DNA of 64,000 nucleotides from NCBI RefSeq assembly GCF_000024985.1, contig NC_013523.1, forward strand, positions 62,001 to 126,000, read 5' to 3'. Below the pieces are notes generated by a model. The model saw only the letters and a program-made list of their open reading frames with translations, searched no databases and had not been told where the DNA came from. Shown here one piece after another: positions 1-64,000 of the stretch. A program made the translations under genes and the position numbers. Position 1 is the stretch's first letter; each line of letters opens with the position of its first letter. The stretch is from Sphaerobacter thermophilus DSM 20745. Lineage in GTDB: Bacteria > Chloroflexota > Chloroflexia > Thermomicrobiales > Thermomicrobiaceae.

Positions 1-523
1 CCTGCTCGCAGAAGCTCGAGCCGTCCAGCGGGACAAGAATCCGCTGGAGCCGTGCGGTCTCCGCGCCGCTGACCTCGCTGCTGGCTGGTACGACGATCGT
101 CGGCCACTCCGACTCATGGACCACCCGGTAGGTGACACTACCGAGTAGCGCCCGCTGCAGCCCCGTCCGAACGTGGCTGGTCATCACCACGACCGGATCG
201 TCGATATCCCGCGCCAGATCCAGCAGCTCCGACGCCGGGTCGCCGACGCGCACCACGACCGTCGCGCGTCCCTCGGGGAACGTGCGGGCGATCTGCTCCA
301 GGAACTCACGCCGCTCCTCGATCCAATCCTGCTGCACGGAGGACTCGAGGCCCAGTGCGCCCACCAACGCGGCGTACTCGCGCGGCACTTCGATAACCGA
401 CACCAGCGTCACCAGCGCGTCGGTCCGGGCCATGAGAGCGCGGGCGATGGGCAACGCCTGTTGCGACACCTTGTTGACGTCCAGATGCGGCGCAACTAGG
501 GGGACGACGATCGTCTTGCTCAT
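1..523 (-). CDS. Universal stress protein, tandem UspA type (partial, C-terminus outside window)
   Basis: The gene reads leftward off the window edge, so only about 174 N-terminal codons are present. The start is the ATG at 523-521, preceded by GGGAGGG. The protein opens MSKTIVVPLV and continues with DALVTLVSVIEVP, VVVRVGDPASELLDLA and LLGSVTYRVVHESEWPTIVVP, the strand-helix pattern and nucleotide-loop region of one UspA domain. A second domain begins with RILVPLDGSSFCEQ just before the edge, so the whole protein is probably a two-domain Usp of about 300 residues. The family consists of cytoplasmic ATP/AMP-binding stress proteins. No partner gene is visible upstream, where only repeats are found. 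Confidence 0.88.
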   Translation of the reverse strand, partial: MSKTIVVPLVAPHLDVNKVSQQALPIARALMARTDALVTLVSVIEVPREYAALVGALGLESSVQQDWIEERREFLEQIARTFPEGRATVVVRVGDPASELLDLARDIDDPVVVMTSHVRTGLQRALLGSVTYRVVHESEWPTIVVPASSEVSGAETARLQRILVPLDGSSFCEQ

Positions 524-724
524 CTCTACCAGCCCTCCCGAGAACGCTCGGCCGCTCGTGCCACGCGACCAGCGGCATCGCCCCCAGGCTACCGCATGTC
601 AGTGGCCATGTCGCTGCATTGACGCGCGGAATTGTCGCAGAAATGTGCCAGATCATAGCAGGGACAAAGGGCAAGCGGGCTGATGGAGCTGGACGAGTGG
701 CGCACGGGTTCCAGGGTCGTGGCA

Positions 725-780
725 CGTGCCCGGGGGTGAACCCCCGGGCTCACAATGAAAGCCCGCTAAAGCGGACTGGG
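725..780 (+). repeat. REP-like palindromic repeat, single copy (family 1)
   Basis: A first palindrome (CCCGGGGGT-GA-ACCCCCGGG) is followed by a second (AGCCCGCT-aa-AGCGGACT). The same two-hairpin unit recurs at 829-1000, 1034-1084, 16283-16585, 24749-24804, 25304-25388, 28737-28916 and 54611-54913. An outer tail related to CCAGGGTCGTGGCACGTG lies on the left side of this copy. Confidence 0.85.
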
Positions 781-828
781 GTGGAGCAGGGCACACATCC
801 CGGTGTGACGGTGTTCACGTTCCGGTGA

Positions 829-1000
829 GGTGCCCGGGAGTAAACTCCCGGGCTGACAACGAAAAGCCCACTAAAGGGGCTAGGGACGCTCGACCCAGCG
901 GGATGCCGGATCAGCCCCGCTCCCGGTTGGGGAAAGGGAGCCCCTTCAGTGGGCTTTCCCCTAATCAGCCCGGGGGTTTACCCCCGGGCGCGTGGTACCG
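829..1000. repeat. Head-to-head REP pair (family 1, spacer subtype B)
   Basis: Two family 1 units in inverted orientation (829-890 forward, 939-1000 reverse) enclose a ~50-nt spacer containing GGGATGCCGGATCAGCCCC. A related spacer lies in the pair at 28737-28916. The pair resembles a BIME or a MITE-like non-autonomous unit. Confidence 0.8.
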
Positions 1001-1033
1001 ACGAAGGACACCATGTCAACTGGGTCTGACGGC

Positions 1034-1084
1034 AATGTCCCAGCCGGCTCTAGCCGGCTTCGCCTTGTCAGCCCGGCGGCTTTA
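1034..1084 (-). repeat. REP unit interrupted by an IS (left part)
   Basis: A reverse-oriented family 1 unit runs through GTCAGCCCGGCGGCTTTA and then stops at the IS end. The rest of the unit (TTTAGCCCCGGGCC...) resumes at 2144. Joining the two sides and removing one TTTA restores the consensus GGCTTTAGCCCCGGG. Confidence 0.85.
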
Positions 1085-2143
1085 ACGCTTGGTGTGAGTT
1101 AGGGCGCCGTGGCTACCAGGTGATCAGGTTCGCCACGGCCAGCAGCGGCCGCCCCTGCTGCCGATTCAGCCAGCAACAGAGGTTGTGCAGCGCCACCTTG
1201 GCCGCCAGTCGCGCCTGGAAGCCCGCCAGGGTGTGCGGGCGCTCCCGCTCGAGGCCGAAGGTGTGCAGCAGCCGCCCGATGACCGTCTCCACGATCTGGC
1301 GATGGCGGGCCACCCAGCGCCGTACGGCCGTGGGCCACCCCGCCGACTGCCCCGCGGCGGGGTGGCCACCAGCCGCACCCCAGAGGTGGCCGCCAGATGG
1401 GCCTCAACGTCCGCGCCGGCAAAGCCACTGTCCGCCAGATAGGTGGCGACGGGTGTGCCGACACGGGGCAGACGCGGATCGGGCTGGGCGCGGACGGCTA
1501 TCAGCGTCTCGGCCAGGGACCGCTCGGTGGTGCTGGCCAGGGCCACGCCCCAGCCGGTGATCACGCCCTCCAGGCTGACGGTGGTCAGCACGCGGAAGCC
1601 CGCGAACCAGCACAGGCGCAGACTGCGACCGATGTCCGCTATCCCCGCCAGCCAGCCCCGCCCCCGCCGCTTGGCGTTGCGCACCGGGGCCGGGGCCACA
1701 TCGAGGACGTCACAGACGACGGGACCCCGTCCGAGCTGCTCGGCCAGATACAGGGCGAACTGGGACAGGGCGGCCTGGTGCCGCCGCAGCAGCCGTTGGT
1801 CTTGGCTGCGGTGGGGCAGGGTCGGGAAGTAGGGGCGCAGGTGGCGCTCGGCGTAGCGGTAGAAGTCCTGCTCACTGGAGAACCTCATCCACTGCCCGAA
1901 GATGGCCAGGGTCAAGACCTCGCTGCGGCTCAGGGCCGGCGCGGGGCCGGGGCGGTGGGGCTCCGGGGGCAGGTGGGTCTGGCAGAAGGTGTCGACCAGG
2001 ACATAGACTGTAATCAGGAAGGTGTCCACATCCATCGGGTGCTCCTTTCGTGGGAGACGGATACGAGCTATCTCCCGTATGGAAGTGGGCACCTTCCTGT
2101 GTCAAGAGGGCACAGCATGCCCCGGCTAACTCACACCAAGCGT
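1085..2143 (-). mobile_element. IS982-like insertion sequence with 18-bp inverted ends and TTTA target duplication
   Basis: The element is 1059 bp. The left end reads ACGCTTGGTGTGAGTTAG and the right end is its exact reverse complement (2126-2143), an 18-bp perfect terminal inverted repeat starting with AC as in the IS982 family. TTTA is present on both sides (1081-1084 and 2144-2147), consistent with a 4-bp target duplication. The target is the loop between the two arms of a REP palindrome. One transposase frame fills the element on the minus strand. Family assignment rests on the end structure, the size and the C-terminal motif of the transposase; an IS5-type assignment is the alternative. 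Confidence 0.8.
1113..2035 (-). pseudogene. IS982-like DDE transposase, split by a -1 frameshift
   Basis: The start chosen is ATG 2035-2033 (MDVDTFLITVYVLVDTF), preceded by AAAGGAG. The first frame carries the N-terminal helical part, a VVCDVLDVAPAPV segment (first Asp) and YLADSGFAGADVEAHL (second Asp). After about 1350 this frame degrades into Arg/Gly-rich shadow sequence. The true C-terminus continues in the -1 frame down to 1113: RHRQIVETVIGRLLHTFG, then HTLAGFQARLAAKVALHN, which resembles the IS982 RIETVFSQL...GF..RI..K block and supplies the catalytic Glu. The switch falls in a CCGCGGGGC run. Read through with a -1 shift the product is 307 residues, normal for IS982. I cannot tell a programmed frameshift from a one-base deletion; the run is not a textbook slippery heptamer, so inactivation is the default. 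Confidence 0.75.
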
Positions 2144-2175
2144 TTTAGCCCCGGGCCCCGACCACGACCCTGGAA
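2144..2175 (-). repeat. REP unit interrupted by an IS (right part)
   Basis: This is the continuation of the unit at 1034-1084 after the IS: TTTAGCCCCGGGCC followed by the outer tail ACCACGACCCTGG. The same tail, with variation, follows the palindrome in other copies (GCCACGGTCCTGG at 25361 onward, GCCACGACGTGAG at 54882 onward). Confidence 0.75.
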
Positions 2176-2222
2176 CCATCCCACCACTCCGCCGTCTCTC
2201 CCGGAATTGCCCGGCTCATACA

Positions 2223-2252
2223 ACGACCCCGGGAGGATGCTCCCGGGGTCGT
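2223..2252 (-). terminator. 13-bp perfect hairpin downstream of the GlsB gene
   Basis: ACGACCCCGGGAG, loop GATG, then CTCCCGGGGTCGT form a perfect stem. It lies 25 nt past the stop of the minus-strand gene at 2277-2534, so it is most likely its intrinsic terminator, although no clear U-tract follows. Confidence 0.6.
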
Positions 2253-2276
2253 CGCCGACGAGCGTGGGAAAAGGGG

Positions 2277-2534
2277 TCAGGCTCGACTGGTAATGGCGCG
2301 ATAGACAAACAGGAGGATGATGGCCCCAATAACCGCCACGATCAGCGTGCCGATGTTGAAGCCGGCGGTGAAGTCCGCGCCGGTAACGAGGCCGTAGATA
2401 AGCCCGCCCACGAACGCGCCGATGACGCCGACGATGATGTTCGTCAGCCAGCCCATCTGGGCGTTCGTACCCACGATCATGCTGGCGATCCAGCCTGCCA
2501 GCGCCCCGATAACGATCCACGCGATGATACTCAT
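2277..2534 (-). CDS. GlsB/YeaQ/YmgE family stress-response membrane protein
   Basis: This 85-residue protein has three hydrophobic segments: IIAWIVIGALAGWIASMIV, a central IIVGVIGAFVGGLIYGLV and a C-terminal LIVAVIGAIILLFVYRAI. The glycine-zipper pattern and the length match the transglycosylase-associated (GlsB/YeaQ) family, small inner-membrane proteins induced by stress. The biochemical role of the family is not settled, and the name transglycosylase is historical. The gene is monocistronic, with its own hairpin terminator downstream. Confidence 0.9.
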   Translation of the reverse strand: MSIIAWIVIGALAGWIASMIVGTNAQMGWLTNIIVGVIGAFVGGLIYGLVTGADFTAGFNIGTLIVAVIGAIILLFVYRAITSRA

Positions 2535-2760
2535 GCGGGATGATCCTCTCTACTCCGCATGACGCCCAATCCAGGGCGTTCATGCTCCGCGACGGGGAAA
2601 CGGCACGCGATAACCTCGACACCCCGGGAAAACCGGGCGCGGGTCTTGACGCACAGTTCCTACAGTTCAAAATGCAATGAGCGTGCCAGGACTGTGCCCA
2701 CGTGCTAGAGTTCGTTCGGTCATCATGACCAGGGTGGGCGGACCAGCGTGCTGAGGAGGG

Positions 2761-3186
2761 GTGGACCTGCTCGTGACTGGAGCAGAGCAGGGGCAGAGCG
2801 ACACAGCCGGTGAGCCGGTGGCAATGACGCGACCGGCGATCGCGCCGGAGCTGCGGCTGCGCCTCGCCAGTGGCCTGCGGATCGTTACCCTGATCGGGAT
2901 GGTATTCCTGATCGTCGGCACCGTCGTCAGCCTGGTACAGGTTGGCGATCTGCCGCGCGCGACCGTGCCGCCGTCCGAACTGCCGGAGCGGCTCCTCGCG
3001 CTCGACGCGCCAGCCATCGTCAGCCTCGGGTTCCTCACGATCCTCCTCGCCCCCGTCTACGGCCTCATCTCCCTCGCTTACGGATGCCTGCGGCAGCGTG
3101 ACCGGTTCTACGCCGCTGCCGCCGGGCTCGTGCTGACGATTCTGGTGCTCAGCGTGGTGATCGCGCTGGTGACACGGGGAGCGTAG
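2761..3186 (+). CDS. DUF1634 family membrane protein
   Basis: This 141-residue protein (from GTG 2761) has a hydrophilic N-terminus and three predicted membrane segments: IVTLIGMVFLIVGTVVSLV, IVSLGFLTILLAPVYGLISL and AAAGLVLTILVLSVVIALV. It matches the DUF1634 pattern, a family usually encoded beside TauE/SafE permeases, as here: the next gene starts 2 nt after the stop. A role as accessory subunit of the anion exporter is inferred from this linkage. The start is uncertain, because GAGGAGGG abuts GTG 2761; GTG 2773 and ATG 2824 are alternatives. Confidence 0.8.
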   Translation: MDLLVTGAEQGQSDTAGEPVAMTRPAIAPELRLRLASGLRIVTLIGMVFLIVGTVVSLVQVGDLPRATVPPSELPERLLALDAPAIVSLGFLTILLAPVYGLISLAYGCLRQRDRFYAAAAGLVLTILVLSVVIALVTRGA

Positions 3187-3188
3187 GG

Positions 3189-4037
3189 GTGGACCTGCTG
3201 ACCGAGTTGGGGATCCTGCTGACGGCGGCCGGAGCCGGCGTGCTCGGCTCGCTGGTCGGGCTGGGTGGCGGCGTCTTCGTGGTCCCGATCCTCTCGGTCT
3301 TCTTCGGCATCCCCCTTAAGACAGCGATTGCTGCGAGCGGGGTGAGCGTCGTTGTCAACTCCGCGGCCGGGGCGTCGGTCTACCTGCGCGACGGGATGCC
3401 GAACGTCCGGCTCGCGCTGTTGATGCTGGTGCCGACGACCGTCGGTTCGATCGTCGGCGGTCTGCTCGCGGTGCACAGCTCGCCGAATGCGCTGCGGATC
3501 GTCTATGCCGTCTCGCTGTTCGGCATGATCATCGTGATGGCCCGCCGGGGGGCGCGGCCATCACCGCCGCCGGCAGAGCACGACCCGCTGGGGCTGACCG
3601 CGAGCTACTACGATCGCGCCATCGACGGCGGCACTGAGGTCTGCTACACGCCCCGGCGGCTTGGGCCCGGGATGAGTATCAGCGCCGGCGCCGGGATGAT
3701 CTCAGGGATGCTCGGCATCGGCGGCGGCGCTGTGCAGGTGCCGGCGATGAACGCCATCATGCAGGTCCCGGTGAAGGCCGCCACGGCGACGAGCACCTTC
3801 ATGGTCGGGCCGACCGTCGTCGCGAGCGCGCTGATCTACTACCTGAACGACCTGATCGATCCGGCAGTGGCGATCCCGGCGGTGCTCGGGATGATGCTCG
3901 GTGCGCAGTCGGGCGCGCGTCTTGCCCGCCGCGCCCGTGGCGTGCTGCTGGTGCGCATCCTGATGGTTATCCTCTTCTATCTCGCCACCACCGTTTTCCT
4001 GCAAGCCCTCGGCATCAACGTCCCCGGGGCGAGGTGA
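3189..4037 (+). CDS. TauE/SafE family sulfite/anion exporter (TSUP)
   Basis: This 282-residue integral membrane protein contains the duplicated TSUP repeat: GVLGSLVGLGGGVFVVPIL near the N-terminus and GMISGMLGIGGGAVQVPAM near residue 175, each followed by a helix with TAIAASG or AATATSTF. About eight membrane helices are expected. The family exports sulfite, sulfoacetate or related organosulfur anions; the substrate here is not determined. Translation starts at GTG 3189, 2 nt after DUF1634, so the two are surely co-transcribed. Confidence 0.88.
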   Translation: MDLLTELGILLTAAGAGVLGSLVGLGGGVFVVPILSVFFGIPLKTAIAASGVSVVVNSAAGASVYLRDGMPNVRLALLMLVPTTVGSIVGGLLAVHSSPNALRIVYAVSLFGMIIVMARRGARPSPPPAEHDPLGLTASYYDRAIDGGTEVCYTPRRLGPGMSISAGAGMISGMLGIGGGAVQVPAMNAIMQVPVKAATATSTFMVGPTVVASALIYYLNDLIDPAVAIPAVLGMMLGAQSGARLARRARGVLLVRILMVILFYLATTVFLQALGINVPGAR

Positions 4038-4154
4038 GGTGCGTCATACGTCATGCGTGATGCGTCACCCTCACCCCCAGCCCCTCTCGGACGGAGCCCA
4101 CCGGGGGAGAGGGGAGCACCACGGGTGCGTATGACGCATGACGCATCACGTTCC
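4038..4154. repeat. Heptad-array element H1 (family 2)
   Basis: Left arm 4040-4067 is four 7-mers: TGCGTCA, TACGTCA, TGCGTGA, TGCGTCA. A GC-rich core follows (about 4068-4117, reverse orientation, containing GGACGGAGCCCACC). The right arm, about 4121-4150, carries the complementary ACGCATG, ACGCATC heptads. The element fills the whole gap between the convergent TauE and nitroreductase genes. Related elements lie at 4762-4975, 30713-30845 and 44505-44630. Confidence 0.8.
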
Positions 4155-4745
4155 TCACCACCGCTCCCAGTGGACCACGTCTTCGAGCGGCTTGCGGCCG
4201 CGCTTGAGTGAGGGCGAGGGGACATCCGGCGCCGGGTAGCCGATCGGGATGACCCCGACCGGCGTCACCTCCGGCGGGATGCCGAGCAGGTCCCGAAGCG
4301 CCGCCGTCTCGGGGATACCGGCGTAGCCCGCCGCCAGCCCCTCGTCGACCACCGCCAGGAGCAGCGTCATCACCGACATGCCGATGTCCATGAACCAGAA
4401 GGGCACCGGCCACTCGATCTCGGTGCCGTCGGGGCGCAGCTTGTCCGGCTCCTGGTAGCGCGCGTGGTAGGCGGCCTCGCTAACGCAGGGGATGACCTGG
4501 ACCGGTGCCTCGGAGATCCAGCGGTGGCCGAAGTGTGCGACGTACCCATCCTCCCCGCAGAGCTTGCCGATCTCCCGCCGCGTCTCCGGGTCGGTCACGA
4601 CCACGAACGATTGCCCCTGAGTGTAGCCCGCGCTCGGCACCCGCCGGGCGAGGTCCAGCATCCGGTTCACCACGGCCGGGTCGATCGGGTCCGGCTTGAA
4701 GTGCCGCACCATCCGCCGTTTGCGCACGACCTCCGCGAACTCCAT
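4155..4745 (-). CDS. Nitroreductase family FMN-dependent oxidoreductase
   Basis: This 196-residue protein begins MEFAEVVRKRRMVRHFKPDP, the RR-x-x-R-x-F phosphate/FMN-binding start of the nitroreductase fold, followed by RVPSAGYTQGQSFVVVTD. The segment MDIGMSVMTLLLAVVDEGLAAGYAGIP is the typical buried helix plus second FMN loop, and GVIPIGYPAPD is the usual C-terminal strand. The family reduces nitro compounds, quinones or flavins with NAD(P)H. It has no obvious functional partner. Repeat elements lie on both sides (4038-4154 and 4762-4975), so it is probably a single-gene transcript. Confidence 0.88.
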   Translation of the reverse strand: MEFAEVVRKRRMVRHFKPDPIDPAVVNRMLDLARRVPSAGYTQGQSFVVVTDPETRREIGKLCGEDGYVAHFGHRWISEAPVQVIPCVSEAAYHARYQEPDKLRPDGTEIEWPVPFWFMDIGMSVMTLLLAVVDEGLAAGYAGIPETAALRDLLGIPPEVTPVGVIPIGYPAPDVPSPSLKRGRKPLEDVVHWERW

Positions 4746-4761
4746 CCGCCATCCCTTCCCT

Positions 4762-4975
4762 GTGCGTGCGTTATGGGTGATGCGTCATGCGTCATACGTC
4801 ATGCGTCAGCCCTATAGCGTAGTGCGTGTTGCGTGTTGCGTCTTCCGTCCTACTCCCCTCCCCCCTGGTGGGCTCCGTCCGAGAGGGGCGGGGGTGAGGG
4901 GGACGCATCACGCATGACGTATGACGCATCACGGAACACGCAGTACGCAACACGCAACACGCAATACGGTTAGAT
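4762..4975. repeat. Heptad-array element H2 (family 2), the longest copy
   Basis: The left arm has TGCGTNN-type 7-mers in two blocks (TGCGTCA type near 4780-4806, TGCGTGT type near 4821-4842). The core at about 4852-4899 contains TGGTGGGCTCCGTCCGAGAG. The right arm from about 4901 is an almost unbroken run of ACGCANN 7-mers: ACGCATC, ACGCATG, ACGTATG, ACGCATC, ACGGAAC, ACGCAGT, ACGCAAC, ACGCAAC, ACGCAAT. The two arms are mirror-ordered (CA-type heptads nearest one another on the right, GT-type outermost), so the element can form a long imperfect hairpin. Confidence 0.8.
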
Positions 4976-5818
4976 CTCCACCTCCCGGTGGCGCGCGGCT
5001 GGGCCGCATTGGAGGTTGACCGCGACCGGCAGGCTGGCGATGTGGCAAGGGGCAGACACGACGTGCACGGCCAGCGCGGTGATGCGGCCACCGAAGCCGT
5101 GCGGGCCGATGCCCAGCCGGTTGATCGCTGCCAGCAGCTCCGCCTCCAGCTCCGCTTCCTCCGGGTCTAGATTCTCGCTGCCGATCTCGCGCAGGAGCGC
5201 CTGTTTGGCCAGTGTTGCCACCCGGTCGAACGTCGCGCCGATTCCGACGCCGACGACCACCGGTGGGCAGGCGTTCGGCCCGGCGAGCTGCACCGTCTCC
5301 AGCACGAAGCGCACGATCCCCTCGCGCCCGTGGGCCGGGGTGAGCATCGCCAGCCGGCTCATGTTCTCCGCGCCGCCCCCCTTCGCCAGGATCGCCAGCC
5401 GCACCCGATCGCCCGGCACCAGGCGGGTGTGGATGATGGCCGGCGTGTTGTCCCGCGTGTTGCGCCGCGCGGTGAAGGGGCGCTCGACCATCGACTTGCG
5501 CAGGTACCCCACGTGGTACGCCTCGTGGACGCCTCGGTTGATCGCCTCCTCGAATCCGCCGCCGACGAGGTGGACATCCTGGCCGACCTCGGCGAAGACG
5601 ACCACGGTGCCGGTGTCCTGGCACATCGGCACTCGGTCCGCCTCGGCGATGGCCATGTTCTCCAGAATCTGCTCCAGCACCTGCTGGCCCAGGGGCGAGA
5701 CCTCCCGCTTCCGTGCCACCGTGAAGGCCCGGCGCACATCCTCCCCGGCGACGTAGTTCGCCTCCAGGCAGGCTTCGCGCACCGCCTCCGCGATCCGGTC
5801 GACGTGGATCTCGCGCAT
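4970..5818 (-). CDS. Fumarate hydratase class I, alpha subunit / FumA N-terminal domain
   Basis: This 282-residue protein matches the alpha (catalytic, Fe-S) half of class I fumarases and L-tartrate dehydratases. Visible motifs are VPMCQDTGTVVVFAEVG, GGGAENMSRLAMLTPAHG, GPNACPPVVVGVGIG and HVVSAPCHIASLPVAVN; the Cys in MCQDTG, NACPP and APCHIA are candidate [4Fe-4S] ligands. The reaction is reversible hydration of fumarate to malate. Normally a beta subunit or domain follows, but none is present on either side, so it must be encoded elsewhere or the enzyme differs. The stop lies inside the edge of heptad element H2. Confidence 0.9.
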   Translation of the reverse strand: MREIHVDRIAEAVREACLEANYVAGEDVRRAFTVARKREVSPLGQQVLEQILENMAIAEADRVPMCQDTGTVVVFAEVGQDVHLVGGGFEEAINRGVHEAYHVGYLRKSMVERPFTARRNTRDNTPAIIHTRLVPGDRVRLAILAKGGGAENMSRLAMLTPAHGREGIVRFVLETVQLAGPNACPPVVVGVGIGATFDRVATLAKQALLREIGSENLDPEEAELEAELLAAINRLGIGPHGFGGRITALAVHVVSAPCHIASLPVAVNLQCGPAARHREVEI

Positions 5819-5919
5819 CTCACCGGCCTCCGTCCGCCTCCGGTCGGTCAGGGCATGGCCGGATTGTACTCCAGCGCCGACGGTTCGGGTTCGTGACCCG
5901 ATACCGCGCCGATCTCCGG

Positions 5920-5946
5920 TTTGTCCGGGTTGTTTGTCCGGGTTTG
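5920..5946 (+). repeat. Tandem 13-nt direct repeat upstream of the large secreted protein
   Basis: TTTGTCCGGGTTG is followed immediately by TTTGTCCGGGTTTG, about 75 nt before the start codon at 6024. It could be an operator or a replication slippage product. Confidence 0.4.
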
Positions 5947-6023
5947 TCTGTGGACATCGTGTCCGCGCCCGACCAGATTACGTGTAGTGACTCTCGTCAT
6001 CATGGCGATAGAGGAGCATGCCC

Positions 6024-9000
6024 ATGAAAGGCGTCTTTGCCATTGCTCGTGCGGTGATTGCGGCGCTGTTCCACGGCGGGGTGCGTCCTGGCTCCCCTGC
6101 CGGCCGCACGACGGTGCGCGGCGCGGGACTGCATGAACCGGGCCCGCGGCGCCGCAAGCGGTTCGCCTCGAGGGGGCTGATCCTGTTCCTGGTCGCCGTG
6201 ATGGCGCTGGGGCCGAACCTTCAAGTGGCCTCGGTGCGTGCTGCCGATCCATCTCCGCCGCTTATCAGAAGCGGGCCATGGGCGTCGATGCAGGAGAAGG
6301 CCATTCAGAACGTCCTGACGAGCCACGGTCTGCCCGCATCCGACGCCTGGGCCGTCAAGTCCTGGGCGCGGAACGATGCGCTCGCCGAGCTGTGGGCCCT
6401 GGTGGTCGAGGCGATCAAGACCGAGGCCAACGAGCGTACCCCAGAACAACAAGCAGCCGTCGACTGGCTCACCGGCCTCGTCCGTCAAAAGCGCATGCAG
6501 CAGGCCCGGTACGCGGGTCAGGAGTACGTGAAGTGGGCCGGATACGACCCGGCATACCTGGACTATCTCGTGACTCAGTACTATGACGCGGTCGCGGCGG
6601 GCCAGGATGCGACGAATGAAAAGCAGGATCTGAAGAACTACCTGGAACTTCCTCCGCTGAACTACGGCATGTGCAATGGCGGGTCGTGTGTCGGCTTGAC
6701 CCTGCGGCAAGCGCAGGCCCAGGCCCAGGCCGGCTACTGCGTCTACCGGTCGCCGGCTCCCTACCAGACGGAGTATCAGGGGAACATCTTCCGGGGGACG
6801 AACAGCGTCATGCCGGCCGACTGCGTTCAGCCGGGAGGCGGCATCGGCGGCATCATCGGCACCCCGCCCCCCGTGCCGGAATACGACCAGTTCGTGAAAT
6901 GGGGGGAGGCCCGCGCCAACTACGAGGCCATCAATAACCCCGAGTTCGCCATGACCTTCCGCGACATCGCCCTCGTGGTCGGACTCGGTACCGTGACCGT
7001 GGGGATGGTGGCCGCTGGGACGCTCGGCGTCACGCTGGCGCCGGTCCTGGCCGGGACGGCATTCCAGCTCGCGGTTTTTCCCCATGCCGGGTGGGTCAGC
7101 GGTTTGTCGTCAGCCACGCTGGCCGCTATCGGGTCGCCCGCGACGAACTCCGCTGCCGTCGCCGCGGCCAACGCCGGGGCGGTGAGCGCCGCGGGCGTGG
7201 GTGCCATCGTGGCCGCGGTGATCCTCTTCGTCGTCGTCACGACCATCCACCTGATTGACCTCGTCACCATTGAGCAGTTACCCGGCAAGATCCACACGTT
7301 GATTGTCGAGGCGCCGACCAAGTCGTACGACATCCGATCGATGCTGGATGATAAGGATGAAGTCGGCGAACTCTACAGCCTCTTCGTGCAGGCCACCTTG
7401 CCCTTACCGATGATCACCGGGGCCTGCGACAACAGGTTTCTGTTGCCTAACAAACCGACCTGCCTCAACCCTCCACCCCCGCCGCCGGCCAACGCCCAAA
7501 CCGATCCGTTGTTCATGGTGAGCGTGAACGGCGGGCAAGAGACTCTCCAGAACACGATCACCTGGTACAACAAGACCACCGAGTGGACGACGACGGCACG
7601 CCTCAAAGGGGTCTGGTTCATCCAGACGGTGACCGATTCCGAAGGCAACACGCTGTCGGTGGTGACCAACGACGAGGAGGCGAGCCAGGAGATCCAATCG
7701 CTCCGCATCATGTACACCGACTGGGATGATAAGGCGCAGTACGCCTGGCTGGTCCGGGACGCGCAGGGCGCGTACAAGTTCGTGTCGCTGGCCGGGGACA
7801 GCGGCGCGTCGCTCAACGCGGAGACGTGCGACCAGGACGGGACCTGCGCGGTCTCCGACAGCATCCGCTATATCGACCGCGACGGGAACGAGTACGAGGC
7901 CAGAGTCGTGCCTCCGCCGGTCCCGGTCATCGACCCCGCCTCGATCAGCCTCTCCCCGGCGAACCCCGTCCAGGGACAGGAGGTCGAGCTCCGCGCGCAG
8001 GCGACGTCGCCGGTTGGTGCCGAGCTCACGTACCGGTGGGTGATCAAGGACAAGCCGCTGGACGATGGGTTGCACTGCACCATCGTGGACGGCTCGTTGG
8101 TGTGTGGTGGACACACGGTCACTGTCACGGGGAATCCTGCGAAGTACGTGTTCCCCACTAGTGGTGAGTTTGAGATCCGACTGGAGGTGACCGACTCAGA
8201 GGGCCGACGGGCAACAACGGATTTCAAGGTCAACGTGACGGCGGTACCGGCCGAAGTGCACCTCCTCACCCCGTGCTCCGACTTCCTGCCATGTGCCCCC
8301 GGATTCTTCAACAACGTGAAGGTGCCGCTGGGGACGGCGACCGTCGTGAAGGGTTGGATCCAGCACGCCGGCCCGCACGACGTGCTGGCGCTGACGGTCG
8401 ACTGGGGCGACGGAGTGTCGAACGTGGCCACCAATATGGCTCCTCCGTGCCCCCAATGTAACGGGATCGTGTTCCTCTCGCCCACGAAGATGGAGGACGG
8501 CTACCATACGGCGTTCGAACTGTCCCACACATACGGCCGGCCGGGCCATTACACCGTGACGGTCACGGTCGAGTACCCGTCCGGCACGACGGATACGGCG
8601 ACGATCACCGAGACAGTGCTGCAGCCAACGACGACGTCGGTCACTGCCGACCCCAACCCCTCGGTGGCGGGCCAGCCGGTCACCTACACCGCCACGGTGT
8701 CGCCGGTGCCGACCGGTGGGACGGTCACCTTCCGGGACGGCAGTGCGTTCATCTCCGGCTGCATGGACGTGCCGCTGGCGGGCGACGGGACCGCGACCTG
8801 TACGGTGACTCCGACCACCGTGGCGCCCCATACCATCAGCGCCTGGTACAGCGGGCACGATGTTTATGAGGCCAGCTCGGGCACGCTGATCCACACGGTG
8901 AACTCGGTCCAGACCAGCCTCACGCTGACGGCCGACCCCAACCCCTCGATGGTGGAGCAGGAGGTCACGTTCACCGCGGCGGTGTCGCCGGTACCCACCG

Positions 9001-10229
9001 GCGGGACGGTCGCCTTCACCGACGGAGACACCACTATCCCCGGCTGCGCGGCGGTGGCGCTGACGGCCGAGGGGACCGCGACCTGCGAGACGGCGGGGCT
9101 GAGCCTCGGCGAGCACAGCATCACGGCGTCGTACAGCGGGCACGACTACTACGACGGAAGCTCCGACACGCTGACGCATACGGTCAACCAGATCGCGACC
9201 AGCCTGGGACTGACCGCGCAACCGAACCCCTCGGTCTGGGGCCAGGCGGTCACGTTCACCGCCACCCTCGCAGTCACGTCCCAGGGCGCCACCGCGCCGA
9301 GCGGGACGGTAGCCTTCACCGATGGGGGGACAGCTATCCCCGGCTGCGAGAGTCAACCGCTGGACCCGACCACGCGGACGGCCACCTGCACCACCGCGGG
9401 GCTGGGTGTCGGCGCGCACCCCATCGGCGCCGCCTACAGCGGCGATGCCACCTATGCACCGAGTGAGGCGCCGGCATTCACCCATACCGTGCAGCAGGCG
9501 GCCGCGCAGGTCAGTCTCGTGACGGACCGCCCCGTGGTGACCGTGGGGGAGCCGGTGACGCTGACCGCCACGGTGACGGTGCTGCCGCCCGGGGCGGGGG
9601 TGCCGACCGGCACGGTCACCTTCTATGCGGGTGCGCTCCCGCTGGACACGGTGCCGCTGCGCGCGGAGGCCGGGGTGGCCACCGCCAGCCTGACCACCGA
9701 TAGCCTCCCCGTGGGCACGCACGACATCACAGCGGTCTACGTGGGCGATGCCAATGTCACCGCCGGCACCTCGGCCGCCCTGACCCAGTACGTCAACACC
9801 GACCTTCGGGGCTATCCCACGTTCCAGGGCGGGCTGGATCTGCGGGGGGCGCAGTTGCCGGGGGCCACGCTGGTGGGGGTGGATCTGACGGGGGCCTGGA
9901 TGCAGCAGGCCAACCTGGCGGGGGCGAATCTGCGCGGGGCGGTGCTGGTGCGGGCGGTGCTGCTGCGGGCGGACCTGCGGGGGGCGGATCTGCGGGATGC
10001 GGATCTGTCGGGGGCGCTGCTGGGGGCGGCACGGCTGAGCGGGGTGACGTGGGGCAACACGATCTGCCCGGATGGGAGTAACAGCGACGCGCACGGGGAG
10101 ACGTGCCTGGGGCATCTGCTGCCGACGGTGCGGGACGACCTGGTGGGGCAGGTGGCGCGGCTGGTGCAGGCGCTGTTTGCGCGGTTGCAGCAGATGGCGT
10201 GGGCGCGGGGCTTCGGCTGGCCCCGATAG
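6024..10229 (+). CDS. Large secreted modular protein: PKD, Ig-like and pentapeptide repeats
   Basis: The preferred start is ATG 6024 (GAGGAG at 6011-6016 gives normal spacing; ATG 6018 is too close), giving about 1401 residues. An unusually long charged N-terminus precedes a signal/membrane segment (LILFLVAVMALG) ending VASVRAAD. A unique region to about residue 310 contains clustered Cys (NYGMCNGGSCVG). A hydrophobic stretch at about 310-405 is Ala/Gly/Val-rich and may be membrane-active. PKD-like domains lie at nt 7930-8250 and 8260-8620. Four Ig-like domains follow to nt 9790, each opening like LTADPNPS and holding a GTVAFTDG strand. Pentapeptide repeats (nt 9800-10045: ADLRGADLRDADLSGA) and a short tail end the protein. 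It is probably a surface or exported adhesin-like protein; the function is unknown. Confidence 0.75.
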   Translation: MKGVFAIARAVIAALFHGGVRPGSPAGRTTVRGAGLHEPGPRRRKRFASRGLILFLVAVMALGPNLQVASVRAADPSPPLIRSGPWASMQEKAIQNVLTSHGLPASDAWAVKSWARNDALAELWALVVEAIKTEANERTPEQQAAVDWLTGLVRQKRMQQARYAGQEYVKWAGYDPAYLDYLVTQYYDAVAAGQDATNEKQDLKNYLELPPLNYGMCNGGSCVGLTLRQAQAQAQAGYCVYRSPAPYQTEYQGNIFRGTNSVMPADCVQPGGGIGGIIGTPPPVPEYDQFVKWGEARANYEAINNPEFAMTFRDIALVVGLGTVTVGMVAAGTLGVTLAPVLAGTAFQLAVFPHAGWVSGLSSATLAAIGSPATNSAAVAAANAGAVSAAGVGAIVAAVILFVVVTTIHLIDLVTIEQLPGKIHTLIVEAPTKSYDIRSMLDDKDEVGELYSLFVQATLPLPMITGACDNRFLLPNKPTCLNPPPPPPANAQTDPLFMVSVNGGQETLQNTITWYNKTTEWTTTARLKGVWFIQTVTDSEGNTLSVVTNDEEASQEIQSLRIMYTDWDDKAQYAWLVRDAQGAYKFVSLAGDSGASLNAETCDQDGTCAVSDSIRYIDRDGNEYEARVVPPPVPVIDPASISLSPANPVQGQEVELRAQATSPVGAELTYRWVIKDKPLDDGLHCTIVDGSLVCGGHTVTVTGNPAKYVFPTSGEFEIRLEVTDSEGRRATTDFKVNVTAVPAEVHLLTPCSDFLPCAPGFFNNVKVPLGTATVVKGWIQHAGPHDVLALTVDWGDGVSNVATNMAPPCPQCNGIVFLSPTKMEDGYHTAFELSHTYGRPGHYTVTVTVEYPSGTTDTATITETVLQPTTTSVTADPNPSVAGQPVTYTATVSPVPTGGTVTFRDGSAFISGCMDVPLAGDGTATCTVTPTTVAPHTISAWYSGHDVYEASSGTLIHTVNSVQTSLTLTADPNPSMVEQEVTFTAAVSPVPTGGTVAFTDGDTTIPGCAAVALTAEGTATCETAGLSLGEHSITASYSGHDYYDGSSDTLTHTVNQIATSLGLTAQPNPSVWGQAVTFTATLAVTSQGATAPSGTVAFTDGGTAIPGCESQPLDPTTRTATCTTAGLGVGAHPIGAAYSGDATYAPSEAPAFTHTVQQAAAQVSLVTDRPVVTVGEPVTLTATVTVLPPGAGVPTGTVTFYAGALPLDTVPLRAEAGVATASLTTDSLPVGTHDITAVYVGDANVTAGTSAALTQYVNTDLRGYPTFQGGLDLRGAQLPGATLVGVDLTGAWMQQANLAGANLRGAVLVRAVLLRADLRGADLRDADLSGALLGAARLSGVTWGNTICPDGSNSDAHGETCLGHLLPTVRDDLVGQVARLVQALFARLQQMAWARGFGWPR

Positions 10230-10453
10230 CGCCTCTCTCAGATCGTCCGATGAGTACCCACAGCGGGTAGACGCGGGAAGATGCACCAGCGTCACGAAAA
10301 CGAGCAGTCGCTTATGTCTGGAATGACCGAATGCGCCACTTGACATTGTGAGTCAGGCTATGGTACGCAACGAGTTATGCGATACGAACGTCTCGCCGCC
10401 TCGATGGGGGTTCGCCGGCGCGCTGGGGACGGCAGCGGGGGACACGCCGGGTC

Positions 10454-13432
10454 GTGTACGCGTACGAAGAGACACAAGGTATCAGAGGGCGTCCGACCCG
10501 CGGAGAGTTGCTGCGGCGCTATCGCCGGCTGGCCGGGCTCACGCAGGAACAACTGGCTGAGCGAACCGACTACAGTGTCGACTACATCAGCAAGCTGGAG
10601 CGCGGGCAACGCCGCCTTTCTGCGGCCACGCTCGATCGACTGGTCCAGCCCCTCGGCCTCGGTGAGGCGGAGATTGCCGCGCTGCGGGAAGCGCTCGAAC
10701 ATCCCGACGAGGACAAGCAGAAGACGGCGACTCGCCCGCTGGCCGGGCGTGAGCGGGAGCAGGCCGAGCTGCGGCGCCTGCTGGCGGGGCTCGGTCCGCC
10801 GGTCCTCCTCCTCGCCGGTGAGCCCGGTATCGGGAAGACCCGCCTTCTGAACGAAGCTGACGCACTGGCCGGGGAGGCCGGCTGGCACGTGGTTCGTGGG
10901 GGCTGCCAGCCCCGCACGCTGGATCCGTTTGCCCCGCTCACTGACGCGCTCGTGACCGCCATGGCGCAGCCGGCGCCCCCCGACCGGGCCGAGGCGCGGC
11001 TGTACGCTGAGCGGCTTGGCCGACTCCTACCGGGGTTCGACGGGGAAGATGCCGGATCGCCCGTCGGCAACGGCCAGGACGCTGCCCTACTCCGGCCCGA
11101 GCAGGCGCGCCACCTCCTCTTCCGGGCCGTCACCGATTATCTCCACGCCGTGGGCGGTGAACGCGGCACCCTGCTCATCCTCGACGACCTGCACTGGGCC
11201 GCACCCGACGCGCTCGACCTGCTGCGGTCGCTCGCCCTCACCGCCGGCAGCGCGACACTCCGGATCATCGGTGCCTACCGCGACTCCGAGACGCCTGCAG
11301 GTGCGCCGCTCGGAGACGTCATTGCCGACCTTGCCCGTGCTTCACTGGTCCGCGTGCTGACGCTCGATCCGCTCGCGGAGGCGGAGGCCACGCAGCTCGT
11401 GACGCAGTTGCTCCCCGCGGAGGACGAGCAGCGGCACGCCCTAGTGCCGGCGATCCTCCGGCGTGCGGGCGGCGTGCCCTTCTTCCTGGTCAGCTACGTC
11501 GAGGATGTGCTGGGGCGCGACGAGCCGGTGCCCAGCCTGGAGCTGCCGTGGACCGTGGCCCAGGTGATCCGCCAGCGTGTCCTGGCGCTGCCCGAGCCGG
11601 CGCGGGAGTTGCTCGCGGTGGTCGCCGTCGTGGGTCGACCGGTCGGACCTGCGCTGCTGACCCGGGTGTCCGGGCAATCCGAGGAGACGGTGATCGAGGC
11701 GCTCGAGGCGGCGGCTGCCGCCCGTCTGCTGCAGGAGGATGCGGACGGCGTCTACCGATTCTCCCACGACCTGATCCGCGACACGATCGAGCAAGAACTC
11801 TCGACCGCGCGGCGCCGCTTGCTACACCGCCGCATCGCCGAGGCCCTGGAGTCCCTCCCTGAGTGGCAGCACACAAGCGGCCCGGCGGAGATCGCCCAGC
11901 ACTTTCTGCAGGGCGGCGATCCGGAGCGGGCCGTGATCTGGTCGCTCCGGGCGGGCGATCGTGCGGCCGCGCTGTTCGCCCACGCCAACGCCGAGACGCA
12001 GTACCGGACCGCGGCGGACCTGGCGCGGGAGATCGGCGACGAGCAGGCGGAGCTTGAGGCGCTGGACAGGCTCGGCCATGTGCTGTACCGCATCGGGCGC
12101 TTTCAGGCCGCCGTGGAGCCACTGGAGCGGGCCGGCGAGATCGCTGCGCGTCTCGGTGATCGGGATCGCTCCGTCGCGCTGCTCGCCCGGAGCGGTCAGG
12201 CCTACGCGTTCGGCGGGCGCGCGTCGGAGGGGCTCGACCGGCTGCTGCCGGTGTGGCGCTCGCTCGACGCGACCCATCACGAAGCCCCACCGTCGGGGAT
12301 CCTGGCCGATCTCTACAATGCGCTCTGCGCGCTCTACTTCCACACCGGTCGCCTGCGCGACGCGCTGGACGCGGCGGCGTCGGCCATGGCGAGTGCTCGA
12401 GCGTCCGAGAATCTCCCGGCGCTCATCGTCGCGACGATCGGTCACGGCATCGCGCTGGGCCGGGTCGACCGCGTCGACGAGGAACGCCGGGCCTTCGAGG
12501 ATGCGGCAGCGATGGCGGAGCGGCTGGGCGATCCGCTCCTCCGTGCGCTCGCCGTCTACCACCAGGGTGTTGCGCTGCTCTCGGTCGATGACTTCGACCA
12601 GGGCGAGCGGCACCTTCGCCGGGCCCTGGACATCGCCGAGGACGCTGAGCTCATCGCGATGGCCACGTTCGCGCGCGTCCGGTTGAGCGCCCTGCTCGTC
12701 ACTCGCGGCCGCTGGTGCGAGGCGCGGGCGGAGGCGGAGCGCGCGGAGGTGGACAACCGCTTCCTCGGCCCCCGGCCCGGGGGGTTCTATCCCCTGCACG
12801 CGCTGGGCCGCATCCTGCTGCTGCAAGGGGAGCGCGACGCGGGCCTCCGGCACGTGAACGAGGCGCTGGCGATGGCTACCCGCTACGAGCACCTGCCGGG
12901 GATCGTCGAGGCACGCCAGACGCTGGCCTGGCAGGCGATGCGCGACGGCCGGCCGGCGGAGGCCATCGCGCGCCTGGAACCGGCCCTCGAGCGCGTGCGT
13001 GCTGCCGGAAGCCTCCGGGCTCCGCTCGTCTACGCCTGGGCGCTCGTGGAGCTGGGAGACACGACGCGTGCTGCGGAGGTGCTTGCTGCTGCCCGGCAGC
13101 GGGCCAGCGCGTCCCGCTCTCGCGCTCGCCTCCCCGCCGTCCTACTCCACGAGGCACGGCTGGCGGCCCATGAGCGGCGGTGGGAGAGCGCGGTCGATGC
13201 CCTGGAGCAGGGAGTGTCCATCGCGCAGGAGCTCGGGCTCCCCTACGACGAAGCGCTCCTCCTCCAGGAACACGGCCGGCTGCACACGCTCCGGGCGGAG
13301 CCTGAGCAGGCGAGCGCACGGCTGGGGCAAGCCCTGGTCATCTTCCGGCGACTCGGCGCGGTCACCGATGTCCAGGCCGTCGAACAGGCGCTGGACGCGT
13401 TGGCAGGCTCCGGCCACGCCGCCCACCCCTAG
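10454..13432 (+). CDS. XRE-type HTH regulator with AAA ATPase and TPR domains
   Basis: This 992-residue protein starts at GTG 10454. Residues about 15-65 form an XRE/Cro helix-turn-helix (LTQEQLAERTDYSVDYISKL). An NTPase domain follows with Walker A GEPGIGKTRLL near residue 122 and Walker B LLILDDLHWAAPDAL near 240, as in MalT/LuxR-type STAND ATPases. The C-terminal half is helical TPR-like repeats. Such proteins are signal-gated transcription activators, and the ligand cannot be read from the sequence. A TTGACA hexamer at 10340-10345 could be part of its promoter, but no good -10 is at 17 nt. It follows the large secreted protein on the same strand, so a regulatory link is possible but unproven. 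Confidence 0.85.
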   Translation: MYAYEETQGIRGRPTRGELLRRYRRLAGLTQEQLAERTDYSVDYISKLERGQRRLSAATLDRLVQPLGLGEAEIAALREALEHPDEDKQKTATRPLAGREREQAELRRLLAGLGPPVLLLAGEPGIGKTRLLNEADALAGEAGWHVVRGGCQPRTLDPFAPLTDALVTAMAQPAPPDRAEARLYAERLGRLLPGFDGEDAGSPVGNGQDAALLRPEQARHLLFRAVTDYLHAVGGERGTLLILDDLHWAAPDALDLLRSLALTAGSATLRIIGAYRDSETPAGAPLGDVIADLARASLVRVLTLDPLAEAEATQLVTQLLPAEDEQRHALVPAILRRAGGVPFFLVSYVEDVLGRDEPVPSLELPWTVAQVIRQRVLALPEPARELLAVVAVVGRPVGPALLTRVSGQSEETVIEALEAAAAARLLQEDADGVYRFSHDLIRDTIEQELSTARRRLLHRRIAEALESLPEWQHTSGPAEIAQHFLQGGDPERAVIWSLRAGDRAAALFAHANAETQYRTAADLAREIGDEQAELEALDRLGHVLYRIGRFQAAVEPLERAGEIAARLGDRDRSVALLARSGQAYAFGGRASEGLDRLLPVWRSLDATHHEAPPSGILADLYNALCALYFHTGRLRDALDAAASAMASARASENLPALIVATIGHGIALGRVDRVDEERRAFEDAAAMAERLGDPLLRALAVYHQGVALLSVDDFDQGERHLRRALDIAEDAELIAMATFARVRLSALLVTRGRWCEARAEAERAEVDNRFLGPRPGGFYPLHALGRILLLQGERDAGLRHVNEALAMATRYEHLPGIVEARQTLAWQAMRDGRPAEAIARLEPALERVRAAGSLRAPLVYAWALVELGDTTRAAEVLAAARQRASASRSRARLPAVLLHEARLAAHERRWESAVDALEQGVSIAQELGLPYDEALLLQEHGRLHTLRAEPEQASARLGQALVIFRRLGAVTDVQAVEQALDALAGSGHAAHP

Positions 13433-13658
13433 CGGCCGACCGGCGCGCATCGTTGTCCCGGCTTCTCTCGACGACGACGTGGGCGCAGTGCCGCGCCCGT
13501 GCGAGCGGGTCGCGACCCGCGCACCCGCCAGCCATCCGCGTCCCATCGCTGGCAGCGCCATTGCGACCTGGCCAGTGCAGCCGGAGTCTTCGGCCGATCC
13601 CGCGAACCGATGTGCCTCGTCCATAGCTGCCAACAGGCTGACCGAGGGAGGCGTGACC

Positions 13659-14054
13659 ATGGACCGGCAGACCATCAATCCGTGGACCTGGCAGGACGCG
13701 TTCGGCTTCGTGCAGGCCAATGAGATCCGCAGCCCACAGCGCTGGCTCATCTGCGCCGGGCAGGGGGCCGCAGATGAGACTGGCCGCACACTGCACGAGG
13801 GCGACATCCGGGCTCAGGTTCGACAGGCGTTCGACAACCTGGAGGTCGTCCTGGGCCAGGCGGGCTTTACGCTCGCCGACGTCGTGCGGCTCACCCTGTA
13901 CACGACCGATATGGACGGGTTGCTCGGCGTGTGGGATGAAGTCCTGGGCCGCCTGAACCAGGCCGGCTGTCGCACGGCCATGACACTGCTCGGCGTCCAG
14001 CGCCTGGCGTACCCGGAGATGCTCGTGGAGATCGAGGCCACGGCCGCCGCGTAA
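13659..14054 (+). CDS. RidA/YjgF family protein
   Basis: This 131-residue protein starts at ATG 13659, behind GGGAGG at 13646-13651 (an in-frame GTG at 13653 is too close). The sequence has the RidA pattern: VQANEIRSPQRWLICAGQG at the start, DIRAQVRQAFDNLEVVLGQAG and TLADVVRLTLYTTDMDGL in the middle, and a final PEMLVEIEATA strand. Family members are trimeric and many deaminate reactive enamines/imines. The usual C-terminal Arg/Glu signature is not clearly conserved here, so true RidA deaminase activity is uncertain. Confidence 0.8.
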   Translation: MDRQTINPWTWQDAFGFVQANEIRSPQRWLICAGQGAADETGRTLHEGDIRAQVRQAFDNLEVVLGQAGFTLADVVRLTLYTTDMDGLLGVWDEVLGRLNQAGCRTAMTLLGVQRLAYPEMLVEIEATAAA

Positions 14055-14080
14055 GGCCCGTGGGGAGCCACGCGGCTGGC

Positions 14081-15598
14081 TCACCACGTCCGATCGGCGG
14101 CCAGGAGCACCGTGTCCTCCGCGCCGTGGGAGAATCGGTCGGGCACGACATAGTGGTCGACCGGGATGCCGGCGCCCTCGATGCAGCGCCCGTGCCGGTC
14201 GTAGGTGAGCGCGGTGCTCACCGTCAGGGTCATCCCGGGGAGCAGCCGCAGCATCCGTGGTCGTCCGCTTCCCCCGCCGCTCGGTTCGCCGACGACGCGC
14301 ACGTGCGGCAGGCCCTGGAGCCCCAGGAGGGCGTCCTCACTGGCTGAGTAGGTCATCGGGTCGGTCAGAAAGCGCACCGCGCCGTGCCAGCGGCGGCGCT
14401 CGTCGGCCGGCTCACCGGTGATCGGCGCGGGCGGGGACAGTTCGCCCGGTCCCGTCGAGAACCGGATCGAGCCGAGCAGGGTGGGCTCGTGCAGGAAGCG
14501 GTCGCGGAACGAGAGCGCGAGCGCGAGGTTGCCGCCGCCGTTGCCGCGGAGATCGACGATGAGCCGATCCGTGCCGGCGAGGTCGGCGAAGGCCGCGTCG
14601 ATGGCCGCGTCCACGTCCCGGTCTGCCCGCCACGCCTCGATCCGCAGGTAGCCGCTCCCGGAGGGCAGGCGGGTCCAGGTCACCAGCGGATACGGCGGGT
14701 CGATGCTGCCGACTTCCCGCCACTCCACGCGCTGCCCGTCCGCCCGCCGCGCTGCCAACGTCCGCTCAACCCCGACCGGCGTCGAGAGCAGCCGGTAGCC
14801 GGTCATGAGAGGCTTGGCGTGTGGCGTGGACCCGGTCCGAGCCCACCAGCCCGCCGTGTCCTCGTCGAGCAGCACGTCACCCGGGCGCACTCCGGCATCC
14901 CAGGCGGCGGTGCCCTGCGGCACGCGGGTGAAGACGGCGGTGTCGCCCTCCACCCACACCTCGTAGGGCAGCGGCACCGGCGCCGGGCTCGGCTTGACCC
15001 AGGTGTGCGCATCCTGCAGCTCGGCGAGCCAGGTCTGCATCGCCGCCAGCGGGTCGCTGGCCCGCGCCACTTCCTCGCGGTGCCGTGCGCAGATCGCTTC
15101 CCAGTCGAGGCCGCGCAGCGCGAACGACGGGTAGGTCCAGCCGACCTCGCGTGTGATCCGCTCGACCGCCTCGTCGAGATCCCGGCACTCGCTGACGAAG
15201 ACGGCGTCCTGCCCGGTCATGACGAGGGTGCGGATCAGCGAGATCGCCTCGATAACGCCGAAGAGGTCGGGCGCGTCGGTGATGAGCACCTCCCGCTCGC
15301 GGTCCAACCAGACCCCGGCCTGCCCCTCGCCGCGGCGGGGATAGGTGCTGATGGCCGGGTTGCAGGCGGCGGGGCCGATCAGCCAGCGCGGTCCGTCTCC
15401 GGGGTCGGTATCGACGAATCGCGCCGGCACGCCGCACTCGGCCTCGATCTCGGCCCGCTCCCGGTAGAGGAGCTCACGGAACCCCGCGAGCGCCCGCTCG
15501 CCATGCGGGCCCAGCGCCGCGCCATCCCGAGGCAGCACGACGCAGATCTCGCTCGCACCTGGGAACAACCGCCGAGCGCCGCTACCTCTCTGGCTCAT
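14081..15598 (-). CDS. S41 family peptidase (tail-specific protease type)
   Basis: The start chosen is ATG 15598 (MSQRGSGARRLF), giving 505 residues; GTGGGAGGCGG lies in front, and the start sits 27 nt past the stop of the SRPBCC gene. After an N-terminal region there is a PDZ-like segment (VFTRVPQGTAAWDAGVRPGD), then the S41 core: GYLRIEAWRADRDVDAAIDA, LIVDLRGNGGGNLALAL and TDPMTYSASEDALLGLQ with the probable nucleophile Ser in TYSAS. VVGEPSGGGSGRP is the usual following loop. No signal peptide is visible, so it may act in the cytoplasm. It probably forms an operon with the upstream SRPBCC gene (same strand, short spacing). Confidence 0.82.
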   Translation of the reverse strand: MSQRGSGARRLFPGASEICVVLPRDGAALGPHGERALAGFRELLYRERAEIEAECGVPARFVDTDPGDGPRWLIGPAACNPAISTYPRRGEGQAGVWLDREREVLITDAPDLFGVIEAISLIRTLVMTGQDAVFVSECRDLDEAVERITREVGWTYPSFALRGLDWEAICARHREEVARASDPLAAMQTWLAELQDAHTWVKPSPAPVPLPYEVWVEGDTAVFTRVPQGTAAWDAGVRPGDVLLDEDTAGWWARTGSTPHAKPLMTGYRLLSTPVGVERTLAARRADGQRVEWREVGSIDPPYPLVTWTRLPSGSGYLRIEAWRADRDVDAAIDAAFADLAGTDRLIVDLRGNGGGNLALALSFRDRFLHEPTLLGSIRFSTGPGELSPPAPITGEPADERRRWHGAVRFLTDPMTYSASEDALLGLQGLPHVRVVGEPSGGGSGRPRMLRLLPGMTLTVSTALTYDRHGRCIEGAGIPVDHYVVPDRFSHGAEDTVLLAADRTW

Positions 15599-15624
15599 CC
15601 ATCCGCCTCCCACGGACACGTCCC

Positions 15625-16110
15625 TCAGAGCTCGAGTCCCTCCGGCGGGGCGTGGTCCAGCACCACGGACAGGACCACGCCGTGCTCGAGCAGCGCCTTG
15701 GCCGCGCATAGCACCTGGTAGTAGCCGCCGGTGGCGTCCGCGACGCGGGCCACGACCTCATCTCCGCTCCCGCTGAACCCACTCTCCGTAACCTGCACGT
15801 AGGTGGCCTCCTCCCGCCAGGGGACGAAGCGGAACTCAACCGTCGTGGGGTTCTCGTCATCCCACGTGAAGCGTATCCGGCGGTTCTCCTCGACCTCCTG
15901 GACCCGGACCTGGGCCGAGACACCGAACATCTCCCAGTCCCAGCGTAGGACCGCGCCGGGCTTCATCATGCCGGTGCTCTTGGTGAACCAGAACCGGGTC
16001 GTGACGGCCGGGTCGGCAAACGCCTGGAACACCTCGCAGGCCGGCCTGCGAATGAGCATCCCCGCCGTCACGTCCGGGATGTGGGTGAGCCGGAGATCGT
16101 CCACGGTCAT
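15625..16110 (-). CDS. SRPBCC/AHSA1-domain protein
   Basis: ATG 16110 (MTVDDLRLTHIPDV) is preferred, with GAAGGGGGAC upstream, giving 161 residues; an upstream ATG at 16167 would add 19 unconserved residues. The fold signature is clear: IRRPACEVFQAFADPAVTTRFW, PGAVLRWDWEMFG, IRFTWDD and TTVEFRFVPW, ending in a long helix. These are START-like ligand-binding domains (AHSA1/YndB subfamily), often of unknown ligand. It is likely co-transcribed with the S41 peptidase gene that follows. Confidence 0.82.
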   Translation of the reverse strand: MTVDDLRLTHIPDVTAGMLIRRPACEVFQAFADPAVTTRFWFTKSTGMMKPGAVLRWDWEMFGVSAQVRVQEVEENRRIRFTWDDENPTTVEFRFVPWREEATYVQVTESGFSGSGDEVVARVADATGGYYQVLCAAKALLEHGVVLSVVLDHAPPEGLEL

Positions 16111-16212
16111 GGCCCCGTCCCCCTTCTGCCGAGCGTTGCCACCCGGCGGTATCGTCGATCGGCTCATAGCGGCCCATCATAGCAAGTCCGACTCGTCGAG
16201 GCGGGCTATCGC

Positions 16213-16262
16213 CTCCCTGGAGTTTGACGAATGAGATGGGTGTCCGCGGTCGGCCTGTGTCC
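16213..16262 (+). repeat. Single copy of the GGAGTTTGACGAA terminal sequence (family 3)
   Basis: CTGGAGTTTGACGAATGAG is followed by about 30 nt (GTCCGCGGTCGGCCTGTG) that also occurs at both ends of the element at 28702-29027. No inverted partner is seen nearby, so this is a solo end. Confidence 0.65.
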
Positions 16263-16282
16263 GGGGTGAGTCGCGGGAAGGA

Positions 16283-16585
16283 TCCCACGCCGTGGCGTGT
16301 GCCCGGGGCTCAAGCCGCCGGGCTGAAAATGGGAAAGCCCACTGAAGGGGCTGTGATGGCGACATCCCGGCGCATTGGAACCGGCCACCGACCGGACCCA
16401 GCGTCCCCAGCCCCTTCAGTGGGCTTTGTTTCTTAGCCCGGTGGCTTGAGCCCCGGGCACATTCCGCGGCGTTGGGATCCCCCCACCACCCGGTCGGCTC
16501 CTCGTCCTTAGCCGGCTTTGCTTGTCAGCCCGGCGGCTTTCGCCCCGGGCACACGCCACGGCGTGACGATCCTTCCATCACCCAC
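16283..16585. repeat. REP cluster: head-to-head pair (spacer subtype A) plus one reverse unit (family 1)
   Basis: A forward unit (16297-16352) and a reverse unit (16408-16490) flank a ~60-nt spacer starting GTGATGGCGACATCCCGGCG. A third unit, reverse-oriented and with a degenerate first hairpin, covers 16507-16585. The spacer is homologous to that in the pair at 54719-54913. With the family 3 copy at 16213 this occupies most of the gap between genes at 16110 and 16750. Confidence 0.82.
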
Positions 16586-16749
16586 CTCGTCGCCAGCCTC
16601 TACGGCACGGACTGGCAGCGCCAGTGGGAGCTTCTTGCAGAGGCCCAGGAGCTGCTGGGCTGACTGGCGACGGGCGACGGTGGCCGCACGCGCAACATGG
16701 TGGGTCGTGCGGCGTTGACGCCTCTCATATTGCGTACACTAGGCATGAG

Positions 16750-17517
16750 ATGCACAATGTACTCACCGCTCAACTGCGCATGAGTAGGGTGCCCGTGGTG
16801 CGCGACCTGCCCGGAATCCTCGCGGCTCTCCTCGCCGGCGCGGGCTCTCCGAGGACCGCAAGGGCCAGGCGCTGCGCCGTGGAGTTGATGGCGACGGTCC
16901 TCCTTGGCGGGTGTGGCGAGATCACCGGTGCCGCGTCGACCCAGCCACCGGCACAGGCAGGCGACTCGATCTCGAGCCCGGTGGCGGCTCACCCGACACC
17001 GACCGTCGACCTGGCCGCGAGCTGCAACGTCAGCGGTGGGGGAGCCATCCCCAAATCGGGACGCTCGGCGAGCTGGCCTGGGCGTCCCACCAGATCGTGG
17101 TCGGTACGGTCGTCGAGATCCTGCCGCCGGTCTGGGGTGACGGCCTCAACCCGGGGTACAGCAACTACCGTCCCATCTACACCGACTACGTCGTGCAGGT
17201 CGAGCAGCGGCTGCACGCAGGTCAGCTACGACACGGTTCCGATGGCGGCGGGTGATCGGGTGTTGCTGTTCTTGACCGCTCCGGTGCCCGACGCTGAGGA
17301 GCCGACCTACTTTCTCACGGGCGTGGGGCAGGGCTTCTGGCAGGTGCGGGACGACGACACGGTGGTCCCCTTCGCCGCCCGCTACAACCAGCACGCCGCG
17401 CGCACGATCGCGGAGATCCGCCGCGCGGTTGCCGAAGCCCTGAGCGGCAACCCGCCGACGTCCATGCCGGTCCCGGCCGTATCGCTCAAGGCCGCGCCCC
17501 TGGCCTCGGCGGAGTAG
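16750..17517 (+). pseudogene. Putative lipoprotein gene broken by two compensating frameshifts
   Basis: One frame carries a lipobox-like MATVLLGGCGE, then TPTVDLAASCNVSGG, and again the C-terminus from VSYDTVPMAAGDRVLLFLT to the stop. Between about 17050 and 17215 the sensible protein lies in another frame: IGTLGELAWASHQIVVGTVV, EILPPVWGDGLNPG and YTDYVVQVEQRLHA. A one-base loss near the CCCCAAATCGGG run and a one-base gain near 17215 would restore one protein of about 250 residues. No family is recognised. The start is unclear (ATG 16750 or a later one). It may be a recent pseudogene or an assembly error in two places. Confidence 0.6.
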
Positions 17518-17533
17518 GCCCGCCCGGGGGACG

Positions 17534-17881
17534 CTACCGCGTCTGCTGTCCCCAGACGGCCACCAGCACCCGGTTGATGGCGTAGACCACGCCAAGCGCG
17601 ATCGCGAGGCCGGGGCGCCCGGCGGCGAAGAGGGCGGCGACGGCCGCGCCGAAGACCAGCAGCTCCAGGCCCAGGCGGACCGGGCTGCTCACCGTCACGG
17701 CCGCCTTTGGAGCGACGAACGTGCCCCAGACGATGGCGGCCAGCAGGGGTGCGCCGATGCCGAGCGCCCACCGAGTGATTGTCCCCTCGCCGGTCTGGAA
17801 GCCCCAGTAGGCCAGCGCGGCCAAGGCGCACAGCTCCAGCAGGAAGCGCAGCGCGAGGTTGGCGGACTGGACGATCGGCAT
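17534..17881 (-). CDS. DUF2568 (YrdB-like) small membrane protein
   Basis: This 115-residue protein has four hydrophobic helices. It begins MPIVQSANLALRFLLELCAL, continues with AYWGFQTGEGTITRWALGIG and IVWGTFVAPKA, and ends RVLVAVWGQQ. The N-P/A-x-RF-LEL start and WG-F-APKA motif match DUF2568, a family of small inner-membrane proteins of unknown function. It is convergent with the broken lipoprotein gene. Confidence 0.8.
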   Translation of the reverse strand: MPIVQSANLALRFLLELCALAALAYWGFQTGEGTITRWALGIGAPLLAAIVWGTFVAPKAAVTVSSPVRLGLELLVFGAAVAALFAAGRPGLAIALGVVYAINRVLVAVWGQQTR

Positions 17882-17947
17882 GCAGCGTTCCTCTCTCGAT
17901 GCAGGACACGACCTCGCACCGCACGACGCTGGCCCGCAACCGCGTCT

Positions 17948-18003
17948 TCAGCCCTCACCCCCTGACCCCCTCTCCCAGGTGGGAGAGGGGACGGGGGTGA
18001 GGG
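17948..18003. repeat. CCCTCACCCC...GGGGGTGAGGG hairpin (family 4)
   Basis: CCCTCACCCCCTGACCCCC, then TCTCCCAGGTGGGAGAGG, then a GGGGACGGGGGTGAGGGC arm form a long GC-rich hairpin in the gap between two minus-strand genes. Related hairpins lie at 42883-43022 and 63424-63472. Confidence 0.75.
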
Positions 18004-18051
18004 CGGAACCACATGCCGTCGCCCCTTCGTCCGGGGACATGCCCTAAACAT

Positions 18052-18093
18052 GGGAGCCCCTCCCCCGAGAGCGCCTGGCTCCGGGGGAGGGGC
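18052..18093 (-). terminator. GC-rich hairpin downstream of the DHA2 transporter
   Basis: GCCCCTCCCCCGAG pairs with CTCCGGGGGAGGGGC around a 9-nt loop, with one bulged base. It lies about 40 nt past the transporter stop at 18130. No clear U-run is present. Confidence 0.45.
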
Positions 18094-18129
18094 CGGGGAG
18101 GAGTGGGGGAGGAGTGGATGGGTTCGTGG

Positions 18130-19719
18130 CTAGAGGGTGAGGACTGGCTCTTCCTCAGGCGCCTCGACCTCGTCCGCGGCTTGGACCGGCTCCGGCGTGG
18201 CCTCTTCGTTCGCGGCCCGTGCCGGGAGGAAGAGGAGGGCGATCGCTGCCCCGACGAGTGTCACGCCCGCGCCGATCACGAGCGTCGTGCCCATGGCGTC
18301 GATGAAGGCGATTCGCGCCGCGTTCACCAGGGCCAGCGCTGCGGCCGGATCGGGGAGCTGGGCGGCGACCTCGAGGGCGGCGCCGACCGAGTCGCGGGTC
18401 ACGGCGGTGACCTCCGGCGGCAGGGTGCTGGCCGGGCCGCGCATGGCGTCGCTGTAGTTCGTCGCCAGCAGGCTGCCGAGCACCGCCACGCCCAGCGCGC
18501 CGCCCACCTGGCGAGTGGTGTCGTTCACTGCCGAGCCGACCCCGGCGTTGTCCTTCGGCACCGCGCCCATGACCGCGTCGGTCGCCGGGGTCATGGCCAA
18601 CCCCATCCCGGCACCGGCCACGATCATGCACGTCGCAACCAGGCCGTAGCCGCTCTCGACGGTCGCGGTCGACATGAGGCCGAGCCCGAGTGCCACGACG
18701 GTGAGCCCGGCGGCGACCATGACCTTGGAGCCGAAGCGGGCGGTCAACCGCGCGCTAAGTGGCGCCGCGATGCCGACCCCGACGGCGACCGGGATCATCC
18801 GAACGCCCGTCTGCAACGTGTCGAACCCGAGCACGAACTGCATGTGCTGGGTCAGGAAGAAGGTCGCGCCGAACAACCCGAAGAAGACCATCGTGACCGA
18901 CAGGCTCGCCGCGCTGAAGCGCGGGTTCTTGAAGAGCCGGGTGTCGAACATCGGGTAGGGCACGCGCCGTTCCCAGAGGATGAAGGCGCCCAGCGCCACG
19001 GCGGCCACGGCGAACCAGGCGATGGTCGTGCCACTGGTCCAGCCCGCCGACGGTGCCTCGATGATCGCGTAGAGCAGTGCGGCCAGCCCGGCGATCGACA
19101 GCACCGCGCCGACCGGGTCGAGCGGCAGCGCCTTCGCGTCCCGCGACTCCGGCACCAGGATCGTGGCGGCGATCAGGCTGACGACGACGACCGGGAGATT
19201 GATCAGGAAGATCGATCCCCACGAGTAGTGCTCCAGCAGCCAGCCGCCGAGCACCGGCCCCAGCGGGATCGACAGCCCGTTGACCGCGGCCCAGATGCCG
19301 ATGGCCTTCGCCCGTTCCGCCGGCGGGAAGACGTTCGTCAGGATCGACAGCGTGGACGGCATGATCAGCGCGCCGCCGATGCCCATCAGCGCCCGCGTGG
19401 TGATCAACTGGTTCGCCGTGCCGCTCATCGCGGCCAGCGCCGAGAAGGCGCCGAAGACGCCGAGACCGACCATCAGCGCCAGCTTGCGGCCGAAGCGGTC
19501 GCCTAGCGCTCCCGCCGTCAAGAGCAACCCGGCGAAGACCAGGACGTAGGAGTCGACGATCCACTGCAGTTGGCTGGACGTCGCGTTCAGGTCGCGCACC
19601 AGCGTCGGCAGCGCGACGTTGAGGATCATGTTGTCGAGGCTGATGACCGCGAGTGCCAGCGAGAGGACCGCCAGCGTCCACCATCGACGCTCATACGTCC
19701 GCTGTGTCAGCTCGCTCAT
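18130..19719 (-). CDS. DHA2-family (EmrB/QacA) MFS drug transporter, 14 helices
   Basis: The start chosen is ATG 19719 (MSELTQRTYERRWW), with GGAAGGGAC in front, giving 529 residues; an open frame extends further upstream but without a sensible N-terminus. The first helix LAVISLDNMILNVALPTLVRDL is the DHA2 motif D1. Motif A-like GALGDRFGRKLAL and the motif C region GGALIMPSTLSILTNVFP follow. The length and repeated hydrophobic blocks agree with a 14-TM proton-coupled multidrug exporter. It ends in an acidic tail (EEATPEPVQAADEVEAPEEE). No adjacent TetR or MarR regulator is present. Confidence 0.9.
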   Translation of the reverse strand: MSELTQRTYERRWWTLAVLSLALAVISLDNMILNVALPTLVRDLNATSSQLQWIVDSYVLVFAGLLLTAGALGDRFGRKLALMVGLGVFGAFSALAAMSGTANQLITTRALMGIGGALIMPSTLSILTNVFPPAERAKAIGIWAAVNGLSIPLGPVLGGWLLEHYSWGSIFLINLPVVVVSLIAATILVPESRDAKALPLDPVGAVLSIAGLAALLYAIIEAPSAGWTSGTTIAWFAVAAVALGAFILWERRVPYPMFDTRLFKNPRFSAASLSVTMVFFGLFGATFFLTQHMQFVLGFDTLQTGVRMIPVAVGVGIAAPLSARLTARFGSKVMVAAGLTVVALGLGLMSTATVESGYGLVATCMIVAGAGMGLAMTPATDAVMGAVPKDNAGVGSAVNDTTRQVGGALGVAVLGSLLATNYSDAMRGPASTLPPEVTAVTRDSVGAALEVAAQLPDPAAALALVNAARIAFIDAMGTTLVIGAGVTLVGAAIALLFLPARAANEEATPEPVQAADEVEAPEEEPVLTL

Positions 19720-20068
19720 GTGTGGGGTCCCTTCCGGTGCCTCGCTCCACATTACCGGCATCAACGGGGCAAACGATACGGTCGGGACCCGCTGCTCTAC
19801 ACTGTCTTGCTCTCCCCGTCCGTCCTGTCTCACCGGACAGGCGAGCGGATGTCCATTAGCCGGGCTGGACCTGTCACATGGTAGAGTCAACGGGATGGGT
19901 GGACACGGAGCGCCGGCGGACGCCATGCTGCGTGCCCGCACCATCCCTGGTATCCTGCGTCGTCGGCCCCGCGCAGGGTGACGGGCATCGCGTGGCTGTC
20001 GGGGCATACGGTGGCCGCCTGGGACGGCAGGCACGATCACCGGGGCACTGAGGACAAGGGAGGTGGCG
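19720..20068. other. Gene-free 349-nt divergent intergenic region
   Basis: This separates the minus-strand DHA2 transporter from the plus-strand PHP gene, so it must hold promoters in both directions, but I see no clear -35/-10 pair. One small inverted repeat, CCTGTC-N6-GACAGG (19824-19841), could be an operator. Confidence 0.4.
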
Positions 20069-20878
20069 GTGGCACACGCCGCGATTCCACACGACTACCA
20101 TGTCCACACGCTCTTCTCGTTCGACGGCCGCCTGCCGCTGGACACGGTCTGCGATGAGGCGATCGCGCGCGGCATCCCGGAGGTGTGCACCACCGACCAC
20201 GCCGACTTCGTCCCCGGTGACGACGGCTGCGGGTACTTCCAACCCGCCGCGTTCTTCGCCGAGCTTGAGCGCTGCCGGGAGCGGTACGACGGCCGGCTGA
20301 CGCTCCGCGCCGGGGTCGAGATCGGCGAGGCGCACCGCTACCCCGCCGAGGTCGACCAGCTCCTCAACGGCCACCCCTTCGATTTCGTGATCGGCTCGCT
20401 CCACTACGTGGGCGACGAGTTCCTGATGACCCGTCGCTACTTTGAGGGACGCACCGCCCGGGAGGCATACACTGCCTACTTCGCCGAGTTGCTGGAACTG
20501 GCGAAGGTGGGCGACTTCGACGTGCTGGGGCACCTGGATGTCCCGAAGCGATACGGCGTCGCCGTCCACGGGCCGTTCGACGAGCGGGAGTACGAGGAGG
20601 AGATCCGCGCCGTGCTCCGCGTCTGCATCGAGCGCGGCATCGGCATCGAGATCAACACCGGCACGACCCGCCGCGCCGGGGTGCCCTCGCCGGGACCGGA
20701 AGCACTGCGCTGGTACCGGGAGATGGGGGGCGAGATCCTGACCATCGGCTCCGACGGCCACCGCGCCGAGCACATCGGCTACGCGCTGGATGAGGCCGTC
20801 GCGCTCGCCCGTGCCGCCGGCTTCACCCACCTCACCACCTTCGAGCGCCGCCAGCCTCGCTTCGTCCCCTTGCCGTAG
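20069..20878 (+). CDS. PHP-domain phosphatase, histidinol-phosphatase-like
   Basis: The start is GTG 20069 (GGGAGG at 20058-20063) or the in-frame GTG at 20063. The ~270-residue protein shows the PHP metal-ligand series in order: YHVHTLFSFD, EVCTTDHADF, RAGVEIGEAHRY, DFVIGSLHYV, DVLGHLDVPKRYG, GIEINTGT and ILTIGSDGHRAEHIG. This is the HisK-type PHP family; histidinol-phosphate phosphatase activity is the usual annotation, but no other histidine gene is nearby, so the substrate is open. All expected His/Asp/Glu ligands are present, so it should be active. The gene stands alone. Confidence 0.87.
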   Translation: MAHAAIPHDYHVHTLFSFDGRLPLDTVCDEAIARGIPEVCTTDHADFVPGDDGCGYFQPAAFFAELERCRERYDGRLTLRAGVEIGEAHRYPAEVDQLLNGHPFDFVIGSLHYVGDEFLMTRRYFEGRTAREAYTAYFAELLELAKVGDFDVLGHLDVPKRYGVAVHGPFDEREYEEEIRAVLRVCIERGIGIEINTGTTRRAGVPSPGPEALRWYREMGGEILTIGSDGHRAEHIGYALDEAVALARAAGFTHLTTFERRQPRFVPLP

Positions 20879-20977
20879 GAGTGAGGGATCGCGTGTGACG
20901 GCCGCAGCCGGCGGTCCCTCGCTGGCTGTGGCCGGTGCGTTATCTCCGTGTAGGAGCGGACGATCCGGTGTTGCCAA

Positions 20978-21110
20978 TCCTGTCATCGTGAGCGAAGCGA
21001 AGGATCTCGCGTCGGAGCCACCACGTACGAGAGAGATCCTTCGACTCCGCCGCCCGCGGCTCCCGCCGCGGACGGCTCCGCGTAAACGTGGACTTACAGG
21101 ATGGCACTCT
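20978..21110. repeat. GTCATC-GTGAGCGAAGCGAAGGATC repeat hairpin (family 5)
   Basis: GAGCGAAGCGAAGGATCTC is mirrored by GAGAGATCCTTCGACTCC about 40 nt later. Related sequence occurs at 34395-34466 and in degraded form at 57292-57352. It lies in the 360-nt gap between the PHP and ZIP genes, where no gene is seen. Confidence 0.65.
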
Positions 21111-21241
21111 CAGGTCCGGATCGCCGGCCGCGAGCGCGATTGTCGTCCCTCTCGGTCGGGAGCGACGGTTGCGGCCGCCGCGTGGGAGAGCGGCCGCTGT
21201 GGCCGCCGCACTCCAGAGACGCCTGCGCTCCCGCGTCGTAC

Positions 21242-22066
21242 CTACCCGAGCGCAACGTCGAGGATCATCATGATGATGAAGCCCACGATGGTGCCGCTGG
21301 TAGCCAGGTCGGCGTGGCTGCCGCGCTGCGACTCGGGGATCAGTTCCTCCACCACCACGAAGATCATGGCGCCGGCCGCGAAGGCCAGGGCGTAGGGAAG
21401 GATCGGCGTGATCACGAGCACCGCCGCGGCCCCGATCGCGGCGGCGATCGGCTCGACCGCGGCCGACAGTTGCCCGTACCAGAAGGCTTTCAGCGGCCGG
21501 ACCCCCTCCCGGCGCAGGGGCATGGCGACCGCGATGCCTTCCGGCAGGTTCTGCAGCGCGATGCCGATGGTCAGTGCGATGGCGGACGCCAGGGTCGGTC
21601 CGGCATCTCCGGTGATCATGGCCTCGGCCGCCGCGCCAAAGGCGACGCCGACCGCCAGTCCCTCCGGGATGTTGTGTAACGTGATCGCCAATACCAGGAG
21701 CGTGGTGCGTCGCCAGGTGGTGTGGAGCCCCTCGGCCTTGCTCGCCGGCTGGTCCAGGTGGAGGTGCGGCAGAAGGAAGTCGGCCAGGCGGAGGAAGGCC
21801 GCGCCGAGGAGGAAGCCGATCGCCGCCGGCATCCAACCGGGCCGACCTGCCTCTTCCGCCAGCTCGATCGCGGGCAACAGGAGCGACCAGACGCTGGCCG
21901 CGATCATGACCCCGGCGGCGAAGCCCAGCATCGCATCGAGCAGCGGCTGGGACATGCGCCGCGTGAAGAAGACCAGGCTGGCGCCGAGCGCGGTGATGAA
22001 CCAGGTGAGCCCGCCGCCCAGGATGGCCTGAACCACCGCGTTCTGCGCCTGGAACCACTCGGACAT
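21242..22066 (-). CDS. ZIP family metal (zinc/iron) transporter
   Basis: This 274-residue membrane protein has the two ZIP signature helices: TLHNIPEGLAVGVAFGAAAE and IALQNLPEGIAVAMPLRREG, which supply the HN-PE and QN-PE metal ligands of the transport path. The long loop between TM3 and TM4 is reduced and not His-rich, apart from LLPHLHLDQP. A third conserved helix, FAAGAMIFVVVEELIPESQ, carries the EE pair. The protein imports divalent metal, most likely zinc. It ends next to the family 5 repeat. Confidence 0.9.
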   Translation of the reverse strand: MSEWFQAQNAVVQAILGGGLTWFITALGASLVFFTRRMSQPLLDAMLGFAAGVMIAASVWSLLLPAIELAEEAGRPGWMPAAIGFLLGAAFLRLADFLLPHLHLDQPASKAEGLHTTWRRTTLLVLAITLHNIPEGLAVGVAFGAAAEAMITGDAGPTLASAIALTIGIALQNLPEGIAVAMPLRREGVRPLKAFWYGQLSAAVEPIAAAIGAAAVLVITPILPYALAFAAGAMIFVVVEELIPESQRGSHADLATSGTIVGFIIMMILDVALG

Positions 22067-22142
22067 TCGGACTGTGTCCCCCGCGTGCTCGCGTCGCTCG
22101 ACACACAGTGGCGGGTGGTTCGCACCCGCCGTGTGTGGACCG

Positions 22143-24584
22143 TTATCCGACCCGGGCGATGGTCGCGACGTGGTCGTTCTTGGCGACCTCGAGCAGACGC
22201 GAGCCCTTGGTCGCCCGGCCCTGGCGTCGCAAGTCCTTGACCGTCACCTGGAGGGCCTGGCCCCCGGCTGCGCCGAGCACCACGTCGTCGTCCGGGGTGA
22301 CCAGCGCCGCTCCGGCGATCCGATCACCCTTCGCCAGTGTGATGGCCGCCACGCCCGCCGTCGCTCGGCGTCTGGCCGGGAAGTCCTTGAGCGCCGTCCG
22401 CTTGCCCATGCCCTGCGCTGTGACGACCAGCACGTCGCCGTCGCTCTTGGGCGGGATCGCCAGCGCAGTGACCACCTCGGCCCCGGCCTTCAGCGCGATG
22501 GCGTTCACCCCCTGGCCGTCGCGGCCGGTGGCGCGCACCTCGTCGTCGGCGAAGCGGAGCGCCTGCCCGTTGCTGGCGATCACCAGGTACTCGCCGCCAC
22601 TTTCGGAGAGCGTCGCGGCGACGACGCGGTCGTCGCCCAGCAGGCGCAGGTCGTTGAGCCCGGCGCTGGTGATGGTGCGGTACTCAGCGAGCGACGTCTT
22701 CTTGACCTTGCCGTTGGCGGTGAACCAGACCACGTAGCGGTCCTCGGTCAGCTCGTTCACCGGGAGGATCGTGGCGAGTGCCTCGTCCGGCTTGAGGCCG
22801 AAGACCTTCTGCGCCGGCTCGCCGCTGGACGCCCGCGTGCCGGCCGGCACCTCGTGCCCGCGGCTCAGGTAGACCCGCCCGCCGCGCGTCAGCACCAGCA
22901 GGTAGTCGAGCGTCGAAGCCGGGACGATGGCGGCCAGCCCCTCGCCCCGCGCCGTCCGCCCGGCGCGGGCCCGCTTGAACGCGTTCTCCGGCAGCGCCTT
23001 GACCCGCCCGCTCTGGCTGGCGACGATCAGGATCGGCCGCTCCTCGATCAGGCTGGCGACGGAGGCGATCTCCTCTTGGCCCTCGCGGTCGATGCGGGTG
23101 CGCCGGTCATCGCCGTGCTCCTGGGCGATGGCGGTCAACTCCTCCTTGAGCAGCGCCACCTTCTTCGCCTCGCTGGCCAGCAGTGCCTGGAGCTCCTTGA
23201 TGCGTTTGGTGAGCTCCTTCTTCTCCTCGGCGTACTTGGCCGCGTCGAGTCGAGTGACCTGCGCCAGCGTCATGTTGGCGATCACGTCCGCCTGGATATC
23301 GGTCAGGTTGTACTTGACCTTGATCTTCTCCTTGGCGACGTTCCGGTCGCGCGCCTTCTGGAAGATCCGCACGATCTCGTCCGCATGCGCGGCGCCGATG
23401 ATCAGCCCCTCGACGACGTGCAACCGCTCCTGTGCCTTGCGGAGTTGATACTCAGCCCGCCGGGTGATGACATCGATCTGGTGCCGGTTCCAGTACCGCA
23501 GCAGGTCGAGCATGCCGGTGCGCCGCGGCTGGCGGGCCGGCTGGCCCGGATCGCCGAAGAGGAAGACCATGTTGACGTTGACGGCCGTCTGCAGGTCGGT
23601 GAAGCGGTAGAGCTGGTTGAGCACAACCTCGGGCGTCGCGCTCCGCTCCAACTCGACGACGATGCGCGTGCCCTTCTCGTCGTCCGACTCGTTGCGCACA
23701 TCCGTCACGCCGGTCACCTTGCCGTCGTTGACGGCGTTGATGATCGAGCGGACCAGCCGCGACCGGGAGATGGGCGGGATCTCGGTCACGACCAGATTCC
23801 GCTGGCGCAACTCCTCCTCCAGGCGCACCTCGCCCCGGATGACCAGTCGCCCCTTGCCGCTCTCCAGGTAGGCGCGGATGCCGTCGGTTCCGATGATCCG
23901 GCCGCCGGTCGGGAAGTCCGGGCCCGGCAGGATCTTCATCAACTCATCGACGGTCATCTCCGGATTGTCGAGCAGCGCGATCGCGGCGCGGATGGCCTCC
24001 CGCAGGTTGTGCGGCGGGATGTCGGTGGAGAGGCCGACCGCGATGCCGGAGGAGGGATTGCAGATCGGCGGGATGCGAGCCGGCAGGTAGACCGGCTGCA
24101 CCACGTTCGGCATCTGCAGGTAGGTCTGCTCGAAGGGGACCGTCTCCTGCTCGATGTCGCGCAGGAGCAGCTCACCGATCGGCGAGAGGCGCATCTCGGT
24201 GTAGCGGTAGGCCGCGGCGGCGTCGCCGTCGATCGAGCCGAAGTTGCCCTGCCCCTCGATCAGCGGGTAGCGCATGGTGAAGTCCTGCGCCATGCGCACG
24301 GCGGCGTCGTAGACGGCGCTGTCGCCGTGCGGGTGGTACGACTTCAGCACATCGCCCACGACCGACGCGCTCTTGACGGTCGGGCGGTTGGAGCGGTGCC
24401 CGTTCTCGTACATGCACCAGAGGATGCGCCGCTGCACCGGCTTGAGCCCGTCGCGGGCGTCCGGCAGGGCGCGACTGGTGACGACCGCCAGGGCGTACTG
24501 GACGAAGGCGTCCTCGAACAGGGTCGAGAACTCTTCGGTTTCGATCGTCTCCTCATGCCCGTTGGTGTAGACAGTTGTTGCCAT
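22143..24584 (-). CDS. Type IIA topoisomerase subunit A (ParC/GyrA)
   Basis: The start chosen is ATG 24584 ([19 protein letters not shown]), with GAAGGA upstream, giving 813 residues. Hallmarks are [23 protein letters not shown] (winged-helix start), [21 protein letters not shown] and [16 protein letters not shown] with the catalytic Tyr. A coiled-coil region follows ([20 protein letters not shown]) and then a C-terminal beta-propeller. I see no canonical QRRGGKG GyrA box in the propeller; the closest stretches are [12 protein letters not shown] and [10 protein letters not shown]. This argues for a topoisomerase IV-like enzyme, but does not prove it. The B subunit is on the same strand upstream, with a REP-flanked transposase between the two. 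Confidence 0.9.
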
Positions 24585-24805
24585 TCGGTCGTGTCCTTCG
24601 GTCGTACGGTCGATGTCGCCCATGTTGTGCGGCCCCTGGCTCGGGCATCTTGCGCGTGGGCCCGGTGGTCGACGGATCCGGCGCGGTGGTTTTGGCCCGG
24701 TCATGTCGTGCGCTCACCAGGCGGTCAACGGACCCATCGCCGCGGTCGGGGCCCGGGGCTAAAGCCGCCGGGCTGACAAGGCGAAGCCCACTGAAGGGGC
24801 TGGGT

Positions 24806-25240
24806 TCACCGGTGCCGGCCACTGGCGTTGGGGATCTGCGGTCTTGGTAGCTCCTCGATCGTCGGCCACAGCGTCCCCTCTGCGTGATGGCGGCGTTGAT
24901 CCACGATGTACGCGACGACACGCGGGAGGTGCCGCTCCGCGAACGAATCGACGCTGTATTCGGCCTGCCACCCGAACCCGTCACCGAACTCCTCGTTGAT
25001 CATCCGCGAACTCGCTCCCTTGATCCGCTGGATTGCCGTGGCTACCGGCAGGGTCGGCGGAATCGAAACCGCGAGGTGAACGTGATCGTCAGTGCCGCCG
25101 ACTGCGTGAACCATAATCCCGTGACGCTCGGCCGCCTCCCGCAATCGTGCGTGCACGCGCGCTTCCCACTCGGGCGTGATGAACGGCTGGCGATCCCTGG
25201 TGGTCCAGACGAGGTGATAGAACAGACGCCAGCGCGACAT
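24806..25240 (-). CDS. REP-associated tyrosine transposase (RAYT / IS200-like Y1, HUH)
   Basis: The start is ATG 25240 (MSRWRLFYHLVWTTRDRQPF), with AAAGGGAC in front, giving 144 residues, normal for the Y1 transposase family. The HUH motif appears as DDHVHLAVSIPP near residue 65. The C-terminal helix VVAYIVDQRRHH holds the nucleophile Tyr and the supporting Gln in the Y-x-x-x-Q-x-x-HH pattern. All catalytic residues are present, so the enzyme is probably active. The family cuts and joins single-stranded DNA at REP hairpins. No TnpB/IscB gene accompanies it, which fits a RAYT or IS200 rather than IS605. It lies between the two topoisomerase subunit genes in the same orientation. Confidence 0.85.
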   Translation of the reverse strand: MSRWRLFYHLVWTTRDRQPFITPEWEARVHARLREAAERHGIMVHAVGGTDDHVHLAVSIPPTLPVATAIQRIKGASSRMINEEFGDGFGWQAEYSVDSFAERHLPRVVAYIVDQRRHHAEGTLWPTIEELPRPQIPNASGRHR

Positions 25241-25303
25241 TGCGTCGTCCCTTTCGCGATCACCGATGCTCGCCCCGTCGGCCACGGCACGAAGCCCGCG
25301 AAC

Positions 25304-25388
25304 CCCAGCCCCTTCAGTGGGCTTCGCCTTGTCAGCCCGGGGGTTTACCCCCGGGCACGCGCCACGGTCCTGGATCCGTACACCACCC
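25304..25388 (-). repeat. Right REP of the transposase unit (family 1)
   Basis: AGCCCCTTCAGTGGGCTTC (second hairpin), GTCAGCCCGGGGGTTTACCC (first hairpin) and the outer tail GCGCCACGGTCCTGGATCC. The tail matches those at 2160 and 54882. Confidence 0.85.
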
Positions 25389-25557
25389 GGTCGCTACATC
25401 CCATAACTGGGCACACACCACACCGCTGGTTCCTCGCACCACCCGGCCGGTGCGCTGTAGACCGGACTCTGGTCGCGGCGTGAGAATCTTCGGATCACCC
25501 GCCTGTGCACCCGCACCGGTACGACAGCGCCTAACCCTCGCACCACGCCCGCCGCGC

Positions 25558-27582
25558 CTACACATCAATCTCCTGGTACTTCCGCGCACGCTGCGCGAGG
25601 AAGGTGCGGCGCCCCTCGGCGTTGGTGTCCTCCATCAGTTCGTAGACCATGCGCTCGGCTAGGGCCGCGTCCTCAAGCGTGACCCGGCGCAGGCGGCGGC
25701 GTTCCGGGTCCATCGTCGTCTCGCGCAGCTCCCGCGGGTTCATCTCGCCCAGGCCCTTGTAGCGCTTCAGCTCGAACGGACCCTTGCGGCCCTTCATCCA
25801 CTCGCGCAGCGCCTCGTCGTCGCGCAGCCAGGTCACCTTGCCGTTCTGGCGCACCGAGTAGAGCGGCGGCGCCGCGAGGTAGATGTGCCCGCGCTCGATC
25901 AACTGCGGCAGTTCCTGGAGGAAGAGTGTGAGCAGCAGCGCCTGGATGTGCATGCCGTCCACGTCGGCGTCGGTCATGATGATGATCTTGTGGAACCGCA
26001 GCCGGGAGATGTCGAACGCCTGACGCGAGCCGGTGCCGATCACCTGCAAGAGGGTGCGGATCTCCTCGTTCTTGGCGACCCGCTCGATGTTGGCGCGAGC
26101 CACGTTCAGCGGCTTGCCACTGAGCTTCAGGATCGCCTGGAAGTCGGAGAAGCGCCCCTGGCTGGCCGAGCCGCCCGCACTGTCACCCTCGACGAGGTAC
26201 AGTTCCGCGCGCTCCGGGTCCTTGGTGTTGCACGGGATGAACTTGTCGGAGATCGCCGCGTCCAGCAGGGCGCCGTTGCGGCGGCTCTTGCCGGTCATGA
26301 CGAGCCGGGCCGCCGCCTTGGCCGCGTCGCGCGCCTTGCGCCGCTGCTCCAGCGTGCGCACCCACTCCCGCGCCGCGGACTCGTTCGCCTCCATCCAGCG
26401 GGTCAGCGCGTCGCCCACGACCGAGCGGACGATCCCGTCGACCCCGCTGTTGGTCAGCCGATTCTTCGTCTGCCCCTCGAACTGCGGGTTGGTCAGCTTG
26501 ACGGAGACGATCGCGACCAGGCCCTCGCGGATCAGGTCGGCGTCGAACTCCCGCTTCTTGGTGACGCCCAGCCGGATCGCCTGGTCGTTGAGCACCTTGG
26601 TCAGCGCCGCCTGGAAGCCGCTCTCGTGCGTGCCGCCCTCGATGGTGCGCACACCGTTAGCGAAGGAGACCACGCGGGTGCGCTCGCCCCGGTTCGGCTG
26701 CACCGCCACCTCGATCACGACATCGTCACGCGTCTCGGCGATGGCTACGACCTCCTTGAAGAGCGGCTGACTCTCCTTGTCGCGCGGGCGGAGTTCCTCG
26801 ACATAGTCGACGAGGCCCCGCTCGGAGTGGAAGGTCTGCTCGACCATCTCCCCGGCGTCGTCGTCCCAGATGCGCAGGTGGTAGGCGATGCCGCGGTTGA
26901 GGTACGCGGCGGCGCGCAGGCGGCTCTCGACCACATCCCGCTGGTAGCCCACGGCCGGGTCGGCGAAGATCTCACGGTCGAACAGCCAGCGGAGCTGGGT
27001 GCCGGTGCGCTTCGGGTCGCAGGGGGTGATGGTGTGCTTACCGGGCACGCCGCGCGTGAAGGTCTGGAAGAACTGCTGGCCGTCGCGCCAGATGGTCAGT
27101 TCCAGCCGCTCCGACAGCGCGTTGATGACGGTGGCGCCGACGCCGTGCAGGCCGCCGGCGGTCTTGTACGCCCCCTGCTCGAACTTGCCGCCGGAGTGGG
27201 GCACCGTCATGATGACCGTGGCCGTCGGGAGCGTCTTGCCGTTGATCTCCTTCGGGTCGAACGGGATGCCGCGGGCCTCGTCCCGCACCGTGACCCAGCC
27301 GTCCCGGTCGATCTCGACCCAGATGTTCTTGCCGTACCCGGCGATGGCCTCGTCGGTGGCGTTGTCGAGCGCCTCCCAGATCAGGTGGTGCAGGCCGGTC
27401 GTGCCGGTGGAGCCGATGTACATGCCGGGGCGGGTGCGGATCGCCTCGATCCCTTCGAGCACGCGGATGTCGGCACCGCTGTAGCCGCGCCCGGCGCGCT
27501 CCGTACGCTCCGCCGCTGCGGCAGGCGCCGCGGTCCGTGCCGCCCCCGAGCGTGTGCGTCGTGTCGTTTTCGCCTCAGCCAT
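25558..27582 (-). CDS. Type IIA topoisomerase subunit B (ParE/GyrB)
   Basis: This 674-residue protein has a basic, low-complexity N-terminal tail (residues 1-35), then the GHKL ATPase: RPGMYIGSTGTTGLHHLIWE, EALDNATDEAIAGYG and AGGLHGVGATVINALSE. The Toprim domain follows with LVEGDSAGGSASQGR (catalytic Glu), ILKLSGKPLNVARA and IIMTDADVDGMHIQALLLT (Mg-binding DxD), ending in ELKRYKGLGEMNPRELRETT. The length is like a GyrB without the Gram-negative insert. It pairs with the A subunit downstream, and a good sigma70-type promoter lies at 27678-27707. Whether this is gyrase or topoisomerase IV depends on the A subunit. Confidence 0.92.
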   Translation of the reverse strand: MAEAKTTRRTRSGAARTAAPAAAAERTERAGRGYSGADIRVLEGIEAIRTRPGMYIGSTGTTGLHHLIWEALDNATDEAIAGYGKNIWVEIDRDGWVTVRDEARGIPFDPKEINGKTLPTATVIMTVPHSGGKFEQGAYKTAGGLHGVGATVINALSERLELTIWRDGQQFFQTFTRGVPGKHTITPCDPKRTGTQLRWLFDREIFADPAVGYQRDVVESRLRAAAYLNRGIAYHLRIWDDDAGEMVEQTFHSERGLVDYVEELRPRDKESQPLFKEVVAIAETRDDVVIEVAVQPNRGERTRVVSFANGVRTIEGGTHESGFQAALTKVLNDQAIRLGVTKKREFDADLIREGLVAIVSVKLTNPQFEGQTKNRLTNSGVDGIVRSVVGDALTRWMEANESAAREWVRTLEQRRKARDAAKAAARLVMTGKSRRNGALLDAAISDKFIPCNTKDPERAELYLVEGDSAGGSASQGRFSDFQAILKLSGKPLNVARANIERVAKNEEIRTLLQVIGTGSRQAFDISRLRFHKIIIMTDADVDGMHIQALLLTLFLQELPQLIERGHIYLAAPPLYSVRQNGKVTWLRDDEALREWMKGRKGPFELKRYKGLGEMNPRELRETTMDPERRRLRRVTLEDAALAERMVYELMEDTNAEGRRTFLAQRARKYQEIDV

Positions 27583-27677
27583 ATCCGCTCCCCGGCCTGT
27601 CTCTTAGTTTCTGGTCCGTGGCCGCAATAGGCCCCCACAGTCGTGCTTGATCAGAACTGATGTTCGATTCCGTGACA

Positions 27678-27707
27678 ATTATAGCGTATCGATGCAAGCC
27701 CTGCCAA
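27678..27707 (-). promoter_or_regulatory. Sigma70-type promoter for the topoisomerase B gene
   Basis: On the minus strand TTGGCA (27707-27702), an 18-nt spacer and a perfect TATAAT (27683-27678) lie about 95 nt upstream of the start at 27582. The local base composition is unusually AT-rich for this window, and it is the clearest promoter seen here. Confidence 0.7.
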
Positions 27708-27848
27708 CCCCAATTGCGCGAACGTACGCACCTTTCGCCGTCGCGGGTGTGACTGGAAGGCGAAATGGGTCCCGCCTTTCCCGGTGGTCTGGGGCCTGCT
27801 AGCATGTCCTGGGAGCCGACTACGGCTCGGAGAGGAGCGCGCGAACGT

Positions 27849-28295
27849 ATGGCCTATGAGGAAGCGGTCGATCTCAGCCGCTACCAGGACCCTGCGACGA
27901 TCGACGAGATCCTGCGCACTGCGCGCACGATCGCGATCGTCGGGCTCTCGTCAAAGCCGAACCGGCCGAGCTACGGGGTAGCCGCCTACCTGCAGCGCCA
28001 GGGCTACCTCATCATCCCGGTGAACCCGGCCGAGCAGGAGGTGCTGGGTGAGCGGGCCTACCCCTCGCTGCTGGACGTCCCGGAGCCGATCGACGTGGTC
28101 GATGTCTTCCGCCGTCCAGAGGCGACGCCGGACATCGCCCGCGAAGCCGTCGCGGTAGGAGCCAAAGTGTTCTGGCTCCAGCTCGACATCATCAACCCCG
28201 AGGCAATCGCCATCGCCGAGCAGGGCGGCCTCACCGTCATCGTCGACCGCTGCACCGCCATCGAGCACCAGCGCTGGAAGCGATCGCATGGGTGA
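27849..28295 (+). CDS. CoA-binding domain protein (YccU-like)
   Basis: The start is ATG 27849 (MAYEEAVDLSRYQDP), with GGAGAGGAG in front, giving 148 residues. The Rossmann-like CoA-binding domain is plain: ARTIAIVGLSSKPNRPSYGV, QGYLIIPVNPAEQEVLGE, YPSLLDVPEPIDVVDVFR, KVFWLQLDIINPEA and VIVDRCTAIEHQR. This is the single-domain family related to succinyl-CoA synthetase alpha; CoA binding is documented, but the physiological role is not. The gene is alone and divergent from the topoisomerase B gene. Confidence 0.88.
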   Translation: MAYEEAVDLSRYQDPATIDEILRTARTIAIVGLSSKPNRPSYGVAAYLQRQGYLIIPVNPAEQEVLGERAYPSLLDVPEPIDVVDVFRRPEATPDIAREAVAVGAKVFWLQLDIINPEAIAIAEQGGLTVIVDRCTAIEHQRWKRSHG

Positions 28296-28422
28296 TCTCG
28301 TCGTCATAGGCCAATCCGTGAGGGCCGCCGAGCGCTGATACGCTGCGCGCAGGCTGGCATGGGAGCATTTCCATAGTTCGCTCCTGCGCGATGCGGCGGG
28401 CGAGATGTCTGTCGCTTGTCTC

Positions 28423-28596
28423 TTACTCAGGCCGTGGCAAAACGACTATCAGGAAGGTGGCGATTGGGCCGAGGAGCACGGAGATGAGGAACCAGGCACC
28501 GCCGCTTCGGTTCTTTCCCTGCGCCAGGCCCGCATTGATCAGCGCTAGTGTGAACCAACCCACCGCATAGCCACCGGGTTGCTCGATTCCCTGCAT
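28423..28596 (-). CDS. Small membrane protein, 57 residues
   Basis: This short gene has a good ribosome site (GGGAGGG, 6-7 nt before ATG 28596). The protein starts MQGIEQPGGYAVGWFTLA, has a central GKNRSGGAWFLISVLLGP and ends in a hydrophobic FLIVVLPRPE. The G-R-S-G-x-W-F-L-x-x-x-L-L-G-P motif is common to many small bacterial membrane proteins of unknown role. Two hydrophobic segments are separated by the basic loop. Codon use is ordinary for the window, supporting a real gene. Confidence 0.65.
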   Translation of the reverse strand: MQGIEQPGGYAVGWFTLALINAGLAQGKNRSGGAWFLISVLLGPIATFLIVVLPRPE

Positions 28597-28701
28597 CTCG
28601 ACCCTCCCTGATTGGCTCTGATTGAGTATGGTCCACGCTTGAGTCTACGCGCCTTGCTGGTGCTAGCCCCTGGTCTATGCGGTCGGCACGGGCCCGGGGT
28701 G

Positions 28702-29027
28702 CATGGAGTTTGACGAAATACATGGATGTACGCGATCGGCCTGTGCCCGGGGCTAAAGCCACCGGGCTGAAAATCAAAGCCCACTGAAGGGACTGGGACG
28801 GGAGCCCAGCAGGATGCCGGACTGGATCCGCCTGGGTGCAGCCATCATAGCCCCTTCAGTGGGCTTACCCCTTGTCAGCCCGGCGGCTTTAGCCCCGGGC
28901 ACGGGCCACGACGCGGCGACCTTTTCACCACCCACCCCGGGCACGGGCCACGACGCGGCGACCTTCTCACCACCCACCCCGGGCACGGGCCGACCGTGCA
29001 CATCTAGGTAATTCGTCAAACTCCATG
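28702..29027. repeat. Compound repeat bounded by inverted CATGGAGTTTGACGAA (family 3) with a REP pair inside
   Basis: The left end is CATGGAGTTTGACGAA (28702-28717) and the right end its exact inverse (29012-29027). The similarity continues inward for about 35 more nt on each side (GATGTACGCGATCGGCC against GATGTGCACGGTCGGCC). Inside lie a head-to-head REP pair (28737-28916, spacer subtype B) and a 42-bp tandem duplication. A similar boundary encloses different sequence at 34342-34504. Confidence 0.75.
28893..28994. repeat. 42-bp tandem duplication of the REP outer tail
   Basis: The unit starting CCCCGGGCACGGGCCACGAC begins at 28893, 28935 and (partial) 28977, an exact 42-nt period with one T/C difference between units one and two. 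It appears to be a recent local duplication. Confidence 0.8.
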
Positions 29028-29114
29028 AGCCCCGGGCAAGTGTCGCGGCCGTAGACCCGCTCAACTTGTCAGATGCCGAGGGGAGTGTTGTTGTCAGCCC
29101 CGATGCGCCAACCG

Positions 29115-29636
29115 CTACCCCTGCTCCTCCGGCAGCAGGTACTCCGGCACCGGCTCGGGTGGGAGCGCGGCGACGCGCTCGGGGAAGGTGGCGATGAGCT
29201 CGCGGACGCGCTCGACCGGCTTGGGGCTGCGGGCCAGCCGGGCCGCCTCGCGGGCAGTCGCGCTCTGCTGCGTGACCTCGACGAGGAAGCCGCCGCCCAG
29301 TGCCGAGGTGTAGATCGCCTCGCCCTCGCGGGTGATCTCGGCCGCCACGTCCCGCCAGCGGGGATGCCCCTGCGGCGCGGTGGCGGTCATCCACCAGGTG
29401 AGGGCGATCGTGCCGTCCGGCTCGACGTGCCCTTCGAGGGCGACGCCCTGCCCGGCGTCCAGCATCATCCGGTCGCCCTCGACCGTCGCGCCGGCGCCGA
29501 TCTCCCGCGCGAGGTCGGCCAGGATCTCCCGGCGCATGGCGACCGTGAGTGTCTGGCGCCGCTCCGTTACCACCGGCGCCTCAGCACCCGCATCTCCGGC
29601 GGGCGTCGCGCCGCTTCCCTGCACTCCCGCTGTCAT
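29115..29636 (-). CDS. Hypothetical protein, 173 residues
   Basis: I do not recognise a family. The start is ATG 29636 with a weak GGATGGAG site. The N-terminal ~25 residues are low-complexity Gly/Ala. Residues about 28-100 alternate strands and helices (LTVAMRREILADLAREIGAG, LDAGQGVALEGHVEPDG, TIALTWWMTATAPQGHPRWR), and the C-terminal 70 residues are helical with a Pro-rich end (LPPEPVPEYLLPEEQ). No signal peptide or membrane segment is visible. It is divergent from the DapA-family gene, sharing a 167-nt intergenic region. Confidence 0.6.
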   Translation of the reverse strand: MTAGVQGSGATPAGDAGAEAPVVTERRQTLTVAMRREILADLAREIGAGATVEGDRMMLDAGQGVALEGHVEPDGTIALTWWMTATAPQGHPRWRDVAAEITREGEAIYTSALGGGFLVEVTQQSATAREAARLARSPKPVERVRELIATFPERVAALPPEPVPEYLLPEEQG

Positions 29637-29803
29637 CTGCTTGCTCCATCCGCACTCCGCACCGATGGGCGTCTCTCAGGATGTCCGATTCTACACGTTC
29701 CCCACGCTCGCGCTCCGAGTTCGCGTCTGCTGTGCTACGATGCCGCCACGGTAGCAAGGCGGGGTTGCCCCCGACAAGCTGGATACGAGGGAGCACGGTA
29801 CCG

Positions 29804-30709
29804 ATGAGTGAGCGGACGGCACGCTACCCCGGCGTCTACGCGGCGATGGCGACGCCGCTGACGCCGGACGGGAAGGTGGACCGTGACGGTGTGGGCCGCC
29901 TGGTGAACGCGTTGCTCGACGCCGGGATCGATGGGCTGTCGATCCTGGGGTCGACGGGCGAGTGCAACGGCCTGACCCGCGCGCAGCGGCAGGAGGTGCT
30001 GGCCACGGTGACGGAGGCGGCGGGAGGCCGCGGGACCATCTTCACCGGTGCGGCCGGCACGGTGGTGGACGATATCGTCGCCGACCTGAAGGCCGCGGAC
30101 GGGAGCGGCGCGGTCGGGGCGCTGGTGCCGCCCCCATTCTACTTCCCGTTGAATACCGCCGCGGTGATCGACTACTTCCAGTACGTCGCCGAGGCGAGCC
30201 CGATCCCGATCATCCTCTACAACATCCCGCGGCTCACCAAGGTGCCGATCGCGGTGGAGGCGGTCGCGCGCCTGGCTGAGCACCCGAACATCATCGGCAT
30301 CAAGGACAGCAGCGGCGATTTCGGCTACTTCACCGCGGTGGTCCGGGCGGTGGCGAATCACCCCGACTTCACGGTGCTGACTGGCTCCGACAACCTGCTG
30401 GCCAGCGCGCTGTTCGCGGGCGGCGACGGGATCATTGGCGCCACGGTGAACGTCGTGCCGGAGGCCGAGGCGGGGATCTTCAAGGCGATGCGCGAGGGGG
30501 ACTTTGCCACCGCGCAGTCGTTGCAGGGGCTGGTCGCGGCCGTCACCGATGCCTGCCGCATCGGGGTCTTCCCGGCCGCGTTCAAGGCCGCGCTCGCCCT
30601 GAAGGGTATCTGTGGCCCGCATATGACCCGGCCCATCCCCGCGCTCACCGACGAGGAGACGGCGGAGCTGCGCAGCCGGTTGGTGGCGCTGGGTGTGATT
30701 GAGGCGTAG
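29804..30709 (+). CDS. DapA/NAL-family class I aldolase (dihydrodipicolinate synthase-like)
   Basis: The start is ATG 29804 (MSERTARYPGVYAAMATPL), giving 301 residues. Family motifs are ILGSTGECNGLTRAQR (usually GTTGE; Ser is tolerated), IPIILYNIPRLTKVPI with the catalytic Tyr, and NIIGIKDSSGDFGYF with the Schiff-base Lys. VLTGSDNLLASALFAGGDGIIG is the conserved substrate loop. It could be a dihydrodipicolinate synthase, an N-acetylneuraminate lyase or a related keto-acid aldolase. No lysine gene is nearby, so another keto-acid substrate is as likely as aspartate semialdehyde. The M20 peptidase follows after heptad element H3. Confidence 0.85.
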   Translation: MSERTARYPGVYAAMATPLTPDGKVDRDGVGRLVNALLDAGIDGLSILGSTGECNGLTRAQRQEVLATVTEAAGGRGTIFTGAAGTVVDDIVADLKAADGSGAVGALVPPPFYFPLNTAAVIDYFQYVAEASPIPIILYNIPRLTKVPIAVEAVARLAEHPNIIGIKDSSGDFGYFTAVVRAVANHPDFTVLTGSDNLLASALFAGGDGIIGATVNVVPEAEAGIFKAMREGDFATAQSLQGLVAAVTDACRIGVFPAAFKAALALKGICGPHMTRPIPALTDEETAELRSRLVALGVIEA

Positions 30710-30712
30710 AGA

Positions 30713-30845
30713 GAACTGCGTAACTCGTATTGTGTACTGCGTGTTGCGTGTTTCGTGTTCCGTCCTCCCGGGCGGGCTCCGATCGAAGAGGGCCGGGGCT
30801 TGTGGCACTACGCAACACGGAATACGCAACACGCAACACGAAAGG
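30713..30845. repeat. Heptad-array element H3 (family 2)
   Basis: The left arm has heptads TGCGTAA, CTCGTAT, TGTGTAC, TGCGTGT, TGCGTGT, TTCGTGT. A shortened core contains GGGCGGGCTCCGATCGAAGA. The right arm has ACGCAAC, ACGGAAT, ACGCAAC, ACGCAAC, ACGAAAG. The array ends directly at the ribosome-binding site (GGAG) of the M20 gene, so the whole leader of that gene is repeat. Confidence 0.78.
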
Positions 30846-30852
30846 AGACCTG

Positions 30853-32226
30853 ATGTCTCTGGCTGAGTGCGACCGTTACCTGGAGGAGCGCGAGCAGGAA
30901 CACCTGGAGGCGATCCAGGAGTTCTTGCGCATCCCGAGTGTCAGCGCCCTCCCGGAGCACCAGGGTGACGTGCGCCGTGCGGCCGAATGGCTGGCGGACT
31001 ACCTGCGCCGCATCGGCGTGCCGCAGGTCGAGTTGCTGCCGACCGAGCGGAACCCGGTCGTCTTCGGTGCTTGGCACGTCGATGACGCCCAGCCGACCGC
31101 GATGATCTACGGCCACTACGACGTCCAGCCGCCTGACCCGCTCGACCTCTGGACCTCGCCGCCGTTCGAGCCGCAGGTGCGAGAGGACAAGCTCTACGCC
31201 CGCGGCGCGTCGGACGACAAGGGCAACGTGATGGTGGCGCTGCAGGGCGTCGAGGCGCTGGTGCGCACCCAGGGCCGCCCGCCGATCAACCTCAAGTTCT
31301 TCTTCGAGGGCGAGGAGGAGATCGGCAGCCCCAGCCTGCCCGCCTTCATGCCCAACCACCGGGAGAAGCTCGCCTGCGACTTCATCATCAGCGCCGACGG
31401 CGGGCAGCCCTCGCTCGATCAGCCGGGGGTGACGCTCACCGCCAAGGGGATTGCGGCCTGCCAGGTGAACGTGCGTACTGCCGACACCGACCTGCACTCC
31501 GGGATGTTCGGCGCTGCTGTGCCCAACGCGGCACAGGTCACCGCCCACCTGGCCGCGTCGTTCCACACGCCCGACGGGCGCGTCGCGGTCGAGGGCTTCT
31601 ACGACCGGGTGCGGGAGTTGAGCGAGGAGGAGCGCGCCGAACTGGCGGCCGCGCAGGCCAGCGCCGGCCCCTATTGGGAGAAGGTGGGCGCGCCTGCCCT
31701 CTGGGGCGAGCCCGGCTACAGCCCGGGTGAGCGCGTGGCGGCCCGCCCCACGCTCGACATCAACGGCATCTGGAGCGGGTTCCAGGGCGAGGGGGTCAAG
31801 ACGGTCACCCCGGCCGAGGGCCACTTCAAGATCACCTGCCGCCTGGTCGCCGATCAGGACCCGGAGGAGATCCTGACGCTGATCGAGCGGCACGTCGAGA
31901 AGCACTGCCCGCCCTGGGCCACGGCGACCGTCGAGCGCTTCCCCGGCTCCGCCCGCCCGTTCGGCATCCGCCGGGACCACCCGGCGCTCAAGACGGCGAT
32001 GGAGGTGCTGGAGCAGATCTTCGGCAAGCCGCCGGTCATCGCCCGACAGGGCGGCACGATCCCGGTCGCCGAGATCTTCCAACGCGAGCTGGGTGCCGAT
32101 ATGGTCTTCTTCGCCTTCGGCACGCCGGACGGCAACGTCCACGCGCCCAACGAGTCGATGCGGCTGGAGAGCATGCGCCGCGGCCGCCGTGCCTACTGCG
32201 CCTACCTGACCGCGCTCGCGAAGTAG
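30853..32226 (+). CDS. M20 family dipeptidase/peptidase
   Basis: The start is ATG 30853 (MSLAECDRYLEEREQE), behind AAAGGAG, giving 457 residues. Metal ligands and motifs are those of the M20 CNDP/DapE-like group: MIYGHYDVQPPDPLDLW, KLYARGASDDKGNVMVAL, FFEGEEEIGSPSLPAFM, IISADGGQPS and, at the end, FAFGTPDGNVHAPNESM. The central dimerisation domain contains TDLHSGMFGAAVPNA. Family members hydrolyse dipeptides or acyl-amino acids with two Zn ions. It has no signal peptide, so it is cytoplasmic. It is probably in one transcript with the DapA-like gene, unless the intervening H3 hairpin terminates. Confidence 0.9.
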   Translation: MSLAECDRYLEEREQEHLEAIQEFLRIPSVSALPEHQGDVRRAAEWLADYLRRIGVPQVELLPTERNPVVFGAWHVDDAQPTAMIYGHYDVQPPDPLDLWTSPPFEPQVREDKLYARGASDDKGNVMVALQGVEALVRTQGRPPINLKFFFEGEEEIGSPSLPAFMPNHREKLACDFIISADGGQPSLDQPGVTLTAKGIAACQVNVRTADTDLHSGMFGAAVPNAAQVTAHLAASFHTPDGRVAVEGFYDRVRELSEEERAELAAAQASAGPYWEKVGAPALWGEPGYSPGERVAARPTLDINGIWSGFQGEGVKTVTPAEGHFKITCRLVADQDPEEILTLIERHVEKHCPPWATATVERFPGSARPFGIRRDHPALKTAMEVLEQIFGKPPVIARQGGTIPVAEIFQRELGADMVFFAFGTPDGNVHAPNESMRLESMRRGRRAYCAYLTALAK

Positions 32227-32239
32227 TAGCGCGTTCCTC

Positions 32240-32273
32240 GCGGTCGAGACGGTCAACGAACCGTCTCGACCGC
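32240..32273 (+). terminator. 14-bp perfect hairpin after the M20 gene
   Basis: GCGGTCGAGACGGT, loop CAACGA, then ACCGTCTCGACCGC form a perfect stem, starting 13 nt after the stop codon. The position and strength fit a terminator, although a T-run is lacking. Confidence 0.65.
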
Positions 32274-32414
32274 CCCTCCCTCCGCTTTGTCACGACATTG
32301 TCGCGACGGCTGGTGATCTGTTGTGTGCCCTCGCCGCTGCCCCGCGGACAATTGCGGTAAGTGAAAGGGCGGGGCGACGTCCCCAAGCCGAGAGGAATGA
32401 TTGGAGGGAGGGCA

Positions 32415-32813
32415 ATGGCCGTGACGGTCAGAACCGGCGCATACCGTGAGGTGATGACCACAGCACGCGGTCGGCTCATGCGGCTGCGTGAGGACTTGCT
32501 ACGCCATCGCGCCGAGGTGGAGGAGTCGCTGGCGGCGATGACCGTCAGCCAGGGAGACGAAGGCACCATCGCCACGCATATCGCCGATGCCGCCTCCGAC
32601 TTGCTGGAAGCCCAGACCACCGTCGGTGCCCTTGCCCGGATCGACGCGGAACTGGCTGAGGTTGACGCGGCGCTGGATCGCCTGGAGCGTGGGACCTACG
32701 GCGTCTGCATCGACTGCGGTGAGATGATCGACCCGGCCCGGCTCAAGGCGCTCCCCACCGCCACGCGCTGCCTGCGCTGTCAGACGCACTTCGAGTACCG
32801 CACCGGCGCCTAA
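32415..32813 (+). CDS. DksA/TraR family zinc-finger protein
   Basis: The start is ATG 32415 (MAVTVRTGAYREVM), with GGAGGGAGG in front, giving 132 residues. A long N-terminal helical hairpin (LREDLLRHRAEVEESLAAM to ARIDAELAEVDAALDRLE) is followed by the C4 zinc finger YGVCIDCGEMIDPARLKALP plus ATRCLRCQTHFE (CxxC...CxxC). Family proteins bind the RNA polymerase secondary channel with or without ppGpp. The acidic tip that DksA needs (DxxDxA) is not obvious here, so it may act differently. The gene is monocistronic. Confidence 0.85.
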   Translation: MAVTVRTGAYREVMTTARGRLMRLREDLLRHRAEVEESLAAMTVSQGDEGTIATHIADAASDLLEAQTTVGALARIDAELAEVDAALDRLERGTYGVCIDCGEMIDPARLKALPTATRCLRCQTHFEYRTGA

Positions 32814-32990
32814 CGCTCGTGCCGGGAACGTGGACGCCCGCGTTCCAGCCCGACGTGGCTGTCTCTAGGGGACGCGGAGCCAGGGGTAGATACCGGTATC
32901 CCTTCGCGCCTTGGAGCAGAATGGCGTACACTCGGTCGGTGCATCTCGGCCGGCGGCGCGGGCCGTGGCCGGACGGAGAGGCAGCGACCG

Positions 32991-34235
32991 ATGTCCAGTC
33001 CGATCGCCCACCCCGCGGCCTCCCGCGCGGGGACGGCGCTGGTGCTGATCAGCGCCGGCCACTTCATGAGCCACTTCTGGTTGATCACCCTGCCATCCCT
33101 GTTCCCGATCCTCGCGGTGGTCTTCCAGGTCAACTATCTGCAACTCGGCTTCCTGATGACGCTCTACAGCGTCACGAGCGCGATCTTCCAGGTCCCATTC
33201 GGCTACCTGGCTGACCGCCATGGCCCCAAGCCGATCCTCGTCTTTGGCCTGCTGGTAAACGGCGCCGGTATCGGTCTCTCGGCGCTGGCGCCGAACTACA
33301 GCGTTCTCCTCGTGCTGGCGCTCTGCGCCGGAGTAGGGCAGGCTGTCTTCCACCCGGCTGACTACGCCATCCTTTCCGCGCTCTTCAGCGCGGAGCGCGC
33401 GGGGAAGCCGTACAGCCTGCACACCTTCACCGGCTTCGCCGGGAGCGCCGCCGCGCCGCTGGCCATCGCGGGGATCACCCGGGCCTTCAACTGGCAGGTA
33501 GCGCTGGCCGTCGCCGGGCTACTGGGCATCATCATCGCGGCGGCGGTCGCGCTCTGGCTCCGGGTACCTGCGCCGGTCCGTCCCGCGCCGTCTCCGGGGG
33601 CGGAGGGGGCGTCACGCAAGGGGGCGAGTTTCCGCTTCATGCTGAGCCGGCCGTTCCTCCTCCTGTTCGGCTTCTTCGTGTTCACCTCGATGTTCACCGC
33701 TGGGTTGCAGTCGTTCCTCCCGTCGACCCTGACCGAGCGGTACGGCGTCTCGCTCGAGACGGCCAACGGGATGCTCACGGCCTTCCTGGTCACCCTCGCC
33801 ATCGGGGTGCTGGCCGGCGGTGTGCTGGCCGATCGCATCCGCAGCTACGGGCGGGTCATCGCAATCAGCTTCACCGCGAGCACGCTCCTGATGCTCCTGG
33901 TCGCCGCGGTGCCGATCCCGGTCTGGTTGTTGCTGCCGGTGTTCGCCCTGGCGGGTGGGCTGCAGGGGATCATCATGCCGAGTCGGGACAAGCTGGTGCG
34001 TGAGTCCTCGCCGGAGGGAGCCGCCGGTCAAAGCTTTGCCTTCGTCTCCGTCGGCTTCAGCGTCGGCGGCATCATCTCCCCGCCCATCCTCGGCGAGGTG
34101 CTCAACCGCGGCGAGCCGACGCTGGTCTTCTGGGGCCTGGCGCTCTTCCTGGTCCTCGCCACGGTGACGGTGCTCATCCCGGCACGCCAGCCGGCGAAGG
34201 ACCGCGCCCGCACCGAGGAGCGCGCCTCCGTCTGA
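32991..34235 (+). CDS. MFS transporter, fosmidomycin-resistance-like
   Basis: This 414-residue membrane protein has about 12 helices in two six-helix halves. Motifs: FMSHFWLITLPSLFPILAVV in TM1, FGYLADRHGPKPILVFGLL (motif A, loop 2-3) and GVGQAVFHPADYAILSALF, the HPA motif typical of the Fsr subgroup. LAGGVLADRIRSYGRVIAI repeats motif A in the second half. The substrate is not predictable; a drug or a small anion is likely. It ends in a basic hydrophilic tail. Confidence 0.88.
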   Translation: MSSPIAHPAASRAGTALVLISAGHFMSHFWLITLPSLFPILAVVFQVNYLQLGFLMTLYSVTSAIFQVPFGYLADRHGPKPILVFGLLVNGAGIGLSALAPNYSVLLVLALCAGVGQAVFHPADYAILSALFSAERAGKPYSLHTFTGFAGSAAAPLAIAGITRAFNWQVALAVAGLLGIIIAAAVALWLRVPAPVRPAPSPGAEGASRKGASFRFMLSRPFLLLFGFFVFTSMFTAGLQSFLPSTLTERYGVSLETANGMLTAFLVTLAIGVLAGGVLADRIRSYGRVIAISFTASTLLMLLVAAVPIPVWLLLPVFALAGGLQGIIMPSRDKLVRESSPEGAAGQSFAFVSVGFSVGGIISPPILGEVLNRGEPTLVFWGLALFLVLATVTVLIPARQPAKDRARTEERASV

Positions 34236-34341
34236 CCGCGCAGCCGGATTCGTGTCGGCTCCGGGTGATGTCCGTGCGCCGTGGGATGGGGCCAGGACGG
34301 GTGGTGTAAGGGGCCTCGTGCCGTGGTCAGGGCCCGGGGGT

Positions 34342-34504
34342 CATGGAGTTTGGCGAAACAACGTGGTCTACCCGTTAGCAAGCCGCTCCCGCGATGCTGT
34401 CATCCTTCGCTTCCGCCGGCCGCCGCTCCGGCGCCGGCCGGCTCCGCTCAGGATGACAGCATTAGGGCGGCTCCGGTGTAACACAGTAATTCGTCAAACT
34501 GCAT
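34342..34504. repeat. Family 3 element enclosing a family 5 hairpin
   Basis: The left end is CATGGAGTTTGGCGAA (34342-34357), and the right end is TTCGTCAAACTGCAT (34490-34504). Inside, ATGCTGTCATCCT near 34398 pairs with AGGATGACAGCAT near 34450-34462, forming a hairpin of family 5 instead of a REP pair. Confidence 0.7.
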
Positions 34505-34640
34505 CGTCCCCGGCCGCATGCCACGGCGTTGGGTTCCTTCGATCACCCGTCTCAGACGTGGACGGAGGCGTAAGAGCAGGTATTGTCAGCCTGACGTTCT
34601 CTCGCGGGCGCCGCGCACGCGGACCTTTTCCAACCAAGGG

Positions 34641-34678
34641 GGCGCCCAGGTGTCGCCGCGAGGAGGACACCGGGCGCC
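34641..34678. other. Strong isolated hairpin
   Basis: GGCGCCCAGGTGTC pairs with GACACCGGGCGCC (one bulged A) around an 11-nt loop. It is 400 nt past the MFS gene and 300 nt before the next gene, so neither terminator nor leader is an obvious role. Confidence 0.5.
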
Positions 34679-34976
34679 TGTACGGGGAGGGAATCCGCCC
34701 GACTACGCTGGTGGCCGCGGCGTCGAGCGCCAGGGAAGGGGAGTGATCGGGTCGACTTCAGCATAACCCGCGAACACTCCAACTTCCTTTCGATGCCACA
34801 CCGTTTTGCTGTTAGTGCTGTCACAAATACTGAGCCGCTGAAAGCGGCGATTGGTCCACGCCTCTCTCCCATCGACAAGCCATGTGAACAGGCCGGGTGT
34901 CCCCAAGGACAACGCATGACGCTCTTCCCGCTTCACCCTTGCCCCGTGGGGCATGGTCAGGCTAGGCTGAGGAGCT

Positions 34977-35468
34977 ATGACGACGACGGAGCACCGCCCC
35001 GACCAGCCGAATCTGTCACCCCGACCGGTCAGTGACAGCGAGACGACCCTGGCGCAGCTCATGCTGCTAACCGATGCCAACCCGGCCGGGAATGTGCACG
35101 GCGGCACGATCATGAAGCTTGTGGACACCGCGGGTGGCATCGCCGCAGCGCGCCATGCTCAGCGGCGCGTCGTCACGGTGATGATGGACTCCATGACGTT
35201 CCTCCACCCGGTCTACGTCGGCGACCTGGTCATGCTCCACGCTCGCCTCACTTGGACCGGCCGCACCAGCATGGAGGTCGAGGTGGTCGTCGAGGCGGAG
35301 CACGTGCCGACCGGGCGGATCACGCGTACCTCCACGGCCTACCTTGTCTACGTCGCGCTGGACGATGAGGGCCGGCCGACGCCGGTGCCGCCGCTCCTGG
35401 TCCAGACTGAGGAGGAGCGGCGTCGCTGGGAAGAGGCGGAGGCCCGCCGCGCTCGCCGGTTAGGATGA
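34977..35468 (+). CDS. Acyl-CoA thioesterase, hotdog fold (YciA/BFIT type)
   Basis: This 163-residue protein starts at ATG 34977 (MTTTEHRPDQPN), with GAGGAG in front. The hotdog signature is clear: LMLLTDANPAGNVHGGTIMK then LVDTAGGIAAARHA (N...HGG...D), followed by VTVMMDSMTFLHPVYVGDLV and MEVEVVVEAEHVPTG. Such enzymes hydrolyse acyl-CoA esters to free acid and CoA, in the cytoplasm. The last 25 residues are a charged helix. The MFS gene downstream starts 50 nt later and may be co-transcribed. Confidence 0.9.
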   Translation: MTTTEHRPDQPNLSPRPVSDSETTLAQLMLLTDANPAGNVHGGTIMKLVDTAGGIAAARHAQRRVVTVMMDSMTFLHPVYVGDLVMLHARLTWTGRTSMEVEVVVEAEHVPTGRITRTSTAYLVYVALDDEGRPTPVPPLLVQTEEERRRWEEAEARRARRLG

Positions 35469-35517
35469 CAGCCTGCGGGGGGCCGGGCCGCGCGCAGGGA
35501 AAGGGAACCCAGCGTCG

Positions 35518-36738
35518 ATGACGTCGGAGCACCGCCGGTTGGTCCTGTCGGTCTATATCCCCACCCTGCTCCTGTCCTTCGGCCAGGGCGTCATGATTCC
35601 AGTGCTCCCGGTCTACGCCACGCGCCTTGGCGGCGACTATGGCCTGGCTGGTGTGGTCGTCGCCGCCGCCTGGATCGGCACCACGCTCTTCGATATGCCG
35701 ACTGGGTTGCTGCTGCCCCGCATCGGCTACCGACGCGCGATGCTCCTGGGGGCTGGCGTGTTTGCGGCCGCCACGACCGCGCTCGGACTTGCCGAGGCGA
35801 TCCCGGCGTTGATCATCCTTCGCTTCCTCGCCGGCGTGGGAACTGCGTTCTGGGGCCTCTCCCGCCATGCCTTCATCACGCAGGCAGTCCCCCCGGCGGC
35901 GCGCGGACGGGTCATCTCGGTCTTCGGGGGGATCAACCGGCTTGGCCACTTCACCGGGCCCGCCGTCGGAGGTCTGATCGGCAAGCTGTACGGCCTGCCG
36001 ACGGCGCTGATCGTGTCCGGGGCGCTGGCCGGGATGGCGTTCGTGCTCGCGGTCGTCTTCGTCCGTGATCTGCCTGGAACCGCCCCGGCTTCCCGGCATG
36101 GCTTGGACCTCTCCGTGCTGCGCGAGGCGGTAGCCGGGAACCACCGGAACGTCGTCGCCGCGGGGACGGCTCAGATCTTCGGGCAGATGATCCGGGCCTC
36201 GCGGCAGATCGTCATCCCGCTCTATGCCAACTCCCTCGGGCTCGACGACTTTCAGGTCGGTCAGATCGTGAGTGCCTCGTCGCTGGTCGATGTACTCCTC
36301 TTCGTGCCGGCCGGGATCGTGATGGACCGCTTCGGGCGCAAGGCGGCGGCGGTGCCGTCCTTCACCATCATGGGCCTCGGCATGGCGCTCGTTCCCTTCA
36401 CCGAGACGTACTGGACCCTGATGGCCGCCGCGCTGCTGCTCGGTTTCGGCAATGGGATTGGCTCCGGCACGATGATGACGCTTGGCGCCGATCTCGCGCC
36501 CCCGGGGCGCACGGGGGAGTTCCTCGGCATCTGGCGCTTCATCGGGGATACCGGACAAGCGATCGCGCCGCTGGCCGTGGGGCAGCTTGCCAACCTGATC
36601 GGCCTGGCGCTCACCGCCGGAGCTACCGCGGGGCTGGGCCTGCTCGCCGCCGGAACCTTGACCTTCTTCGTTCGCGAGACGCACCAGGCACGCGCGGCGG
36701 GTCGGACCGGTCTGGCCCGACCGGCCAAACGCGCGTGA
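35518..36738 (+). CDS. MFS transporter (DHA1-like, 12 helices)
   Basis: This 406-residue membrane protein starts at ATG 35518 (MTSEHRRLVLSVYIPTLLLS). TM1 contains SFGQGVMIPVLPVYATRLGG, motif A-like PTGLLLPRIGYRRAMLLGAG follows, and the second half repeats it as PAGIVMDRFGRKAAAVPSFT. GNGIGSGTMMTLGADLAPPG is a typical loop 10-11. The family exports drugs or small metabolites by proton antiport, and the substrate is unknown. The C-terminal tail is short and basic. It stands about 50 nt after the thioesterase gene. Confidence 0.87.
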   Translation: MTSEHRRLVLSVYIPTLLLSFGQGVMIPVLPVYATRLGGDYGLAGVVVAAAWIGTTLFDMPTGLLLPRIGYRRAMLLGAGVFAAATTALGLAEAIPALIILRFLAGVGTAFWGLSRHAFITQAVPPAARGRVISVFGGINRLGHFTGPAVGGLIGKLYGLPTALIVSGALAGMAFVLAVVFVRDLPGTAPASRHGLDLSVLREAVAGNHRNVVAAGTAQIFGQMIRASRQIVIPLYANSLGLDDFQVGQIVSASSLVDVLLFVPAGIVMDRFGRKAAAVPSFTIMGLGMALVPFTETYWTLMAAALLLGFGNGIGSGTMMTLGADLAPPGRTGEFLGIWRFIGDTGQAIAPLAVGQLANLIGLALTAGATAGLGLLAAGTLTFFVRETHQARAAGRTGLARPAKRA

Positions 36739-37130
36739 TCGCTCTTGCCGCGCCATTGATGCCATTCAGTCACCGATCGGGGTATCGTACGTTCTAGATT
36801 GAGAGCACTGATGCTTGACGTGGAGACGACCGGCCGAGTCGGAGAAGCGGGCTTTCGGGTCGCCCTGCAGACTGGGTTTGTGTCTCCCGGTCACGTACAC
36901 TGTGGGTGCCGGGGGCGGCCGATGGGGGATCGGCCGGTGGCACCCGTTTCAACTTCGTGACATAATGAACAAGTCCGGGTGTCTTCCCGGGGACGAGCGT
37001 GGTAGGATAGCGATATCGCAGAACCGGTTTGAGGCGCGCTGTCCCTTGCCGGAGCTTTGGCCCCGGCGCTCTTGGCGCCCCCGCCGGACTGCCCACACTC
37101 GAACAAACCTGGTGGAAGAGGACTTCATCT
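36739..37130. other. Upstream region of lon, 392 nt, no gene
   Basis: I see no gene and no dispersed repeat here. GGGGGCGGCC and related GC blocks near 36911-36936 could form a small hairpin, GGCCGATGGGGGATCGGCC. The promoter candidate at 36938-36966 lies in it. Confidence 0.5.
36938..36966 (+). promoter_or_regulatory. Candidate sigma70-type promoter for lon
   Basis: TGGCAC (36938-36943), a 17-nt spacer and CATAAT (36961-36966), followed by AT-rich sequence. It is 165 nt before the lon start. No CIRCE-like inverted repeat is visible. Confidence 0.35.
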
Positions 37131-39578
<2,448 letters not shown>

Positions 39579-40004
39579 CGGACCTCGGGCGCGGGCTGTG
39601 CGGCACACAAGGGACCGCGCGGCCCGCGCCTTTTCCTGCCCGGCGTCGCGGCGGCACTTTCCCTCTTGCCATTCCGCCGGGAGTCAGCCAGGATACCGGC
39701 GCTCCACGTGTCAAGCTGCCCAGCGTCGTGCGCGTGGAGGAATCCGTTTCTCCTTCCCCCCTGGTGGGTTCCGTCTGAACGGGGCGGACGCTGGGCGGGG
39801 TGCGAGAGGACGGATCTCTCCTGCCTGGTTCGCGCGGAGTGGGATGTCCGCCATGATGGCCGCCGGATTGATCCGCTGCTCGCGTCCGGGACGTTTAGTT
39901 GAGTAGAGGCCCTCGCGTGCCGATGCGTGCCGCGCCAACCGGCGCTGCCGCGCTGTAACATTTGCGTGCCCCCGACCATCTCATGAGCAAGAAGGGGGCA
40001 TCGC
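39579..40004. other. Gene-free region between lon and the sigma factor gene
   Basis: It contains a degenerate family 2 core without heptads at about 39750-39790 (CCCCCTGGTGGGTTCCGTC). Just before the sigma gene, TGTAAC (39954-39959) followed by a GC-poor stretch looks like an ECF -35 element (AAC), so autoregulation of the sigma gene is possible, but no -10 can be assigned with confidence. Confidence 0.4.
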
Positions 40005-40580
40005 GTGGAACGGGGACTGGTGGACGGGCAACAGGGAGTCGAGCAGGCAACGGCGTCGGATGCCCTGGCGTTCGAGTCGATCGTGGCCTCCTATGAGGCT
40101 CCGATCGCCCGGTATCTCTACGGCATGGTCGGAGATGTCGAGCTCGCGCGCGACCTGACCCAGGAGACGTTCCTTTCGGCGTACCGGGCGCTGCCCTCGA
40201 CGCCGATCACCAACCTCTCCGGCTGGCTGTACCGTATCGCCACCAACCACGCCCTGTCCTACTTCCGCCGCAAGCGGTTGATCGGATGGATCCCCCTCTC
40301 GCGCCTGACGGAAAGCGGCTACGACCCGAGCGTGGATAGCCACAGCGACTGGGTCGTGACCAACAGCGCCGTTCAGGAGGCACTGGAGCAACTGGATCCC
40401 AAGGACCGCGCCTGCCTGCTCCTGCGGGCGGCCGGCTTCTCGGGGCAGGAGATCGCCGAGCAGCTCGGCTGCTCGCCCGGCGCAGCCCGGACCCGCCTCT
40501 CCCGCGCGCGCGAGGCGTTCCGCCGGGCCTATCACCGGGACGATCCGGACGACGCAGACGACACAGCGGAGGGCCGATAG
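40005..40580 (+). CDS. ECF-type RNA polymerase sigma factor
   Basis: This 191-residue protein starts at GTG 40005, behind AAGGGGG. Region 2 is FESIVASYEAPIARYLYGMV then DVELARDLTQETFLSAYRAL, including the DLTQETF core-binding motif. Region 4 is ALEQLDPKDRACLLLRAAGF then SGQEIAEQLGCSPGAARTRL with SRAREAF, a helix-turn-helix for -35 recognition. No region 1 or 3 is present, as usual for ECF factors. The stop TAG is followed at once by the GTG of the anti-sigma gene, so the two are translationally coupled. The signal is presumably sensed by that partner. Confidence 0.92.
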   Translation: MERGLVDGQQGVEQATASDALAFESIVASYEAPIARYLYGMVGDVELARDLTQETFLSAYRALPSTPITNLSGWLYRIATNHALSYFRRKRLIGWIPLSRLTESGYDPSVDSHSDWVVTNSAVQEALEQLDPKDRACLLLRAAGFSGQEIAEQLGCSPGAARTRLSRAREAFRRAYHRDDPDDADDTAEGR

Positions 40581-42872
40581 GTGGAGTGCCGACACGTCCG
40601 AAGCGCGCTTCCGGCGCTGATCGACGGGCATTTGCCCCCGCGAGAGGCGGCGGAGGTTCAGGCGCATCTCGCGGTCTGCCCCGCCTGTCAGCGCATCGAA
40701 CGCCAGTACCGTCAGGACCTCTACGATCTGGCCCGCTACCTGCGCACCGCGCCGCGGCTGCCGATCGAGCATCGCCCGTGGGCCGAGCAGCCGGTGCGGC
40801 GCGGCTTCTGGGGCGCGCTGGTGGCCGGCGGGCACAAGCTGGCGGCCGGCACAGCGCTCGTGGCGCTGCTGGCGCTGGTCACCGTCGGTGCGCTTGCGCT
40901 GCGCGGCATGGCGACCCGGTCGGGCGGCGACCCGACGGCCACCGCTGCGGTCGGTGCCGCGACCCTGGGCGAGGCCACAGCGGATGTCAGCACGCTTCGG
41001 GGGGCGTTCCAGCCAGCCCCGGCGATTGACCCGCGCTTCGAGGAGATCATGGACGCCCTCGATCAGGGGGGCCTTGTCTTCCCGATCGACGCAAAGATCG
41101 ACATGGACGGGCACGCGGTCACGCTCACCAGGCTGGCCGTGGATCGCACGATCACCATCGTCGAGTTCACCGCGCCGGTTGAACAGTCGAGCGGCACGAT
41201 CACGCTTGTGGATCAGCAGGGCCGCGAACTGCATCAGCTCTATACGGGCGGTTCAATCCCCCTCGGTGGGCTGAATGATCCGTCGACAGCGACGGCGACG
41301 AACTATTACGCGTTCCCCGCCATCGATGCGGAGTCCGGCACTGTTGAGGTTCGCTTCACCTCGGACCGGGGGCAGACGTTGAACACGTTCGTCGACGTCG
41401 ACCTTTCCCCGCTCAGTGCCCTGCCGCCTGTTGCGTCGACCACGGCAAAGGTGACCGACGGCGGGGTCGGGGTCGCAGCAGAGCGGTTGACGCCGGGCGC
41501 AGCGGTGAGCATCGTTCGGCTTAGCACGAGCCTGGTTGATGTCGATCAGGCCACGCTGCGATCTGTCGAGCAGGGTGCCTCATCGCCGCAGGTCACGGCA
41601 ACGGTGGACGGCTCGCCGGTTCCGGTGGTGGATATCCGGGAGGAGGAGCGTGACCAGGACGGGTCCGGCATCGACGTCCGGCTCCTCGGCCTCCCGCGCG
41701 AGGGAACACTCACGCTGACACTGGCCTGGGTTCCGGTTTCAGCTCCATCGGCGGGTGATAACACTGTGGCCACCGGACCGTGGACGCTGACGATCGACCT
41801 CGCCAACCCGAGCGGTGAACCGGTTGCCCCGCAGCCGACTCCGACACCGGTGCCCACGCAGACGCCGGTGCCGACGCCGACCCCGACGCCGGTGCCGACC
41901 GCGCCGACCTTCCCGGCCGATCTCTACTTCGCCGGCGTGACGCCGGACGGCGTGCTCGGTCTCTGGGTGCAGCCGGCCAGCGGCGATGCGCCGCGCGTGG
42001 TCGCGCAGGGCAACGCCGACCTCGATGCCTTCTGGCTGGTGCCCGGCGGCAAGCAGGTCGCGGTCCGGTTTGCCGACGACCCGGCGGTGTACCTCGCCCC
42101 GCTCGACGGCGGGGCGCTCCGGAAGGCGACCATGCCCGACGGCCGCGCGGTGACGGAGTACGTCGTCTCCCCCGACGGCACGCGCATCGCCTACGTTCCG
42201 GTCGATCGCCAGTCGCTCTGGGTCAGCAACACCGACGGCCGGAACCTCACCCAGGTCCACGCGGTCGAGATTCCGGAGGCGCAGACGATCCACGGCGTGA
42301 GCTGGGCGCCGCGCGGCTACACGCTGCGTTACGAGGTGTCGCAGATCGCCGCCGGGTTCCGCCCGTTCGTCGCCACGGTCGGCGGCCCAAATGAGACGAT
42401 TGAGCCGGTCAAGCACCAACTGCCGCGCGAGGTGCTCTCGTACGCCTGGTCGCCCGGCGGGACGGAACTGGCCTACAGCACCTACAACGGCATCTTCCGC
42501 CTGCGGCTTTCCGACGGCGCCGAGACGGCAATCACGCCCGCCGCCCTGCGTGAGGGTCCGCAGCGGGCGATCGACGCCCTCCACTGGCTGCCCGACGGGC
42601 GCCTGGCCTTCGTCGTCCACGAGGACTCGACGGTCTACACCCCGGCAGACCTCTGGCTGATGAACGCCGACGGCAGCGATGCCTGGCGGGCGGTCATCGG
42701 CGTCGGGCCGGTGGACGTCCTGCGCTGGACCCCGGATGGTGCCGGCTTCGTCGCGCACGTGATCGATGAGCCGGGCCTGACCTGGTATCCCTCGATCCAC
42801 GACGAACCAGTCAAGCTGGCCGAGGACATCAAGTACGGCGCCTACATCCAACTCGACTGGACGACGAACTAG
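40581..42872 (+). CDS. Anti-sigma factor with zinc finger, one membrane helix and an extracytoplasmic beta-propeller
   Basis: The GTG start at 40581 directly follows the sigma stop codon; 763 residues. Residues 1-40 are a zf-HC2 anti-sigma domain: MECRHV, then HLAVCPACQ (H-x3-C-x2-C, plus Cys3). One membrane helix follows near residues 90-108 (GTALVALLALVTVGALALRG). Outside the membrane lie a beta-rich domain of about 300 residues (DUF4179-like position), a Pro/Thr linker near residues 413-442 (PTPTPVPTQTPVPTPTPTPV) and a C-terminal ~320-residue TolB/WD40-like propeller with blades such as VVSPDGTRIAYVPVDRQSLW and YAWSPGGTELAYSTYNGIF. It should hold the sigma factor at the membrane and release it on a signal read outside the cell. 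The ligand is unknown. Confidence 0.85.
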   Translation: MECRHVRSALPALIDGHLPPREAAEVQAHLAVCPACQRIERQYRQDLYDLARYLRTAPRLPIEHRPWAEQPVRRGFWGALVAGGHKLAAGTALVALLALVTVGALALRGMATRSGGDPTATAAVGAATLGEATADVSTLRGAFQPAPAIDPRFEEIMDALDQGGLVFPIDAKIDMDGHAVTLTRLAVDRTITIVEFTAPVEQSSGTITLVDQQGRELHQLYTGGSIPLGGLNDPSTATATNYYAFPAIDAESGTVEVRFTSDRGQTLNTFVDVDLSPLSALPPVASTTAKVTDGGVGVAAERLTPGAAVSIVRLSTSLVDVDQATLRSVEQGASSPQVTATVDGSPVPVVDIREEERDQDGSGIDVRLLGLPREGTLTLTLAWVPVSAPSAGDNTVATGPWTLTIDLANPSGEPVAPQPTPTPVPTQTPVPTPTPTPVPTAPTFPADLYFAGVTPDGVLGLWVQPASGDAPRVVAQGNADLDAFWLVPGGKQVAVRFADDPAVYLAPLDGGALRKATMPDGRAVTEYVVSPDGTRIAYVPVDRQSLWVSNTDGRNLTQVHAVEIPEAQTIHGVSWAPRGYTLRYEVSQIAAGFRPFVATVGGPNETIEPVKHQLPREVLSYAWSPGGTELAYSTYNGIFRLRLSDGAETAITPAALREGPQRAIDALHWLPDGRLAFVVHEDSTVYTPADLWLMNADGSDAWRAVIGVGPVDVLRWTPDGAGFVAHVIDEPGLTWYPSIHDEPVKLAEDIKYGAYIQLDWTTN

Positions 42873-42882
42873 GATCACCCGG

Positions 42883-43022
42883 CCCTCACCCCCGACCCCT
42901 CTCCCAACGTTGGGAGAGGGGAGCCATGTACGGAGCCGGGCGCGACTGTGTCCGACGCCTGCGCTCCTGAAAAAACAGCCCCCTCTCCCCTTGTGGGAGA
43001 GGGGGTTGGGGGTGAGGGGTAA
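42883..43022. repeat. Two CCCTCACCCC-type hairpins (family 4) between convergent genes
   Basis: The first runs about 42883-42923 and has the inner palindrome CCTCTCCCAACGTTGGGAGAGG. The second, about 42968-43022, has CCCCCTCTCCCCTTGTGGG then AGAGGGGGTTGGGGGTGAGGGG. They lie between the anti-sigma (plus) and M28 (minus) genes and probably act as bidirectional terminators. Confidence 0.7.
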
Positions 43023-43030
43023 ACCCCACC

Positions 43031-44443
43031 CTATGCCGGCGGGAAATGGCCCGCCTGCTCCTGGCGCTCGAGGATGCCGGCCTCGCGCAGTTGCTCGCGC
43101 ACTTCATCGACCGTGCGCTGCCGGCCAGGGAACTCGTCGTCCTGGGCCAGCCGCACTGCCAGGCGCGCCACCAGCGCGGCCGCCGACTGCAAGCCCCGCA
43201 GATGCACCTTGTCCAGGGTGTCCGCCTCGGTGTGGCCCCAGCCGCGGCCGATCATCCCGGCCGTCGCGTCCCGGCTGTTCAGAGTCCCGTTCGGGATGCC
43301 GCGGATCGCGAACGGGAAGTGGTCGGAGTGGGAGTTCAGTTCGTTCCGAATGGCGAAGGAATAGGCCATCTCCCGGCCCAGCCGCTCGAAGTAGGGCACC
43401 AGCTCCGGCAGCGACGAGATCACCAGTTGCTCCTGCCCGCCCGTGCCGCGGCCGGCGCCGTCGAGGTTCATCACGAAGCGGAGGCGCTCCGTGTCCTGCG
43501 CGGCGCACTGCGCGGCGTGGTACCAGGCGCCGAGGAGACCGACCTCCTCCGACCCGAAGCAGATGATGCGCACGGTGCGCTTGAGCTGGCCCTTCAGCCC
43601 GGCCAGCGCCCGCCCGGCTTCGAGCCCGGTGATGGTCCCGGCACCGTCGTCACCGGCGCCCTGGGCCACGTCGTGGCCGTCATAGTGCCCGCCGATCAGC
43701 ACAACCTCGTTCGGGTACTCGCTACCCGTCACCTCGCCGATCACGTTGTAGGAGGTCGACTGGAAGGTGCGGTTGGTGGTGCGGATGTGCAGTCGCGGCG
43801 TGCCCCGCTCGGCCAGACGGCGGATCGCTTTGCCGGCCTCGTAGCTGATACCGATGCCTGGGATCGGCGCCTCACGGTCCTCCGGCGCGTCGCCCCGTGG
43901 GTTGCGGCCGGTGAGGCTGCCGGTGATGCGGAGCAGGCCGGGGTTCTGGTTCATGAAGACAACGGCGACGGCGCCCCGTTCGATCGCCCACATGAACTTG
44001 TCGGTCCGGTGGCTCTTGCGCTCGCCCGGCCGGTTGGTCTCAGCGTCGGTGAGCACGATCTTCCCGGCGATCTGCGCGCCCAGCCGCTCGAAGTCGGGCA
44101 GTTCGCCCTCGCCAACGTCGATCACCTCGGCCTCGATGTCGGCCGTCGGGCAGTAGGGCATGGCGATGGCCGAGAACTCCCGTTCCACGGGCGCGGTCAG
44201 GCGCAGGCTGCACTCGCCTCGCTCCCAGCTCGCCATCGGGAACTCCTCGAGTCGCACCCGCTCGAGGCCGTACTCCCGCATCTTGGCCGCGAGGAACTCC
44301 GCCCCGGCGCGCTCGCTCTCGCTGCCGGCGAAGCGGTGGCCGATGTCGTCGCAGAGGTAGGCGAGATTGCGCCAGGCCTCGTCCGAGGTCCAGATCTCGC
44401 CCAGGATGTGACGATCCATCGCGCGCAGGCGCTCGTCGACCAT
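43031..44443 (-). CDS. M28 family metallopeptidase (aminopeptidase-like)
   Basis: The start is ATG 44443 (MVDERLRAMDRHILGEIWTS), with GGAGGGGGG in front, giving 470 residues. A PA-like insert domain precedes the catalytic part. Zinc ligands: NEVVLIGGHYDGHDVAQGAG (His and first Asp), GAGDDGAGTITGLEAGRALA (bridging Asp), RIICFGSEEVGLLGAWYHA (Glu pair), RFVMNLDGAGRGTGG (Asp) and RGWGHTEADTLDKV (final His). Family members cleave N-terminal residues with two Zn ions. No signal peptide is visible, so it is probably cytoplasmic. Next upstream is heptad element H4. Confidence 0.88.
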   Translation of the reverse strand: MVDERLRAMDRHILGEIWTSDEAWRNLAYLCDDIGHRFAGSESERAGAEFLAAKMREYGLERVRLEEFPMASWERGECSLRLTAPVEREFSAIAMPYCPTADIEAEVIDVGEGELPDFERLGAQIAGKIVLTDAETNRPGERKSHRTDKFMWAIERGAVAVVFMNQNPGLLRITGSLTGRNPRGDAPEDREAPIPGIGISYEAGKAIRRLAERGTPRLHIRTTNRTFQSTSYNVIGEVTGSEYPNEVVLIGGHYDGHDVAQGAGDDGAGTITGLEAGRALAGLKGQLKRTVRIICFGSEEVGLLGAWYHAAQCAAQDTERLRFVMNLDGAGRGTGGQEQLVISSLPELVPYFERLGREMAYSFAIRNELNSHSDHFPFAIRGIPNGTLNSRDATAGMIGRGWGHTEADTLDKVHLRGLQSAAALVARLAVRLAQDDEFPGRQRTVDEVREQLREAGILERQEQAGHFPPA

Positions 44444-44504
44444 AGAACCCCCCTCCGTGGGCAAACCGTTCGACAGTGGGGGCATTCTAGCATCGTTCTG
44501 GCGG

Positions 44505-44630
44505 GTGGAAGTGGTGTGTCATGCGTGGTGTGTGTTCCGTTGTGCTCCCCTCACCCCTGGTGGGCTCCGTTCGAGAGGGGCTGGGGGTGAGGGGTCACGC
44601 ACCACGCAGCACGCACCACGCCCCCCATGC
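44505..44630. repeat. Heptad-array element H4 (family 2)
   Basis: The left arm contains TGCGTGG, TGTGTGT, TCCGTTG. The core at about 44550-44599 contains CTGGTGGGCTCCGTTCGAGA. The right arm is ACGCACC, ACGCAGC, ACGCACC, ACGCCCC. It fills the gap between the M28 and DoxX genes, both on the minus strand. Confidence 0.78.
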
Positions 44631-44632
44631 AA

Positions 44633-44660
44633 CAGGCCCTGGGAGTGCTCCCAGGGCCTG
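44633..44660 (-). terminator. 13-bp perfect hairpin after the DoxX gene
   Basis: CAGGCCCTGGGAG directly abuts its inverse CTCCCAGGGCCTG with only TG between. It lies 34 nt past the DoxX stop at 44694, on the minus strand. Confidence 0.6.
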
Positions 44661-44693
44661 CACCGGTGGAGAGGGGGAGGAGGTAGCGTCGTC

Positions 44694-45587
44694 TCAGGCC
44701 GGCGTCGGTGCCTTCGGCCCGCGCGCCGCCCGGAACAGCGCCCCCGGCCGCCAGGGGGCCCCCAGCGCCGGCAGCAGCACCCGGTCCAGCCCCCACCAGC
44801 CGGCCACCTTCCAGGCCAGCACCAGGAACACCCCCAGCCCAAACAGCACCGGGTTGGTGCTGGCCGTCCCCGCCAGCATGAAGTTGAAGTTCAGCAGCGT
44901 GCCAAAGAAGGCCGCAATCCCCACGAAGGCCCCCAGGATCAGCCCCAGCCCGATCAGCGTCTCGCCCACCGCCACCAGCGGGGCAAACCAGGGATACCAC
45001 TCGTGCTCCAGCATGAAGCTCAGAAAGTCCCGATACCAGCCGTAGGTGATCGGCGGGCGCCCCTGCTCGGGCACGGCCACCACCCGCTCCCAGAAGGCCG
45101 CCAGCGCCGTGCCCCCGTCCATCCAGGCGGGATCGGTCACCTTGTGCCAGCCGGCCGCCAGCCACTCATAGCCCAGGTAGAGCCGCAGCCCGAACCACAG
45201 CGGCGCCGAGCGCAGGTCGGCAAACAGCCAGCGGGCCACCGGCGGGTCGCTGATGCCCTGCTGGGCCACATCGGTCGGCTGCCCGGCGGCGGCGCGGCGC
45301 CCGGTAGCCACAGCCAGCGCCATGAGCACCAGCCCTCCCAGCAGGCCGGTCAGCAGGTAGAAGTCGCCCAGCGCGGGCCCCAGCTCGCTCAGGGCCTGCT
45401 CGCCCTCAAGCGGGCCGAACAGCTCCGAGCCGCCGAAGACCCCGAGGAAGGCCAGTCCGATCAGCCCCAGGGTGCGGCCCACGGGGAGGCGGCGGTCGAG
45501 CAGATAGCTGGCACCCAGCCCCAGCACGACGGCCAGGCCGGCAGCCAGCAGCCAGCCCTCCAGCGTCATGTAGCGCACACCGTCCAT
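44694..45587 (-). CDS. DoxX family membrane protein (thiosulfate:quinone oxidoreductase-like)
   Basis: The start chosen is ATG 45587 (MDGVRYMTLEGWLLAAGLAV), behind AAGGAGGGG, giving 297 residues. The N-terminal ~120 residues form extra membrane helices. The DoxX/DoxD part follows: LWFGLRLYLGYEWLAAGWHK, VTDPAWMDGGTALAAFWERV, WFAPLVAVGETLIGLGLILG and LLNFNFMLAGTASTNPVLFG. The family includes the small subunit of archaeal thiosulfate:quinone oxidoreductase and many proteins of unknown function. No DoxA partner is nearby, so the activity is undetermined. It is strongly hydrophobic with GC-rich codons. Confidence 0.82.
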   Translation of the reverse strand: MDGVRYMTLEGWLLAAGLAVVLGLGASYLLDRRLPVGRTLGLIGLAFLGVFGGSELFGPLEGEQALSELGPALGDFYLLTGLLGGLVLMALAVATGRRAAAGQPTDVAQQGISDPPVARWLFADLRSAPLWFGLRLYLGYEWLAAGWHKVTDPAWMDGGTALAAFWERVVAVPEQGRPPITYGWYRDFLSFMLEHEWYPWFAPLVAVGETLIGLGLILGAFVGIAAFFGTLLNFNFMLAGTASTNPVLFGLGVFLVLAWKVAGWWGLDRVLLPALGAPWRPGALFRAARGPKAPTPA

Positions 45588-45817
45588 TGATGCCCCTCCT
45601 TGCGAGCTCGGGGAGGACCCATCCCCTCCCACTGCGCTCATCTTCTGCTCTGGAAGATAGCCAGGAGGCCGTTACACTCGGGCGACGGGGTCCTGCGGGG
45701 CGTACCAATCACGTAACAGTCGGCTCGCGTCCCTCAGGCTCCCAGGATGGGTCGCCGCGCCGTGCAGTGGACCGGCGCGCACGGTTGCTCTCAACGTTCA
45801 CGGTTCACGCACGGATG

Positions 45818-45852
45818 CCCGCCCTGTCCGGCGTGTCTCCCGACAGGACGGG
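45818..45852 (-). terminator. Hairpin after the HTH gene
   Basis: CCCGCCCTGTCCGG pairs with CCCGACAGGACGGG, with mismatches, around a loop containing GTGTCTC. It begins 30 nt past the stop of the minus-strand HTH gene at 45881. Confidence 0.45.
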
Positions 45853-45880
45853 ACGCCGCTCCACGGATAAGCCCGTTCGA

Positions 45881-46090
45881 CTAGCGGGAGATACGGTGGA
45901 GCCAGTCGAGAACATCGTCGCGGCGGATGTAGAGGACGTTGTGGTCGACCGTGACCGCTTTGAGACGCCGCTGGCGCGCCTCCTCGCGGATGAAATAGGG
46001 ACTCATCTCGAGCAGTTCGGCCAGTTCCTCCGGGCTGTAGTAGGTGCGGCGGAGCAACTCCTCGGGGGTCGGGTGATCGCGGACAGCCAT
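45881..46090 (-). CDS. Small excisionase/MerR-type helix-turn-helix protein
   Basis: The start is ATG 46090 (MAVRDHPTPEELLRRTYYSP), with GAGGAG in front, giving 69 residues. The HTH_17 pattern is clear: TYYSPEELAELLEMSPYFIR for the helix-turn-helix and RRLKAVTVDHNVLYIRRDDV for the wing, ending in DWLHRI. Such proteins serve as phage or ICE excisionases or as small regulators. No integrase is within view, so regulator is the better guess. It is divergent from the molybdopterin oxidoreductase gene, with 220 nt between, and may control it. Confidence 0.75.
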   Translation of the reverse strand: MAVRDHPTPEELLRRTYYSPEELAELLEMSPYFIREEARQRRLKAVTVDHNVLYIRRDDVLDWLHRISR

Positions 46091-46314
46091 CGGGCTCCTC
46101 GATTCCGGCGAGATCTGAGTGCGACACCAACACCGTCGCAGAACGCACGCCATCGCCACTCGGAGCATCGGCGCCGTTCGTGGTCGCGGGGCCGTTTCGG
46201 GAGCCGGTCAAGGCTCCGTCAGCCATTCGCGCTCCCGGATAGTTGGTGTAGACTGCTTCTATGTCCGTTCCGCAGCGGCGTGAGGGGTGCCGCGCTCAGG
46301 GTTTGGAGGCTGCT

Positions 46315-48462
46315 ATGCCGGCCACGACAGACGACCGGGCTCTCGTGGTTCGCGGGGCATGCCCGCACGACTGCCCGGATACCTGCGCCACGTTGACGAC
46401 CGTCCGAGATGGCCGTGCCATCCTCTTCCAGGCTGACCCGGAGCACCCGATCACTCAGGGGTGGCTCTGTGCCAAGGTCCGCCCCTATCTCGATCGGGTC
46501 TATCACCCGGACCGGCTGCTGTACCCCCTGCGGCGCGTCGGGCCGAAGGGGTCCGGCCAGTGGGAGCGGATCTCCTGGGATGAGGCGATCGCGGAGATCA
46601 CGTCACGTTGGAAGGCGATCATCGCCGAGTATGGCGCTGCGGCGATCCTGCCCTACTCCTACAGCGGCACGCTGGGGCTGGTGCAGAACTCGGTGACGGC
46701 GACGCGGCTCTGGTACCGCATGGGCGCAAGCGGCCTGGAGCGGTCGATCTGTGGCGCGGCGGCTGAGACGGCGATCCAGATGACCTACGGGGCCCGCTGG
46801 GCGCCGGCCATGGCTGACGTCGAGCACAGCAAGCTGATCCTGATTTGGGGACACAATCCGGCCTCCACAAGCCCGCACTTCATGCCGTTCCTGCGCCGCG
46901 CCCAGCGGAAGGGCACGCGCGTGGTCGTGATCGACCCGCGACGCACGCGGACGGCACGTTCGGCCGATCTGCACCTACGGCCGCGCCCCGCGACCGACGG
47001 AGCGCTGGCGCTGGGGATGATGCACGTCATCTTCCGGGACGGACTGCACGACGAGGCGTGGCTGGAGGCGCACACGGTCGGCTGGCGTGACCTGCGCGAC
47101 CGTGTGGCAGAGTACCCGCCGGAGCGGGTCGCGGCCATCACCGGGCTGCCGGCCGAGCAGATCATCGAGCTGGCGCGCGACTTTGCGACGACCAAGCCCG
47201 CGATGCTGAAGTTTTCCGACGGTGTGCAGCGCCACGGGAACGGCGGACAGACCTCGCGGGCGCTGGCCTGCCTCCCGGCCGTCGCCGGGCAGGTGGGGCT
47301 CCGGGGCGGCGGGCTGTTCTACAGCACCAGCGACTATGTGTCCTGGGACGGCGAGGCCGTCTCACATGCGTCGGAGTGCCCGCCGGTTCCGCGCATTGTC
47401 AACATGAACCGGCTCGGCGCGGCGCTGCAGGGAGAGGTCACCGACCCGCCGATCATGGCGCTCTACGTCTTCTGCGCCAACCCGGCGGCGTCGACACCCG
47501 ACCGTGGCGCGATCCTGGCCGGGCTGCAGCGCGAGGACCTCTTCACCGTCGTCCACGAGTTGTTCATGACCGACACGGCGCAGTACGCCGACATTGTCCT
47601 TCCGGCTACGAGCCAGTTGGAGCATGTCGACCTCCACAAGGGGTACGGTCACCGATTCCTGCAGTACAACCACGCGGCGATCCCGCCGCTGGGGGAGGCG
47701 AAGAGCGACTGGGACGTGATGCGCCTGCTGGCGGCAGCGATGGGTTACGACGAACCGTGGCTGAAGCAGTCCGCCGACGAGGTCATCGCCGAGATCCTCG
47801 ACGCCACCCGTGCCCGCAATCCGTGGCTGGAGGGGATCACGCTGGAGCGCCTGCAGCGCGAGGGGACCGTGCCGATCGGGGCCGAGGTCGCGAACCTGGT
47901 GCCGTTCGCCGACGGCCGCTTCCCGACGCCCTCCGGCAAGCTGGAGCTACGCTGCGACGCGCTGGCGGCCGAGGGGCTCGACCCGTTGCCCGACTGGACC
48001 CCGCCAGCCGAGTTTGCGGACCGCGCCTGGGACGACCCGTCCGACCGGCGGTTGGTGCTGATCTCCGGTGCGGCGCACCACTTCGTCTCCAGCAGCCTGG
48101 CGAATGTGCCGAAGCTGGCAGCGTTGGAGGGGACACCCTACGTCGAGATCAACCCGGAGGATGCGGCGGCGCGCGGCATCGCCGACGGGGACGATGTCGT
48201 GGTTGAGAACGCGCGCGGCTGGTGCCGCCTGCGCGCGGTGGTGACCGACGACGTGCCGCCCGGTGTAGCGGTCTCCCCGAAGGGGTTCTGGGGCATCCAC
48301 TCACCCGAAGGCCGGAACATCAACAACACGACCTCCGCCGCGCTGGCGGACCTGGCCGGGCAGAGCACCTTCCATAGCAACCTGGTCGAGATCCGCCCGG
48401 CAGCCACTGCCGCGAGCGATGCGACGGTTCACCCCGCCGCTGCGCCGGCCGGGGAGAGCTGA
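46315..48462 (+). CDS. Molybdopterin oxidoreductase, single-subunit MopB family
   Basis: The start is ATG 46315 (MPATTDDRALVVRGACPHDC), with GGAGG 6 nt ahead, giving 715 residues; ATG 46261 is less likely. An N-terminal [4Fe-4S] site is CPHDCPDTC ... GWLCAKVRPY. The Mo/W-bis-MGD domain shows YSYSGTLGLVQNSVTATRLW, RSICGAAAETAIQMTYG (Cys146, a possible Mo ligand), LILIWGHNPASTSPHFMPFL and TDTAQYADIVLPATSQLEHV. The C-terminal MopB domain runs from LVLISGAAHHFVSSSLANVP. No Tat signal and no Fe-S or membrane partner genes are present, so it is a soluble cytoplasmic enzyme of unknown substrate, close to thiosulfate-reductase/acetylene-hydratase-like groups. Confidence 0.88.
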   Translation: MPATTDDRALVVRGACPHDCPDTCATLTTVRDGRAILFQADPEHPITQGWLCAKVRPYLDRVYHPDRLLYPLRRVGPKGSGQWERISWDEAIAEITSRWKAIIAEYGAAAILPYSYSGTLGLVQNSVTATRLWYRMGASGLERSICGAAAETAIQMTYGARWAPAMADVEHSKLILIWGHNPASTSPHFMPFLRRAQRKGTRVVVIDPRRTRTARSADLHLRPRPATDGALALGMMHVIFRDGLHDEAWLEAHTVGWRDLRDRVAEYPPERVAAITGLPAEQIIELARDFATTKPAMLKFSDGVQRHGNGGQTSRALACLPAVAGQVGLRGGGLFYSTSDYVSWDGEAVSHASECPPVPRIVNMNRLGAALQGEVTDPPIMALYVFCANPAASTPDRGAILAGLQREDLFTVVHELFMTDTAQYADIVLPATSQLEHVDLHKGYGHRFLQYNHAAIPPLGEAKSDWDVMRLLAAAMGYDEPWLKQSADEVIAEILDATRARNPWLEGITLERLQREGTVPIGAEVANLVPFADGRFPTPSGKLELRCDALAAEGLDPLPDWTPPAEFADRAWDDPSDRRLVLISGAAHHFVSSSLANVPKLAALEGTPYVEINPEDAAARGIADGDDVVVENARGWCRLRAVVTDDVPPGVAVSPKGFWGIHSPEGRNINNTTSAALADLAGQSTFHSNLVEIRPAATAASDATVHPAAAPAGES

Positions 48463-48479
48463 TCGGGTCGTTGCACGGC

Positions 48480-48508
48480 AGGAGCGCCGGCACGTTACCG
48501 GCGCTCCT
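48480..48508. terminator. 11-bp perfect hairpin between convergent genes
   Basis: AGGAGCGCCGG, loop CACGTTA, then CCGGCGCTCCT. It lies between the MopB gene (plus) and the LLM gene (minus) and can serve both. A near-copy occurs at 62613-62639. Confidence 0.65.
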
Positions 48509-48529
48509 GATCCGGTGTCTCTTGACACC

Positions 48530-49453
48530 TCACGCCAGCGCGGGCATGACCTCCTCGACGAAGGCCTGGAGGGCGTCCCAGTCGACCGGGGGACGGATCA
48601 CGAGGTTAACCCACTCCGCGCCCGCGTCGCGGTAGGCGCCCAGGCGGGCGATGGCTTCGGCCGGTCCGCCGGTCAGTTGACCGTCGGCACGGGCGACGGC
48701 CTCCTCCTGAAGCTGGGCGTGCATCTTCTCGATCGCGGCGGGCGCCGCCGCGGCGGTCGCGCCCATGTAGAACCCGACGTTGACCGAGCGCTCGATCGTG
48801 GCCGGGTCGCGCCCCTCTTTCTCACACCACTGGTCCAGCACGGTGGATTTCCGCTGGTACTCCTCCGGTCCGACATAGGCGGCGTTCCAGCCGTCGGCGT
48901 AGCGGGCGGCGATCCGCAGGGTGCGGCGCTCGCCGGTCCCGCCGATCCAGAGCGGCAGGCGGCCGCGCACCGGCTTGGGGTTGGCGTAGGCGTTGTTGAG
49001 CTGGACGTAGCGGCCGTCCAGGTCGGTCGTCTCCTGGGTCAAGAGCCCGGTCATGGCCCGCGCGCTCTCCTCCAGGTGGTCCATGCGATCCCGGATGGGC
49101 GGGAAGGGGTAGCCGTAGGCGCGATACTCCGGCTCGTGCCAGCCGGCGCCGAGCCCGACTTCGGCGCGCCCGCCACTCAGGTGGTCGATCGTTACCATCG
49201 ACTTGGCCAAGAGTCCCGGGTTGCGGAAGGCGGCAGCGAAGACGAGGCAGCCGATACGGATCGAGCGCGTCTCGCAGGCCATCGCGGCCATGAGCGGCAC
49301 TGCTTCGAAGTGCGGCGCGGCGGGGTCGGTGCGGCAGTAGAAATGATCCCAGACGGAGACCCAGATGAAACCGTTCTGGTCGGCGTATGTCCAGAGCCGG
49401 CGCAGCTCGTCGATCCCACAGTTCTGCTGGCCGACATGGATCCCGAAGCGCAT
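48530..49453 (-). CDS. LLM class (F420-dependent) flavin oxidoreductase
   Basis: The start is ATG 49453 (MRFGIHVGQQNCGIDELRRL), with GGAGGGAG 8-9 nt ahead (a TTG six codons upstream is less likely), giving 307 residues. Luciferase-like TIM barrel signs: VWDHFYCRTDPAAPHFEAVP, LMAAMACETRSIRIGCLVFA, SMVTIDHLSGGRAEVGLGAG and RLPLWIGGTGERRTLRIAAR. The latter is the cofactor-binding loop of F420-dependent members. FMN use cannot be excluded from sequence. It is convergent with the MopB gene. The substrate is unknown. Confidence 0.87.
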   Translation of the reverse strand: MRFGIHVGQQNCGIDELRRLWTYADQNGFIWVSVWDHFYCRTDPAAPHFEAVPLMAAMACETRSIRIGCLVFAAAFRNPGLLAKSMVTIDHLSGGRAEVGLGAGWHEPEYRAYGYPFPPIRDRMDHLEESARAMTGLLTQETTDLDGRYVQLNNAYANPKPVRGRLPLWIGGTGERRTLRIAARYADGWNAAYVGPEEYQRKSTVLDQWCEKEGRDPATIERSVNVGFYMGATAAAAPAAIEKMHAQLQEEAVARADGQLTGGPAEAIARLGAYRDAGAEWVNLVIRPPVDWDALQAFVEEVMPALA

Positions 49454-49642
49454 GGTCGATGCTCCCTCCAACGGCTGTGTACGGCGCGGTGCGCGTGCCC
49501 GGCTACGATAGCGAAACGTACGCGCGGGTTGCTGTCAATCCGTGCCGCTATGGGCAGGCCCGAACCCGGCGGTATACTCGGAGAGCCGCCATCTGGTCGG
49601 TTCACGGATGGGTGCGCTGGAGCGACAGGAGAGCGAGGATCC

Positions 49643-49969
49643 ATGATCGACCCGAACGCGGCGCTGCGGCTCGCGCGAAGATACGGCGTGTCCGTGGCGC
49701 AGGCCGAGGCGTTCCTCGAGTTTGCGGGCGGCAATGAGGCCGCCGCCGGTTGTGGCCTCGCGGCTCGGTCGCGGGGGATGCCGGAGATTCAGGCTCTGGC
49801 GGTGGTGACGGCCATGGCCGGGGCGCCGTATCGTGCGGGGCAGTACTGGCAGCGCCATCCGCCGCTGCTTCCCTCGCTCGCGGGCCTGGCCGCGTGGATG
49901 GGCGGGGCGGACGCCCTGGGCGATGGGTGGCGCGTCGTCTGGCGGCGATCCCGGCCGTCCGATGACTGA
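49643..49969 (+). CDS. Hypothetical protein, 108 residues, UBA-like N-terminus
   Basis: ATG 49643 has a good ribosome site (GGAGAGCGAGG). The N-terminal ~45 residues (NAALRLARRYGVSVAQAEAF then LEFAGGNEAAAGCGL) resemble a three-helix UBA-type bundle. The rest is helical and Pro/Trp-containing (GQYWQRHPPLLPSLAGLAAW). I do not recognise the full family. It precedes the SbcD/YhaO-like gene by 162 nt on the same strand and may belong to that operon. Confidence 0.55.
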   Translation: MIDPNAALRLARRYGVSVAQAEAFLEFAGGNEAAAGCGLAARSRGMPEIQALAVVTAMAGAPYRAGQYWQRHPPLLPSLAGLAAWMGGADALGDGWRVVWRRSRPSDD

Positions 49970-50131
49970 CCGCAGGCTTGTGCCCTGTCGCCGCGGCGCA
50001 GACAATAACCCTCATCCCGGAGCCATGCGCAGCGGTAATGGCCGCCGGACCGGACGTGACCCGTCTCGGCGCCGACCGACCCGCTCGGGTAGCTGTGGGC
50101 GTTGCCGGCTCGTCGATTTGCAGGGGGCGTG

Positions 50132-51355
50132 ATGCGCTTCTGCTTTGTCCACGCCGCGGATCTGCACCTCGATACGCCGTTTACCGGCCTTGGGATGGTG
50201 CCGCCGGAGATCCGGCCGCTGCTGCGGGATGCGTCCCTCATTGCGTTCGACAACCTGGTGGGCCTGGCGATCGAGCGGGGCGCCGCCTTTGTCCTGCTCG
50301 CGGGCGGGATCTACGACGGGCCGGAGCTGGGCCTGCGGGCACAGGTGCGCTTCCGCCACGGTCTGGAGCGGCTGGCTAACCGGGGCATTCACGTCTTCCT
50401 GGTCGCGAGCGAGCGTGAGCAGCCCGGTGATTGGGCCGCGATCCGCGAGTGGCCGCCGAACGTGACCTGGTTCGCGCCTGGGGCGACCGCGCCGGTGCCC
50501 GTCGTCCGGGACGGCCAGCGGCTCGCCACCATCTACGGCGCCAGCGGGTCGTCGTGGCAGGGAACCCAGGGATTTGACCGGGTCGATGCGCCCGGCATCC
50601 ATGTGGGGTTGCTCCACGTCCTCGGCGCGCCAGATGAGCCGCCCACGGCGGGCATGGACTACTGGGCGCTCGGTGGCGAGCACGCCGCCCAGATCCTGGG
50701 CGACGGATCCCCGTGGCGAGTCTACCCCGGCACGATGCAGGGCCGTGGACCCCAGCCGGAGGAGCTGGGGCCCAAGGGTGCCATGGTCGTCCCGGTCGAG
50801 GACGACGTGGTCGGTCCGCCCGAGTTCGTGTCGCTGGCGCCGGTGCGGATTCTCTCCCTCACGCTCGACATTGCCGGCGTGCCGGATCTTGCGGCGCTGC
50901 GGGAGGACTTGCTGCTGCGCGCCGCCGCGCTCCGTGCGCAGCACCCCGTGTCGGGGCTGATCCTCCACGTCGCGCTTCACGGGGATGGCGCTGCCCGTAG
51001 GTCGCTCCTGGCCGATGGCGGGGCGGCCGCGCTCCTCCGGGATCTGCGCGCTCAGAGGTGGGACGGGTCGCCGTTCGTGTGGTGGGCGACGCTGCGCGAC
51101 GTGACCCGCCCGGCGGGTGCGGTGGCGGCGGCGCGCGGGCGGAGCGACTTTGCCGCCGAGGTGCTGCGGCTGGCGGAGGAGCTGGCTGCCGACCCCGCGC
51201 GGTTGCGTGAGGTGTTTGCGGACCGCCTAACCGTGCCACCGGATGGGGCGCTCGACCATTCCTCCGGGATCCCGGATGCGGCTGACGTAGCCGACCTCCT
51301 CGGCGACGCTGCGGCGCTGGCCGTCGATCTGCTGGAGGAGCGGGACAGGCCATGA
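50132..51355 (+). CDS. SbcD/YhaO-like (Mre11 family) protein with a degenerate nuclease site
   Basis: The start is ATG 50132 (MRFCFVHAADLHLDTPFTGL), giving 407 residues. The fold is that of YhaO/SbcD phosphoesterases: motif I AADLHLD (Asp10, His12) is intact, as is GLLHV (His162). Others are changed: the GD of motif II reads LLAGGIYDG (Gly59 for Asp), the GNHD of motif III reads ASEREQ (Glu94, Arg95), and GHxH reads GGEH (Gly182 for His). YPGTMQGRGPQPEELGPKG keeps the capping region apart from QGRH to QGRG. So most metal ligands are lost, and nuclease activity is unlikely. The gene overlaps the YhaN-like ATPase gene by 4 nt (ATGA), so the pair is kept as a unit and the protein may be structural. 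Confidence 0.85.
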   Translation: MRFCFVHAADLHLDTPFTGLGMVPPEIRPLLRDASLIAFDNLVGLAIERGAAFVLLAGGIYDGPELGLRAQVRFRHGLERLANRGIHVFLVASEREQPGDWAAIREWPPNVTWFAPGATAPVPVVRDGQRLATIYGASGSSWQGTQGFDRVDAPGIHVGLLHVLGAPDEPPTAGMDYWALGGEHAAQILGDGSPWRVYPGTMQGRGPQPEELGPKGAMVVPVEDDVVGPPEFVSLAPVRILSLTLDIAGVPDLAALREDLLLRAAALRAQHPVSGLILHVALHGDGAARRSLLADGGAAALLRDLRAQRWDGSPFVWWATLRDVTRPAGAVAAARGRSDFAAEVLRLAEELAADPARLREVFADRLTVPPDGALDHSSGIPDAADVADLLGDAAALAVDLLEERDRP

Positions 51356-54300
51356 GGATCGCGGGCTGGCACATCGACGGGTTCGGCGTCTTCCACGATA
51401 TCCAGGTCCGGGACGTGCCCCCGGGACTGACCGTCTTCCTCGGTCCGAACGAGGCGGGCAAGACGACGCTGCTGGCGTTCATCCGGCAGATGCTCTTTGG
51501 CTTCCCCAGCGACGCCGTCCGCGAGCGCGCCTATCCGCCCCTTCGCGGTGGGCGCCACGGCGGGCGCCTGGTGCTCATCGGGCCGGACGGGGAGTACGTG
51601 GTCGAGCGCAGCGCGGATCTGGGGCCGGGGGCGCTGGTGACGCTGCCCGGCGGGGGCCACGGCGACGAAACGGACCTGGCCCGGCTGCTCGGCGGTGCCG
51701 ACCACCGGCTGTTTCAGACGGTCTTTGCCTTCAGCCTCGCCGAGTTGCAGGACTTCGCCACGCTCGATGCCGAGGGGATGCACGACCGGATCTTCTCGGC
51801 GGGGATCACCGGCGCCGGGCGCTCCACGCGCGCGGCCGTCGCCCGGCTCCGTTCCCGGCAGGAGGCGCTGCTTGCGCCGCACGGAGATGGCCGCATCAAC
51901 GAGCTGCGGGCCCGGCTGGAGGAGGTGGAGCGGCGGCTGCGGGAGGCCCGCCACGTCGCGGCCGGGTACGCTGAGGCGCTGCGCTATGAGGCGGCGTGCG
52001 CGGCCGAGGTCGAGCGGCTCGGCCGCGAGATCGAAGAGCACCGTGCTGCGCAGGCTCGCTATCGCAAGCTCGAAGAACTCTGGCCGATCTGGTATCGACG
52101 CCGGGACGCCGCCGGAGAGCTGGAGCGACTGGAGCCGGTCGGGACCATACCCGAGCGGGCCGAGGCCCGGCTCAGCGAGCTGCGTGCGGCGATCGACGCC
52201 GCGGAACGGCAGGTGGCGGAGATCGCAGCCGAGGTGGACGCAGCCGAGGCGCGCCGGCAGATGCTCACGCCCGACGACGCGCTTGCGGCGGTCAGCGAGG
52301 AGGTCGTTCAGCTCTACGAGACGCTGCCGCTCTATCGCGACCGCCTTGTCGCGGTCCCGGAGGTGACGGCACGGCTCCGCCGAGCACAGCAGGCGCTGAA
52401 TGACCACCTGCGCGACCTCGGTTCCGGCTGGGACCGCGCGCGCCTGGCCGGGTTCGACCGCTCGCTGTCCAAGCGAGAGGAGGTCCGCTCCTTCGCCGAG
52501 GCGCTGGAGCAGGCCGAGGCGGCGGTGATGCGCGCCCAGGCCGTGGCCCGGCACGCCGCCGAACAGCGCGAGCAGGCCGCGGCAGCGCTGGACGCGCTGC
52601 GCCGGGAGCTGGAGACCGCCCCGCCCGCACCCGACGCGGACGAGGTAGACCGGCTCGATGCGGCCGTCCGCCGCGTGCGGACCGCCGTCGCCGAGCGGGC
52701 GAGTGTGCAGGCACGTATCCAGGCGGCGACCGAAACGCTGCAGCAGATCGAGTCGCTGCGCGAGCGCGCCGAGCCGACTTCGAGCGCGATCTCGCCGAAC
52801 TGGGTCCGGCTCGGGCTCTGGGGCCTGGCCCTGGCGCTTGGTGGGCTGGCCGCGCTGGTGAGCGATAGCGATGTCTCACCGCTCCTCGCCCTGGCCGCGG
52901 TGCTGGCGGCCGTTGCCGCCCTTGTCGCCGGGCGGCGTGCGTCGGAGGGGGTCACGCTCGACGGCGCGGTCAAGGAGACTTTCAGCGAGCAGCAGCAGCG
53001 TATCCAGGGAGATCTCGACGCCTATCAGGCCCGGCTGCGTGCGATCGATGCGGCGATCGAGGCCGACGCGAAGGTGCTCGAGCTGTCGACCCCGCCTGAT
53101 GAGGCGGCGGTGGAGGCCGCGGCTGAGCGGGTCGCACGGATGCGCGCGGCGCAGGATGAACGACTGCGCAGGCACCTGGACATCGAGGCTGCCGAGACGC
53201 GGCTGCGCGATGCGGAAACGGCGAGTGAGCAGGCCGACGCGGCCGTCCGCGACGCCACCGCCGAGCGTGACCGCGCCCAGGGTGCGTGGGACGACTGGAA
53301 GCGGCGAGAGGGTGTGCCGGCCGAACTGACGCCGCGCGGGGTGCTCGACTTCTTCGAGTCGATCGGGCAGGGCCGCGAGGCGCTGCGTGAGGTGGAAGCG
53401 GCCGAGCGGGAGGCCCGGCAGATCACCCAGTTCGTCGTCGCCTTTGAGCGCCGCGCGGGGGAGGCGCTGGGTGCCGTTGGTCTGCCGGCCGATGCTCGGG
53501 GGCTCGAGCTGGCTACCGCGATCGAGAAGCTGCGGGAGCGCGTCGAGCGCGACCGGGAGATTCGACGCGAGCGCGCGGCGGTCGAAGAGACCCTGGGGCG
53601 CCTGCGATCCCGTCTGGTAGCCGCCCAGCGCGACCGCGACGGCCTGCGCGACCGGTGGGCCGCTCTCCTGGCTGAGGTGGGCGCCACGAACGAGGCCGAT
53701 TTCTACCGCCGGCTCGACATCGCCCGCCGCCGCGAGGAGCTGGCCGCGGTGGTCCGGGAGTGCGACCAGCGGATCGCCGAGCAGATCGGCGACGGCCCCG
53801 CGGCCGCGCTGATGCGCGAGGAGCTGGCAACCGGTGCGGTCGACCGCTGGCAGCGCGCGGCCGAGGACGCCGGTCGGGCCATGCTGGCGGCCACCGAGGC
53901 GCGCGATCGGGCCATCGCCGCTCGCCGCGAGGCAGAGTTGGCCCGGCGGCAGCTCGAGAAATCGACCGAGATCGCCGACCTCGAGCTGGAGCATGCCGGG
54001 TTGCTCCAGGAGTATGCCGAGGCCGTGCGCGCCTGGCGCGTCGCGGGGCTGGCTGTGGGGTTGATCGAGGAGACGCTGGCGCGCTACGAGCGCGAGCGGC
54101 AGCCCGCAGTGCTGGCCTACGCGTCACGGCTGTTCCACGACATCACCGGCGGGCAGTACACGGGACTCCTCCAGCGTGACCGCCACCTCGTCGTCCTCGA
54201 CCGGGACGGGCGCGCCCGCGCGCTCGACACCCTGAGCCGGGGCACGGCCGAACAACTGTATCTCTGTATCCGCCTCGGGCTCGCGGCGGAGTTCGCCCGG

Positions 54301-54540
54301 CGAGCGGTCGCCCTGCCGCTGGTGATGGACGACATCCTGGTCAACTTCGACCCCGAGCGTGCCCGCGTTGTGGCCGAGGCGCTGGCGGCCGTCGCCAAGC
54401 AGCACCAGGTGCTCCTCTTCACCTGTCACCCGGAGACCGCGGACCTGATCCGCGAGGTAGCCCCCACCAGCGGCCAGTACCTCATGTCCCGCTACGGCGG
54501 CGAGATCCGCCCCGTTCCCTCTGGATTGACGGCGGGGTAG
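51352..54540 (+). CDS. YhaN/SbcC-like AAA ATPase with coiled coils and two membrane helices
   Basis: This 1062-residue protein starts at ATG 51352, overlapping the SbcD-like stop. Walker A is FLGPNEAGKTTLLAF near residue 31. Coiled coils flank a hydrophobic hairpin at about residues 483-530 (LGLWGLALALGGLAALV then LLALAAVLAAVAALVAG), the typical YhaN membrane anchor. The ABC signature region LSRGTAEQLYLCIRLGLAAE lies near residue 960 and Walker B LPLVMDDILVNFDPERARVV near 988; FTCHPETADLI is the H-loop. All ATPase motifs are intact. In better-studied relatives the partner nuclease works with this SMC-like ATPase in DNA-end processing; here the partner is degenerate. Confidence 0.9.
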   Translation: MRIAGWHIDGFGVFHDIQVRDVPPGLTVFLGPNEAGKTTLLAFIRQMLFGFPSDAVRERAYPPLRGGRHGGRLVLIGPDGEYVVERSADLGPGALVTLPGGGHGDETDLARLLGGADHRLFQTVFAFSLAELQDFATLDAEGMHDRIFSAGITGAGRSTRAAVARLRSRQEALLAPHGDGRINELRARLEEVERRLREARHVAAGYAEALRYEAACAAEVERLGREIEEHRAAQARYRKLEELWPIWYRRRDAAGELERLEPVGTIPERAEARLSELRAAIDAAERQVAEIAAEVDAAEARRQMLTPDDALAAVSEEVVQLYETLPLYRDRLVAVPEVTARLRRAQQALNDHLRDLGSGWDRARLAGFDRSLSKREEVRSFAEALEQAEAAVMRAQAVARHAAEQREQAAAALDALRRELETAPPAPDADEVDRLDAAVRRVRTAVAERASVQARIQAATETLQQIESLRERAEPTSSAISPNWVRLGLWGLALALGGLAALVSDSDVSPLLALAAVLAAVAALVAGRRASEGVTLDGAVKETFSEQQQRIQGDLDAYQARLRAIDAAIEADAKVLELSTPPDEAAVEAAAERVARMRAAQDERLRRHLDIEAAETRLRDAETASEQADAAVRDATAERDRAQGAWDDWKRREGVPAELTPRGVLDFFESIGQGREALREVEAAEREARQITQFVVAFERRAGEALGAVGLPADARGLELATAIEKLRERVERDREIRRERAAVEETLGRLRSRLVAAQRDRDGLRDRWAALLAEVGATNEADFYRRLDIARRREELAAVVRECDQRIAEQIGDGPAAALMREELATGAVDRWQRAAEDAGRAMLAATEARDRAIAARREAELARRQLEKSTEIADLELEHAGLLQEYAEAVRAWRVAGLAVGLIEETLARYERERQPAVLAYASRLFHDITGGQYTGLLQRDRHLVVLDRDGRARALDTLSRGTAEQLYLCIRLGLAAEFARRAVALPLVMDDILVNFDPERARVVAEALAAVAKQHQVLLFTCHPETADLIREVAPTSGQYLMSRYGGEIRPVPSGLTAG

Positions 54541-54610
54541 GGAACGGCGCGAGCTCGCATGGTGAGGCAGCTCCCAGGAGGCATGGAGGTCAACGAATAG
54601 GGACCCGAGC

Positions 54611-54675
54611 GTGGCCCGTGCCCGGGGGTGAACCCCCGGGCTGACAACGAAAGCCCGCTGAAGCGGGCTGGGGTG
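54611..54675 (+). repeat. REP single unit (family 1)
   Basis: GTGCCCGGGGGTGAACCCCC then GGGCTGACAACGAAAGCCCG, ending with the perfect second palindrome AGCCCGCTGAAGCGGGCT. A short family 3 remnant, CATGGAGGTCAACGAA, lies just upstream near 54582. Confidence 0.82.
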
Positions 54676-54718
54676 GAACAGAAGTGTCACCCTGGCGTTG
54701 AGTGCCCGCCGTCCGGTA

Positions 54719-54913
54719 GGTGTCCGGGGCTCAAGCTGCCGGGCTGAATAGTGGAAAGCCCACTGAAGGGCTGTGATGCCGACATGTGGGCGTATCCGAT
54801 CCGGCCTCCCACCGGACGCCGCGTCCCCACCCCCTTCAGTGGGCTTCGCTTCCTAGCCCGGCGGCTTGAGCCGCGGGCACGTGCCACGACGTGAGAACCT
54901 TGGCACTACCCAG
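54719..54913. repeat. REP head-to-head pair (family 1, spacer subtype A)
   Basis: A forward unit (TCCGGGGCTCAAGCTGCCGG) and a reverse unit (CTTCAGTGGGCTTCGCTTCC) enclose a spacer starting GTGATGCCGACATGTGGGCG. It is homologous to the pair at 16283-16490 (GTGATGGCGACATCCCGGCG). The outer tail GCCACGACGTGAGAACCTT is present on the right. Confidence 0.82.
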
Positions 54914-55021
54914 TCGGCTGCCCGCCTCCCGCCTTGACATAGCCCCCGCTCCAGCCCAGACTGCCGGGAAGCGTACCCACAACCGGGCCGCGGTTCGCGG
55001 CCGAGCAGAGGAGTGTCGGTG

Positions 55022-56026
55022 ATGCCTACTCTCTTTGCCACGACCGGCGACGACGTGATCCGCCTGACATCGAGTGACGGTGACCGCTGGGAGGCGAGGA
55101 CCGTCCTGTCCGGGGTCGGTGCCATGTGCCTCGCGATGGACCCCCATGATCCGCGCCGCCTCTACGTCGGGACCTTCGACCAGGGGCTTTTCCGCACCCG
55201 CGACGGGGGCGAGCACTGGGAGCCGGCCGCGGCGCTACCCCACCCGCGCGTGCTCTCCGTGGCCATCAGCCCGTCCGACCGGCACGACGGCCTCTCCGTC
55301 GTCCTCGCCGGGACCGAGCCGAGCGCGCTCTTCCGCAGCGAGGATGACGGCGAGACCTGGCAGGAGATGCCCGCGCTCCGGGATCTCCCCAGCGCGCCGA
55401 CCTGGTCCTTCCCGCCTCGTCCCTGGACCTCGCACGTGCGCTGGATCGCGCCGTCCTGGTCTGACCCAGACCTGCTCTTCGCCGGGATCGAGCTGGGCGG
55501 TGTGATGCGCACCACCGACGGTGGCCGGACCTGGGAGGACCGCAAGCCCGGCTCCTACCACGACGCGCACGCCATCCTGACGCACCCGACGGCGCCGGAG
55601 CGGGTCTACGAGGCGGCCGGCGGCGGCGTGGCCTACAGCGATGACGCGGGTGTGACCTGGCGTCCGGTGGACGAGGGGATGGACCGCCACTACGTTTGGG
55701 GGCTGGCGGTCGACCCGGCCGATCCCGACCTCTGGTACGTCTCGGCGACCTTCAGCGCCCGCCACGCCCACGACCGGCGCGGGAACGCGGAGGCGTTCAT
55801 CTACCGGCGGCGCGGTGACGGACCCTGGGAGGCGCTCGACGGCGGGCTGCCGAACCCGCTCTCGGTCATGCCCTATGCTCTGCTCGCCCCACTTGACCGC
55901 CCCGGCGAGGTCTATGCCGGGATGCAGGACGGGCAGATCTACCACAGCGCGGACCGGGGCGATTCCTGGCGGCGGCTCGACGTGTCGCTCTCGGCTCTGC
56001 TCGCACTCGTCGCCGCGCCGGAGTAG
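55022..56026 (+). CDS. Asp-box (BNR/sortilin-like) beta-propeller protein
   Basis: The preferred start is ATG 55022 (MPTLFATTGDDVIRLTSSDG), as AGAGGAG is 8 nt ahead; GTG 55013 is the alternative. Five Asp-box motifs (x-x-D-x-G-x-x-W) are visible: RDGGEHWEPA, EDDGETWQEM, TDGGRTWEDR, SDDAGVTWRPV and ADRGDSWRRL. The 334-residue length suits a six- or seven-bladed propeller of the VPS10/sialidase-like type. There is no signal peptide, so it is cytoplasmic or non-classically exported. Many homologues are annotated as glycosyl hydrolases on weak grounds; catalytic sialidase residues are not evident, so activity is unproven. Confidence 0.82.
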   Translation: MPTLFATTGDDVIRLTSSDGDRWEARTVLSGVGAMCLAMDPHDPRRLYVGTFDQGLFRTRDGGEHWEPAAALPHPRVLSVAISPSDRHDGLSVVLAGTEPSALFRSEDDGETWQEMPALRDLPSAPTWSFPPRPWTSHVRWIAPSWSDPDLLFAGIELGGVMRTTDGGRTWEDRKPGSYHDAHAILTHPTAPERVYEAAGGGVAYSDDAGVTWRPVDEGMDRHYVWGLAVDPADPDLWYVSATFSARHAHDRRGNAEAFIYRRRGDGPWEALDGGLPNPLSVMPYALLAPLDRPGEVYAGMQDGQIYHSADRGDSWRRLDVSLSALLALVAAPE

Positions 56027-56038
56027 GCCGCGGTCGGC

Positions 56039-56518
56039 TTACGAGGCCGTGGGATACGCGGCGGAGCCGAGGACAGCGCCCATCGCCTGGAGCAGCCGGG
56101 CGAGGCGCTCCCGCATGTCTCGGTCGAACCGCCACTGCCACAGTGGGACGAGCCGGCCCACCGGGCCACGCGCGATGTTCTCGACGCGGTACACGATCTG
56201 GCTGCCCCGCTCATGCGGCTCGACCGTGTAGATGCCCCGGTACCAGAAATGGCCCTGGACGGCGACGCGCCGATGTTGCCGGTCGACGTCCACCTCCACG
56301 CTCGTCACCGGCGGCTTGCCGACTGTTGCGGTGAAGTGCCGAGGCCCGCCGGAGATGACGATCTCCCCGTACGCGGCCAGGCCCTCGGTGGCGAGCACGA
56401 TCCCGTTGTGGTCGCTGGCCGGGCCTGCCTGGATTGCGCAGAGGACGTCCGCGACGGCCTCCACCGGCGCTTCCACGATCCCGCTCACGATCCACCGTGC
56501 CTGACGTTGTCCGTTCAT
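56039..56518 (-). CDS. SRPBCC family protein
   Basis: This 159-residue protein shows the START-like fold pattern: RQARWIVSGIVEAPVEAVAD at the start, a central VTSVEVDVDRQHRRVAVQGH and GIYTVEPHERGSQIVYRVEN, and a C-terminal helix LARLLQAMGAVLG. Ligand and role are unknown. Its ATG overlaps the stop of the upstream DUF998 gene (ATGA at 56515-56518), so they form a coupled operon. Confidence 0.8.
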   Translation of the reverse strand: MNGQRQARWIVSGIVEAPVEAVADVLCAIQAGPASDHNGIVLATEGLAAYGEIVISGGPRHFTATVGKPPVTSVEVDVDRQHRRVAVQGHFWYRGIYTVEPHERGSQIVYRVENIARGPVGRLVPLWQWRFDRDMRERLARLLQAMGAVLGSAAYPTAS

Positions 56519-57258
56519 TGCAGCCAGCCTTTCCCTCGCATGAGCCGTACGGCGAGCAGCAGAATCCAGGCAAGGCCACTGAAGAGGGATACGCGCTGGA
56601 GCAGGCCGCTCGGCGCCGGGGAGAGGATTTCGTTCTGGTCCAGGGCGGTTGTTACGCCGGTGGCGATGAAGAACACCGCCACCACGATCGCGGTGACCAG
56701 CGAGTAGCGTGCCCAGCCCGCCCAGCGGGGATCACCAGCGACGCTCCGTCCCAGAACGAGGCAGGCTGCGCTCAACGAGCCGAAGAGGACGAGCCCGGCG
56801 ACCGAGTGGACCAGACCCTGCAGGGTGTAGGTCGGCTCGCTCCCTGGCGGGTAGCCGAGGCCGGGATCGGTCACCACGATGCCCGCGAGGATGAGGCTCA
56901 GCCCGAAGACGGCGATGAGCCGCGGTAGCCAGCGCGAGCCCGGTCCGGCGTGGAGCACCCGCCCCAGTCCGCGGGCGAAGCCGAGCGTGAGGAGTCCGAA
57001 GGCAATCAACGCGGTGATATTCAACCAACCCTGGGAGCCCAGGCTGAGCTGGCTGATGGCGTGGCGCCACGGACTGTAGCCCGTGCGGGTGGCACCCTCG
57101 ATCAGCACGGTGAGCACGAACAGGGGTGGGCCGACGACAACGCACGCCAGCAGGTACCACGTCGATCCCCGCAAGGAGCGCCGCGCCTGGTCGCCGGTGA
57201 GCACCCGTGTGGGTGGCGTCTCCACGGCCCCGACACGGGGTTTGAGCTTGCTTCCCAT
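56515..57258 (-). CDS. DUF998 family membrane protein
   Basis: The start is ATG 57258 (MGSKLKPRVGAVETPP), with AGAGGAGAAG in front, giving 247 residues. Six to seven hydrophobic segments follow a basic N-terminus. The DUF998 signature is TRTGYSPWRHAISQLSLGSQ followed by GWLNITALIAFGLLTLGF. PGSEPTYTLQGLVHSVAGLV is the second conserved block, with His in a helix. The family has no defined function. It is operonic with the SRPBCC gene that follows (4-nt overlap) and divergent from the MarR gene, whose palindrome at 57437-57451 may control both. Confidence 0.82.
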   Translation of the reverse strand: MGSKLKPRVGAVETPPTRVLTGDQARRSLRGSTWYLLACVVVGPPLFVLTVLIEGATRTGYSPWRHAISQLSLGSQGWLNITALIAFGLLTLGFARGLGRVLHAGPGSRWLPRLIAVFGLSLILAGIVVTDPGLGYPPGSEPTYTLQGLVHSVAGLVLFGSLSAACLVLGRSVAGDPRWAGWARYSLVTAIVVAVFFIATGVTTALDQNEILSPAPSGLLQRVSLFSGLAWILLLAVRLMRGKGWLQ

Positions 57259-57291
57259 CACCGCTTCTCCTCTTACACCACCTGCGGGTGA

Positions 57292-57352
57292 TCCCTCGTT
57301 CTCGTGGCATCCTTTGCTTCGGACGGGCCCGGCTCCGCTCGGGATGACATCG
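57292..57352. repeat. Degraded family 5 repeat
   Basis: GGCATCCTTTGCTTCGGACG and GGCTCCGCTCGGGATGACAT preserve the two arms of the hairpin seen at 34395-34466. It occupies the upstream region of the DUF998 gene. Confidence 0.5.
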
Positions 57353-57436
57353 GCGCACGCGTCTCTCTGCATCTGGTATCACCCGCCGGGCGGTCTGGTA
57401 TCGTACTGCTCGGACATATGGCTGCGCAAGAAAGTA

Positions 57437-57451
57437 TCTGCACTGTGCAGA
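57437..57451. promoter_or_regulatory. Candidate MarR operator palindrome
   Basis: TCTGCAC-T-GTGCAGA is a perfect 15-bp palindrome, 21 nt before the MarR start codon and in an AT-richer stretch. Size and position fit a MarR dimer site overlapping the promoter. Confidence 0.55.
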
Positions 57452-57472
57452 GATTAGCAGGAGAGTGCGGTG

Positions 57473-57970
57473 ATGTCAAGTGGTGGCGACGAGCGTGCTC
57501 GGCTGGCCAATGTGCTCGACCGGGAGTTGGGCACGATCGGCACGCAGGCGGTGCTTCTCAGCCAGGTGGTCGCCGACCGGCTGGGGCTGCATGCGCGGGA
57601 TGTTGAAGTGCTGGACATCCTCAGCCGTGGCGGAGCGCGCACGGCCGGCGAGCTGGCAGAACTCAGCGGCCTGACGACCGGGGCGCTCACCCGCCTGATC
57701 GACCGGCTGGAGCGAGCCGGCTACGTCCGGCGCGAGCCGAACCCACGCGACCGGCGCAGCGTGCTCGTCGTCCCGATCGGCGAGCGGCTGGCACGCGACA
57801 TGGACCCGCTCTACGCTCCTCTTGAGCGGGACCTGACCGAACTGTATGCACGCTACAGCGAGGAGGAACTCTCGCTCCTCGCGGACTTCTTCGGACGCGT
57901 CAACGCCGCCGTCCGTGAGCACATCGCCCGGCTGCGAGCAACGGCGCCTGACGGATCGACCGACGGGTAA
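57473..57970 (+). CDS. MarR family transcriptional regulator
   Basis: The start is ATG 57473 (MSSGGDERARLANVLDRELG), with GGAGAG in front; a GTG one codon earlier is possible. The 165-residue protein has the winged helix ARTAGELAELSGLTTGALTR then LIDRLERAGYVRREPNPRDR with RSVLVVP, including the DRR wing. Helical dimerisation arms lie at both ends. MarR proteins are usually repressors relieved by small ligands. Divergent placement against DUF998-SRPBCC suggests these as targets. Confidence 0.9.
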   Translation: MSSGGDERARLANVLDRELGTIGTQAVLLSQVVADRLGLHARDVEVLDILSRGGARTAGELAELSGLTTGALTRLIDRLERAGYVRREPNPRDRRSVLVVPIGERLARDMDPLYAPLERDLTELYARYSEEELSLLADFFGRVNAAVREHIARLRATAPDGSTDG

Positions 57971-57996
57971 CGCCCCCAGTGGCGGCGTGGGGCGGG

Positions 57997-58977
57997 CTAG
58001 GCCGAGACGCCGAACAGCTCGGCCGCGGTGTGCCCGAGCACCCCGTCGTGCGTTGTGGCCGGCAGTGCCTGCTGGATGCTGGCAATTGCTCCGCCGACAT
58101 CGCCGATGACGTGCGGGTAGTCGGAGCCGAAAACGATTCGGTCCGGGCCTACCGTCTCCAGCGCACAGCGCAGCGCCGGCGCATGGAACGAGACGGTGTC
58201 GAGGTAGAGGCGGCGGATGTATTCGGTCGGCGGGTGGGGGATCCCCTGGCAGTCCGAGTAGGAGCGCCAGCCGATGTCGAGTCGCCCTGCGAGGTAGGGC
58301 ACCGCCGCCCCGAGGTGCCCGACGAGCACCTTGACGCGCGGGTAGCGCTCGAAGAACCCCGAGAAGATGAGGCGCGAGACCGCCAGGGTGGTGTCGAACA
58401 TGAACCCGACCAGCGGGGCCAGCGCGTACGGGTTCATGACCTCGATCCCGGCCGGAACCATCGGGTGGATGAAGAGCGTCGTGGCCCGGCGGTCGGCCTC
58501 GGCGTAGAAGGCGTCGAAGGCGGGGTCGTCGATCGGGCGGCCGTCGATGTTCGAGCCGATGATTGCCCCCACCATGCCCAGATCGTCGAGGCAGCGGACG
58601 AACTCGCGGACTGCTGCGTCGGGGTCGGCGGTCAGCGGCACACTGGCGAGCGCCCGGAAACGCGTCGGGTAGCTCCGCACGATGTCGGCGAGATAGTCGT
58701 TGCAGCGCCGTGCCAGATCGACCGCCGCCTGGCCCTGCAGGAAGTAGACCTGCGGCGTCGTGACCGACAGGATCTGCATGTCGATCCCAGCCTCGTCCAT
58801 CTCCGCCACCCGTTGCTCCGGGTGGTGCATCTGCGGGGTGATGGTCAGAAAGCGGGACCCGCGCTCGCGGACCACGATGCGTCCCTCCGCGTCGCGGACC
58901 GACTCGTAGCGACCGGAGGCGAGCAGCGCGTCGAGGTATTCCGGGGGCTGCGCGTGGGCATGAGCGTCGATGCGCAC
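57997..58977 (-). CDS. Amidohydrolase-2 (ACMSD-like) metal-dependent hydrolase/decarboxylase
   Basis: The start is GTG 58977, behind GGAGGAGGAATCCCC, giving 326 residues. The TIM-barrel metal sites are visible: RIDAHAHAQPPEYL (His-x-His), ATTLFIHPMVPAG (His), VKVLVGHLGAAVPYLAGRLD (His) and DRIVFGSDYPHVIGDVGG (Asp). This is the aminocarboxymuconate-semialdehyde / gamma-resorcylate decarboxylase-like subgroup; members decarboxylate or hydrolyse aromatic-derived acids, and the exact substrate is not deducible. It is convergent with the MarR gene and divergent from the dienelactone hydrolase gene. Confidence 0.87.
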   Translation of the reverse strand: MRIDAHAHAQPPEYLDALLASGRYESVRDAEGRIVVRERGSRFLTITPQMHHPEQRVAEMDEAGIDMQILSVTTPQVYFLQGQAAVDLARRCNDYLADIVRSYPTRFRALASVPLTADPDAAVREFVRCLDDLGMVGAIIGSNIDGRPIDDPAFDAFYAEADRRATTLFIHPMVPAGIEVMNPYALAPLVGFMFDTTLAVSRLIFSGFFERYPRVKVLVGHLGAAVPYLAGRLDIGWRSYSDCQGIPHPPTEYIRRLYLDTVSFHAPALRCALETVGPDRIVFGSDYPHVIGDVGGAIASIQQALPATTHDGVLGHTAAELFGVSA

Positions 58978-59187
58978 GGGGATTCCTCCTCCTCACGCAT
59001 GGCTGCGGAACCGCGGTTTGTCCGGTGGCGCCAGCATAACGCGGATTGCCCGGTTGCGCACGGGGTTGCAGCGATCGTCGGGTCAGGTAACGCTGACCCA
59101 CGATCGCCACGTCTGACCCCCTTGCCAAATTCCACCGCCTCCGCTATGCTGGGAGAACACCTGTTCGATGTACGTACGGAGGCGGAT

Positions 59188-59862
59188 ATGGGCGAGTGGC
59201 TAAACAACGGGCCAGGGGGCAATCGTACGTATCTCGCGGTGCCGCCCTCCGGCACGGGCCCCGGTGTGCTGGTGCTGCATGCCTGGTGGGGCCTGACACC
59301 GAGTTTCGCCGATGCCTGCGATCGGCTGGCTGCGAACGGCTTCGTTGCGCTGGCGCCGAGCCTGTATCCCGATGGCGCGACGACCGCGTCCATTGGCGAG
59401 GCGGAGGCGCTGGCGGGGGCGCTCTTTGATGCGCTCGAGGAGACGGATGCGGTCGTGCTCGCCGCGGCGGAGGGCCTGCAGCAGTTGCCGGCGACGACCG
59501 GTGATCAGATGGGTGTCATCGGCTTCTCATCGGGCGGCTTCTGGGCGCTGCGCCTTTCGCAGGCCCGGCCCGACGCCGTCAGCGCCGTCGTGACGGTCTA
59601 CAGCACCGGCGAGGCCGATTTCCGTCAGGCCCGCGCTGCCTACCTCGGGCACTTCGCGGAGCGGGACGACTTCGAGCCACCGGAGGCCGTTCAAGCGCTC
59701 GAGGGGGCGATCCGTTCCGCGGGCCGTGAGGTGACCTTCCACGTCTACCCCGGAACAGGCCACTGGTTCGCCGAGCCCGACCGGCCGGATGCGTACGACG
59801 CCGACGCGGCCGCCCTGGTCTGGGAGCGCACGCTGGCCTTCCTGAAGGCGCGGCTCGCGTGA
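59188..59862 (+). CDS. Dienelactone hydrolase family protein (Ser-type)
   Basis: The start is ATG 59188 (MGEWLNNGPGGNRTYLAVPP), with GGAGGCGG in front, giving 224 residues. It is an alpha/beta-hydrolase fold: GPGVLVLHAWWGLTPSFADA, GFVALAPSLYPDG, GVIGFSSGGFWALRL with Ser as nucleophile (classical dienelactone hydrolase has Cys) and HVYPGTGHWFAEPDRPDAYD with the catalytic His. The Ser replacement means a hydrolase of ester type is more likely than true dienelactone hydrolase. A second family member is cut off at the right edge of the window. Confidence 0.85.
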   Translation: MGEWLNNGPGGNRTYLAVPPSGTGPGVLVLHAWWGLTPSFADACDRLAANGFVALAPSLYPDGATTASIGEAEALAGALFDALEETDAVVLAAAEGLQQLPATTGDQMGVIGFSSGGFWALRLSQARPDAVSAVVTVYSTGEADFRQARAAYLGHFAERDDFEPPEAVQALEGAIRSAGREVTFHVYPGTGHWFAEPDRPDAYDADAAALVWERTLAFLKARLA

Positions 59863-59974
59863 GCGCGCCGTCCGGTGATCCGCGTTGCTGGCCCCCGGAT
59901 GAGTGCCGTGATGGTGCTCCAACGGCCGCCTGCCCTCTGGCGTGCAGGCAAACACGCAAGAAGGAGGACACGCG

Positions 59975-60466
59975 ATGGATCTGATCGACCGGCTGTTGGA
60001 GCACGACCACTGGGCGACGACACAGGTCCTGGAGACGTGCCGCGGCCTGACGGACGCGCAACTCGACCAGGAGTTCGATATCGGGCACCGAACACTCCGG
60101 AACACGCTCGAGCACATGATCTTCAACATCGAGGCCTGGGGTGCCATGATGGCCGGGCAGCGCCCCAACATGGACCGGAGTGACCGCTCCCTGGACGGGC
60201 TCATCGCGCGCCACGAGCGAGCCCACGCGGCGTTCGCAGCCGTCGCCCGCCAGGCACGCGACGAGGGGCGCCTGGACGACACCTACCGCGATCACTTCGG
60301 GCTGTCCACGACGCTCGGCGGCACGATCCTCCACGTTCCCTACCACAATGTGGAGCACCGCGGCGAAGCGCTGCATATCCTCCAGCGCCTCGGGGTGCCG
60401 GACCTGCCCGAAATCGACCCCCTGCTCTGGGAACACGAGACACAGCACGACGGGGCTCCCCGCTGA
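59975..60466 (+). CDS. DinB family protein
   Basis: The start is ATG 59975 (MDLIDRLLEHDHWATTQVLE), with AAGGAGG 7 nt ahead, giving 163 residues. It is a four-helix bundle with the DinB metal His triad: LLEHDHWAT, RNTLEHMIFNIEAWG and HVPYHNVEHRGEAL. The family includes thiol-S-transferases and metal-dependent enzymes such as mycothiol- or bacillithiol-dependent ones. No thiol pathway gene is near, so the role is open. It is one of two DinB proteins in a row. Confidence 0.85.
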   Translation: MDLIDRLLEHDHWATTQVLETCRGLTDAQLDQEFDIGHRTLRNTLEHMIFNIEAWGAMMAGQRPNMDRSDRSLDGLIARHERAHAAFAAVARQARDEGRLDDTYRDHFGLSTTLGGTILHVPYHNVEHRGEALHILQRLGVPDLPEIDPLLWEHETQHDGAPR

Positions 60467-60522
60467 GGCCGGGACGCGCTTCCGGCACCACGCAAGCAGA
60501 CAAGCAGAAAGGTGGTACGCCA

Positions 60523-61077
60523 GTGGCCGAAACGAAAGAGCAACGCAGTCCAAAACCTCCGGTCGCGGGCGACGAGGCCGCCATGCTCCTGGGCTACCTG
60601 GAGCGCCAGCGGGCGACCTTCGCCTGGAAGGTCGAAGGACTGGACGCGGCAGGACTGCGGGCGACGCTCGGCCCGTCTCCGATGACCCTGGGCGGGATGC
60701 TGAAGCACATGGCGCGCTTCGAAGACGGCATGTCTTCCGTGTGGCTCTATGGGCGGCCGCCGAGCCCGCCGTGGGATAAGGTGGACTGGAAGGCCGAGCA
60801 CGACTGGGACTGGCGCAGCGCCGCTGAGGATTCCCCCGAAGAGCTCTATGCCCTCTGGCGGGACGCCGTGGCCCGTTCCCGGGAGTTATTCGCGGCGGCG
60901 TTGGCCGAAGGGGGTCTGGAGCGGCCGGGGATCGGGGTCACCAACGAGCATGGTGAGCATCCGAGCCTGCGCTTCATCCTGCTCAACCTGATCGAGGAGT
61001 ACGCGCGGCACAACGGCCATGCCGACCTGATCCGAGAGTCGATCGACGGGCGCGTCGGGCACGACCCGCCGGGTTGA
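60523..61077 (+). CDS. DinB/DUF664 family protein
   Basis: It starts at GTG 60523 (MAETKEQRSPKPP); 184 residues. The DUF664 branch of the DinB fold is indicated by AAMLLGYLERQRATFAWKVE, GLDAAGLRATLGPSPMTLGG, MLKHMARFEDGMSSVW and FILLNLIEEYARHNGHADLI. Potential metal His are in KHMA and RHNGHAD. It is encoded 56 nt after the first DinB gene and probably in the same transcript. No direct clue to substrate. Confidence 0.82.
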   Translation: MAETKEQRSPKPPVAGDEAAMLLGYLERQRATFAWKVEGLDAAGLRATLGPSPMTLGGMLKHMARFEDGMSSVWLYGRPPSPPWDKVDWKAEHDWDWRSAAEDSPEELYALWRDAVARSRELFAAALAEGGLERPGIGVTNEHGEHPSLRFILLNLIEEYARHNGHADLIRESIDGRVGHDPPG

Positions 61078-61206
61078 CGGCAGCGCCCCATCCCGGTGCG
61101 GCTCGTCCTACCGGCCGCCACGCCCACCTCCCTCTGTCCAATGTGCGATACTTGGTTCTAGCTTCGGCGCTGGACCGGCGCGCGAATGCGCAGAGGGGGG
61201 TATGCC

Positions 61207-62367
61207 ATGCGTGAGGTCGTGATTGTCGGCGCGGCCGAGACGAAGTTCGGAAAGTCGGAGTTGAGCTACCGCGAGCTGGCCGCTCAGGCAGGCCGCGAAG
61301 CGATGGCGGACGCAGGTGCGTCCCCGGAGCAGATCGAAGCGTTCTTCCTGGGGACCTTCTCGCCGGGAACCTTCATCCGCCAGGAGCACGCCGCGCCCTT
61401 GATCGCCAGCGAGCTGGGGCTGCAGAACGTCCCGAGCACGCGCACGGAGAACGCCTGCGCCTCGGGCTCGACCGCGTTCCTCAACGCCATCTTCGCGATC
61501 GCCGCCGGGGCGGCAGACGTGGTCCTGGTGGTCGGCGCTGAGAAGATGACGGCGACCCCGACCTCCGAAGTGACCTCGATCCTGGCCGAGGCGGCCGACT
61601 GGGAGCAGGAGAGCAAGGTCGGGCTTACCTTCCCCGGTGCCTACGCGCTCATGGCCCGCGCCTACTTCGACCGCTACGGCAAGACCCGCGACATTCTGGA
61701 CGCGGTGGCGATCAAGAACCACCGCAACGCCATGGGGAACCCCTACGCGCAGTTCCACAAGGAGATCGGCCCGGAGGACATCGCCCGCTCAGCGATGGTC
61801 GCGGACCCGCTGACGCTCTACGACTGCTCGCCGATCTCCGACGGCGCCGCCGCGCTCGTGCTGGCTGCTGCAGACGTGGCCGGGCAGTTCCGCCGCCCGG
61901 GCGTGCGCGTGCTCGGGTTCGGCCAGGCGTCGGACTCGCTCGCGCTGCACCATCACGCCGACCTCACCACGCTCCCGGCCGCACGCAAGGCGGCCGAACG
62001 GGCCTATCGGATGGCCGGCGTCTCCCCGGAGGACATCAGCCTCGCCGAGGTTCACGACTGCTTTACCATCGCCGAGATCATCGCCACCGAGGATCTGGGC
62101 TTCTTCAAGCCGGGCGAGGGTGGCGACGCGGCCAAAGCGGGCGCGACCGCGCGCGACGGGCGCATCCCCGTCAACCCAAGCGGCGGGCTGAAGGCCAAGG
62201 GGCACCCGGTCGGCGCGACCGGTGTGAGCCAGATCGCCGAGGCGACGTTCCAGCTTCGTGGCGAGGCCGGAGATCGGCAGGTGGATGGCGCTGAGCTGGC
62301 GCTGACGCACAACGTCGGCGGTTCGGGCGCGACCTGCGTGGTGACCATTCTGGGGAGGCCGGAGTAA
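61207..62367 (+). CDS. Thiolase (SCP-x/acetyl-CoA acetyltransferase type)
   Basis: The preferred start is ATG 61207 (MREVVIVGAAETKFGKSELS), as GAGGGGGG lies 8 nt ahead; 386 residues. Motifs: TENACASGSTAFLNAIFA with Cys84 as nucleophile, SLAEVHDCFTIAEIIATEDL (His for the His-Cys pair), VNPSGGLKAKGHPVGATGVS (active-site His) and LTHNVGGSGATCVVTIL (second Cys). This is the SCP-x/archaeal-like thiolase group. The DUF35 gene overlaps its stop by 1 nt (TAATG), as expected for this subgroup, whose activity needs or is bound to DUF35 partners. The chain length of the substrate is unknown. Confidence 0.9.
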   Translation: MREVVIVGAAETKFGKSELSYRELAAQAGREAMADAGASPEQIEAFFLGTFSPGTFIRQEHAAPLIASELGLQNVPSTRTENACASGSTAFLNAIFAIAAGAADVVLVVGAEKMTATPTSEVTSILAEAADWEQESKVGLTFPGAYALMARAYFDRYGKTRDILDAVAIKNHRNAMGNPYAQFHKEIGPEDIARSAMVADPLTLYDCSPISDGAAALVLAAADVAGQFRRPGVRVLGFGQASDSLALHHHADLTTLPAARKAAERAYRMAGVSPEDISLAEVHDCFTIAEIIATEDLGFFKPGEGGDAAKAGATARDGRIPVNPSGGLKAKGHPVGATGVSQIAEATFQLRGEAGDRQVDGAELALTHNVGGSGATCVVTILGRPE

Positions 62368-62609
62368 TGGTGCAGGCAGGGACGGCGGCGGGTACGACGG
62401 GCCGCATCGTGAGCTACACGGTTATCTATGTTCCGACGCCGGAGTTCGCGGATGAGGCGCCCTACGCGCTGGCGATCATCGAGACGCCGGACGGTAACCG
62501 GTTGCTGGCCCGGATTGCGGACGCCGTCGACAGCGACGGCCTGCGCATCGGCGCCGCGGTGGCGCACGACCACGACGACGAGCGGGGCCCGGTCTTCCGG
62601 CTGGCGTGA
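62367..62609 (+). CDS. DUF35 OB-fold protein, thiolase partner
   Basis: ATG 62367 overlaps the thiolase stop; 80 residues. The OB-fold part is recognisable: GRIVSYTVIYVPTPEFADEA, PYALAIIETPDGNRLLARIA and DGLRIGAAVAHDH, ending GPVFRLA. The N-terminal rubredoxin-like zinc ribbon (CxxC pairs) of longer DUF35 proteins is absent; there is no Cys at all. It probably binds the thiolase to channel acyl-CoA. Confidence 0.82.
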   Translation: MVQAGTAAGTTGRIVSYTVIYVPTPEFADEAPYALAIIETPDGNRLLARIADAVDSDGLRIGAAVAHDHDDERGPVFRLA

Positions 62610-62612
62610 GCA

Positions 62613-62639
62613 GGGGCGCCGGTGCCCTGCCGGCGCTCC
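62613..62639 (+). terminator. Hairpin between DUF35 and CcdA genes
   Basis: GGGGCGCCGG, loop TGCCCTG, CCGGCGCTCC (one G-T pair). It matches the hairpin at 48480-48508 both in the stem and in the flanks (GCAGG before, GATCC after). Confidence 0.55.
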
Positions 62640-62664
62640 CGATCCAGGGTGACGGAGGAGGTCG

Positions 62665-63411
62665 TTGACGCAGTTCCAAGAGATGGCGGTCGTCTGGTTG
62701 TCGGGGTTGGCCTCGATGCTGCCGCTCGGCTATGCCTTCGGTGCCGGGATGCTCGCAGCGGTCAACCCGTGTGGCTTCGCCATGCTTCCGGCCTACCTCT
62801 CACTCTACCTCGGCGTCGATGACGGACCTGCCGCGCAGCCGAACGTGCTGCGCCGCCTGGGCCGGGCGGTCCTGGTGGGGGGCACCGTCTCGTCCGGCTT
62901 CGTCCTCCTCTTCGCCGCGGTGGGGTTGATCATCTCCGCCGGAGGCTACGCGCTCGTCAACGCCATGCCCTGGCTGGGAGCGCTCATGGGCGTCGTGATG
63001 ATCGTGCTGGGCTTCCTGCTCCTCCTGGGCCGGACCGTCTCTCCCGCGACGTTCGAGCGGATCGCGGCCTCGCTGTCAACCTCGCCCCAGCGCTCGATCC
63101 GTGGGTTCTTCCTCTTCGGCCTGGCCTACGGTATCGCCTCGCTCGGCTGCACCCTGCCGGTGTTCCTGGTGGCAGTTGGCGGCGCCCTGACCGGTGCCGG
63201 GCCGGTGCAGGGGTTGACGCGGTTCATCCTCTACTCCCTCGGGATGGCCACCATTATCGTCAGCCTCACGGTGACCCTCAGCCTGTTCAAGGCGGGGCTG
63301 GTCGGGCTGCTGCGTCGGGCCATGCCCTACGTCCACTCGGCCGCGGCGGTGCTCGTCCTCCTGGCCGGGTTCTGGATCGTCTTCTACTGGTCCGACCAAC
63401 TGTTCGGGTAA
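62665..63411 (+). CDS. CcdA-type cytochrome c biogenesis / thiol-disulfide transmembrane protein
   Basis: TTG 62665 is the likely start (GGAGGAGG 4 nt ahead), giving 248 residues. Six membrane helices are expected. The two redox Cys are present: FGAGMLAAVNPCGFAMLPAY (Cys36 in the conserved NPCG) and YGIASLGCTLPVFLVAVGGA near residue 160. It passes electrons from cytoplasmic thioredoxin to extracytoplasmic thiols, as in CcdA/DsbD-beta. No apocytochrome or thioredoxin partner is beside it. Confidence 0.87.
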   Translation: MTQFQEMAVVWLSGLASMLPLGYAFGAGMLAAVNPCGFAMLPAYLSLYLGVDDGPAAQPNVLRRLGRAVLVGGTVSSGFVLLFAAVGLIISAGGYALVNAMPWLGALMGVVMIVLGFLLLLGRTVSPATFERIAASLSTSPQRSIRGFFLFGLAYGIASLGCTLPVFLVAVGGALTGAGPVQGLTRFILYSLGMATIIVSLTVTLSLFKAGLVGLLRRAMPYVHSAAAVLVLLAGFWIVFYWSDQLFG

Positions 63412-63423
63412 GGGATTGGTTTC

Positions 63424-63472
63424 CCTCACCCCCTGACTCCGTGACCCCCTCTCCCACGAGGGGAGAGGGGAG
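63424..63472. repeat. CCCTCACCCC-type hairpin (family 4)
   Basis: CCCTCACCCCCTGACTCCG, then CCCCCTCTCCCACGAGGGGA with GAGGGGAGG. It lies between the CcdA gene and the convergent hydrolase gene and probably works as their terminator. Confidence 0.65.
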
Positions 63473-63487
63473 GATTGATTTGCTTCG

Positions 63488-64000
63488 CTACCCCCGCACG
63501 TATTGCTCGAACCAGGCGAGGGTGTCGTTCCAGGCTGCCTCTGCCTGCTCCGGGTTCCAGCGCGGCCCGGTGTCGTTGTGGAAGGCGTGCTGCGTGTCCG
63601 GGTAGACCTTGATCTCGTAGGTCACGCCGGCCGCTTGCAGCGCCTGCTCGAGTTCGTCGCGCCCGTTGTTGGCGAAGTCGTTCGGGTCGGACGAATACAC
63701 CCCGAGGACCGCCGCCTGGATGTTCGGCACCTGATCCAGCGGTGGCGGCGGGCCGTAGAAGGGCACGGCCGCGCTCAGGTCGGCGATCTGCGTCGCCGCA
63801 CGCCAGGTGATCCCGCCGCCGAAGCAGTACCCGGTCATCCCCACGCGCGTGGTGTCGGCAAGATCGGGCTGCTGTGCAAAGTAGTCGATCGCGGCCTGGA
63901 AATCGGCGACGTAGATCGCCGGGTCGGTATTGGACAGGATGCCCGGGATCTGCGACGGATCCGAGATGTTGGCGGTTCCGCCCTCTCGGCTCAGCAGGTC
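63488..64000 (-). CDS. Dienelactone hydrolase family protein (partial, N-terminus outside window)
   Basis: The gene enters from the right edge; 170 C-terminal residues are present. Catalytic parts are visible: TTRVGMTGYCFGGGITWRAA with the nucleophile Cys, GVYSSDPNDFANNG with the Asp region and YPDTQHAFHNDTGPRWNPEQ with the His. Unlike the family member at 59188, it keeps the classical Cys. The visible part opens DLLSREGGTANISDPSQ, and a start codon is not in view. It hydrolyses dienelactone or related lactones/esters. Confidence 0.87.
   Translation of the reverse strand, partial: DLLSREGGTANISDPSQIPGILSNTDPAIYVADFQAAIDYFAQQPDLADTTRVGMTGYCFGGGITWRAATQIADLSAAVPFYGPPPPLDQVPNIQAAVLGVYSSDPNDFANNGRDELEQALQAAGVTYEIKVYPDTQHAFHNDTGPRWNPEQAEAAWNDTLAWFEQYVRG

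Follow-up and report, generated by a model that had tools for sequence, protein, structure and literature searches.

A YhaO/Mre11-type protein of Sphaerobacter has lost half of its nuclease site and is kept by purifying selection directly upstream of an intact YhaN-type ATPase. We consider it well supported that this protein is a retained pseudonuclease, while the roles assigned to the pair below are predicted from sequence. The locus lies in the window, by which we mean the whole analysed stretch of 64,000 nucleotides, in a genome of the genus Sphaerobacter consisting of two contigs and 3.99 Mb.

Nuclease site, fold and partner of the window YhaO

The yhaO frame at 50132-51355 is open, starts with ATG and has AGGGGG upstream of the start. 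Active-site residues were mapped by aligning P. furiosus Mre11 (PfMre11, 1II7) through a 17-member YhaO family profile, which matches 1II7 at 1.9e-16. The features of the gene are listed below with their PfMre11 equivalents.

50132..51355, + strand: YhaO/Mre11-type protein with a dismantled nuclease site, 407 aa (from ORF translation, alignment and fold model)
50159..50167, + strand: motif I, D10-L-H12, retained (PfMre11 D8, H10)
50306..50308, + strand: G59, replacing the motif II Asp (PfMre11 D49)
50411..50416, + strand: E94-R95, replacing the motif III Asn-His (PfMre11 N84-H85)
50615..50617, + strand: H162, retained (PfMre11 H173)
50675..50683, + strand: G182-E-H184, first His of GHxH lost (PfMre11 H206, now G182), second kept (PfMre11 H208, now H184)
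51352..51355, + strand: ATGA overlap of the yhaO stop and the yhaN start

Four of the eight active-site residues are gone, and the window YhaO does not carry the complete two-metal site of Mre11/SbcD (DxH, GDxxD, GNHD, H, GHxH). The first-pass annotation had listed D10, H12, H162 and H184 as kept and G59, E94-R95 and G182 as replacements, and the 1II7 mapping agrees with it at every position. The open frame and the 4-nt overlap with the ATPase gene that it described were borne out as well. The ATGA overlap likely couples the translation of yhaO and yhaN.

When the window YhaO alone was used as a query, neither Pfam Metallophos nor NCBIfam was matched, nor any relevant PDB sequence, and the protein stays below the curated family score (TIGR00619 / Pfam Metallophos); Metallophos is matched by 15 of the 17 members of the YhaO family alignment. 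Tree and sequence place it within the YhaO relatives, orthologues from other families within the order (G032/G025) being 30-37% identical to it, and a YhaN-type ATPase follows directly downstream (AAA_27 E 4.6e-16, ATGA overlap). A first model that lacked a deep alignment had low confidence (pLDDT 52); its structure search was consistent with Mre11/SbcD and is given no weight. The AlphaFold model was of moderate confidence (pLDDT 68, pTM 0.69); its best 50 PDB matches were all Mre11/SbcD chains, with 4lu9 and 7yzo at the top (E about 4e-12). An Mre11 fold is predicted for the window YhaO at this moderate model confidence.

The ATPase gene has the following features.

51352..54540, + strand: YhaN-type SMC-like ATPase, 1062 aa, with an AAA_27 N-terminus
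51442..51468, + strand: Walker A GPNEAGKTT, residues 31-39, intact
52804..52941, + strand: central hydrophobic hairpin, residues 485-530, family-wide; no CxxC zinc hook
54232..54246, + strand: ABC signature LSRGT, residues 961-965, intact
54316..54351, + strand: Walker B PLVMDD (residues 989-994) and D-loop NFD, intact

Walker A, signature and Walker B, described earlier as complete, were all found, and with the hydrophobic hairpin they make up the full set of YhaN/SbcE ATPase features. A new activity at the membrane had also been suggested on account of this hairpin. As a special trait of the window pair this was rejected: a central hydrophobic segment occurs in 18 of the 20 partner ATPases scanned, nearly all of them adjoining intact nucleases, so the hairpin is a family trait and no marker of the pair. 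A known defence system was rejected too, since PADLOC gave only weak partial matches to the ATPase (best mad3, LmuB) and none to YhaO.

Distribution of the losses and selection on the pair

The same four substitutions are present in a second, independently sequenced species, Sphaerobacter sp. HOG56 (L011; L003), whose YhaO is 88% identical to that of the window and whose gene order is the same. They are therefore not sequencing errors, and the case raised in the first-pass annotation, that only this strain is degenerate, does not apply. A scan of genome contigs found the locus in HOG56 only; in a third Sphaerobacter genome (G002) the contig stops in the neighbouring gene, before the locus, and the comparison is one of two Sphaerobacter genomes. 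The expectation that orthologues share the substitutions held for HOG56 and failed for wider orthologues, which keep the full site. The site survey sampled the Chloroflexota, in which 44 relatives have a complete site: G032, which belongs to the same order as Sphaerobacter, 29 others, and 14 from the class of G444, with group f24 as the more distant clade among the intact relatives. As the wider orthologues have the full site, the loss is lineage-specific, and it happened at least twice.

The second case, G025, is one record in a fragmented assembly. Its YhaO keeps motif II (GDSYD) and has GSAD for GNHD and GGRH for GHxH. Both Sphaerobacter and G025 lost the equivalents of Asn84, His85 and His206, that is, three of the four residues lost in Sphaerobacter, and both kept those of Asp8, His10, His173 and His208. 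In a YhaO tree built with the motif columns removed, G025 groups with the intact G032, G188 and G196 (support 99/97 and 97/95), and one ancestral loss common to both lineages was rejected by the AU test (p 0.0037; 0.0016 after the distant rows were left out). Since long branches would pull Sphaerobacter and G025 together, this rejection is probably conservative. A loss aimed at metal ligands above other invariant positions, of which 5 of 23 were lost, was not significant (p = 0.18), so the common loss pattern is suggestive only.

The YhaO/YhaN pair of G025 (L045:3103-6287) has lost both its nuclease site and the Walker A and signature, with the frames open. The ATPase is shortened to 661 aa. 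It keeps Walker B, but its Walker A reads GQSAAGGST and the LSRGT signature is missing. A working ATPase is thus not always kept beside a dead nuclease.

Comparing the two Sphaerobacter species gives a dN/dS of 0.205 for YhaO (95% interval 0.137-0.287), with 0.193 in the N-terminal and 0.223 in the C-terminal part, and 0.182 for YhaN. It is lower elsewhere, at 0.066-0.097 for the neighbours and 0.109 for a complete paralogue. The window YhaO is kept by purifying selection under weaker constraint than its neighbours, and its dN/dS of 0.21 rules out a pseudogene. It has the marks of a pseudoenzyme under selection: in more than one species its catalytic residues are lost and its frame is kept, and dN/dS is below 1. 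The retained pseudonuclease proposed from the first reading is supported by the losses shared between two species, by this dN/dS, by the intact ATPase and by other complete Mre11-type proteins in the genome.

The weaker constraint also bears on a reading of the locus as a decaying operon, in which an old pair, redundant beside a complete second pair, is being lost and the dead site is an early step. The raised dN/dS relative to the neighbours, the length of the Sphaerobacter YhaO branch, which exceeds the branches of close intact relatives about threefold, the erosion of other invariant YhaO residues, the loss of Walker A and signature in G025 and the sporadic presence of YhaO, in 4 of 158 genomes of the class, would all fit such decay. 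However, both halves of YhaO show a dN/dS far below 1, two species at a dS of about 0.3 have kept the two genes and their ATGA overlap intact, and G025 keeps about 1060 codons of two mutated genes open. We regard decay as unlikely.

The genome search for a further complete SbcD that had been proposed at the outset gave two loci with complete sites: an SbcD adjoining a HerA-type ATPase (TIGR00619, 152 bits), and a second YhaO/YhaN-like pair on contig 2, which also has a complete Walker A. This SbcD, above the curated cut-off, lies directly after the HerA-type ATPase and not beside SbcC (L085:4793-7885, contig 1 near 1.095 Mb); an SbcC-like ORF is found elsewhere (C1:2038075-2040618). The contig-2 paralogue family forms a separate clade distant from YhaO (support 100/100), and G025 holds a complete orthologue of this second pair. 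A dead YhaO was found where the second pair is present, in two independent events; the absence of the second pair from G032 (83% complete) is not firm. The YhaO-bearing genomes of the G444 class have a single match each at E <= 1e-50, all intact. Eroded sites were also seen in the second YhaO-like family (L134 and L135, from G050 and G058), with GEQD in G050 and AGN and GDHD in G058; site erosion is therefore not confined to YhaO and recurs in the order. Complete YhaO/YhaN pairs occur on IMG/VR contigs called viral (L097-L101), which are possibly bacterial flanks or prophage cargo.

Proposed role of the pair

We propose that the window pair is a YhaO/YhaN pair (SbcE-type, Mre11/Rad50-like) in which a non-cutting YhaO provides structure and DNA binding to a working YhaN, a reading that we hold to be rather probable. 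YhaO would be unable to cut by the known two-metal mechanism and would be kept as the structural, DNA-binding partner. As YhaN binds and hydrolyses ATP, a YhaO2-YhaN2 clamp would open and close on DNA ends or membrane-near DNA, and the complex would hold, tether or mark breaks. Cutting would be left to the complete contig-2 pair, the HerA-linked SbcD or other nucleases. The loss of nuclease activity, the formation of the complex and the tethering are thus all predicted properties, and a DNA- or ATPase-regulating role of YhaO, put forward in the first pass, appears plausible. The locus suggests a repair nuclease turned into a non-cutting DNA-holding machine.

ScMre11 needs Asp56, His125 and His213 for both its endo- and its exonuclease activity; nuclease-dead yeast Mre11 alleles with a stable complex keep telomere-length maintenance and the DNA-damage response (PMC6315862). 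A yeast motif I mutation is cited there as also impairing complex stability (Krogh 2005, cited in PMC6315862). When Mre11-Rad50 is closed with ATP bound, DNA is tethered and the nuclease is blocked (PMC6315862). Motif I is exactly what both dead lineages keep, and its retention with the rest lost, beside an intact ATPase, would fit a tethering role. More tentatively, Mre11/Rad50-type machines may have repeatedly become non-cutting clamps in the order around Sphaerobacter, with the ATPase working (Sphaerobacter) or both sites gone (G025) and the second pair cutting; we would give this broader view somewhat less than even chances.

The residues on the metal 1 side (D10, H12 and H184), possibly with E94, might instead hold one metal and sustain a changed reaction, on another substrate or as a weak single-metal phosphodiesterase. 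If the ligand-to-metal assignment of PfMre11 applies, as we presume, what disappeared in both dead lineages is the metal-2 ligands (Asn and the first His of GHxH) and the catalytic His, and what both retain is the metal-1 side (Asp, His and the last His). The bridging Asp, however, is also gone in Sphaerobacter, the kept residues can equally be structural, and single mutations at the equivalent yeast residues abolish activity (PMC6315862). We regard a remaining enzyme as improbable. Still less credence is due to a heterodimer of the dead YhaO and the complete contig-2 paralogue with a half-active nuclease head. Mre11 does form a dimer (PMC6315862), and the complete paralogue is present in both dead lineages, but it lies beside an ATPase of its own and is no more than a distant relative of YhaO.

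Relation to known systems

The preferred reading, a non-cutting YhaO beside a working YhaN, can be set against several known systems. Bacillus YhaO/YhaN (SbcE) has the same gene order, nuclease-like then SMC-like ATPase, whereas the window nuclease-like subunit lacks half of the active site and no yhaM gene follows the pair. SbcE (YhaN) is cited as acting in Bacillus double-strand break repair (Krishnamurthy 2010, cited in PMC3896406, PMC4205851), and yhaONM of B. pumilus is induced with the SOS regulon (PMC3896406). With Mre11/SbcD of Mre11-Rad50 (SbcCD) the window YhaO has in common the predicted fold and the partnership with an SMC-like ATPase; it differs in lacking GNHD and the motif II Asp, in having GGEH for GHIH, and in a partner without the CxxC hook. 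The B-subunits of eukaryotic replicative polymerases, which stem from the Mre11-like nuclease DP1 with catalytic residues lost, are likewise Mre11-like phosphodiesterase domains without catalysis kept as subunits (PMC6355029), but with another partner (a polymerase) and another domain layout. The Mimivirus R555 Mre11/Rad50 fusion also has a non-canonical metal site, with Asp at the His206 position (PMC3175470), but R555 keeps the other catalytic residues. Natural Mre11 pseudonucleases or a nuclease-dead YhaO/Mre11 pair were not found in the literature searched, which was covered in part.

Cutting-dependent and ATP-driven DNA-holding roles of Mre11-Rad50 are usually probed with laboratory point mutants. 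Here a thermophile offers a ready comparison: its nuclease-dead pair is natural and under selection, the order contains intact orthologues, and the site was lost independently a second time. Nuclease function cannot be assumed for YhaO/SbcD-like genes.

Just downstream of yhaN, at 54610-54915 of the window, lies a dispersed palindromic repeat of about 270-300 bp with AAGCCCACTGAAGGG/CCCTTCAGTGGGCTT arms. Rfam gave no match near the locus, including this repeat. Roughly 40 copies are spread over both contigs of the genome (129 matching pieces at about 70-85% identity), with further copies in the two other Sphaerobacter genomes.
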